Source of the DNA: Actinomycetota bacterium
GTDB lineage: Bacteria; Actinomycetota; Actinomycetes; Nanopelagicales; Nanopelagicaceae
Direction of reading: 5' to 3'
Assembly: GCA_005787575.1 (NCBI GenBank)
Contig: SYAN01000030.1
Location: 1-43,471, forward strand
Length of the DNA stretch: 43,471 bases
A program made the translations under genes and the position numbers. Below the pieces are notes generated by a model that saw only the letters and a list, made by a program, of their open reading frames with translations, had not been told where the DNA came from and searched no databases. Numbering within the stretch: position 1 is the stretch's first letter; the number at the start of each line of letters is the position of its first letter. Positions 1-43,471 of the stretch are shown piece by piece.

Positions 1-48
1 AACCGCCTCCTAAGCGGTAGGTCGCCGGTTCAACTCCGGCCAGGGACG
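1..48 (+). tRNA. tRNA-Arg (anticodon CCT), 3' part only, 5' end outside window
   Basis: Anticodon stem ACCGC/GCGGT around loop CTCCTAA; T-arm GCCGG-TTCAACT-CCGGC; acceptor 3' strand CAGGGAC plus G; no encoded CCA. Confidence 0.9.
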
Positions 49-87
49 CAAACAATTGAATTCTTGATTTGCAGCATTCTTCACGAC

Positions 88-2193
88 TCAAGAATGTTCA
101 ATCTTGAAACGCCTAAGTGATTTCGGTGCCCACCAGTTCCATTCGCCAAAGAGACGCATCAAAGCGGGAACTAAGAATGCCCGAACCAAAGTCGCATCAA
201 GCAAGATGGCGAATGCGACACCAAAGCCGAGCATCTTGATAGAAGTGACACCACTTGTCACAAATGCAGCGAAGACAATTGCAAGGATGAATGCAGCTGC
301 TGTGATGATCCGAGCAGACTTCTGTAGTCCGAAAGCCACCGATTCGATGTTGGAGTGACCAGCATCATGCTCTTCCTTGATGCGCGAGAGAAGGAAGACT
401 TCGTAATCCATAGAGAGGCCGAAGGCGACAATCGCAATCAGCACCATAGAACTTGTATCAAGTGTCCCAGTATTGATGAAGTCCCCAACTAGGAATCCAA
501 GGTTTCCGTCCACAAAAATCCAGGTGAGGATACCCATGGTTGCCGCAAGAGAGATGAAGTTAAGGAGAACTGCTTTTATCGGAAGGAGAAGCGATCCGGT
601 AAAGCCAAATAACATCACAAGGACTGCGATAGTCACCCAGAGCAAAATCCAACCTAAAGTCCTAGAGATTCCATTCTGTGAATCGGTGTAATCGGCAGCG
701 ACGCCACCAACGAGATGTTCAACACCAGTCGGTATTTCACGTATCTGCGTTATGAGTGCTTGACCCTCAGGACTCCTCGGCGGCATCGAATGAATGGCGG
801 TCACTCGCACAAGTTCACCGCTAACTTGTGGTGGGCTAACTCGCAATATTCCTTCGACCCCAGCAAGTTGCTTGGAGAACTCTGCGACTGATGCTGGGTC
901 AGTCCCGCCATTTGGGAAGATCACTTCAAGAGGATTGCTCTCTTGACCCGGAAAATTATCTGTAATGAACTTTGATGCCTGATACGCAGGATCACTCTTA
1001 GGTAGGACTCGGCTATCTACTTGTGAGAATTCAATTCCGCGAATGGGTGCGATAAAGAGTGTGAGTATGAGACCAGAAAGGATGACGACAGGAACAGGTC
1101 GCTTCATGACAAATCTAGCGATTGCTGACCAACGTCCCTCATCACTCTGTCGTATTGCTCGCTTTCGGACAAGTCCTTTGTTTACCTTCGTGCCAATGAT
1201 GTGTAAGAGCGCAGGAAGCGGGAAGATCGCACCAATAACAGCTAGTGCCACGACTATCGTCCCTGCATAGCCCATTGATTTCAGGAAGTTAAGTGGGAAG
1301 AAGATGAGTGAGATGAGTGTGAGCATCACGACAAGACCTGAGAAGAAGACTGTCCTGCCAGCGGTCTTCATAGTGTTAATGATTGCTGTATCTCGGTCTG
1401 CACCACGCTGAAGCTCTTCCCGAAACCTATTGACCATCAACAACGCATAGTCGATACCCAGACCGAGCCCAAGGCCAGTCGTGAGGTTGAGTGCGAAGAC
1501 GCTCACATCAGTGAAGAGAGTGAGGAGGTAAAGACCAAAGAAAGTTCCAAGGATCGCTGTCACACCAATAACAAGCGGCATCGCTGATGCGACGAGGGCA
1601 CCGAAGATGATCACTAAGAGGATGAATACCAAAGGAATTGAGATCGCTTCAGCGAGCTTCAGATCATCTTGGATTCGGCCATTTATCGCGTTTGCGAAGA
1701 TGGCATCTCCTGCTGTGCGCACAGTCAGGCCTTGGAATTCTCCTTCATAACGATCTTGGTAATAGCCACCGTTCTTGTCAATCTCGGTGAAGTCTGAGGA
1801 TTTCAGATAGACGAAGAGAAAAGCTGACTTTCCGTCAGTGCTCCTCATAGAAGGCGGTTTGAGCGCGCTCCAATAAGAAAGGACTCGATCGGCGCTTGGC
1901 TCTGCTCTAACTTGTGATTCAAGCACTCGAGCTTTTGCTTCAACTTCGGCGTCATCCACTGAGCCAGTTGGGGTCGTAATAGTCATAACAACGAATGGGT
2001 CGGTAACGCCGAAGTTGTCTTCGAGGTACTCCCAGACTTTTGCTGAGTCGCTGTTGGGATCTGAGTAGCCGCCGGTATCGAATCGAGAGAAAACCTGTGT
2101 TCCTATTGTTCCGGCAAAGATTGTCCCGATGATCGAAAGCAGGAGTACCGCCTTGCTCCTACGAGCGATCAGATGACCAAGTTTGGCGAACAT
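88..2193 (-). CDS. MMPL/RND family transporter
   Basis: 701 aa, multiple TM segments; typical MMPL motifs such as GLGLGIDYALLMVNRFREE and FGLSMDYEVFLLSRIKEE; SD-like GGAG upstream. Confidence 0.93.
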   Translation of the reverse strand: MFAKLGHLIARRSKAVLLLSIIGTIFAGTIGTQVFSRFDTGGYSDPNSDSAKVWEYLEDNFGVTDPFVVMTITTPTGSVDDAEVEAKARVLESQVRAEPSADRVLSYWSALKPPSMRSTDGKSAFLFVYLKSSDFTEIDKNGGYYQDRYEGEFQGLTVRTAGDAIFANAINGRIQDDLKLAEAISIPLVFILLVIIFGALVASAMPLVIGVTAILGTFFGLYLLTLFTDVSVFALNLTTGLGLGLGIDYALLMVNRFREELQRGADRDTAIINTMKTAGRTVFFSGLVVMLTLISLIFFPLNFLKSMGYAGTIVVALAVIGAIFPLPALLHIIGTKVNKGLVRKRAIRQSDEGRWSAIARFVMKRPVPVVILSGLILTLFIAPIRGIEFSQVDSRVLPKSDPAYQASKFITDNFPGQESNPLEVIFPNGGTDPASVAEFSKQLAGVEGILRVSPPQVSGELVRVTAIHSMPPRSPEGQALITQIREIPTGVEHLVGGVAADYTDSQNGISRTLGWILLWVTIAVLVMLFGFTGSLLLPIKAVLLNFISLAATMGILTWIFVDGNLGFLVGDFINTGTLDTSSMVLIAIVAFGLSMDYEVFLLSRIKEEHDAGHSNIESVAFGLQKSARIITAAAFILAIVFAAFVTSGVTSIKMLGFGVAFAILLDATLVRAFLVPALMRLFGEWNWWAPKSLRRFKIEHS

Positions 2194-2236
2194 GACTCTC
2201 CGTTCAGTTGACTACCGTGAAAGCTTCAGCAATAAT

Positions 2237-2251
2237 GTAAACAATGTTAAC
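2237..2251. promoter_or_regulatory. Putative TetR operator, imperfect palindrome GTAAACAATGTTAAC
   Basis: Arms GTAAACA / TGTTAAC with one mismatch, in the divergent MMPL-tetR gap and overlapping the tetR ATG (2244) and the predicted leaderless TSS. Confidence 0.5.
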
Positions 2252-2855
2252 ACCTCTTCGCAAGGGCTCGGACTACCATCATGGTGACCTTCGTGATGCT
2301 GTGATCCAAGTTGCCCGAGATCTGGTAGCAAACGAAGGTGTGAGTTCGCTCGGGATAAGAAGAGTCGCACTTCGAGTCAATGTGACCCCAGCCGCGCTCT
2401 ACAGACACTTTGAGAGTCTTGAGCAGCTACGAGGTGAAGTCTCGGGTCGGGTCAGAAATGAGATGGCCGAGATGATGATTCTTGCCAGAGAGAAAGTCGG
2501 GCCCGCCACATTAAGTAAGACTCGTTCACGGGCGCGATTTTCTGCAATAGGAGATGCATACGTCGCGTATGCTCGAAAGTTCCCTAGACTTTTTGAGATC
2601 GCCTTCCTCACCTGTGATGCATTGCCTGAGACCGAAGAGAGCCTTGCTTGGCGCACGCTTGAGGAATCTCTCGAAGAGTTAATCAACTCTGGTTTGTTGG
2701 AGCGAAGAAAGAGTTTGAAAGCTGCCACTTTGGCATGGAGTTCTATCCATGGATTGGCCTCACTCGTTGCGTCTCAGACCATTTCCAATAAGGAGTATCC
2801 ACTTTTTCGAAAGTCTGTACTTGATGGTGTACAAGATGCAGTCTTCGCTCGGTGA
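2244..2855 (+). CDS. TetR/AcrR family transcriptional regulator
   Basis: N-terminal HTH: DLRDAVIQVARDLVANEGVSSLGIRRVALRVNVTPAALYRHFES; divergent from MMPL exporter. Confidence 0.93.
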   Translation: MLTPLRKGSDYHHGDLRDAVIQVARDLVANEGVSSLGIRRVALRVNVTPAALYRHFESLEQLRGEVSGRVRNEMAEMMILAREKVGPATLSKTRSRARFSAIGDAYVAYARKFPRLFEIAFLTCDALPETEESLAWRTLEESLEELINSGLLERRKSLKAATLAWSSIHGLASLVASQTISNKEYPLFRKSVLDGVQDAVFAR

Positions 2856-2913
2856 TTCTTAAACTGAAGAGTCATATAAGAGAAATTCTCAGTATCTTGG
2901 GGATAATCCGAGC

Positions 2914-3024
2914 ATGAGTGAGATTCTGCCAAGCATCACCTCCGATGAGATTGACCTCGAAAATGATGATTCAAAAAGAGAAGAGGAAATCAAGGGAGAC
3001 AGACCACCTCATCACGAGGGATAA
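2914..3024 (+). CDS. Small acidic protein, 36 aa (MSEILPSITSDEIDLENDDSKREEEIKGDRPPHHEG), not in supplied ORF track
   Basis: Complete ATG-TAA ORF; GATAAT-N6-ATG just upstream, the same leaderless-type spacing as neighbouring copC; composition resembles small actinobacterial proteins with a C-terminal RPPHH/W motif (from memory). Confidence 0.6.
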   Translation: MSEILPSITSDEIDLENDDSKREEEIKGDRPPHHEG

Positions 3025-3028
3025 GTTT

Positions 3029-3334
3029 CTAGTTTGAAGTGGTTGTGCTTGATGAAGGAGTAGTCGTTGGTGTCGTCGAAGTTGAGGCGTTTGACGCTGG
3101 AGTAGCAGGGGCGTTGGCCGTTGAAGTGGATGAAGAAGTGGTTGAGTCGCTCTTTGCAGTACGAGAATCGGTTTTGTAGAAACCCGACCCTTTGAAAACT
3201 ACTCCCACACTGTTATAGATCTTTCGCACTGGTCCTTGGCAGAGCGGACAATCTTTGATTGCTTCATCTGAGAATGCCTGAACCAACTCAAACTCATGAG
3301 CACAACTGGTGCAGAGATATTGGTAGGTAGGCAT
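3029..3334 (-). CDS. FmdB-family zinc ribbon protein with Ser/Thr/Ala low-complexity tail
   Basis: MPTYQYLCTSCAHEFELVQAFSDEAIKDCPLCQGPVRKIYNSVGVVFKGSGFYKTD with two CxxC pairs. Confidence 0.92.
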   Translation of the reverse strand: MPTYQYLCTSCAHEFELVQAFSDEAIKDCPLCQGPVRKIYNSVGVVFKGSGFYKTDSRTAKSDSTTSSSTSTANAPATPASNASTSTTPTTTPSSSTTTSN

Positions 3335-3423
3335 GAGCAGATTCTAGGAAAGTGATAAGAATCTGACTAATCGAAGGTGTTGCCAGCGTAGGCAACTTCA
3401 TCAACTAGGGCGATAATCAGCGC

Positions 3424-3957
3424 ATGAGATGGAAGTCAGCAATCACTACCTTGATACTCAGCTTAGGGATTGTGACAACTGGAATCTCGGTTGCTCAAGG
3501 CGTGGAGATTCTCACCACCTCGCCAGGAGTCGATGCGAAGGTGACTATCACTCCGAATTTCGTCACGGTCACGGCCGATCAAGATCTTCTTGATTTCGGA
3601 AACCAGCTCCCAGTCATCTCACCTTCGAACACAAGAGTTGATGATGGTTTGATAACGGTATCGGGTGCAACACTCTCAGTAGGTCTAAATCAGTTGACTG
3701 AGTCCGGAGATTACTTGGTTGAGTATGAAATCCTGGTGGAGAATGAGAGCCCGCTATTTGGGAATTTCTCCTTCACTTTTGAAGCACCTCCTGTGGTTCA
3801 ACCAAATACGCCAAGTCCTTCACCCTCGACGTCGGATCAAGGCAGAGAAGTCGGAAGTTCCACCACTGACTACCTCGTCATCGCTTTACTTGTATTCGCA
3901 TTCTTTGTGTTGCTTTGGCTTGCTCGATTCGCTCGTTCTACCTTTCGCAAGAAGTAG
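3424..3957 (+). CDS. CopC-domain protein, signal peptide and C-terminal TM helix
   Basis: Signal peptide, immunoglobulin-like CopC-type region (TTSPGVDAKVTITPNFVTVTADQDL), C-terminal anchor, next to CopD/CtaG protein. Confidence 0.75.
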   Translation: MRWKSAITTLILSLGIVTTGISVAQGVEILTTSPGVDAKVTITPNFVTVTADQDLLDFGNQLPVISPSNTRVDDGLITVSGATLSVGLNQLTESGDYLVEYEILVENESPLFGNFSFTFEAPPVVQPNTPSPSPSTSDQGREVGSSTTDYLVIALLVFAFFVLLWLARFARSTFRKK

Positions 3958-3972
3958 AAGAGATCGATCAGT

Positions 3973-5787
3973 ATGAATCTTCTTGCAGAGTATCTTCCAA
4001 TAATCTCTGGAAGCCTGGTTATCGGATATTTCTTTTATGCCTCACTTCTTCTACCCGAGCGTGAAGGGCAATTCCTCGCGAATGAATCTTACCGTCGCTT
4101 GGCCTATTTCTCGGCACTCACTTGGTCGTTTTCGAGTGCGCTCTTAATCATTACCTCACTACGTGAAATCATCGGAACGTCATTTGATCTTCAAACCTTG
4201 CGCTCTTATTTGATCCAAGTCTCGTTAGGAAGACTCCAACTACTTCAACTGCTTGCGAGCCTTCTCTTGGTAATCATCATCCGAAGAGTTAAGAGAAACG
4301 GTCCTGCAGTAGGTGCATTACTACTTGCGCTTCTAGGACTTTGCGCACCATTAATCGAGAGTCATAGTGGTGATGCGGGAATGCATGGCCTAGCAATTGG
4401 TTCGATAATCATTCATCTCTCTGCCCTTTCAATCTGGATTGGCGTTATTGCAGGATTCTTGATGATCTCGCAGGAAACTTTCATGAAAGTCAATCAGCGC
4501 TGGCGAGTGATAGCTCCTTGGATCGTTATTTCGGTTCTGGCGAGTGGCCTGTTGAATAGTTGGACTCGCATGAATTTCCGAGATGCATTCGATGGAGATT
4601 ACGCAAGAATTCTTACTCTGAAAGTGGCGCTAGTGATACTCGTTCTTGGCGTAGCTTGGTACTTGAGAAGAGAGGTGCTTCGCAGAGCAATCAAAACGAA
4701 GCTCATTGCATTGGAATTCGGATTCCTTGCTCTCACTTCTCTCGTTGGCAGTTGGCTCTCCAGGACTGAACCCCCAATACGTGGCGACATCCCCTCCCCA
4801 GAGGATTTACGTGCTTTAGGTCTGACGGGATTGAGGTTTCCAGATGAACCCAACCTTTGGCGCCTTGTCATCTCATATGAAGCGGATGGATTGATGCTCG
4901 GCGCACTTATCTTCGTCACTGCGCTCTACATATCGGCAGTAGTGCGACTGGCAAGACGCGGAGTGAAATGGCCAGTGGGTAGGACTATCGCATTCGCCCT
5001 AGGCATCTCGGCAATTGACTTCGCTACAAGTGGCGGTTTAGGTGTTTATGCAAACTTCTCTTTCTCACATCACATGATGGCGCACATGGTCCTCGGCATG
5101 ATTGCACCAATCGGAATAGTCCTCGGCGCTCCAATAACTCTTGCACTGAGAGCTTTACCTAGCGGACGCGATGACCAAGAGCGTGGTCTTAGAGGATTAT
5201 TGGTGAAGGCGCTCTCCTCAAAGGCAGTCGTAATTTTCAGCCATCCGATTATTGCCTTAGCAATATTCGATGGTTCCCTCTTCGTCCTCTATTTCACTTC
5301 AATCTTTGATTCATTGATGGGAAGTCATATCGGCCATCTTCTGATGAGCCTTCACTTCCTTCTCGCAGGCATCCTCTTCTTCCACGTCATAATCGGAATC
5401 GATCCGAGACCACGACAGTATCCACACATTTTTCGCATTGTGATTCTCTTCGCGGCGATGAGTATCCATGCATTCTTCTCGATCTCGTTGCTCTCAAGCA
5501 CCACATTGATTGGCGTGGATTATTACCAAAGTTTGGCCACCCCTTGGGTTTCAGATCTTTTGGCAGATCAGAGGATTGGCGCCTCGATTGGCTGGGTCAT
5601 GGGAGAGATTCCAATCCTTCTCTCCCTTGTCGCAACGTTCCTACAGTGGATCCGCTCCGATGAGCGCGAAGCACGCCGAATCGATCGCGCCTCCAATAGA
5701 GCGAAAGCCCTCGGCGAGAAAGATGAGTTGGATCATTACAACGATTATCTAGCTCGACTTGCCAAGCGAGACGAAGAACTGGGTTAA
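3973..5787 (+). CDS. CopD/CtaG fusion membrane protein (copper resistance / cytochrome c oxidase assembly)
   Basis: 604 aa polytopic; N-terminal CopD-like half, C-terminal caa3 CtaG half (HHMMAHMVLGMIAPIGIVLGAPITLALRALP). Confidence 0.88.
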   Translation: MNLLAEYLPIISGSLVIGYFFYASLLLPEREGQFLANESYRRLAYFSALTWSFSSALLIITSLREIIGTSFDLQTLRSYLIQVSLGRLQLLQLLASLLLVIIIRRVKRNGPAVGALLLALLGLCAPLIESHSGDAGMHGLAIGSIIIHLSALSIWIGVIAGFLMISQETFMKVNQRWRVIAPWIVISVLASGLLNSWTRMNFRDAFDGDYARILTLKVALVILVLGVAWYLRREVLRRAIKTKLIALEFGFLALTSLVGSWLSRTEPPIRGDIPSPEDLRALGLTGLRFPDEPNLWRLVISYEADGLMLGALIFVTALYISAVVRLARRGVKWPVGRTIAFALGISAIDFATSGGLGVYANFSFSHHMMAHMVLGMIAPIGIVLGAPITLALRALPSGRDDQERGLRGLLVKALSSKAVVIFSHPIIALAIFDGSLFVLYFTSIFDSLMGSHIGHLLMSLHFLLAGILFFHVIIGIDPRPRQYPHIFRIVILFAAMSIHAFFSISLLSSTTLIGVDYYQSLATPWVSDLLADQRIGASIGWVMGEIPILLSLVATFLQWIRSDEREARRIDRASNRAKALGEKDELDHYNDYLARLAKRDEELG

Positions 5788-5794
5788 TCAGCCC

Positions 5795-6943
5795 ATGGAT
5801 GAACTATTCATTCTGCCGCAGGAGTATCGCGATCTTCGTGCGAGTGTGCGAGCTCTTGCAGAGAAGAAGATCGCGCCATTCGCAAAGACTGTTGATGAAG
5901 AGGCGCGTTTCCCGCAAGAAGCTTTCGATGCGCTTCAGAGCGCCGGCCTCGCGGCAGCACACGTACCGACAGAATTTGGTGGAGATGGGGCGGATGCGCT
6001 TGCGGTTGTGATCATCATCGAAGAAGTGGCGAGAGCATGTGGCTCGTCCTCTCTGATTCCTGCAGTCAATAAGTTGGGATCCCTGCCTCTCATCCTCGCC
6101 GGAACTATTGAGCAGAAGAAGCGATGGTTGACAGCACTGGCACAAGGAAAAGGTTTCTCCTATTGCCTATCCGAATCTGAATCTGGGTCAGACTCAGTCT
6201 CGATGAAGACCAAAGCAATTCGAAAAGATGGAAAGTGGATATTGAACGGAAGTAAGAAGTGGATCTCAAACGCAGGATTCTCCGACTTCTACACAGTTCT
6301 CGCAGTGACAAACCCAGATCAACGATCGAAAGGAATCTCCGCCTTCGTCGTCGAGAAGAGTGATTCAGGAGTTTCATTCGGCGCCCACGAGAAGAAGATG
6401 GGGATGCGGGGATCGCCAACTCGGGAGGTTTATTTCGACGATGTCGAGTTGGATGAGGACCGGTTACTTGGTCAAGAGGGCGAGGGTTTCGCGATTGCTA
6501 TGCGCACCCTTGATCACACTCGCATCACAATCGCAGCGCAGGCGCTGGGTTTGGCTCAAGGAGCTTTTGAGACGGCCGCCCGATATGCGAAAGAACGCAA
6601 ACAATTCGGCAAGCCCATCTTTGATTTTCAAGCCATACAGTTCATGTTGGCAGATATGGCGATGCAGATCGAAGCCGCGCGACAAATCACTTATGCAGCA
6701 GCAGCGCGGAGTGAACGCGGTGATGAGGACCTAACTTTCTTCTCGGCTGCATCGAAATGTTTTGCTACCGATGTAGCAATGCAGGTGACGACCGATGCAG
6801 TGCAAGTCTTGGGTGGTTACGGATATGTCAATGATCATCCAGTTGAACGGATGATGCGTGATGCTAAGTTGACTCAGATCTATGAGGGGACCAATCAGAT
6901 CCAACGCCTCGTGATGTCGCGACATCTAGATAAATTGATGTAA
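5795..6943 (+). CDS. Acyl-CoA dehydrogenase
   Basis: LSESESGSDSVSMKTKA, QVLGGYGYVNDHPVERMMRDAKLTQIYEGTNQIQR motifs; ATG 5795 preferred over upstream start. Confidence 0.95.
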   Translation: MDELFILPQEYRDLRASVRALAEKKIAPFAKTVDEEARFPQEAFDALQSAGLAAAHVPTEFGGDGADALAVVIIIEEVARACGSSSLIPAVNKLGSLPLILAGTIEQKKRWLTALAQGKGFSYCLSESESGSDSVSMKTKAIRKDGKWILNGSKKWISNAGFSDFYTVLAVTNPDQRSKGISAFVVEKSDSGVSFGAHEKKMGMRGSPTREVYFDDVELDEDRLLGQEGEGFAIAMRTLDHTRITIAAQALGLAQGAFETAARYAKERKQFGKPIFDFQAIQFMLADMAMQIEAARQITYAAAARSERGDEDLTFFSAASKCFATDVAMQVTTDAVQVLGGYGYVNDHPVERMMRDAKLTQIYEGTNQIQRLVMSRHLDKLM

Positions 6944-6961
6944 ATCAAGCTCTCAAAGGTA

Positions 6962-6990
6962 TTGACCTGGATTAATTTCTTTCCCACAAT
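6962..6990 (+). promoter_or_regulatory. Putative promoter TTGACC-N17-CACAAT, leaderless spacing
   Basis: -35 TTGACC (6962-6967), 17-nt spacer, -10 CACAAT (6985-6990), 6 nt to GTG 6997. Confidence 0.55.
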
Positions 6991-6996
6991 TCAACT

Positions 6997-7674
6997 GTGA
7001 AGCTCAAACCATTTCTCACTCTCACTTTCTTTTCTTTGCTCCTTTCACTTCTCGCTATCCCAGTGGGTTCGGTTATCGCCGCAGATGATTGCGGCTTTGG
7101 AAAGTCACGTGACTTAGGTGAGGAGATAGAGGATGAAGATGGAAATCTCATCTACAAACTCCCTGATGGTTCGAAGATAACTCAAGTCGATGAAGAGAGT
7201 TATGAGAGAGAAGATGGGACACCGATCGAGTATGGGAGTTGGGGTGAATGCAAAGCAACGAGTTGGAGCGAAGAAGAGAACGAAGGAAACGCAGCTAAGT
7301 TTTTCTCAGTAAGCATGCTCTCGGATGAGGAGGAGGGAGTGACAAACGAGTTCTCATCGATTCTTCTCACCTGCGAGAAGAATCGATTGACGGTCGAAGT
7401 CAATGTGGAGGATGCGAGATCGGCAGGCTCAAGGGGCAATGGTGAATATCGAGTGGATCGACTTCGTGTCAAGAAATTTCAATACCTTTCAAGAAGCGGT
7501 GATGAATCGATTGCGATCGTAGACACAAAGACTTTCATCAACGATCTGATTAAGGCGAAAAGTAAAGTGGCATTCAAAATCCCGACTAGTTCCGGGAATT
7601 TCACCACGGCTTTCCCCAAGGGGAATTTAGAAATCTTTAGATCGAAGTTTGCAAAGGCGGGATGTAAGTTCTAG
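6997..7674 (+). CDS. Secreted hypothetical protein
   Basis: Clear signal peptide MKLKPFLTLTFFSLLLSLLAIPVGSVIA then acidic region; GTG start; no family recognised. Confidence 0.75.
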   Translation: MKLKPFLTLTFFSLLLSLLAIPVGSVIAADDCGFGKSRDLGEEIEDEDGNLIYKLPDGSKITQVDEESYEREDGTPIEYGSWGECKATSWSEEENEGNAAKFFSVSMLSDEEEGVTNEFSSILLTCEKNRLTVEVNVEDARSAGSRGNGEYRVDRLRVKKFQYLSRSGDESIAIVDTKTFINDLIKAKSKVAFKIPTSSGNFTTAFPKGNLEIFRSKFAKAGCKF

Positions 7675-7675
7675 T

Positions 7676-8860
7676 TCAGATTTGAGAGAGCGCCGCTGCG
7701 ATTCGATCGATCGCATCTTCAAGAATCTCACTGCTCGTTGCGAAATTGATTCGAATGAAACCTCGTCCGCCTGGTCCATACAAGGCTCCTGATGCCACGG
7801 CAATCTTTCCGTGCTCAATCATGAGGTTCGAAACATCGTCAATCTCTCCCTCTTTCAGAACATTTCGAAGGTCAAGCCAACCGAAGTAACCTGCATCTGG
7901 TTTGCAATAGATAACTCCAGGAAGTTTCGCTGAGACGAGCGTCGCCAAGAGATGCCTCGCACCATCTAAGTAACCGATCACTGCATCAAGCCAAGGCTCA
8001 CATTGACCATAGGCAACACTTGAAGCAATCGCACCGTAGAGGGATGCACGAGAGTGAAGGGCATGAGGAAGCCGATTCAGTATCGCTTCACTCCTTTCAC
8101 TCTGCGCGACAATCTGTGCGCATTTGAGGCCAGCGAAGCTAAATGCCTTGGTCGCAGAGACGAAAGAAATCCCAACATCCCTTGCTGTATCCGAGATGGA
8201 TAAGAATGGTCTATATCTCTCTGCTTCATAGATTAGAGGAGAGTGAATCTCATCGGAAAGGATGGTCACGCCATATGTGCCAGCGAGTTCTGCAAGTTGG
8301 TGAAGGTCTTCATCGGGATAGATGGAGCCGACCGGATTATGTGGATGACAGAGAATGTGCAACTTAGCGCCATCGCGGTAACCGGATTCGATGAGATTCA
8401 GATCTAGGCGATAGGGATCGCCCGGGGATTTCGGGGGAAGCAGTGGCAGATCAAGTGGCAGAGAATGAATTTCTGCGATCCAGTTGAAGAAATTGTAGTA
8501 GACCGGTGTATTGATGATTATCTTCTCACCGGGTTTTGCGATTAGGCGTGCAACTTCTATCACTGCAACGCCTACATCTGGGGCAATGCGTACTTCTTTT
8601 GGAGCAACACTCCAACCCCAACGATTAGAGGCGAATCGGGAAAAATTCTCCCCAAGCTCTGGGATCTCGCCTAAATAACCTGCATCAGAGTCCTGAATTA
8701 ATTGAGTGATTGCATCTTTGATTGGTTCTGCCAACTCGAAATCCATGACAGCAAATGGCATGGGAAGAATTTCTCGAGAGAAGGCGCGCCACTTCTCTGA
8801 CTTTCTTTTCTGAAGATGTTGAAGTGCCGCAACTTTAATCTCAGGTCGTTGCGCAGACAT
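7676..8860 (-). CDS. PLP-dependent aminotransferase, MalY/PatB (cystathionine beta-lyase-like) family
   Basis: PHNPVGSIYPDEDL, ILSDEIHSPLIY, SATKAFSFAGLKCAQ motifs. Confidence 0.92.
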   Translation of the reverse strand: MSAQRPEIKVAALQHLQKRKSEKWRAFSREILPMPFAVMDFELAEPIKDAITQLIQDSDAGYLGEIPELGENFSRFASNRWGWSVAPKEVRIAPDVGVAVIEVARLIAKPGEKIIINTPVYYNFFNWIAEIHSLPLDLPLLPPKSPGDPYRLDLNLIESGYRDGAKLHILCHPHNPVGSIYPDEDLHQLAELAGTYGVTILSDEIHSPLIYEAERYRPFLSISDTARDVGISFVSATKAFSFAGLKCAQIVAQSERSEAILNRLPHALHSRASLYGAIASSVAYGQCEPWLDAVIGYLDGARHLLATLVSAKLPGVIYCKPDAGYFGWLDLRNVLKEGEIDDVSNLMIEHGKIAVASGALYGPGGRGFIRINFATSSEILEDAIDRIAAALSQI

Positions 8861-8877
8861 ACGCGAAGGATAGGTGG

Positions 8878-9456
8878 TTATTGATCTGTCGTTTTAAAAC
8901 GGACCAAGATCTCAGGCAGGGCCACGGCATCTACCCGGATGTCGTGCTCCTCACTAGGCAAGGACTCACCGAATAATTCTTCATCATGAAGTAACGCGAC
9001 TTTCCAAGCCGCCCTCGCTTGAGTTCCTTGGGCCAAGGCACGATCGTAGGAACCTCCACCTTGACCGAGTCGCACCCCACTTCGATCAACGCGAAGTGCG
9101 GGGAGTATCACGACATCGAGTGAGCCCGCGAAAACTTCACCTATTGGCTGCATCAAGTTCTTGCGCTTCTTGTCTCGCTCGAACTCGATCTTTGGCTGCC
9201 ACTTGATCCAGGTAATCAGACCTTGCGAGTCAGTTCGTGGCAAGAGAAGTTCTTTCCCAAGAGAAATAATCTTCTCATTGAGAATCAGAGTCGATGGCTC
9301 ATCGCCATAAGAAAGGTAAGAAGCGATGGTTCTCGCCGTCGAGATCTCTGTAGCCCGAAGCAGGTGTAGCCAGTCTCCACCGATAGAACGTTGACTTCGT
9401 TCGAAGCGAAAGCGAGTTCGAAGTTCTTGCTTATTCATTGATGCGAATGAACTCAC
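8878..9456 (-). CDS. 5-formyltetrahydrofolate cyclo-ligase
   Basis: LPRTDSQGLITW, VDRSGVRLGQGGGSYDRAL motif; GTG 9456 with TAGAGT-N6-GTG preferred. Confidence 0.9.
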   Translation of the reverse strand: MSSFASMNKQELRTRFRFERSQRSIGGDWLHLLRATEISTARTIASYLSYGDEPSTLILNEKIISLGKELLLPRTDSQGLITWIKWQPKIEFERDKKRKNLMQPIGEVFAGSLDVVILPALRVDRSGVRLGQGGGSYDRALAQGTQARAAWKVALLHDEELFGESLPSEEHDIRVDAVALPEILVRFKTTDQ

Positions 9457-9493
9457 CAACCAACTCTAAAGTCTCATGAGGTAAAGTCCGATT

Positions 9494-10375
9494 ATGCGCG
9501 TGGGTGATTTCGCAGCGACAGTGCTCGACTTAGCAAAGCCTCTTACGCCACTTGATCTCCCACTTCTTGATGCCCATGGTGCGACTTTGGCCAGTGATGT
9601 CAGAGATGGCGACAGACTCTTGCTTCCCTCTGGAGTGCGCATCAGGTCGACGCAGATTGCACTTGCTGCTGCTTCGGGACTTGTTCAACTTCCAACCCGA
9701 CCACAGCCACGGGTGGTAGTCATCGCACTGGCTGATATGGCATCGAGCAGCGGCAGCGGTGCCGAAACAAACTCATTCCTCCTTACTACTGCGGTCAAAG
9801 AGGCCGGCGCCTACGGTTACCGAGTCCTGCTCCAGGCTGAGACTCAGTCACATATCAAGGCGGTGATTGAGGATCAATTAGTGAGAGCTGATCTTCTCTT
9901 GATCACTGGTGATGTTGGGGATCGAGCATTTGATCAGATACTCGAAGTTCTATCACGAATCGGGGACTTCAACTCTGTTGATGTGAAATATGTCCGTGGT
10001 GGACGCCATGCATATGGTGTGATCGGTCCCGATGCAACTCCTGCTCTTCTCTTTCCTGGTGATCCGATAGCTGCATATATATCTACTGAGATATTTGCTC
10101 GCCCCATGATCAGAAGCATGATGGGGCTCTACGATCTACATCGACCAGTAGTAAAGGCACGATTGCAGTCAGGACTTTCCTCCGTTGAAGGCTTTCATGA
10201 GTTCCTACTAGCTTCACTGGATCGTGAGGCTGGATCCGTTAAGGCGCTAGAAGATCAATCAAGTCTCATCTCACTTGCTGAAGCGAATGCACTGATTGTC
10301 GTATCTCCTCTGGATATCGAAGTGAAATCAGGGGACGAAGTAGATGTGATCATGTTGGAACGAAGATATCTGTGA
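9494..10375 (+). CDS. Truncated MoeA/gephyrin-like (Glp-type) protein lacking the PPFDNSAMDGYA region
   Basis: N-terminal LLDAHGATLASDV and later LLPSGVRIRSTQIALAAASGL, EDQLVRADLLLITGDV, LLFPGDPIAAYISTEIFARPMIRSMMG align to MoeA domains I/III/IV; next to rimJ and a GlpR-like gene. Confidence 0.85.
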   Translation: MRVGDFAATVLDLAKPLTPLDLPLLDAHGATLASDVRDGDRLLLPSGVRIRSTQIALAAASGLVQLPTRPQPRVVVIALADMASSSGSGAETNSFLLTTAVKEAGAYGYRVLLQAETQSHIKAVIEDQLVRADLLLITGDVGDRAFDQILEVLSRIGDFNSVDVKYVRGGRHAYGVIGPDATPALLFPGDPIAAYISTEIFARPMIRSMMGLYDLHRPVVKARLQSGLSSVEGFHEFLLASLDREAGSVKALEDQSSLISLAEANALIVVSPLDIEVKSGDEVDVIMLERRYL

Positions 10376-10926
10376 AAACGAATCTAATCGTCTCCTCTAG
10401 CGGAAGAGTCCAACTACGGCCGCTTCGGCTGCGAGATCGTGGTGAGTGGCTTCACCTCAGGTCCCGCAATCGCGATTGGCTTAAACCCTGGGAAGCGACC
10501 TCACCAAGTCTGATCAACTTTGACCCACCTTCATTCGGCCAACTAGTGATGTACCACCGACGCGAAGCACGAAACTTAAGGGCTCTCTCCTACATCATCT
10601 GGTTCGAGGGGAGCATGGTGGGCCAGATAACCATCGGCGGTATTGCCTTCGGTGCGCTTCGTGGTGCTCATATTGGATATTGGATCGACGAGGGATTTAG
10701 TAATCGTGGGATAACTACCGAGGCTGTGGTCGCCATCACCGATTTTGGCTTTCAATCTTTGAAATTACATCGTATTGAGATTGCACTTCGCCCCGAGAAT
10801 GAAGCATCAAAGCGGGTTGCCGTGAAGGCTGGATTCGATTTTGAAGGAATCAGGCCACGATTCCTTCATATAGATGGTGCATGGCGCGATCACATCGTCT
10901 TTGTCAGAGAGAACCCATCCGTCTAA
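10372..10926 (+). CDS. GNAT family N-acetyltransferase, RimJ-like
   Basis: LRPLRLRDRGEWLHLRSRN, IGYWIDEGFSNRGITTEAV, LHRIEIALRPENEASKRVAVKAGF. Confidence 0.92.
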   Translation: MKTNLIVSSSGRVQLRPLRLRDRGEWLHLRSRNRDWLKPWEATSPSLINFDPPSFGQLVMYHRREARNLRALSYIIWFEGSMVGQITIGGIAFGALRGAHIGYWIDEGFSNRGITTEAVVAITDFGFQSLKLHRIEIALRPENEASKRVAVKAGFDFEGIRPRFLHIDGAWRDHIVFVRENPSV

Positions 10927-11020
10927 GACTTTTTCGAAACTCTTTTCAATCAAACCACACCACAAATAGTTGATTCGAAATACCCGAAAAGTCCGAATAC
11001 TCCATTTATCTTTATCCCCC

Positions 11021-11863
11021 ATGGGAGCAGGTTTCATCTACCTCGTCATCGTGGGGCTATGGGTCGCCTACTTCCTTCCGCGTTGGATCTCATCGCACGA
11101 AGAACATCTCGGTCGATCGATAGATCGCTATCAAGCACTGCTTGACGCAGTCGGTCGAACTGCCACAGGCGTTGCACCTGTGAGAATCTCTGAAGCCGAG
11201 AGAGCAGCGCGACTTCAAACTCGAAGAGTCACATTTCTTGCGCTCGCCACTTTATTGGCAGTCACCATACTGTTGAATGTGCTTGGCTTACTCTCACCGT
11301 CGCTTCTCTTTGTTCCGATAGTTGGATTCACCGCCTACGTTCTCGTTGTTCGTCGACAGAAATTGATGGATCTGCGAATAAGAGAGAGCGAACTTCTTCA
11401 GGGAACATCTGCAAGACTTCAAGTTATCTCAGAGCAGAGGCAGAATGAAGGTTCACTCAACTCCGCGATATACCGTTCGAAGTATGCCGAGTTGATCGTC
11501 TCGGTTCAGGGTGAGTCAGAGCAAGAGCAGTGGACTCCACTTTCAGAGCGAGAGAGTTATCAATCGAGTGGAATCGTCTTGCTTCCGAAGGGATCTGCTG
11601 GCTCACGAGATACCTGGCAACCAACTCCGGTCCCTGCTCCTACTTATCTTTCGGCATCGCGAGTCGCTCCTGCTCGACGAGTCATTGACCTAACGAATCC
11701 TGGTGCATGGAGTAGTAGGAATAACCCACAGAGTGTTGATGAATTGGCCCAGCTTGAGCAGGAGGCATTAGCGGCTATTGCGCCGAACCCAGATGAGATC
11801 TTTGACCAAGAAGTGGCAGAAGAAGCCGCTTCGCGAATCTCTCGACTACGTAGGGCGAATTAG
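11021..11863 (+). CDS. GlpR-like membrane protein (gephyrin-like protein receptor family)
   Basis: N-terminal TM (MGAGFIYLVIVGLWVAYFLPRWISSHEEHL), central hydrophobic pair, long cytosolic tail; conserved position after moeA/glp and rimJ; ATG 11021 with TATCTT-N8-ATG. Confidence 0.72.
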   Translation: MGAGFIYLVIVGLWVAYFLPRWISSHEEHLGRSIDRYQALLDAVGRTATGVAPVRISEAERAARLQTRRVTFLALATLLAVTILLNVLGLLSPSLLFVPIVGFTAYVLVVRRQKLMDLRIRESELLQGTSARLQVISEQRQNEGSLNSAIYRSKYAELIVSVQGESEQEQWTPLSERESYQSSGIVLLPKGSAGSRDTWQPTPVPAPTYLSASRVAPARRVIDLTNPGAWSSRNNPQSVDELAQLEQEALAAIAPNPDEIFDQEVAEEAASRISRLRRAN

Positions 11864-13137
11864 ATCCAACTCTCTAACCACATCCGCGCTTGCCACTGGT
11901 CATAGCTGATGATGCTTCCGATCTGAATCGGGAGGAAATAGATGAAAGTAATGAAAATAAGGGTGAATCCAAGGGTTATAACCATCCGGGCGCGGTCATA
12001 GTGAAGAAGTAATTCGTTTGCCAGATAGGCCACTGCCAAGATCATGAAAGGGAGAATCACAACGGCATAGAAAGTGAACATGGTCCGATCCGGGAAGAAG
12101 AACCATGGGAGATATCCAGCAATGAATCCACTCAAGATCAGAGTGGATTTTTTCTCTCTGCGATAGAACCAATATCCAATTAGCGATGCGATTGCGATAG
12201 TGGCAAGCCACCAAAGTAATGGGTTACCGAGTGCAAGGATCTCTTGAGAACACTGATCGGATCCACAACTTTTCGGGCTCTGGTAGAAAAAAGAGGTAGG
12301 CCTTCCCATCACCAACCAACTCCAAGGATGTGATCTGTAATTATGATCAACGCTAAGAGTGCTATGGAAATTGTAGATCTCACGGTGATAGTTCCAGAGT
12401 GCAACAATCGGGTTACCACTTGAATCGCGCGCCCAACCACGATCTGAGATAAACCAGCCCATCCAAGAAACTAGATAGATAGAAACTGAAATGAGATTAG
12501 CGCCAATGATCTTCACTGACTCTCGTAGTGGATTTTGGCCCTTTAGATTTCTCAAGGCGCGGATAAGAGCAAGAATCGTGAAAGCGGCTATAAAGTAGAG
12601 AGCACTCCACTTCGTTGCAAAGGCGAGCCCAAGCGCTACTCCCATCAGAAGATATCTCTTGCAAATCAAGAGATAGAAGGAAAGCAGTATGAAGAAGGTC
12701 AGTGTGTTATCCAATAAGGCTGTCCGCGACATCACGATTGCCAGCCCATCAATAGTGAGAAGTGATGCGCAGAGCAAAGCAACGGTCTCAGATGAGAAAA
12801 GTTGTTTCGCGATCAAATAGATCATCAGGACACTGGCCACGCCGATAAATGCGCCTGCCGCTCTCCATCCGAAGGATGAATCCCCGAATATCGCTATCCC
12901 TAGGGCAATGAGCCATTTTCCGATTGCTGGATGAACAATGAATTCAGGATTACTTCCGGTTACCTCGACTCCATATTTGAGGAAGTCGCGGGCACCGTCG
13001 ACGTAGTAGAGCTCATCAAAGACGAGTGAATCGGGTCTACCGAGACGATAGAAGCGAACGATTGTGGCGCTGACCAAGATCGCGACGAGTGCGAGCGAAG
13101 GAATTCGTCGAAGCCATTGAAGTACCTGGTGAAGCAT
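11860..13137 (-). CDS. Dolichyl-phosphate-mannose-protein mannosyltransferase (PMT family)
   Basis: SLVFDELYYVDGARDFLKYG, HPAIGKWLIALG, polytopic; MLHQ start at 13137 preferred over the ORF-track start inside rsmI. Confidence 0.92.
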   Translation of the reverse strand: MLHQVLQWLRRIPSLALVAILVSATIVRFYRLGRPDSLVFDELYYVDGARDFLKYGVEVTGSNPEFIVHPAIGKWLIALGIAIFGDSSFGWRAAGAFIGVASVLMIYLIAKQLFSSETVALLCASLLTIDGLAIVMSRTALLDNTLTFFILLSFYLLICKRYLLMGVALGLAFATKWSALYFIAAFTILALIRALRNLKGQNPLRESVKIIGANLISVSIYLVSWMGWFISDRGWARDSSGNPIVALWNYHREIYNFHSTLSVDHNYRSHPWSWLVMGRPTSFFYQSPKSCGSDQCSQEILALGNPLLWWLATIAIASLIGYWFYRREKKSTLILSGFIAGYLPWFFFPDRTMFTFYAVVILPFMILAVAYLANELLLHYDRARMVITLGFTLIFITFIYFLPIQIGSIISYDQWQARMWLESWI

Positions 13138-13142
13138 TAGCC

Positions 13143-13149
13143 TATTGTC
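13143..13149. promoter_or_regulatory. Overlapping divergent -10 elements of rsmI (+) and pmt (-)
   Basis: + strand TATTGT (13143-13148) 5 nt before rsmI ATG 13154; - strand GACAAT (13149-13144) 6 nt before pmt ATG 13137. Confidence 0.55.
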
Positions 13150-13153
13150 CGTT

Positions 13154-13999
13154 ATGGCGCCACTAATCGTTGGTTGTTCCCCGATCGGAAATCCAGATGA
13201 TGCCTCGGTTCGGCTTCGTGAGGCAATCGAGAGTGCGGATCTCATCGCAGCCGAGGACTCAAGGAAGTTCTCACGCCTTGCAACCGACCTTGGCATTCGA
13301 TACCGAGGTGAAGTGATCTCATTCTTCGATGGCAATGAGTCAAGTCGGACCAATCAACTTCTCAAAGAGATTGAATCGGGTAGAGCCGTTCTTTTGATCT
13401 CAGATGCGGGAGCGCCTACGGTCAGTGATCCGGGATTTCGATTGATTAGCGAGTCAGTCAAACGCCAACTCCCGATCGAAGTTCTTCCGGGGCCGAGTGC
13501 AGTTATAACCGCACTCATTTATTCAGGAATGCCTACAGACAGTTTTGCATTTGACGGTTTCATCCCGCGAACTGACCTTTCGCGTCGGGCGTATTTCTCT
13601 CGCTTGTTGGAAGAGAGAAGAAGTTGTATCGCCTTCGAGTCACCGAAGCGTTTGGCAGAATCCCTCGAAGTCGCCAGTGAGATCCTGCCTGCTGATCGCG
13701 AGGTTGCAATCTGTCGTGAATTGACGAAGGAATACCAAGAGATATTCCGCGGGAATATCGAAGTTGCGTTGAAATGGGCAAGAGATCGCGAGGCCAGCGA
13801 GGGAATCAAAGGTGAAGTTACCGTTGTTTTCTCTCCCGCGACTGAGATCTCGCAGGTGAGTGATTCAGAGATCCTTGCACTGGTTGATCAGTTCCTTGAA
13901 GATGGGCTATCAGTACGAGATGCGGTGATGGAGAGTTCGAAGCGACTTTCGATACCGAAGCGCTATGTCTATGACCTCGTCATCAAGCGTGAAGAGTGA
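13154..13999 (+). CDS. rsmI: 16S rRNA (cytidine1402-2'-O)-methyltransferase
   Basis: PIGNPDDASVRLREAIESADLIAAEDSR, LLISDAGAPTVSDPGFRL, VLPGPSAVITALIYSG. Confidence 0.95.
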   Translation: MAPLIVGCSPIGNPDDASVRLREAIESADLIAAEDSRKFSRLATDLGIRYRGEVISFFDGNESSRTNQLLKEIESGRAVLLISDAGAPTVSDPGFRLISESVKRQLPIEVLPGPSAVITALIYSGMPTDSFAFDGFIPRTDLSRRAYFSRLLEERRSCIAFESPKRLAESLEVASEILPADREVAICRELTKEYQEIFRGNIEVALKWARDREASEGIKGEVTVVFSPATEISQVSDSEILALVDQFLEDGLSVRDAVMESSKRLSIPKRYVYDLVIKREE

Positions 14000-14014
14000 A
14001 GTTAGACTTTCACT

Positions 14015-15562
14015 ATGGCTAAGACTTTCTATGTGACTACGCCTATCTATTACGTCAATGATGCGCCACATATAGGTCATGCCTACACCACGGTCGCAGG
14101 TGATGTCTTAACGAGATGGCATCGACTTCGGGGAGATGATGTCTTCTATCTCACGGGGACTGATGAACATGGACAGAAGATTCTTCGAACTGCAGAAGCG
14201 AATCAAAGCGATCCCGGGCAGTGGTGCGACCGACTTGTCGAGTCAGCTTGGAAGCCACTCTGGAGAGAACTCGATATCGCCAATGATGACTTCATTCGTA
14301 CTACCGAGCCTCGGCACACCGAGCGGGTTCAGCGATTCCTGCAAGGTTTGATGGATAAAGGTTTCATCTATGAGGGCAAATACGAGGGCCTCTATTGCGT
14401 TGGTTGTGAAGAATTCAAGTTAGAAGGAGATCTACTCGAAGGTAATTGCAAGATTCATTCCAAGCCGGTCGAACGACTCTCTGAAACAAACTATTTCTTC
14501 AAACTTTCAGCATTCGTCAAACCGCTCCTTGAACATTATCGAAAGAATCCTGAGGCTTGTTCGCCAGATAGCGCCCGCAATGAAGTGATCTCCTTCCTCG
14601 AAGGTGGAGTGCAAGATCTCTCAATATCGCGATCAACATTCTCTTGGGGAATTCCAGTGCCTTGGGATAAGAGCCAGGTGGTCTATGTCTGGTTCGATGC
14701 TCTTTTGAACTATGCCACTGCAGTCGGACTCGGCGAACCGAGTGATAGTCCACTTGGAAAGATGTTCGCTAAGACTTGGCCTGCGGATGTGCACCTTGTA
14801 GGTCGAGACATACTGAGGTTTCATGCGGTGATCTGGCCAGCGATGTTGATGGCAGCTGGACTTGAAGTGCCCAAAAAGGTCTTTGCACATGGCTGGCTCT
14901 TGGTCGGTGGCGAGAAGATGAGTAAGAGCAAGCTCACTGGTATCGCGCCAAGTCAGATTACTTCTCATTTCGGTCTGGATGCTTTTCGTTACTACTTCCT
15001 CAGAGCAATCCCTTTCGGAAGTGATGGCTCCTTCTCTTGGGAGGATATGTCAGCGAGATATACCAGTGAACTAGCAAATGATTTCGGGAATCTCGCCTCT
15101 CGGGCAGCGGCAATGATTGAGAAATACTGTGATGGGAAAATTCCTGAAGTAGATCGTGACGAGAGCCTCGCAACTTCACTCGCTGAGACTGTGAAAATCG
15201 CTGATGCTGCCTTTGGTCGATTGGATTTTCAAAGTGGAATCCTGGCAGTCATGGAATTCTGCAAACGGATAAATGGCTATCTCACCGAACGAGAGCCGTG
15301 GGCGATTGCAAAGGATGCGAATCGAATTGGTGAAGTCGCAAAGATCCTTTACAACACCGCAGAGTCATTACGAGCTCTTGCCATACTCCTCTATCCGGTT
15401 ATGCCAGGCTCATGTGAAAAACTTTGGATTTCTATTGGCGGCAGAGAACTTGGCGAACTCTCATCACAACGCCTTGGAAATGTGGCGCTCTGGGGACAGC
15501 TGAAGCCTGGAAGCATCGTGACCAAGGGCGAGGCGCTCTTTCCTCGACTTGAGGAGAAATAA
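14015..15562 (+). CDS. metG: Methionyl-tRNA synthetase
   Basis: TTPIYYVNDAPHIGHAYT, FYLTGTDEHGQKI, KMSKS. Confidence 0.97.
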   Translation: MAKTFYVTTPIYYVNDAPHIGHAYTTVAGDVLTRWHRLRGDDVFYLTGTDEHGQKILRTAEANQSDPGQWCDRLVESAWKPLWRELDIANDDFIRTTEPRHTERVQRFLQGLMDKGFIYEGKYEGLYCVGCEEFKLEGDLLEGNCKIHSKPVERLSETNYFFKLSAFVKPLLEHYRKNPEACSPDSARNEVISFLEGGVQDLSISRSTFSWGIPVPWDKSQVVYVWFDALLNYATAVGLGEPSDSPLGKMFAKTWPADVHLVGRDILRFHAVIWPAMLMAAGLEVPKKVFAHGWLLVGGEKMSKSKLTGIAPSQITSHFGLDAFRYYFLRAIPFGSDGSFSWEDMSARYTSELANDFGNLASRAAAMIEKYCDGKIPEVDRDESLATSLAETVKIADAAFGRLDFQSGILAVMEFCKRINGYLTEREPWAIAKDANRIGEVAKILYNTAESLRALAILLYPVMPGSCEKLWISIGGRELGELSSQRLGNVALWGQLKPGSIVTKGEALFPRLEEK

Positions 15563-15569
15563 GAAGTCT

Positions 15570-16427
15570 GTGGCAGATCGGCATAATCGAGATATTGATC
15601 GGCCGTTAGCGCCGCTTCCTGACCCGCTTCCAATCCCAGCGATTGATTCGCATGCGCACCTCGAGATCATCACCAATACCTCTCCTGATGATCCAGCGAT
15701 CAAAAAAGTCATAGATGAGAGCGCATCGGTTGGGATCAACAGAATCGTCCAAGTGGGCTATTCCGCGGAGCAGTCGGAATGGTCCCTTGCTTTAGCTCAG
15801 CTATATAAAGGGAAAATCTTGGCGACGGTCGCACTTCATCCTAATGAGGCGCCATTAGTTACAGATCTCGAGGCAGACCTTTCAATCATCGATCGACTTG
15901 CAGATCACCAAGAGGTTCGAGGCATCGGCGAAACCGGTCTCGATTTCTTTCGCACGCCGGAAGAACTTCGCGAACGACAGAGTTATTCATTTCGCCGCCA
16001 TATTGATATCGCAAAACGAAAGAAGAAGGCGCTCGTGATTCATGATCGGGATGCACACCGCGCCGTTCTTGATCATCTGACCGAGGAAGGCGCGCCAGAG
16101 CGCACCATCTTTCACTGCTATTCCGGGGATGTTGAGATGGCAAAGGAATGTGTGAGCAAGGGTTATTACCTTTCTTTTGCAGGAACCCTCACCTTCAAGA
16201 ACGCGCCACACCTTCGAGAGGCTTTACTCCAGGTACCACGAGATCTTCTCCTTGCAGAGACAGATTCACCTTTCCTCACCCCTGATCCCTACCGCGGCTA
16301 TCTCAATACTCCGGCACAAACGGCGCGAACCATTCGATTCATGGCCGAATTACGCGGTGACGATCTCGAAGAATTGATTCAAGATCTCAATCGCAATGCT
16401 GAGCATTGTTTCGGATCATTCAACTAA
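15570..16427 (+). CDS. TatD family deoxyribonuclease/hydrolase
   Basis: IDSHAHLEI, GETGLDFFR, LLAETDSPFLTPDPYRG; GTG 15570 after GAGGAG. Confidence 0.94.
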   Translation: MADRHNRDIDRPLAPLPDPLPIPAIDSHAHLEIITNTSPDDPAIKKVIDESASVGINRIVQVGYSAEQSEWSLALAQLYKGKILATVALHPNEAPLVTDLEADLSIIDRLADHQEVRGIGETGLDFFRTPEELRERQSYSFRRHIDIAKRKKKALVIHDRDAHRAVLDHLTEEGAPERTIFHCYSGDVEMAKECVSKGYYLSFAGTLTFKNAPHLREALLQVPRDLLLAETDSPFLTPDPYRGYLNTPAQTARTIRFMAELRGDDLEELIQDLNRNAEHCFGSFN

Positions 16428-17287
16428 TGAGATCCAATATCTCCTCTCTTGGTGCTAAAGAGATAAGGGAGATAGCACTATCACTTGACCTCATTCCAAG
16501 TAAGGGTCTTGGTCAAAACTTCGTTCACGATGCCAACACTTGCGAAAAAATAGTACGTCTGGCAGATGTGAACGACTCTGATCGCATTGTCGAAATAGGT
16601 CCAGGGCTCGGATCACTCACTCTCGCACTCCTTCGAGCGGGAGCGAGGGTAACGGCAGTCGAGATTGATAAGAGGCTTGCTTCGCGATTACCAGAGACTT
16701 TGAGTGATCACGGTGCCACACCTGAGTCCTTTGAGGTAATCGCTAAAGATGCGATGCAATTGCTTAACTCTGAAGTTCCTGAAGGTTCACTGCTTGTCGC
16801 AAATCTTCCTTATAACGTCTCAGTTCCAGTTATCTTGCATATTCTCTCGATGAACAAGATCTCACGTGCTGTTGTGATGGTGCAGAGCGAGGTTGCGACT
16901 CGTCTCGCTGCATCCCCGGGAAGTAAGGACTATGGAGTTCCGAGCGCGAAGGTTGCTTGGTTTGCCGAAGCAAAGATCGCCGATCGAGTCTCTGCAAAGG
17001 TCTTCTGGCCGATTCCTCGTGTCGATTCCTCACTCCTTACCCTTCATGCGCATCAACCTTTGGGCACTGAAACTGAACGTGAACTCACCTTCAAGGTGAT
17101 AGATGCTTCATTCAATCAACGGCGAAAGATGCTTCGTTCCTCCCTTGAATCGTTGATCGCTGAGCACCTTCCCAATCAAAGTTGTGCAGAGGTCCTGGAA
17201 GCAAGTGGAATCAAACCCACTGAGCGTGCCGAGTCCATCGACATTGAAGGATTCCTCGCGATAGCAAAGACGCTACAGGGGCGCTGA
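16427..17287 (+). CDS. rsmA: 16S rRNA dimethyladenosine transferase
   Basis: KGLGQNFVHDANTCEKIV, VEIGPGLGSLTLALL, VANLPYNVSVPVI; start overlaps tatD stop. Confidence 0.95.
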   Translation: MRSNISSLGAKEIREIALSLDLIPSKGLGQNFVHDANTCEKIVRLADVNDSDRIVEIGPGLGSLTLALLRAGARVTAVEIDKRLASRLPETLSDHGATPESFEVIAKDAMQLLNSEVPEGSLLVANLPYNVSVPVILHILSMNKISRAVVMVQSEVATRLAASPGSKDYGVPSAKVAWFAEAKIADRVSAKVFWPIPRVDSSLLTLHAHQPLGTETERELTFKVIDASFNQRRKMLRSSLESLIAEHLPNQSCAEVLEASGIKPTERAESIDIEGFLAIAKTLQGR

Positions 17288-17330
17288 GTTCACACTTCCA
17301 CTCAATCGAATTCCAAGTAATGTGAAGCCT

Positions 17331-18254
17331 ATGGCGCATCACTCGGTAATGGTCCGAGTCCCCGGAAAAGTTAATCTGCAGCTCTCGGTAGGCCCCAAGC
17401 GAGCTGATGGTTATCACGACATTGCCACGATCTTTCAAGCCGTCTCGATTTATGATGATGTGCGAGTAACAATCAAGGATCCAGATATTTCCGGCGCTTT
17501 TGATATTTCGATCTCATCCGAGCACCCAACGGCCATCCCGACTGACAAGAGCAATCTCGCCTACATCGCCGCAGCGGCAATGTATGAAAAGTTCGAACTC
17601 TCTGGAAGTATCGAAATCAAGATTGATAAGAAAATCCCAGTAGCGGGCGGTATGGCGGGAGGAAGTGCTGATGCGGCAGGTGTCATCGTGGCGCTTGACA
17701 CTTTGTTTAGCCTTGGCCTATCTCGTGATGAGATGCAAGAAGTTGGCGCAACAATCGGAAGTGATGTGCCATTCTCGATTGCTGGTGGTACGGCAGTAGG
17801 GACGGGAAGAGGCGAACGACTTACTCCAGCACTTACTCGAGGACAATATTCCTGGGTGCTTGCGACATCGAGTTCTGGGCTTTCAACTCCTGCTATCTAT
17901 AACGAATGTGATCGACTCCGTGAGGGTATGTCTATTTCAACTCCGCACCTTAGTGAGGCGCTGATGCAAGCGTTATCGACTGCGGATGCGAAGGCCCTCG
18001 GAAAGGCGTTACAGAATGATTTACAAGCGGCAGCTTGTTCGATTAGACCGGCACTGCGTCTCATTCTTGATGTGGGTATGGATTACGGCGCTCTAGGCGG
18101 AATCGTCTCGGGTTCGGGTCCGACAGTGGCGTTCTTGGCAGGCGATGAAGAACATGCCCTTGATCTTGTCGTGGCGTTGACTTCAAGTGGAGTGGTGGGA
18201 AATGTCTTACGTGCGAGCGCACCCGTTGTCGGAGCAACCGTAATCGACCGATAA
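17331..18254 (+). CDS. ispE: 4-diphosphocytidyl-2-C-methyl-D-erythritol kinase
   Basis: VPGKVNLQLSVGPKRADGYHDIATIFQAV, PVAGGMAGGSADAAG; ATG 17331. Confidence 0.95.
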   Translation: MAHHSVMVRVPGKVNLQLSVGPKRADGYHDIATIFQAVSIYDDVRVTIKDPDISGAFDISISSEHPTAIPTDKSNLAYIAAAAMYEKFELSGSIEIKIDKKIPVAGGMAGGSADAAGVIVALDTLFSLGLSRDEMQEVGATIGSDVPFSIAGGTAVGTGRGERLTPALTRGQYSWVLATSSSGLSTPAIYNECDRLREGMSISTPHLSEALMQALSTADAKALGKALQNDLQAAACSIRPALRLILDVGMDYGALGGIVSGSGPTVAFLAGDEEHALDLVVALTSSGVVGNVLRASAPVVGATVIDR

Positions 18255-18263
18255 ACTACAGGC

Positions 18264-18338
18264 TCCTCCATTGTGTAGTGGCTAGCACATGGGCCTTTGA
18301 AGCCCAGGGTCCTGGATCGATACCAGGTGGAGGAGCCA
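18264..18338 (+). tRNA. tRNA-Gln (anticodon TTG), CCA encoded
   Basis: Acceptor TCCTCCA/TGGAGGA, anticodon stem TGGGC/GCCCA with loop CTTTGAA, T-stem CCTGG/CCAGG, discriminator G then CCA. Confidence 0.93.
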
Positions 18339-18380
18339 TAGATTTTTTTGGACTTCTTCGAGACGCAATAGACTGCGGCT

Positions 18381-19988
18381 GTGGAATTGGCGATCATTCT
18401 GGCGGCCGGAGAAGGCACCAGGATGAAGTCGGCCAAATCGAAAGTCCTTCATCAGATCGCTGGGCGATCGCTTATTGCGCATGTCCTTCATGCCTGCGAA
18501 CAAATCAACCCCAAACGCTCGCTCGTAGTCATTGGCGCACATGCAAGCGAAGTCAATGAGCATCTGAGAGAAGTTGCACCAAAGTCGGGGACAGTCTTAC
18601 AGCGGGAGCGAAATGGAACTGGCCATGCAGTACGAATGGCACTTGACTCTGATCTTGCGAAGTCAATAACTACTGGTGATGTAATCGTTCTAGCCGGAGA
18701 TACACCGCTCTTGACTGGCGAGACGCTAGCGAGATTGAGCAAACACCATAGAAGCAATGGAGCGAGTGCGACTGTCTTGACCGCTCAACTCTTTGACCCA
18801 CATGGTTATGGCCGAATAGTCAGGGATAGCGAAGGTCATCTCGAGCGGATCGTGGAAGAAAGTGATTGCACACCCACAGAGCGAGAAATCGATGAGATCA
18901 ACTCTGGTGTCTATATCTTCAAGGTGGATCGGCTACGAAGTGCTCTCGCCAAGATCACATCAGCAAATGCTCAGAATGAGGAGTATCTGACTGATGCCAT
19001 AAAAGTTCTTCGTGAATCTGGTGAGAAAGTATCGGCGTTCACGGTTGATGATGAGAGTGAGATCCTGGGGATCAATGATCGAAGCCAGTTGGCGCTCTGC
19101 ACCGCGCTTATGCGAGATCGCATCAATGATGCATTGATGCGCGAGGGAGTTTCAATTGTCGATCCCGCAACAACCTGGATAGACCTTTCGGTAGAAATCG
19201 CCCCAGATGTGACGATCCTCCCCGGAACCTCTCTTTTCGGATCCACGATAATCGAGACTGGCGCCCAGATTGGTCCGCGCACCACAGTGATAGATAGCGA
19301 AGTTGGGCAGAACGCTCGAGTATTTGAATCATTCGTTCGAGGTTCGGTAATTGGATACAACGCTCAGGTGGGTCCTTACACATTCCTTCGCGAAGGAAGT
19401 GAGCTTGCAACGGGAGTTCGAGTAGGTGCATATGTTGAAGTGAAGAATTCGTCGATTGGTGAGGGAAGCAAGGTCCCACATCTTTCTTACGTGGGAGATG
19501 CAACGATCGGTCGAGAGAGCAATATCGGTGCCGCTACAGTCTTCGTCAACTACGACGGAGTCAAGAAACATCGAAGCGAAGTGGGCGATCATGTCCGTAT
19601 CGGTAGTGACACGATGTTGGTAGCTCCGGTGTCAATTGGTGATGGTGCATACACAGCAGCAGGATCTGTCATCACGGAAGATGTTCCTGCGGGCGCAATG
19701 GGAGTAGCTCGCTCAAAGCAGAGAAATGTGCTGGGATGGGTGATGAGACGGCGCGCCACAACTTCTTCCGCTAAAGCAGCTAAGGCAGCTAAGGCAGCTA
19801 AAGCAGCTAAGGCAGTTAAGGCAGAGGGTGTGGCGAAGAAAACCCAAGCCAGGAAGCCCAAAGCGAAGAAGGCGTCAAGCAAGAAACCAGTGGCAAAGAA
19901 ACCATTGGCCAAGAAGTCAGTGGCAAAGAAATCATCAAGAACCAAGAAGAAGTCCGTTAAGGTCAAGCAGTCGAAGCGGAAGGGTTAA
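18381..19988 (+). CDS. glmU: Bifunctional N-acetylglucosamine-1-phosphate uridyltransferase / glucosamine-1-phosphate acetyltransferase with Ala/Lys-rich C-terminal extension
   Basis: IILAAGEGTRMKSAKSKVLHQIAGRS, left-handed beta-helix repeats, C-terminal (KAA)n and KKPxAKK tail. Confidence 0.96.
   Translation: MELAIILAAGEGTRMKSAKSKVLHQIAGRSLIAHVLHACEQINPKRSLVVIGAHASEVNEHLREVAPKSGTVLQRERNGTGHAVRMALDSDLAKSITTGDVIVLAGDTPLLTGETLARLSKHHRSNGASATVLTAQLFDPHGYGRIVRDSEGHLERIVEESDCTPTEREIDEINSGVYIFKVDRLRSALAKITSANAQNEEYLTDAIKVLRESGEKVSAFTVDDESEILGINDRSQLALCTALMRDRINDALMREGVSIVDPATTWIDLSVEIAPDVTILPGTSLFGSTIIETGAQIGPRTTVIDSEVGQNARVFESFVRGSVIGYNAQVGPYTFLREGSELATGVRVGAYVEVKNSSIGEGSKVPHLSYVGDATIGRESNIGAATVFVNYDGVKKHRSEVGDHVRIGSDTMLVAPVSIGDGAYTAAGSVITEDVPAGAMGVARSKQRNVLGWVMRRRATTSSAKAAKAAKAAKAAKAVKAEGVAKKTQARKPKAKKASSKKPVAKKPLAKKSVAKKSSRTKKKSVKVKQSKRKG
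19770..19823 (+). repeat. In-frame 9-nt tandem repeat GCTAARGCA x6 (last copy GTTAAGGCA)
   Basis: Direct reading: gctaaagca gctaaggca gctaaggca gctaaagca gctaaggca gttaaggca. Confidence 0.95.
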
Positions 19989-20978
19989 GTGCAGATGATG
20001 AATGAACTTCGGTTGGGTTCTGAGAAGCGATTGCGACTTTTCACAGGTCGAGGGTTCCCAGAGTTGGCCGAAGAGGTTGCTAATGAGCTAGGTGTGCCAA
20101 TTACACCAACCTCTGCTTATGACTTCGCAAATGGTGAGATCTTCGTTCGATTCGAAGAGAGTGTTCGTGGTTGTGATGCCTTTGTGATTCAATCTCATAC
20201 TGCTCCAGTAAATAAGCAGATCATGGAGCAGTTGATCATGGTCGATGCACTCAAGCGTGCTTCTGCGAAACGAATCACTGTAGTTGCTCCTTTCTATGGC
20301 TATGCGCGTCAAGATAAGAAGCATCGCGGTCGTGAACCAATCTCTGCACGTCTCATGGCCGACTTATTCAAGACCGCAGGCGCTGATCGTTTGATGACTG
20401 TGGATTTGCACTCTTCTCAAATCCAAGGTTTCTTCGATGGACCAGTTGATCATCTCTTCGCGCTACCGCTTCTTGCAGATCACGTAGGAAAGCGTGTTGA
20501 CCGAAAGAAGCTCACAATCGTCTCGCCTGATTCAGGACGTGTCCGCGTGGCTGAACGGTGGAGTGATCTCCTCGGTGGAACCTCTGTCGCTTTCATTCAC
20601 AAAACCAGAGATCCGCGAGTTCCGAATGAAGCCACGACAGGAAAAGTCGTTGGTGATGTAAAAGGACAGACCTGCGTAGTGATTGATGACATGATCGATA
20701 CGGCAGGCACAATCACCAAAGCTGTTGATGCTTTGATAGATGAGGGCGCAGATGAGGTGATCATCGCGGCGACTCATGCGGTCTTCTCGGGGCCGGCGGC
20801 TGATCGACTTCGCAACTCCAAGGTAAGTGAAGTAGTGGTCACTGATACCTTGCCAGTCGCTGAGGCCAACAAATTCGATAAGTTGACCACGCTCTCCATC
20901 GCGCCACTTCTGGCCCGAGCCATCCGAGAAGTCTTTGAAGATGGATCTGTGACGAGCCTCTTTGATGGACATTCCTGA
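19989..20978 (+). CDS. prs: Ribose-phosphate pyrophosphokinase
   Basis: YGYARQDKKHRGREPISARL, VVIDDMIDTAGTITKA. Confidence 0.96.
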   Translation: MQMMNELRLGSEKRLRLFTGRGFPELAEEVANELGVPITPTSAYDFANGEIFVRFEESVRGCDAFVIQSHTAPVNKQIMEQLIMVDALKRASAKRITVVAPFYGYARQDKKHRGREPISARLMADLFKTAGADRLMTVDLHSSQIQGFFDGPVDHLFALPLLADHVGKRVDRKKLTIVSPDSGRVRVAERWSDLLGGTSVAFIHKTRDPRVPNEATTGKVVGDVKGQTCVVIDDMIDTAGTITKAVDALIDEGADEVIIAATHAVFSGPAADRLRNSKVSEVVVTDTLPVAEANKFDKLTTLSIAPLLARAIREVFEDGSVTSLFDGHS

Positions 20979-21021
20979 TCGATTTTGTCTTTCGCTTCGG
21001 TTCAGGCTAATCTCCGCTTCC

Positions 21022-21078
21022 GCTTTCTGGGGCGAGTGAACTCGCATTAGAAAGCAAAGGCGAGGGACTTAGAAGTCC
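21022..21078 (+). promoter_or_regulatory. Structured rplY leader: two hairpins
   Basis: GCTTTCT-GGG-GCGAG-TGAA-CTCGC-ATT-AGAAAGC (21022-21055) and GGACT-TAGA-AGTCC (21065-21078), upstream of AAGGAAGAAG and ATG 21104. Confidence 0.6.
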
Positions 21079-21103
21079 GTAATCGACGAAAAGGAAGAAG
21101 AAA

Positions 21104-21748
21104 ATGGCAGAAATATCAATCAAGGCATCACTTCGCACCGAGTTCGGCAAGGGTGCTTCACGCAGAGCCCGGCGAGATGGTCTCGTCCCAGCTGTCATCT
21201 ATGGTCATGGCGAAAAACCAGTTCATATCGCACTACCTGCAAGGGAAGTAGGAGTCGCAATCAAGACTTCTAACGTACTTCTTGATATTGATATTGATGG
21301 AAAGGTCGAGCTGACGCTCCCTAAATCAATCGTCCGAAATCCTCTCAAAGGACATCTCGAACATATCGATCTCATTCTGGTTCGCCGCGATGAGCGAGTC
21401 CGAGTCATGGTTCCAGTCCACGCAAGCGGAGATTACGATCGCGATGGAATCCTCGAGCACGTCCATAACTCGATTGAGGTGGAGTGTCTTGCAATAAAGA
21501 TTCCTTCACACCTTGACCTAGACATCACCGGACTTGTCGCAGGCGATTCGAAGACTGCTGGCGATGTAACTCTTCCTGAAGGTGTCACTTTGGTTTCGAC
21601 CCCAGATACAGTCGTTGTTCACCTTTCGGTTCGCGCGGCTATGGAAGAACCAGTTGCTGTCGCGGCTGTTGCTGAAGGCGAGGCTGCGCCTGCTGAAGGT
21701 GAAGCTGCCGCTGCCGGTAGTGAAGGCGAAAAGAGCGAGAAGAAGTAA
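21104..21748 (+). CDS. rplY: 50S ribosomal protein bL25/Ctc family, acidic Ala/Glu C-terminal tail
   Basis: RTEFGKGASRRARRDGLVPAVIYGHGEKPVHIALP. Confidence 0.95.
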   Translation: MAEISIKASLRTEFGKGASRRARRDGLVPAVIYGHGEKPVHIALPAREVGVAIKTSNVLLDIDIDGKVELTLPKSIVRNPLKGHLEHIDLILVRRDERVRVMVPVHASGDYDRDGILEHVHNSIEVECLAIKIPSHLDLDITGLVAGDSKTAGDVTLPEGVTLVSTPDTVVVHLSVRAAMEEPVAVAAVAEGEAAPAEGEAAAAGSEGEKSEKK

Positions 21749-21754
21749 AGACTG

Positions 21755-22333
21755 ATGTCTTCCACGACCGAAAGATGGATCGTGGTGGGGCTTGGCAATC
21801 CGGGCGATGAATACGAACGGACTCGCCACAATGTTGGTGCAATGGTCGTCGAAGACCTTGCGAAGCGCCATCGCGTAACTTTCTCTTCACACAAGTCTGG
21901 CAACCGCATCGCCGAATTCAAACTGGGTTCGGTCGCAGTCACACTGGCGAGACCGAACTCCTATATGAATACGCTCGGCCCACAAGTGCGCTCACTTCGA
22001 GACTTCTATTCGGTAGAAAACTCATATCTGATTGCACTGCATGATGAGCTCGATATCGAATTTGCCACCATTCGAATCAAATTCGCTGGAGGTGAGAACG
22101 GCCATAATGGTTTGAAGTCGATGACCTCATCGCTAGGTGGCCCTGAATATTTCCGGATACGACTTGGGATCGGAAGACCTCCCGGTCGACAGGATCCCGC
22201 GGATTTCGTTTTGAAGAAATTCAGTTCTATAGAACGCGAACAACTTCCATCATTCCTAGACCGCGCTGGTGATGCAGTCGAGTCGCTCATCGAGAATGGT
22301 CTTGAGCTCTCGCAATCCACATTCAATTCTTGA
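21755..22333 (+). CDS. pth: Peptidyl-tRNA hydrolase
   Basis: VGLGNPGDEYERTRHNVGAMVV, PNSYMNTLGPQV, GENGHNGLKSM. Confidence 0.96.
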   Translation: MSSTTERWIVVGLGNPGDEYERTRHNVGAMVVEDLAKRHRVTFSSHKSGNRIAEFKLGSVAVTLARPNSYMNTLGPQVRSLRDFYSVENSYLIALHDELDIEFATIRIKFAGGENGHNGLKSMTSSLGGPEYFRIRLGIGRPPGRQDPADFVLKKFSSIEREQLPSFLDRAGDAVESLIENGLELSQSTFNS

Positions 22334-22379
22334 TTGCACCCTTGACGCTATAAACTCTCGTTTGCTCCTTTGATGCTCC

Positions 22380-22439
22380 CTTGAGGCGACCCCTGGGTAC
22401 TCCTCAAGCGGGGCTATTCGGCGTTGCAGTGACGCCGAA
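22380..22439 (+). promoter_or_regulatory. Two hairpins in pth-mfd gap (mfd leader or small RNA)
   Basis: CTTGAGG(22380-22386)/CCTCAAG(22402-22408) and TTCGGCGT(22417-22424)/ACGCCGAA(22432-22439), both perfect. Confidence 0.5.
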
Positions 22440-22463
22440 ATTCTCTACCGATTGGGTTTTCCG

Positions 22464-25400
22464 ATGTCAGTGAACTTGATGCACGCACTCGGTGAGAGTC
22501 CTGCCATCGACAATCGGCATCAGCGCAGTGTCGAGGTTGCAAGCCAAGCCACAGCGCTAGCTCTGGGCTACCGAGCTTCGACAAAGTTCCTTCTGGTTGT
22601 CGCCCACTCTTCAAGGGCAGAGAGTGAGATCACCACGTCACTGCGCTTCCTTCTCGGCGAAGATTCAGTAGCGCAATTTCCGGCATGGGAGACGCTGCCT
22701 CACGAGCGTTTGAGTCCACAGGGTGACACAGTCGCCAAACGTGTGAAGACGCGTCACCTTCTTGAACAGATTCAAAATGGTGACGAGAGCAATGTTCGGG
22801 TGGTTGTGACTCAAGTTCGAGCGCTATTGCAACCAGTAATCATCTCGGAAGAGGTGAAATCCCTTCTTCTTGCCAAAGGTCTCGAGAAGAGTCAACAAGC
22901 GATAATCGAAAATCTCGTAGCGATGGCTTATCAACGAGTTGATTTGGTTGAGCGAAGAGGAGAGTTCGCGGTCCGCGGTGGCCTAATCGACATTTTTCCA
23001 ACTGATTCTGTGCATCCGATTCGAGTAGACCTCTTCGGTGATGAGATAGAAGATCTTCGGTACTTCTCGGTCTCGGATCAGAGATCCTTGGATGAGGTGA
23101 TTGAACGCATCGAATTGCTTCCAGCGCGAGAACTATTGATCACGACCCAGGTGCGAAATCGCGCTTTGATGGTTGCCGAACGTTTCGATGAGGTTCGGGA
23201 GATGGCATCAAGGATTGCCTCAGGCTCCTATATCGATGGGATGGAGTCAATCTCTTCACTTCTTGCAGACAAACTCCTCCCACTTCATCAGTTGATGCCT
23301 AAAGATTGTGAAGTTATTCTTGTCGAGAGCGCTCGAGTAAGAAGCAGAGCCCTTGATCTTCAAAAGACCGATGAAGAGTTCCTTGATGCGGCCTGGTCAA
23401 GCGCTGCCAACGGTGGCCAGACACCACTAGATCTTAGAGAAGTACTCAAGGAATCGAGTTTTCTCGCTCTTGATGATGTTTTGGAGTCGATGGAGGGTAG
23501 TGGCCTCACAATACGAAGATTTGATAGCTATCGATCTGAGGATTCTCTGTCGGCTTGGGCGGTTGCACCAGTTCCGAATTACAAAGGACAGAGTGATCGC
23601 TTGATTGCAGATCTGAAGAGTTGGCGAGATCAAGGATTTTCGATCTTTATCGGCGCTCAAGGAAGTGGTTTGCTAAAGCGCTATGACGAGTTGATCTCAG
23701 AACATCTTGCAACCAAATTCATATCTGATGGAGATCAAACTCTGACTCCTGGTGTTGTTCACCTTATGAAGACACCACTTCGAGCCGGTTTCATCGCAGA
23801 AGAAGCCAAAGTTGTATTCCTAACTGACCGTGATATCGCCGGCAGAGGATCAGGAGACCCCGCTCTCGTAGATACCGCGAAACTGCCTTCACGCAGAGGC
23901 AAAGAGATCGACCCACTCTCCCTCAAAAACGGGGATTTTGTGGTTCACGAACACCATGGGATCGGACGTTTCATCGAATTGGTGACTCGAACTGTGGCTG
24001 GCGCAGAGCGAGAGTATCTAGTCATTGAGTATGCACCGGCACGTCGAGGTGTGGCTGGCGATCGCATCTTTGTACCAACAGATGCACTTGATGCAATCTC
24101 GAAATACATCGGCGGTGATTCTCCGACAGTTCATCGAATCGGTGGAAGTGATTGGGTGAAGAGTAAGGCGAGAGCCAAGAAAGCCATTCGCGATATCGCA
24201 AAGGAACTGATCAAGGTCTATGCAGCTCGAGTGAGTATGCCTGGTTATGCCTTCTCACCCGATACGACTTGGCAGCGCGAACTTGAAGATGCCTTTGCTT
24301 ACGTTGAGACGCCAGACCAAATCTCGACCATCGAGGAAGTCAAGCGAGATATGGAATCAGATCGACCAATGGATCGTCTTGTTTGCGGAGATGTGGGATA
24401 TGGAAAAACCGAGATAGCAGTTCGCGCTGCATTCAAAGCAGTTCAGGATGGTAAGCAGGTGGCAATCTTGGTTCCAACAACATTATTGGTGCAACAACAC
24501 TTTGCGACATTCACTGCCAGATATGCCGGATTTCCAGTTCGTGTTGCTGCGCTCTCTCGCTTCAACTCGCCAAGTGAGTCGAAGGATGTATTGCGTGGTC
24601 TGGCTGAAGGAAGCGTTGATCTAGTCATTGGTACACATCGCCTACTTTCCAAGGATGTGGTCTTCAAGGATCTAGGGCTTGCAGTGATCGATGAAGAACA
24701 GAGATTCGGAGTTGAACATAAAGAAGCGCTCAAGCATTTAAGAGCTTCTATCGATGTCCTTGCAATGAGTGCAACTCCCATTCCGCGTACCTTGGAGATG
24801 GCAATCACCGGGATAAGGGAGATGTCGACGATTACCACTCCGCCAGAGGAGCGCCATCCGATACTCACTTTCGTTGGCCCGTTTGATCCCAAGCAGGTTA
24901 CGGCCGCGATCCATCGAGAGCTACTTCGAGATGGCCAAGTTTTCTATCTTCATAATCGAGTGGAGAGCATCGATGAAGTGGCAGCAAAGCTTCGCCGATT
25001 AGTCCCTGAGGCAAGAATCGCTGTCGCACATGGTCAGATGAGTGAGGTAGCGCTTGAAGAAGTGGTCCTTGCCTTCTGGAATCGTGAGTTTGATGTCCTG
25101 GTATCCACCACCATCATCGAGAATGGCATCGATGTAGCAAATGCGAACACCTTGATTGTCGAGCGAGCAGATCTCTTTGGTCTATCGCAGTTACATCAAC
25201 TTCGAGGCCGTGTGGGACGAAGTCGAGAGCGCGCATATGCCTATTTCCTCTATGACGGAAATCGACCACTGAGTGAACTCGCACATGATCGTCTTACAAC
25301 GATTGCCACAAATACGGATCTTGGAGCCGGGATGCAAGTTGCTCTCAAGGACTTAGAGATTAGAGGTGCCGGCAATCTCTTAGGTGGTGAGCAATCGGGT

Positions 25401-26012
25401 CATATCGCGGATGTGGGTTTTGATCTCTATATGAGGATGGTCGGTGAGACAGTCGAAGAGATGAAAGTCGCACTTGGGTCAAAGATGAGAAGTGAACCTA
25501 GCCATCGTGAGTGCAAAGTCGAGATTCCCGTCACTGCCCACCTTCCCGAGGATTATGTGACAGCAGATCGGCTTCGACTTGATATTTATCGCCGACTTGC
25601 GAATTCCACTCGGGATGAAGAGATTGATGAGATCTCAGTGGAACTGAGAGATCGGTTTGGTGAATTGCCCGTTCAGGCGATGCGATTACTACGAGTTGCT
25701 AGAGTTCGAAATCGAGTTCGCGAGCTTGGAATCTCAGAAGTGCTCTGGCAGACACACCATGTAAAACTCTCATCCATCACTATTGCTGAATCAAAAGAGC
25801 TGAGAATCAAGCGACTTTATCCCGGTTCAATCTATAAACCCCAGAGCCAGGTCCTTCTTGTGACGCATAACCTTGATGGGTGGCTTGCCACGATGAGTGC
25901 GCCACGGAGCGCATCGGCTAAGGTTGCCCTCGTTGATGCAGGTGATACTCAAGATCGCGAGTTAGTGATACTCGAGTGGCTTGAGAATCTCTTGGAGTCA
26001 TTCTCTCTATGA
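22464..26012 (+). CDS. mfd: Transcription-repair coupling factor
   Basis: 1180+ aa; DRLVCGDVGYGKTEIAVRAAFKA, DEEQRFGVEHKE, QLRGRVGRS. Confidence 0.97.
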   Translation: MSVNLMHALGESPAIDNRHQRSVEVASQATALALGYRASTKFLLVVAHSSRAESEITTSLRFLLGEDSVAQFPAWETLPHERLSPQGDTVAKRVKTRHLLEQIQNGDESNVRVVVTQVRALLQPVIISEEVKSLLLAKGLEKSQQAIIENLVAMAYQRVDLVERRGEFAVRGGLIDIFPTDSVHPIRVDLFGDEIEDLRYFSVSDQRSLDEVIERIELLPARELLITTQVRNRALMVAERFDEVREMASRIASGSYIDGMESISSLLADKLLPLHQLMPKDCEVILVESARVRSRALDLQKTDEEFLDAAWSSAANGGQTPLDLREVLKESSFLALDDVLESMEGSGLTIRRFDSYRSEDSLSAWAVAPVPNYKGQSDRLIADLKSWRDQGFSIFIGAQGSGLLKRYDELISEHLATKFISDGDQTLTPGVVHLMKTPLRAGFIAEEAKVVFLTDRDIAGRGSGDPALVDTAKLPSRRGKEIDPLSLKNGDFVVHEHHGIGRFIELVTRTVAGAEREYLVIEYAPARRGVAGDRIFVPTDALDAISKYIGGDSPTVHRIGGSDWVKSKARAKKAIRDIAKELIKVYAARVSMPGYAFSPDTTWQRELEDAFAYVETPDQISTIEEVKRDMESDRPMDRLVCGDVGYGKTEIAVRAAFKAVQDGKQVAILVPTTLLVQQHFATFTARYAGFPVRVAALSRFNSPSESKDVLRGLAEGSVDLVIGTHRLLSKDVVFKDLGLAVIDEEQRFGVEHKEALKHLRASIDVLAMSATPIPRTLEMAITGIREMSTITTPPEERHPILTFVGPFDPKQVTAAIHRELLRDGQVFYLHNRVESIDEVAAKLRRLVPEARIAVAHGQMSEVALEEVVLAFWNREFDVLVSTTIIENGIDVANANTLIVERADLFGLSQLHQLRGRVGRSRERAYAYFLYDGNRPLSELAHDRLTTIATNTDLGAGMQVALKDLEIRGAGNLLGGEQSGHIADVGFDLYMRMVGETVEEMKVALGSKMRSEPSHRECKVEIPVTAHLPEDYVTADRLRLDIYRRLANSTRDEEIDEISVELRDRFGELPVQAMRLLRVARVRNRVRELGISEVLWQTHHVKLSSITIAESKELRIKRLYPGSIYKPQSQVLLVTHNLDGWLATMSAPRSASAKVALVDAGDTQDRELVILEWLENLLESFSL

Positions 26013-26035
26013 ACTTCTAGCTCTGAAGGGTCGCG

Positions 26036-26647
26036 ATGAAACTGAGATTGCGGATGTTAGCTGCTTCATCTGTAGCGCTTCTTCTCCTACTGACTGGGTG
26101 CGCGAAGATGGATGCGGCAGCAGTAGTCGGGGATTCAGAGATCACATTAGAAACGGTACAAAAGAGCATTACCGCAGTATTAGAAGAACGAAAACTCGTC
26201 GACACCAGTCAGATGGATCTGGCCAGTGGTGACTATCTCTCCAGAACCCAGGCTCAGTTCCATATCTCAGTGGTCTTACTTCAGGAGATCGCTGATGAAT
26301 ACGGGATCGAGATAACCAACTCTGATATTGAATTTGAGTATCAACGTGTGGTCCAGCAGGTGGGTGGCGAAGAAGGATTGCCTATGGCACTCGCGGGCGC
26401 ATCAATCGCCAAAGATGACTTTAGGACTTACATCAAGACTGCTCTCATCTATCAGAGTCTGGCCCAAGCACTTGTTGCGCAAGGTATCCCGCAGGAACAG
26501 GTTGGATCCGCACAACAGTCACTCATCGTTGCAAAAGCTGAGGAGTTAGGCGTTGTGCTCAATCCTCGATTTGGTCTCTGGGATAAAGAAAATGCCACTA
26601 TCCAGCCTGGTGGCGATAGCAATGGTGCAGTGCAGAACCAGGAGTGA
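26036..26647 (+). CDS. SurA N-terminal-domain-like lipoprotein
   Basis: Lipobox LLTGCAK; VVGDSEITLETVQKSI; syntenic between mfd and mazG. Confidence 0.75.
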   Translation: MKLRLRMLAASSVALLLLLTGCAKMDAAAVVGDSEITLETVQKSITAVLEERKLVDTSQMDLASGDYLSRTQAQFHISVVLLQEIADEYGIEITNSDIEFEYQRVVQQVGGEEGLPMALAGASIAKDDFRTYIKTALIYQSLAQALVAQGIPQEQVGSAQQSLIVAKAEELGVVLNPRFGLWDKENATIQPGGDSNGAVQNQE

Positions 26648-26659
26648 TTAGCAGTTTCT

Positions 26660-27313
26660 ATGAGTGAAGATGTGAAAGCACTTGATCATCTTCGTGACGT
26701 GATGGACCGACTCCGCTCTCCAGGTGGTTGCCCGTGGGATGCTGAACAGAGTCATTCCTCTTTGCTCACCTATCTCTTGGAAGAGTCATATGAGTTCATC
26801 GATGCTGTCGAACGCGATGATAGGGACGCGATGGTTGAGGAATTAGGTGACCTCTTACTGCAGGTCTTCTTCCATGCTCGAATTGGCCAAGAGCGTAGCG
26901 ATCGAAAGTTCGATATAGATGAAGTTGCAAATCAAGTTGCAGCAAAGCTGATCTCGCGCCACCCGCATGTCTTTGGTGATCTCAAGGTGAATTCGTCTGG
27001 TGAGGTATTGGAAAATTGGGAACGGATCAAGAACGAGGAGAAGCAGCGAAGAGATATTTTTGACGGTGTTCCTCTTGGACAACCAGCGCTCTCACTTGCT
27101 GCAAAGGTAGTGCTTCGCGCCAAGAAGAATGGCCGTGAGATTCCGATGACTGTGAAGGATATGGACCCTGCCGAGCAGAATTTGGAAGTCGATGAGTATG
27201 GTGAGGCGCTCCTTCAACTTGTCTCGCTCGGAGTGGCCAAGGGTTTAGATCCAGAAGATGCACTTCGAAGTGCGACAAGACGTTATATGGATTCGGTGGA
27301 TCGAAGAATTTGA
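26660..27313 (+). CDS. mazG: Nucleoside triphosphate pyrophosphohydrolase
   Basis: LRSPGGCPWDAEQSHSSLLTYLLEESYEFIDAVE, VEELGDLLLQVFFHARI. Confidence 0.95.
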   Translation: MSEDVKALDHLRDVMDRLRSPGGCPWDAEQSHSSLLTYLLEESYEFIDAVERDDRDAMVEELGDLLLQVFFHARIGQERSDRKFDIDEVANQVAAKLISRHPHVFGDLKVNSSGEVLENWERIKNEEKQRRDIFDGVPLGQPALSLAAKVVLRAKKNGREIPMTVKDMDPAEQNLEVDEYGEALLQLVSLGVAKGLDPEDALRSATRRYMDSVDRRI

Positions 27314-27367
27314 ATTCCAACTGAAGTTAGAATCCTTTGAGATAAGATTCGCATCTTGCTTCTTTAG

Positions 27368-29071
<1,704 letters not shown>

Positions 29072-29079
<8 letters not shown>

Positions 29080-29578
29080 TGAAGTCTCGCCTTCAGATAT
29101 TGATGCTATTGCGAAGCAGTTAGGACGCGAGCCACGAGATGTGCATCGCATTGCACATCGTTGTCCTTGCGGTGATCCCGATGTCATCGAGACGCCTCCG
29201 CGACTTGAGGATGAAACGCCATTTCCTACGCTTTATTACGCCACTTGCCCCCGTCTTACCTCGGCGATCTCCACGCTCGAGGGAAGTGGTGTGATGGCAA
29301 CGATGTCAGAAGAATTGGAGCAGGATGCGAATCTCGCTGGCCTCTATCGCGCTGCACATGATGATTACATCGCAACGCGCGATGTGCTCGCCAGGCAACT
29401 TGATATCGATGTCCCTGAGATTGATGGGATTTCTGCTGGCGGAATGCCAGACCGCGTCAAGTGTCTACATGCGCTCATTGCACACTCACTTGCGGTAGGT
29501 GAAGGAGTCAATCCCTTGGGTGATCGCGCCCTTGCAGCGTTAGCACCTTGGTGGCAGAAGGGAAGTTGTCGTGGCTAG
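29072..29578 (+). CDS. DUF501 domain protein
   Basis: IAKQLGREPRDVHRIAHRCPCGDPDVIETPPRLEDETPFPTLYYATCPRL, conserved location between ftsB and ppx. Confidence 0.9.
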
Positions 29579-30491
29579 AGTCGCCGCAATTGACTGCGGC
29601 ACCAACTCAATTCGATTGCTGATTGCTGATGTCCAAGCAGGATCCTTTCGAGAAATCTCGCGCGATATGGAGATTGTTCGCCTAGGAGAAGGGGTCGATC
29701 GCACCGGAATGTTCGATGAGCGTGCGGTTGAGCGAACTCTTGGCGCTCTCGATGGTTTCATTGATGAGATGCGACGTCGAGGGGTGGAGCGCATTCGATT
29801 CTGTGCCACCAGCGCCACACGAGATGCGTCCAATCGAGATATCTTCGTTGGTCCAGTTCGAGAGCGACTTGGTATTGAACCAGAAGTGATTCCGGGCGAG
29901 GAGGAAGCGGCGCTATCTTTTCTTGGCGCAACTAAAGAAATCGAAGTAGATCAGGGTCCATTTCTCGTCGTTGATATTGGTGGTGGTTCCACAGAGTTCG
30001 TTCTCGGAGGCGAGAAAGTTGAATCATCGATGAGCGTCAATATCGGCTGTGTCCGAATGGCTGAACGCCACTTACATTCCAATCCTCCGACGAGAGATTC
30101 CCTCGAGCAGGCGATCGCAGATATCGATGATGCAATCGCACGTGCTGGTGAGCAAGTAGATTTTCGATCCGCCAAGAAGTTGATCGCAGTGGCAGGGACC
30201 GCAACGACCGTCGCTGCTGCATCACTTGGCCTTGAAAGTTATGACCGATATGCGATTCATCTGGCCGAGATCCCTGCGCCAGAGGTTCATCGGGTGGCGC
30301 TCATGTTTCAGAGTATGGATAGAGCGGCGATTGCGGCGCTTGGTTATATGCACCCCGGCAGGGTCGATGTCATCACAGCGGGGGCGTTAATACTCTCTCG
30401 AATAATCCAAGCCACAGCTGCGTCTTCATTCATTGCTTCAGAGTCAGACATCTTGGATGGAATCGCACTCTCACTTGGTGGTGTTGATTAG
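29571..30491 (+). CDS. Ppx/GppA family exopolyphosphatase
   Basis: VAAIDCGTNSIRLLIAD, LVVDIGGGSTEFVLG. Confidence 0.94.
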   Translation: MARVAAIDCGTNSIRLLIADVQAGSFREISRDMEIVRLGEGVDRTGMFDERAVERTLGALDGFIDEMRRRGVERIRFCATSATRDASNRDIFVGPVRERLGIEPEVIPGEEEAALSFLGATKEIEVDQGPFLVVDIGGGSTEFVLGGEKVESSMSVNIGCVRMAERHLHSNPPTRDSLEQAIADIDDAIARAGEQVDFRSAKKLIAVAGTATTVAAASLGLESYDRYAIHLAEIPAPEVHRVALMFQSMDRAAIAALGYMHPGRVDVITAGALILSRIIQATAASSFIASESDILDGIALSLGGVD

Positions 30492-30495
30492 CACT

Positions 30496-31188
30496 GTGAA
30501 GAAACTCGCATTGCTTCAAAAAGAGATCGTTGAATGCAGACGCTGTCCTAGGTTGGTGAATTGGCGGGAAGAAGTAGCACGCGTTAAACGAAAGTCATAT
30601 ATAGATCAAGAGTATTGGGGAAAGCCAGTCCCGAGTTTTGGCGTGGATGAACCATCTATCTTGATTGTCGGATTGGCTCCAGGAGCACATGGGGCGAATA
30701 GAACGGGACGAATCTTCACTGGTGACAGTTCAGGAGATTGGCTCTATCGAGCATTGCATCGAGCAGGTCTTGCAAAATTCCCAACCAGCACTTCACGAGA
30801 GGATGGCCAAGAACTCTTCAAAACGAGAATCACCTGTGCGGTCCGATGCGCGCCGCCAGGTAATAAACCGAGCACTATGGAGCGGGATAACTGCAGTCAT
30901 TTTTTCGTGAAGGAAATGGAACTGGTGATGCCCAGCCTGAAAGTGGTAGTCGCCTTGGGAGGCTTTGCTTGGCAGGCAGTTACGCGCCAGTTGTTGGGAA
31001 TGGGCGAAAACTTGAAGCGAATTCCCAGGTTCGGGCACGGTGTCGAGTTGCAGTGGATTGGGAAAGACGGGAATAGTCGCCTTCTGGTTGGGAGTTACCA
31101 TCCCAGCCAACAGAACACCTTCACTGGCAAGCTGACTCAAGCGATGTTGGACCAGGTGATGAAACGGGCAGGTAGATTCTCCCGTTAA
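30496..31188 (+). CDS. Uracil-DNA glycosylase, family 5-like (UdgB)
   Basis: CRRCPRLVNWREEVARVKR, LAPGAHGANRTGRIFTGDSSGDWLYRALHRAG, SYHPSQQNTFTGKL; GTG 30496. Confidence 0.9.
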   Translation: MKKLALLQKEIVECRRCPRLVNWREEVARVKRKSYIDQEYWGKPVPSFGVDEPSILIVGLAPGAHGANRTGRIFTGDSSGDWLYRALHRAGLAKFPTSTSREDGQELFKTRITCAVRCAPPGNKPSTMERDNCSHFFVKEMELVMPSLKVVVALGGFAWQAVTRQLLGMGENLKRIPRFGHGVELQWIGKDGNSRLLVGSYHPSQQNTFTGKLTQAMLDQVMKRAGRFSR

Positions 31189-31261
31189 GCCCCTGTAGCC
31201 CAACGGCAGAGGCAGACGACTTAAAATCGTCCAAGTGTGGGTTCGACCCCCACCGGGGGCA
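31189..31261 (+). tRNA. tRNA with anticodon TAA (Leu), class I fold with 5-nt variable loop, no encoded CCA
   Basis: Acceptor GCCCCTG/CGGGGGC, anticodon stem GACGA/TCGTC with loop CTTAAAA, variable CAAGT, T-arm GTGGG-TTCGACC-CCCAC, discriminator A. Confidence 0.9.
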
Positions 31262-31348
31262 CGTTGAATAAGAAGGTTGAATAAGAAGATAGAGAAGACA
31301 GTCAAGACCAAGCATCGCGAAGTCGATGAGATTCAAGGAGATCACGAG

Positions 31349-32128
31349 ATGGAAAGTTCAAATCCAGTATTCAAACGGGGTTATGCCGCGATGGATGTCC
31401 GTGAACTTGATCGAACTGAGGAAGTAAGGAATCTCGAAGAGCAGTTCGCGGCTCCTTCCGCTTCTTCGATTCGCACTGGTCGAATCACGATGGAAGATGT
31501 CGTAGCAAGAACCGGAATGCTCTTTGGAATCTTGGTAGTCACCGGGGCCTTGGCTTGGTATCTCAATCTAGGTTTTGGTGCGCTTCTTCTCGGTTTTGGA
31601 GTGGGTTTTGTCCTCTCATTGGTTATAAGTTTCAGTAAGACAGTTCGTCCAGCGCTTGTGATGGTTTATGCAGCGATGCAAGGACTTGCACTCGGTGTGA
31701 TCAGCAATGTCTACGAGTCCATCTATCCAGGAATCGTCAGCCAGGCAGTGATCGGCACGCTCGCAGCCTTTGTTGGTGCGCTCTATGCATATCGCAGTGG
31801 AAAGGTGCGAGTCACTCCTCGCTTCACGCGAATACTTGTTACTGCATTGATCGGCTATCTTGTACTTGGAGTCGTCAACTTAATCGCAGTGCTCGTCTTC
31901 AATGCCTCAAGCATCTATTCGCAGGGTCTTTTGAGTGTTGGTATCTCTGCACTCGGTGTCGCTCTAGCCTCCTTCTTCTTGATTTTGGATTTCGATCAAG
32001 CGTCGAAGATGGTCGCAGCTGGTGTCCCTGAGGTTGAGTCGTGGCGTGCCGGGTTTGGCCTGATGGTCACAATCGTCTGGCTCTATCTCGAAGTCCTTCG
32101 CCTAATCTCAATCCTTCGTCGCGACTAA
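31349..32128 (+). CDS. Bax inhibitor-1/YccA family membrane protein
   Basis: Polytopic, VYESIYPGIVSQAVIGTLAAFVGALYAYRSGKVRVTPRF; ATG 31349 after AAGGAG. Confidence 0.92.
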   Translation: MESSNPVFKRGYAAMDVRELDRTEEVRNLEEQFAAPSASSIRTGRITMEDVVARTGMLFGILVVTGALAWYLNLGFGALLLGFGVGFVLSLVISFSKTVRPALVMVYAAMQGLALGVISNVYESIYPGIVSQAVIGTLAAFVGALYAYRSGKVRVTPRFTRILVTALIGYLVLGVVNLIAVLVFNASSIYSQGLLSVGISALGVALASFFLILDFDQASKMVAAGVPEVESWRAGFGLMVTIVWLYLEVLRLISILRRD

Positions 32129-33354
32129 TCCTCGCGAACTGGAAGAGGGCGTGAATCGTCTTCTTGTGCGGGCACTCCTTTAGGCAAAGTGAGGATGGCG
32201 CTTGCGCTCACAAGGAAGAGAATGAGCGTTGCTAGGAATGCGGCCTGGAATGAGGCCTGGTCTTTGATGATCCCAAGAAGTATTGGCCCAATCATCATCC
32301 CGGCATCTCCTGCCATTTGATAGAAAGCGATAACCCGTCCACCGCGCCCTTTGACGCTATCGCCGACGAGGGCAGCAGGTGCGCTACCAAAGAAGGCGCC
32401 GCCGAATCCGAGAATCACCATTGCCACAATGTAGAGAAGTGGATCAAAGGCGATAGTGAGAACGAATAGCCCGGCGATGACAAAGAAAGCGCCAACAAGT
32501 AGCGCGTAGCGCCTTCCTTTGAGATCGGTGAGCCTTCCTGCTCTCAGGAGAATCAAGCCATTTGCAATTCCAGCAAGGGTGAAACCCAATCCCACCACTG
32601 TTGTGCTCCCACCAAGTTCTTCTGTGACGAAGAGCGGAACAAGTGAGGAGCGAAGGCCAAATAAGACCCAACTGCCGATGAATGTGAGAAGGAGTGCGAT
32701 TCGATACGAGGGAATCCGCATCGCTTCACGTATCCGCATCGCAACCCCATCACCTTCAGGTTTTGTGCTCTCATGACCGAGCTTCTCGGCGGTGAGCCTT
32801 GTGAGTGCGGTGAGTGCTGCGAGGATCAAAGTGATCGTATAGATAAAGAAGGGTGCACGAAGTGAGATATTCATCAAGATCCCGCCGAAGGCTGGTCCCG
32901 TTATCCCACCAAAAAGAAATCCACCGTTGAAAAGGGATTGAGCTCTACCACGGTGCGCATCGTCAACAGATCGAAGAAGTAATGATCCCGCAGCGACTGA
33001 GAACATGGAAGAACCAAGTCCACCAGCAGTCCTGAAGATCAGTAGCTGTTCGTAGTTTTGTGCGAGAGCTGTGAAGAAAGTGAAGAAAGCGACCATCAAA
33101 AGGCCAGTACCAAGCACGAGTCGCTCGCCATATCTCTCCACTAACTTTCCGGCAAATAGACCAGAGACAAGTCGCGCAACAGCGAATGCGCCGATCACTA
33201 CCCCGATTGCGGTCGCGCTCACTCCGAATGAGGAAGCGAAAATCGGAATCGCGGGAATGATCAGGCCAAAACCCACTGCCACAAAGAAAGCGACAGCTGT
33301 GAGGGCAGCAACGGCTGGTGGAAAATCCCTAAATGGTGAGCGTAGTTCTTTCAC
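32125..33354 (-). CDS. MFS transporter
   Basis: 12-TM type; GKLVERYGERLVLGTGLLMVA. Confidence 0.92.
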   Translation of the reverse strand: MKELRSPFRDFPPAVAALTAVAFFVAVGFGLIIPAIPIFASSFGVSATAIGVVIGAFAVARLVSGLFAGKLVERYGERLVLGTGLLMVAFFTFFTALAQNYEQLLIFRTAGGLGSSMFSVAAGSLLLRSVDDAHRGRAQSLFNGGFLFGGITGPAFGGILMNISLRAPFFIYTITLILAALTALTRLTAEKLGHESTKPEGDGVAMRIREAMRIPSYRIALLLTFIGSWVLFGLRSSLVPLFVTEELGGSTTVVGLGFTLAGIANGLILLRAGRLTDLKGRRYALLVGAFFVIAGLFVLTIAFDPLLYIVAMVILGFGGAFFGSAPAALVGDSVKGRGGRVIAFYQMAGDAGMMIGPILLGIIKDQASFQAAFLATLILFLVSASAILTLPKGVPAQEDDSRPLPVRED

Positions 33355-33357
33355 TTT

Positions 33358-34929
33358 CTAGCCAGCGGCCTCACTCGAACCAGAGCCGATCGTTTCTCTA
33401 AGCGGCCGCTCTCGAAGTCTTGTAGTCAGAATAAATCCAACAGCGATTATTGGTAGAGCTATCCAGAAAACGTCTGAGAAGGCCGAGTCAAAACTATTGA
33501 AGATGACTTCTTGAATGGAAGGTGGAAGGGTATTGATCAATGCAGTGTTCTGAGTTACTCCTGCGATTGCATCGGGAGAAGTGCCGGCAGGAAGTGATGC
33601 TTTGGCATTTGAAATGAAATTATTTGTAAGGATGGTGCCAAAGATCGCCGTGCCAAAAGATGCACCAAGACTTCTAAAGAAAGTGTTGGAACTAGTCGCG
33701 ATTCCCATATCCTTATAATCAACATCATTCTGTAGCGCAATCACTACAGTCTGCATTGATAGGCCAACGCCCATTCCCATCAACATTGCGTAGATTGCTA
33801 GCTGCCAATAGGGCATATCTTTATTTATAGTCGTGAAGAGCAACATCGCGCCCATCATCACGACCATGCCAGCTACTGGAAAGCGCTTGTACTTGCCACT
33901 GGAAGATATCAATCGTCCGCTGGTAATTGCCATCGCCACGATGCCAAGCATCATTGGAATAAGTCGGATTCCAGCTTCACTCGGTGTGTAGAGCAGGTTC
34001 ACTTGCATGTAGAGCGGGAGCAAGACAATTGCACCAAACATCCCAGCACCTGTGATGAATGCAATCATGGAAGTGAGAGAAAAAGTGTGATTCGAGAAAA
34101 GTCGAAGCGGCAAGAGTGGATCCGGCGCGCGACCTTCACGCCAAATGAATAGCACTGCGAAGAGCAATGCCCCAGCGAAGTAGGCAAGTGTGATCGGATC
34201 GAGCCAGCCATCGGCAGGTCCGGTCACCGAGGTAGCAAGAAGCAAAGAGGTCACCGCGACCACCATGAGGAGTGCGCCGAGATAGTCAATCGATTTCTTT
34301 GCATGGGTCTTAGGAATGTGAAGCACCATGGTGGTCACAATGAGTGCGATGATCCCGAAAGGAACATTGATGTAGAAGATCCAACGCCAACCAGTGACAC
34401 CGAAGATCTCATTTTGTTCCGCAAAGAACCCGCCTAAGAGCGGGCCAGCAACAGATGAGAGACCCCAGACTGCGCCAAAGAGCCCTTGGTATTTGCCACG
34501 ATTTCTCGGAGAGACGATATCCCCGATGATGATGAAGGAGAGTGCGAAGAGTCCACCAGCTCCAATTCCTTGTATCGCACGGAAAGCAATCAACTGCGTC
34601 ATATCCGTTGCCACACCTGCGAGGAAGGACCCAATCAAAAATGTGACAATGGCGAAGATGTAAACCGGACGGCGACCGTAGATATCCGAGATTTTTCCGT
34701 AGAGCGGGGTAACCGCAGTTGAGGTCAAGAGATACGCGGTGACGACCCAGGTGTAATGGTTGAGCCCGTTGAACTCCTCCACAATCGATTTGAGCGCAGT
34801 GGAGACCACAGTCTGGTCTAGGGCAGCTAGGAGGATGCCAGTCATCAAACCTGCCATAATGGTCAAAATCTCTTTATGTGAATGTTCTCTTACTTGGTGC
34901 GCCTGGAAATTCTCATGCGATTCGCTCAT
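33358..34929 (-). CDS. MFS drug transporter, DHA2 (EmrB/QacA) type
   Basis: LLAALDQTVVSTALKSIVEEFNGLNHYTWVVTAYLLTSTAVTPLYGKISDIYGRRPV. Confidence 0.94.
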   Translation of the reverse strand: MSESHENFQAHQVREHSHKEILTIMAGLMTGILLAALDQTVVSTALKSIVEEFNGLNHYTWVVTAYLLTSTAVTPLYGKISDIYGRRPVYIFAIVTFLIGSFLAGVATDMTQLIAFRAIQGIGAGGLFALSFIIIGDIVSPRNRGKYQGLFGAVWGLSSVAGPLLGGFFAEQNEIFGVTGWRWIFYINVPFGIIALIVTTMVLHIPKTHAKKSIDYLGALLMVVAVTSLLLATSVTGPADGWLDPITLAYFAGALLFAVLFIWREGRAPDPLLPLRLFSNHTFSLTSMIAFITGAGMFGAIVLLPLYMQVNLLYTPSEAGIRLIPMMLGIVAMAITSGRLISSSGKYKRFPVAGMVVMMGAMLLFTTINKDMPYWQLAIYAMLMGMGVGLSMQTVVIALQNDVDYKDMGIATSSNTFFRSLGASFGTAIFGTILTNNFISNAKASLPAGTSPDAIAGVTQNTALINTLPPSIQEVIFNSFDSAFSDVFWIALPIIAVGFILTTRLRERPLRETIGSGSSEAAG

Positions 34930-35015
34930 TTTTGGTTAAAAGACCTTTCAGATAGGGTGCGATTCTACTCCCGATCATTTGCTAGCAATTGAAGGATTGA
35001 GGTTTCAACTCAACT

Positions 35016-35999
35016 GTGAAGAGCGTCATTACACGAGACCTTGTGAAGGTCTACAAAGTTTCTGCGCGAAGCAAGGATAAGAAATCCGCATCAAAAGAAG
35101 TGCGTGCACTCGATGGACTATCTCTGGATGTCGAAGAAGGAACGGTCCTCAGTGTCCTTGGTCCTAATGGTGCAGGTAAGACCACCCTTGTGAGAGTTCT
35201 CACTACTTTGCTCAGGCCAGATTCGGGCGAAGCAACTGTCGCCGGCGTCGATGTGATCAAACACCCGGATGATGTTCGAAAGTTAATCGGATTATCTGGT
35301 CAATACGCAGCTGTCGACGAGACTTTAACTGGCTGGGATAACTTAGTGATGTTCGCTCGCCTCAATCGCATGAGTAGTGCAACATCTCATGCTCGAGCCA
35401 ATGAACTCTTAGAGCAGTTTTCTCTCGGTGATGCAGCAAAACGACCGATAAAGACTTATTCAGGAGGTATGCGAAGACGGCTTGACCTTGCCGCTTCACT
35501 GATAGTAAAACCAAAGGTTCTCTTCTTGGATGAGCCGACCACCGGACTTGACCCAAGGGGTCGTCAAGAGATGTGGGGTGTGATCAACTCTCTTGTTGAT
35601 AGCGGAGTGACACTCCTGCTCACGACCCAATATCTGGAAGAGGCAGACCAACTTGCAGATGAAATCGCAGTCGTTGATCACGGCAAAGTGATCGCGAGAG
35701 GAACTTCAGATCAACTCAAGCGAGAAGTTGGTGGTGAACGATTAGAGATCGTTGTGGAACAGCAACATATTCCCGCGGTGCGCGAGATAGTCTCGAAGAT
35801 CTCACCAAATGTCATTATTGATGAAGACCTCCGCCGAATCTCTGCGCCAGTGGCCACAGGAACGAAAGCACTTATGGAGGCGGTTAAAGCTTTGGACGAT
35901 GCTGGAATACATCCACTTGATTTAGGCTTGAAGCGGCCGTCGCTGGATGATGTCTTTCTCTCACTCACCGGACATGTAGCAGAGAGCGAGGAGAAGTGA
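35016..35999 (+). CDS. ABC transporter ATP-binding protein, DrrA-type
   Basis: GPNGAGKTTLVRVLTTLL, YSGGMRRRLDLAASL, LFLDEPTTGLDPRGRQEMW; DrrA-type C-terminus. Confidence 0.95.
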   Translation: MKSVITRDLVKVYKVSARSKDKKSASKEVRALDGLSLDVEEGTVLSVLGPNGAGKTTLVRVLTTLLRPDSGEATVAGVDVIKHPDDVRKLIGLSGQYAAVDETLTGWDNLVMFARLNRMSSATSHARANELLEQFSLGDAAKRPIKTYSGGMRRRLDLAASLIVKPKVLFLDEPTTGLDPRGRQEMWGVINSLVDSGVTLLLTTQYLEEADQLADEIAVVDHGKVIARGTSDQLKREVGGERLEIVVEQQHIPAVREIVSKISPNVIIDEDLRRISAPVATGTKALMEAVKALDDAGIHPLDLGLKRPSLDDVFLSLTGHVAESEEK

Positions 36000-36001
36000 T
36001 C

Positions 36002-36799
36002 ATGAACGCAGTCAATGACTCAATCGTCATAATGAAACGCCAACTCTTGCAGTTGATTCGAATCCCTGAGGTCCTCATCTTCTCAACTATCCAGCCAGTG
36101 ATGTTTGTCTTGCTATTTCGCTACGTCTTCGGTGGATCAATCTCGACGGGTATTCCTGGAGTCGACTATGTGCAATTGCTGATGCCTGGAATCTTCGTTC
36201 AAACAGTGGCATTTACTCTTGCTGGAACTGCTGTGGGTCTTGCGCAAGACATGGAAAGAGGTCTTATTGATCGCTTCCGTTCTATGCCTATTTCAAGGTC
36301 GGCAGTAGTTGTTGGGCGTGCGTTGGGCGATGGTGCGCTCAATGTCGTGGTGCTCTTGGTGATGGGCCTTGCAGGCTTTGTCGTCGGATGGCGCCCTTCC
36401 GCTTCAATCCTTTCGATTATTGGTGGATTTGCCTTCCTCTTACTCTTCGGATTTGCCATGTCTTGGATCGGAGTCTTAATCGGCTTATCGGTTCGTGATG
36501 CACGCGTTGCTAACTCTGCAGTCTTTCTAGCCGTCTTTCCGCTGACCTTCCTATCGAATGCCTTCGCTCCGACCACCGGAATGCCCAAGGCGCTTCAATA
36601 TTTCGCCGAGTGGAATCCAGTTTCGACCATGGTCGCAGCTTGTCGGGAACTTTTTGGGCTAACGAACATCTTTGGTGTGACCGCGAACTCCCTACCAGCA
36701 GAGCAGCCGATCTTGATGTCTTTCTTGTACATGATCGCCTTGATGGTCATTTTCATCCCACTTTCAGTGAGAAAGTACAAGAACTCAACGTCGCGTTAG
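36002..36799 (+). CDS. ABC-2 type permease, DrrB-type
   Basis: Six-TM ABC-2 protein; LPLTFLSNAFAPTTGMPKALQYFAEWNPVS; coupled to DrrA-type ATPase. Confidence 0.93.
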   Translation: MNAVNDSIVIMKRQLLQLIRIPEVLIFSTIQPVMFVLLFRYVFGGSISTGIPGVDYVQLLMPGIFVQTVAFTLAGTAVGLAQDMERGLIDRFRSMPISRSAVVVGRALGDGALNVVVLLVMGLAGFVVGWRPSASILSIIGGFAFLLLFGFAMSWIGVLIGLSVRDARVANSAVFLAVFPLTFLSNAFAPTTGMPKALQYFAEWNPVSTMVAACRELFGLTNIFGVTANSLPAEQPILMSFLYMIALMVIFIPLSVRKYKNSTSR

Positions 36800-36820
36800 T
36801 TGAGTTACCTTTTTAAAGGT
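36782..36820. terminator. Possible bidirectional terminator between drrB-like gene and greA
   Basis: AACTCAAC-N9-GTTGAGTT (36782-36806) followed by ACCTTT-TT-AAAGGT (36807-36820), in a convergent gap; no long T run. Confidence 0.4.
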
Positions 36821-36828
36821 AGAGAGCT

Positions 36829-37311
36829 TTAGAAGGGCTCGGCTTCAAGAATCGCTACTTGGATCTCTCGACCATTTGGCGCCTTGTAACTGACAGTCTC
36901 ACCAACTTTTGCCCCTAATATCGCCGACCCAAGTGGAGAGTTCTCGCTGTAAACATCCAGATCTGTTGCCGCAATTTCTCGTGACCCTAGGAGAAAACGC
37001 ATCTCATCGCCACCGATATCCACTTTGATCTTCATTCCCACCCCAACAATTCCCGATTCACTTGCTGGTGGGGTCCCGATAATCGCGTGTTCGAGCATGT
37101 GGCGAAGTTGGCGAATACGCCCTTCCATCTTTCCTTGCTCTTCTTTGGCTGCGTGGTAGCCACCATTCTCTTTGAGATCGCCTTCGGCACGCGCTGCCTC
37201 AATTCGCTTGACTATTTCTGCGCGCCTTGGACCTTCGAGGTCTGAAAGTTCTGCAGCTAAACGATCTGCTGCCTCTTGGGTTAGCCAAGTCTTGGTGGGC
37301 TCCTTGCTCAT
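36829..37311 (-). CDS. greA: Transcription elongation factor GreA
   Basis: WLTQEAADRLAAELSDLEGPRRAEIVKRIEAARAEGDLKENGGYHAAKEEQGKMEGRI. Confidence 0.96.
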   Translation of the reverse strand: MSKEPTKTWLTQEAADRLAAELSDLEGPRRAEIVKRIEAARAEGDLKENGGYHAAKEEQGKMEGRIRQLRHMLEHAIIGTPPASESGIVGVGMKIKVDIGGDEMRFLLGSREIAATDLDVYSENSPLGSAILGAKVGETVSYKAPNGREIQVAILEAEPF

Positions 37312-37336
37312 AGCCTGAAATTACCCGACTTCTCGA

Positions 37337-37750
37337 TTAGCGCACATCGCAGTTGATCACATCGGCATTGACGGCACGAATTCGGGTGTCGATTTCACTA
37401 GTCTGCGTCACTTTTCCGGGAGCGCCATTGGGTGGGAATCGATCTGTCCGCTCACCCACTATGTTCTTTTCGAAATCTCGAGCGACAAGTGTGCAGACCA
37501 CATCAAGTGATCTCTCGTTGCGCTCAAGAAGGTATGTGATTGATATTCGTTCATCGTCGATAACTTGGAATGAGATCAGCTCGTGCCTGAGTGATGGTTG
37601 GCTGTGATACCCAGCGCTCCAGAGCAGCCATGGAATTCCAAGAATGGCGAAGATGAGGGCTGGAATCTTCCAGCGACTCTGGCCATCAATGTAACGCTTT
37701 CCATAACGATCACGAAGAAAGTCTTTGTCATACTCAGGTCTAATCTCCAT
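37337..37750 (-). CDS. DUF4307 domain protein
   Basis: DRYGKR region, one TM, conserved position next to greA in Actinobacteria. Confidence 0.82.
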   Translation of the reverse strand: MEIRPEYDKDFLRDRYGKRYIDGQSRWKIPALIFAILGIPWLLWSAGYHSQPSLRHELISFQVIDDERISITYLLERNERSLDVVCTLVARDFEKNIVGERTDRFPPNGAPGKVTQTSEIDTRIRAVNADVINCDVR

Positions 37751-37776
37751 GGCGCGCTAGTTATACTCGCCCCATC

Positions 37777-37965
37777 ATGGAAGAGACAAGTTATGACCCT
37801 GGAATCGCTGGTTCGATTGTCTTTTCGAGCCTTACTATCGCCGTAGTCTTACTTTTGATCTCGTTCTATCGTCGCTATCGACGTATGCAACTTCGTGCGC
37901 TTGCTGACCAGAATCCACGAGAATCACAAATTCAAGAGCGCGATCCTCGTGAAGACAGTCGTTAA
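37777..37965 (+). CDS. Small membrane protein, 62 aa
   Basis: Single TM plus RRYRRMQLRAL basic stretch; TATACT-N9-ATG upstream. Confidence 0.7.
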   Translation: MEETSYDPGIAGSIVFSSLTIAVVLLLISFYRRYRRMQLRALADQNPRESQIQERDPREDSR

Positions 37966-38698
37966 GAGAATCGCCTTCGCGCTAGTCCTTCTCGCCACAG
38001 CCTCGATCTTTATCTCGCTAGGTCTCTGGCAATGGGCTCGGGCGGGCCAACTTCAAGATCTCAGAAGAGAACTAGAGGCAATTACGAAGATCGCTCCGGT
38101 CGCCTTAAACGAAATTCATGCACCACAAGTTCCACTCGATGGAGCCGTGGTCAATCGCAACGTTGAGGTCTCTGGTCGATACATCGCGCAATTCATCGCG
38201 CGTGGACAGCCTGGTGGTGAGATAGAGGTAGCCCTGCTTGATGTCTCTGGTTCAACCAGACCAGGTGCAATCTTGGTTGCGAGGGAAGTTCTCACGAAAA
38301 GTGATCTGACTTTGCCAGGTGGTGAAGTGAAACTAGTGGCCCGCTTACTTCCGGCTCAACAAGAGGATTACGACCCCAGCGCCCGGCTGACCGAAGCGAG
38401 CGATGACTTAGTTCGCATTTCGAGCGCCCTGATCGAAGGGCAAGTTCAGACTCCGCTCTATGACGGCTACCTCCTCCTTCAATCAGAGGAGAGTGGCGGA
38501 ATCTCATCGCAACTTCGAGTGATTCCCGACCAGATAGCAAAACCCACGGTTCCTGGCTATTACTGGCAACACATCGCCTATGTGGTTATCTGGTTTCTCA
38601 TGGCGGCGGTGACGCTCTACCTACCGTTCTATCAACGCAAGCGAACTAAACTCCTTGCATCCAGCTCGGATCGAAATGAGATAGAGAGGACGAAATGA
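37949..38698 (+). CDS. SURF1 family protein
   Basis: SLGLWQWARAGQLQ, RGQPGGEIEVALLDV, HIAYVVIWFLMAAVTLYLPFYQRKR; GTG 37949 overlaps preceding ORF. Confidence 0.88.
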   Translation: MKTVVKRIAFALVLLATASIFISLGLWQWARAGQLQDLRRELEAITKIAPVALNEIHAPQVPLDGAVVNRNVEVSGRYIAQFIARGQPGGEIEVALLDVSGSTRPGAILVAREVLTKSDLTLPGGEVKLVARLLPAQQEDYDPSARLTEASDDLVRISSALIEGQVQTPLYDGYLLLQSEESGGISSQLRVIPDQIAKPTVPGYYWQHIAYVVIWFLMAAVTLYLPFYQRKRTKLLASSSDRNEIERTK

Positions 38699-39021
38699 GC
38701 GCAAACGATAAATCGATGCATGGGGTGTTCATCCGATTTCGCGTGATGGCGGTGATCGCTGGAGTGATGTCGCTCCTGCTCTGGTTCGTCGATTTACCGG
38801 TCGTTTACCTCATCGATAATCCCTCACTCAAGGATCAGGTCTCGTGGATTCCCTATGTTCACGGCTATACCTATCCTTTCTATGTCCTCACAGCTATTCA
38901 CCTTGCTGCGAAGAAGCGGTGGAGCGTGCCAAGAATGATTGGCCTGATTCTTGCAGGGACGCTTCCGGTGGCTTCATTCATAGCCGAGCGACGTCTAGCG
39001 CAGTCGATGGCGACAAAGTAG
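38695..39021 (+). CDS. DUF3817 domain membrane protein
   Basis: FRVMAVIAGVMSLLLWF, WIPYVHGYTYPFYVLTAIHLA, IAGTLPVASFIAERR pattern. Confidence 0.85.
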   Translation: MSANDKSMHGVFIRFRVMAVIAGVMSLLLWFVDLPVVYLIDNPSLKDQVSWIPYVHGYTYPFYVLTAIHLAAKKRWSVPRMIGLILAGTLPVASFIAERRLAQSMATK

Positions 39022-39176
39022 TAGCGCGCCACACGATTCAACTGCTCTCAACTGACGGCTCTTGGCTCTAGCTCTGCGAAGTCAAATCGGCGTGGCTCCA
39101 TTCCTTGACCCAGTGCTGGAATTATCTTTCTCCTCATAACTACCTCGCTCGAATTTCCCGCCTCGAGAGGCAGACT

Positions 39177-40490
39177 TTGACCGCTCAATCTCGGATCACT
39201 TACGTTTTAGATACAAGCGTCCTCCTCGCAGATCCGGGAGCCATTTACAGATTCGCGGAGCATCTGGTCATCATCCCGATTGCTGTTATCGGAGAACTTG
39301 AGAGCAAGCGAGACCATCCTGAGCTTGGGTATTTTGCACGAAGCGCTTTGCGCGCTCTTGATGACCTTCGAATCAAGCACGGTCGACTTGATGAGTCACT
39401 GCCTCTCAATGATCTTGGTGGCGAGCTCTCTGTAGAGCTCAATCATGCTGATATCAATACATTGCCGAGTGGATTACTCCGCGATGGAACGAATGATTCA
39501 AGAATTTTGGCTGTTGCAAAGAATCTGGCAAGTGATGGCAGGAAAGTCGTCCTCGTCACCAAAGACTTACCACTGCGAGTCAAAGCATCTTCAGTGGGTG
39601 TGGAGGCTGAGGAGTATCGAGCGGAGTTAGCGCCGAGTTCTGGATGGACCGGGATGGAAGAGATTGCAGTCGCTGGCTCACTCATCGATTCGCTCTACAA
39701 GTCCGAAGTGGTTGAGTGTGAAGAAGTTTCAGAACTTCCTTGCCATACCGGGGTGGTCCTGCACTCAGAAAAGGGTTCGGCACTTGCACGGGTCACGGCC
39801 GATCACAAACTCGCACTCGTTCGTGGTGATCGATCTGCATTCGGCCTTCACGGTAGGAGCGCCGAGCAGAGAGTCGCGCTCGATATCTTGCTCGATAATG
39901 AAGTAGGCATCGTCTCCCTCGGTGGTCGGGCCGGAACTGGAAAGTCAGCGCTTGCGCTTTCAGCGGGCCTTGAGGCAGTCATGGAGCGGGGGCTTCATAA
40001 GAAGGTTGTTGTCTTTCGCCCGCTCTATCCCGTCGGTGGCCAAGAGCTTGGCTATTTGCCGGGAAGTGAAGGCGAGAAAATGTCGCCTTGGGCCCAGGCA
40101 GTCTTTGACACCCTCGGCGCCATAGTCTCGCCGCAAGTCATTGAAGAGATTCTTGATCGGGGCCTGATTGAAGTTCTGCCACTGACACATATCCGAGGGC
40201 GATCCCTCCACGATTCCTTCGTGATAGTCGATGAAGCTCAATCCCTGGAGCGCGGCGTGCTCCTTACCGTCCTCTCTCGAATTGGCCAGGGTTCGAGGGT
40301 CGTGCTTACACATGATGTTGCTCAGCGGGACAACCTTCGAGTCGGGCGCCACGATGGCGTCGTCGCGGTTGTGGAGTCGCTCAAGGGTCATCCACTCTTT
40401 GCTCACATCACCTTGACTCGAAGTGAGCGTTCACCGATTGCAGCTTTGGTTACCGAGATGCTTGAGGATCCGATTCAACGCGCCATATAA
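39177..40490 (+). CDS. PIN-PhoH family ATPase (PhoH2-like)
   Basis: PIN start [19 protein letters not shown]; Walker [50 protein letters not shown]; exact start uncertain (TTG 39177). Confidence 0.9.
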
Positions 40491-40684
40491 GGCTTTTTGA
40501 GGTGTGCTAAAGGCGCCAGCAAATCCCACAACGACATATCAGGCATTTCGGACTTTCCACAGTCTGACCTGCGGTTTTCTTCATCCCCAAAATTGAGTGA
40601 GGAAAAATTGTGTCGCCATACCCCACCTTAGATTTGCGACCCCTCAGCCCCTTTGTCACCCTATCGACCTCCCCGTTGACTCTG

Positions 40685-40703
40685 GACCCTCTTTCTGAGG
40701 GTC
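40685..40703 (+). promoter_or_regulatory. Perfect hairpin GACCCTC-TTTCT-GAGGGTC in long leader of SLT-domain gene
   Basis: 7-bp perfect stem, extendable by GACT (40678-40681)/AGTC (40708-40711). Confidence 0.5.
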
Positions 40704-40759
40704 GATGAGTCATGGCGAAGAGAGTGAACCGGGCCGACCAAGTGAGAAGGAGGTGGGAG

Positions 40760-41338
40760 ATGGCGAGGATGAAGCGCTTTGTGGCTGTAGCCGCCTTCAC
40801 ATTTCTCTTCCTCCAGGTGACTGACTCTTCGCACGCCTCGGTGACTATCGAACTTTCGGCGGCCGTAACCATTGAAGAGTTGGCTCAGAATCCTTGGAAG
40901 GACTCATGGCTTCGGGCGGCCGAAATGGATCTCCCCGCACTCATGGCCTTCGTCGATTCGAAGTCAGGTGTCAGGGCGGCGGACCTCCAGGCGGTGAGCA
41001 TCCTGGCCACGCGAATATTCCAAGCTCGAGAACCAAAAGGGGCTCGCGCGGCTGGCAGGGAGTTAGCCAAGGCTAAGTACGGATGGGGTAGTTACCAGTT
41101 CGAATGCCTCAACACGCTTTGGACCAGAGAGAGCCATTGGAACTTCAGAGCTCGAAATCCGCGGACTGGCGCTTACGGCATCCCTCAAGCTTTGCCAGCG
41201 ATGAAAATGCAAATCAAGGGTGAGGACTGGCGGACTAATCCATTGACTCAGATTGCCTGGGGTCTTCACTACATCGACGTGCGTTACGAGACTCCTTGCA
41301 AAGCTCTGAAGAAGTTCAAACGCTCGCGTTACTACTAA
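40760..41338 (+). CDS. Secreted lytic-transglycosylase-like (SLT) domain protein
   Basis: Signal peptide MKRFVAVAAFTFLFLQVTDSSHA; C-terminal WTRESHWNFRARNPRTGAYGIPQALPAMKM; AAGGAGGT SD 5 nt before ATG 40760. Confidence 0.8.
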   Translation: MARMKRFVAVAAFTFLFLQVTDSSHASVTIELSAAVTIEELAQNPWKDSWLRAAEMDLPALMAFVDSKSGVRAADLQAVSILATRIFQAREPKGARAAGRELAKAKYGWGSYQFECLNTLWTRESHWNFRARNPRTGAYGIPQALPAMKMQIKGEDWRTNPLTQIAWGLHYIDVRYETPCKALKKFKRSRYY

Positions 41339-41371
41339 TTCCGATCAGAGACAGATACCGACTCTCAAGTC

Positions 41372-43027
41372 TTAGCTAATCGGTTTCTTACCGATTGACA
41401 TGGGCTTGCTTGTCTCGGCGAAGAAATCATTTCCCTTGTCATCAACCACGATGAAGGCAGGGAAATCTTCGACCTCGATGCACCAGATTGCTTCCATTCC
41501 CAATTCTTCATAATCGATAACTTCCACTTTCTTGATGCAATCTTGTGCTAGCCGCGCAGCAGGTCCACCTATTGAGCCAAGATAGAAACCACCATGTGCT
41601 TTACATGCATCAGTGACAGCCTTAGAGCGATTGCCTTTTGCAATCATCACCATCGAGCCACCATGTTCTTGGAATAGATCAACATAAGAGTCCATACGAC
41701 CAGCAGTAGTCGGTCCGAACGAACCGGATGCATATCCAGCTGGAGTTTTCGCCGGTCCTGCGTAATAGACCGCATGATCCTTGAAATAGTCAGGTAGTGG
41801 CTTTCCGGCATCAAGAAGTTCTTTCAACTTCGCATGAGCCAGATCTCGGGCAACAACCATGGTCCCGCTCAGCGAAAGGCGAGTCTTGATTGGATATTTG
41901 GAGAGTCTTGCTCTGATTTCATCCATTGGTTGATTGAGGTCGATTTTTACGACCTCTCCTTCTAACTGAGCATCACTCGTCTCAGGCATGAACTGCGCTG
42001 GGTCGCGCTCCAATTGCTCAATAAATACGCCATCCTTGGTGATCTTCGCCTTCGCTTGTCGATCAGCGGAGCAGGAGACCGCAATCGCGATAGGTAGCGA
42101 TGCACCATGTCGCGGCAGGCGTACGACTCTCACGTCGTGACAAAAATACTTTCCACCGAATTGTGCGCCGATACCGAGAGTTTGTGTCAGCTTATGTATC
42201 TCACGCTCTAATTCCAGGTCCCTAAATGCTCTTCCCGTCCGCTCATTTCCGGTTGTTGGGAGGGAGTCGAGGTACTTGGTGCTTGCGAGTTTGGAGACTT
42301 TGAGTGTGTGTTCGGCACTCGTGCCGCCGATCACGACCGCCAAGTGATAGGGCGGACAGGCTGCGGTGCCGATCGATCGCAACTTCTCATCAAGCCAGTT
42401 CATCAAACTTGTCGGGTTAAGAACTGCTTTGGTCTCTTGATAGAGGAATGACTTATTCGCGCTCCCGCCACCTTTTGCGATGAAAAGGAATTCGTATTCA
42501 TCGGCGTGATCTGAGGAGGAGTAGATCTCAATCTGTGCGGGGAGATTGTTTCCGGTGTTCTTCTCCTGCCACATCGTCACTGGTGCAAGTTGTGAATAGC
42601 GAAGATTGAGTGAGGTGTAGGCGTTGTAAATGCCTCGCGAGATTGTTACCTCATCCTTTTCTGTGGTGAGGACTTGTTGGCCTTTCTTTGCCATGACTAG
42701 CGCAGTGCCAGTGTCTTGGCACATGGGCAAAACGCCTCCGGCAGAGATATTTGCATTCTTCAATAAGTCGAGCGCAACAAAGCGGTCATTAGGGGAACTT
42801 TCATCATCAAGAAGAATCGAAGCAAGTTGCTCTAAATGTTCCCGGCGAAGGAAATGATTGATGTCATGTATCGCGATTTCCGTGAGTCTTTCGATTGCCT
42901 CAGGAGAGACTTTGAGGAAAGTCCTTCCATCTGCTGTGAAAGTGGAAATCCCGTCAATATCTAGTTTTCGATAGCGAGTGGCATCTTCCCCTAACGGAAG
43001 AAGGTCTTCGTAGATGAACTCAGGCAT
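41372..43027 (-). CDS. Fumarate hydratase class I
   Basis: [64 protein letters not shown] start at 43027. Confidence 0.95.
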
Positions 43028-43280
43028 CTTCGTCCTTCTCTGCAGAACCAGACTTTGACTCGGGGCCAGACCCAGCTTTCGAAGCTCGCTTCGACGCACT
43101 CGCCTTCGCGATCTTGGCTTTCGCTCCCTCGAGCCACTCTTCACAGACTTTCACGAGCTCTTCGCCACGTTCCCAGAGCTTGAGGGATTCTTCTAGGCCG
43201 AGTTCGCCACCCTCTAACTCAGCTACGACTTCAGCCAACTCTTCTCGAGCTTCTTCGTAGGAGATTCGCTTCTCAGCCAC
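43020..43280 (-). CDS. xseB: Exodeoxyribonuclease VII small subunit
   Basis: [52 protein letters not shown]. Confidence 0.95.
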
Positions 43281-43306
43281 GCGCTCAATCTACTCCTTCG
43301 CCAACT

Positions 43307-43471
43307 TCACTTCTCGCTAGCGCTTGTACTTCTCGAAATCTCTGTCGTGCTTCTCACAGTTGCAGCAATTTCCCCGAGAGCAAGTCGAAGTCGGAAATCA
43401 TCACCGCTTTTGACTTGTTTCACGTCTCGGATCAGATCACCCTGTTTCGTCAAGGCCACGGAATAACCTCG
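43307..43471 (-). CDS. xseA: Exodeoxyribonuclease VII large subunit, C-terminal end only (runs off window)
   Basis: Reverse-strand translation RGYSVALTKQGDLIRDVKQVKSGDDFRLRLALGEIAATVRSTTEISRSTSASEK-stop; next to xseB; absent from ORF track. Confidence 0.88.
   Translation of the reverse strand, partial: RGYSVALTKQGDLIRDVKQVKSGDDFRLRLALGEIAATVRSTTEISRSTSASEK

Follow-up and report, generated by a model that had tools for sequence, protein, structure and literature searches.

Between the tetR and fmdB genes of this actinomycete contig, 173 nt separate the tetR stop (2855) from the end of fmdB, and this gap is filled by one short open reading frame (ORF). Is this ORF a real gene, and if so, what could its product do? 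Here, the window is the whole 43,471-nt stretch of DNA that was analysed. The first-pass annotation had pointed to an unlisted ORF of 36 aa at this place, and its coordinates and translation agree with ours: the ATG is at 2914, the TAA at 3022–3024, and the forward-strand translation of 2914–3024 is MSEILPSITSDEIDLENDDSKREEEIKGDRPPHHEG, which ends in PPHHEG. The features are collected in Table 1.

Table 1. Features of the small gene and its neighbours in the window
Feature	Position	Strand	Remarks
TetR regulator, upstream neighbour	2244–2855	+	missing at the same spot in many relatives
Predicted -10 promoter hexamer GATAAT	2902–2907	+	6 nt (CCGAGC) ahead of the ATG
Small protein gene, 36 aa and TAA stop	2914–3024	+	sequence, conservation, coding evidence
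N-terminal motif LPSITSDE, residues 5–12	2926–2949	+	class-wide LPxxTxDE; P6 and D11 nearly invariant
Predicted short helix, residues 19–28, ahead of PP	2968–2997	+	structure prediction
C-terminal motif PPHH	3004–3015	+	class-wide PPH invariant; fourth position H, W or Y
FmdB-type zinc-ribbon protein (TIGR02605)	3029–3334	-	convergent, 4 nt from the small gene's stop

Conservation in the window's family

From its gene content, the window's family looks like the streamlined freshwater Nanopelagicales. Searching with the single protein (E<=1), we found relatives in 34 of the 37 family genomes, its own genome counted, with 83% identity for the closest one; the closest relatives of the 36-aa query, which belong to the same genus, reach E=5e-16. 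The profile A1, built from 26 members that all come from the window's family, detects the small gene in 144 of the 151 family genomes; among those with >=90% completeness and <=5% contamination the count is 81 of 84. In the A1 alignment, R22, P31, P32, H33 and H34 are invariant and the indels are whole codons. By sequence comparison, the conservation of the small ORF in this family is far above chance. Loss of the frame or frameshifts in relatives had been named as the outcome that would speak against a gene; instead, the frame is kept in these 144 genomes and in most of the class. In one genome of the family (L222:1511-1928; G180:C1:148041-148424), the small gene is duplicated in tandem, the two copies being identical and spaced by 270 bp.

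Distribution across the class Actinomycetes

The family-only A1 profile also matches other families, with E values down to 1e-10. A wider profile built from distant members (A2) has matches at E<=0.01 in 267 of 297 class genomes. A sample of the phylum gave matches in 58 of 60 class genomes (E<=0.05) and in none of the 337 genomes from other classes (E<=1e-3), the split into 60 and 337 being a hand count from the match listing. On inspection, the best match outside the class (E=1.6e-3; the candidate inspected was L132, G441) is not a member. About 10% of class genomes show no profile match, and many of them are mostly large genomes of one family (f18), in which the gene may have been lost or may have strongly diverged.

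The carriers include tiny bacteria of freshwater type as well as Streptomyces and Mycobacterium. A scan of Mycobacteriaceae gave at least 80 loci, and described species of Mycolicibacterium, Mycolicibacter and Mycobacterium account for many of them; Mycobacterium tuberculosis lies outside the best 80 of these loci, from which nothing follows for that species. A tblastn search of plasmid and phage records gave no match to the small protein, so the gene does not look mobile. These profile searches show a protein family of about 34–75 aa to be nearly universal in the class.

Members follow a common plan, which consists of LPxxTxDE, often GWGE, an acidic helix-prone stretch, PPHH, PPHW or PPHY, and a few last residues. 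PPH is invariant in the A2 and A4 alignments, and this conserved end always lies a few residues from the C-terminus. Presumed Streptomyces members read ...DQQSSDDTDRGWGERP...FLDEKPPHH(L/I/F), and members from other families end in ERPPHW. The first-pass annotation had likened the ORF to small unnamed proteins of Streptomyces and relatives that end in RPPHH or RPPHW and had proposed a profile search of actinobacterial genomes; that search finds the family class-wide and bears out the kinship. The unnamed RPPHH/RPPHW proteins of Streptomyces and other actinomycetes belong to the same family by profile, by the order of the motifs and, often, by a tail-to-tail position with mscL. Streptomyces and Mycobacterium members differ from the window's version in their N-terminal extensions, and those of many families in the GWGE insert, whereas the window's version is minimal.

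Coding evidence and natural fusions

Synonymous and nonsynonymous rates, another check that had been suggested, were compared by the Nei-Gojobori method, and synonymous change exceeds nonsynonymous change. L001/L003, the nearest informative pair that includes the window gene, gives a pS of 0.37 against a pN of 0.11; for the nearest Mycobacterium pairs, pS is 0.04–0.22 and pN 0–0.08. The pooled ratio over 1,995 Mycobacterium pairs is 0.45, where pairs are not independent and the distant ones are saturated and uninformative. The PPHH motif is encoded with all four proline codons and with both codons for histidine.

The strongest coding evidence for the small gene is natural fusion. At two loci (L215 and L216), a class III aminotransferase ends, in frame, in the small-protein domain, and the last 70 codons contain no ATG, GTG or TTG except within the final residues of the motif itself; with no internal start, the domain must be translated as the tail of the aminotransferase. 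The same arrangement is present at L092 and L225, all four loci come from one family, and the homologous L092 protein is a class III aminotransferase by Pfam (PF00202, E=4e-74). At L221, L223 and L224, from two families, the open frame continues into a very large protein of helicase/nuclease type, and these fusions are less certain because internal start codons are present; a relative of the helicase-like protein at L127 has Pfam matches under curated cut-offs. The two unrelated carriers suggest that the element acts as an autonomous tail, which would need a free C-terminus and a cytosolic setting. Compared across relatives, the substitution pattern and the fusions show that 2914–3024 is a real protein-coding gene under purifying selection.

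Promoter and predicted leaderless start

The GATAAT hexamer ahead of the small gene and its spacing, which the first-pass annotation had likened to those of copC, are both confirmed: copC has GATAAT at 3412–3417 and its ATG at 3424, with 6 nt between them as in the small gene. Given this copC arrangement, leaderless starts may be common in the window's genome. The 20 nt directly upstream of the window's small gene contain nothing that resembles AGGAG.

A good -10 hexamer ending 6–7 nt before the start is found in 12 of 23 family members, against 1.1 expected from shuffled upstream sequences, which never gave more than 8 such hexamers in 5,000 trials; the hexamer weights and the cut-off were set after several sequences had been viewed, and the effect size is more reliable than the exact probability. 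In presumed Streptomyces, TACCCT, TACGCT or TACTCT stands exactly 6 nt before the ATG at all seven loci (7 of 7). As this geometry recurs in the family and in presumed Streptomyces, leaderless expression looks like an old trait. The prediction of a leaderless gene fits these members but does not extend to all: L006, L017 and L019 have Shine-Dalgarno-like stretches and look leadered. For mycobacteria, leaderless transcripts and small proteins have been described as common (PMC4633059). The upstream regions show in part that the small gene is usually an autonomous transcription unit; the promoter of its own and the start of a leaderless mRNA are predicted from the letters.

Gene neighbourhood

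In the window's family the order is MMPL(-), sometimes tetR(+), the small gene(+), fmdB(-), and usually copC(+) and ctaG/copD(+), and fmdB adjoins the small gene in every family locus compared (30 loci). Many relatives have no tetR here, so the small gene is not bound to it. Across the class, many families have the small gene tail-to-tail with mscL, as part of a block of mscL, a SAF-domain gene, in some cases a methylthioadenosine-phosphorylase-like gene (mtnP), and fmdB. The genes upstream are mprB-pepD-moaB2 in Mycobacteriaceae and a large helicase-like, LCP-like, epimerase-like or CBS-domain gene in other families; several of these neighbour names come from reading the translations, not from database matches. 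Four loci have neither mscL nor fmdB nearby: at L073 and L078 the small gene lies between Rv2466c-like and rpiB-like genes, beside pepN, and at L076 and L087 it lies near a terpene-synthase-like gene.

The mscL gene (PF01741) is present in most other class genomes and absent from 34 of the 37 family genomes, including that of the window; within the family it occurs only in three genomes of genus g7. With mscL mostly lost and the small gene kept, the function of the latter is independent of MscL. The function of the small gene is therefore tied to no single neighbour.

Library searches and closest known systems

Pfam and NCBIfam assign no family to the window protein or to any of the 26 family members, and 38 wider members gave only stray weak matches (best E 0.087). 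Sequence and profile searches of the PDB returned nothing credible, and two matches to photosystem II D2 (E=2.6) are chance. A literature text search for PPHH/PPHW tail strings found no paper, and none was found that brings together any three of small ORF, mscL, moaB2, Rv0985c and leaderless. The small-protein family is unmodelled in Pfam and NCBIfam and has no PDB relative, and its absence from the libraries is probably due to its small size. FmdB, the zinc-ribbon protein whose gene belongs to the same class-wide block but runs on the other strand, has no sequence relation to the small protein.

Among known small proteins of actinobacteria, Pup, the prokaryotic ubiquitin-like protein, is acidic and disordered, about 64 aa long, and ends in GGE or GGQ, with a C-terminus that matters. 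The window's protein family shares this small, acidic and, by prediction, disordered character, but its members are about 34–75 aa and end in PPH[HWY] plus a few residues; with PPHHEG at the C-terminus here rather than Gly-Gly-Glu/Gln, identity with Pup is rejected. A second small protein to compare is CrsL (MSMEG_5890 / Rv3489), a disordered protein of 5.7 kDa which turns helical when bound to CarD and also binds RNA polymerase (RNAP) (PMC12709188). Its gene is located directly upstream of otsA, and its conserved part covers residues 20–45 (PMC12709188). Both proteins are small, actinobacterial and widely conserved, and the mode of CrsL, disordered when free and folding on its partner, is the one we propose for the window's family. 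Unlike the otsA-linked crsL, the gene of the Mycobacterium member has moaB2 on one side and mscL or mspA-type porin genes on the other, and the text on CrsL makes no mention of a PPHH tail (PMC12709188), so that the two are set apart by locus and description rather than by sequence alignment. Identity with CrsL is rejected on the different locus.

Proposed mode of action and rival explanations

Structure prediction gives one helix at residues 19–28 (mean pLDDT 75, pTM 0.24) and no globular fold. The small protein would be cytosolic and largely disordered on its own. Its short acidic helix, ending in the PPH[H/W/Y] tail, and LPxxTxDE as a second anchor may dock in grooves of a conserved core protein of actinomycetes, the putative partner. 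Docking would then modulate this partner, by analogy with the small partner-folding regulator CrsL acting on CarD. Disorder and docking are what the composition, the conservation pattern and the low-confidence model point to. The two motifs, the variable acidic linker, the missing fold, the class-wide spread, the independence of neighbours and the tolerance of fusion together fit a linear-motif ligand. We hold with moderate confidence that this unmodelled, near-universal family, usually with a leaderless-type promoter of its own, is a disordered linear-motif ligand of a conserved core protein other than MscL. A more tentative proposal is that the family is an undescribed core regulator of Actinomycetes: a minimal disordered ligand whose LPxxTxDE motif and PPH[H/W/Y] tail would bind a machine that is essential and specific to the class, such as the ribosome, a protease, or RNA polymerase with its accessory factors, and which would still work when fused to unrelated proteins.

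A C-terminal recognition tag or adaptor for proteolysis would account for an element which is essentially a C-terminal tail, is transplanted onto unrelated proteins, and always keeps its conserved end within a few residues of the C-terminus; a protease adaptor or a chaperone would recognise PPH[H/W/Y], and the free protein would compete for or modulate this receptor. We consider this unlikely, since degrons are seldom kept as separate, nearly universal genes, conservation extends to the N-terminal LPxxTxDE anchor, and no link to any protease emerged in this analysis. Unlikelier still is a copper- or zinc-binding peptide that uses the His-His tail and acidic residues. The PPHH with its acidic residues, the neighbouring FmdB zinc ribbon, and copC with the CopD/CtaG gene downstream in the window and most relatives all favour it, but the second histidine is replaced by Trp or Tyr in many lineages, the conserved part has no cysteine, and at the loci read outside the window's family mscL or unrelated genes, and no copper genes, adjoin.

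An accessory role for one particular neighbour, be it MscL, FmdB or the TetR/MMPL pair, seems very unlikely, even though many families have the small gene convergent with mscL, most have it no more than a few kb from fmdB, and tetR/MMPL adjoin it in the window. Being convergent with mscL and fmdB, the small gene cannot share an operon with either; many relatives have no tetR at this place, and L073, L076, L078 and L087 do without a nearby mscL or fmdB. A role as MscL accessory is contradicted by the family itself, in which 34 of 37 genomes lack mscL and nearly all keep the small gene. The chance that there is no protein gene at all, only a spurious ORF, a leader peptide or a conserved RNA element, is negligible: the ORF is indeed very short and the family libraries do not contain it, but amino acids are conserved with synonymous variation, indels are whole codons, and in-frame protein fusions are obligatory. 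A spurious ORF is refuted by the class-wide protein conservation together with the fusions, and a leader peptide is ruled out as the small gene is convergent with the gene downstream in the window.

Meaning for the Actinomycetes

About nine in ten of the sampled Actinomycetes, a class that includes Mycobacterium and Streptomyces, keep the gene, and it is retained even in streamlined genomes of 1.2 Mb, which have few genes to spare; a general role is very likely. Two products follow from the analysis, namely a profile with which members of the family can be annotated, and a peptide with both motifs that can serve directly as bait in model actinomycetes.
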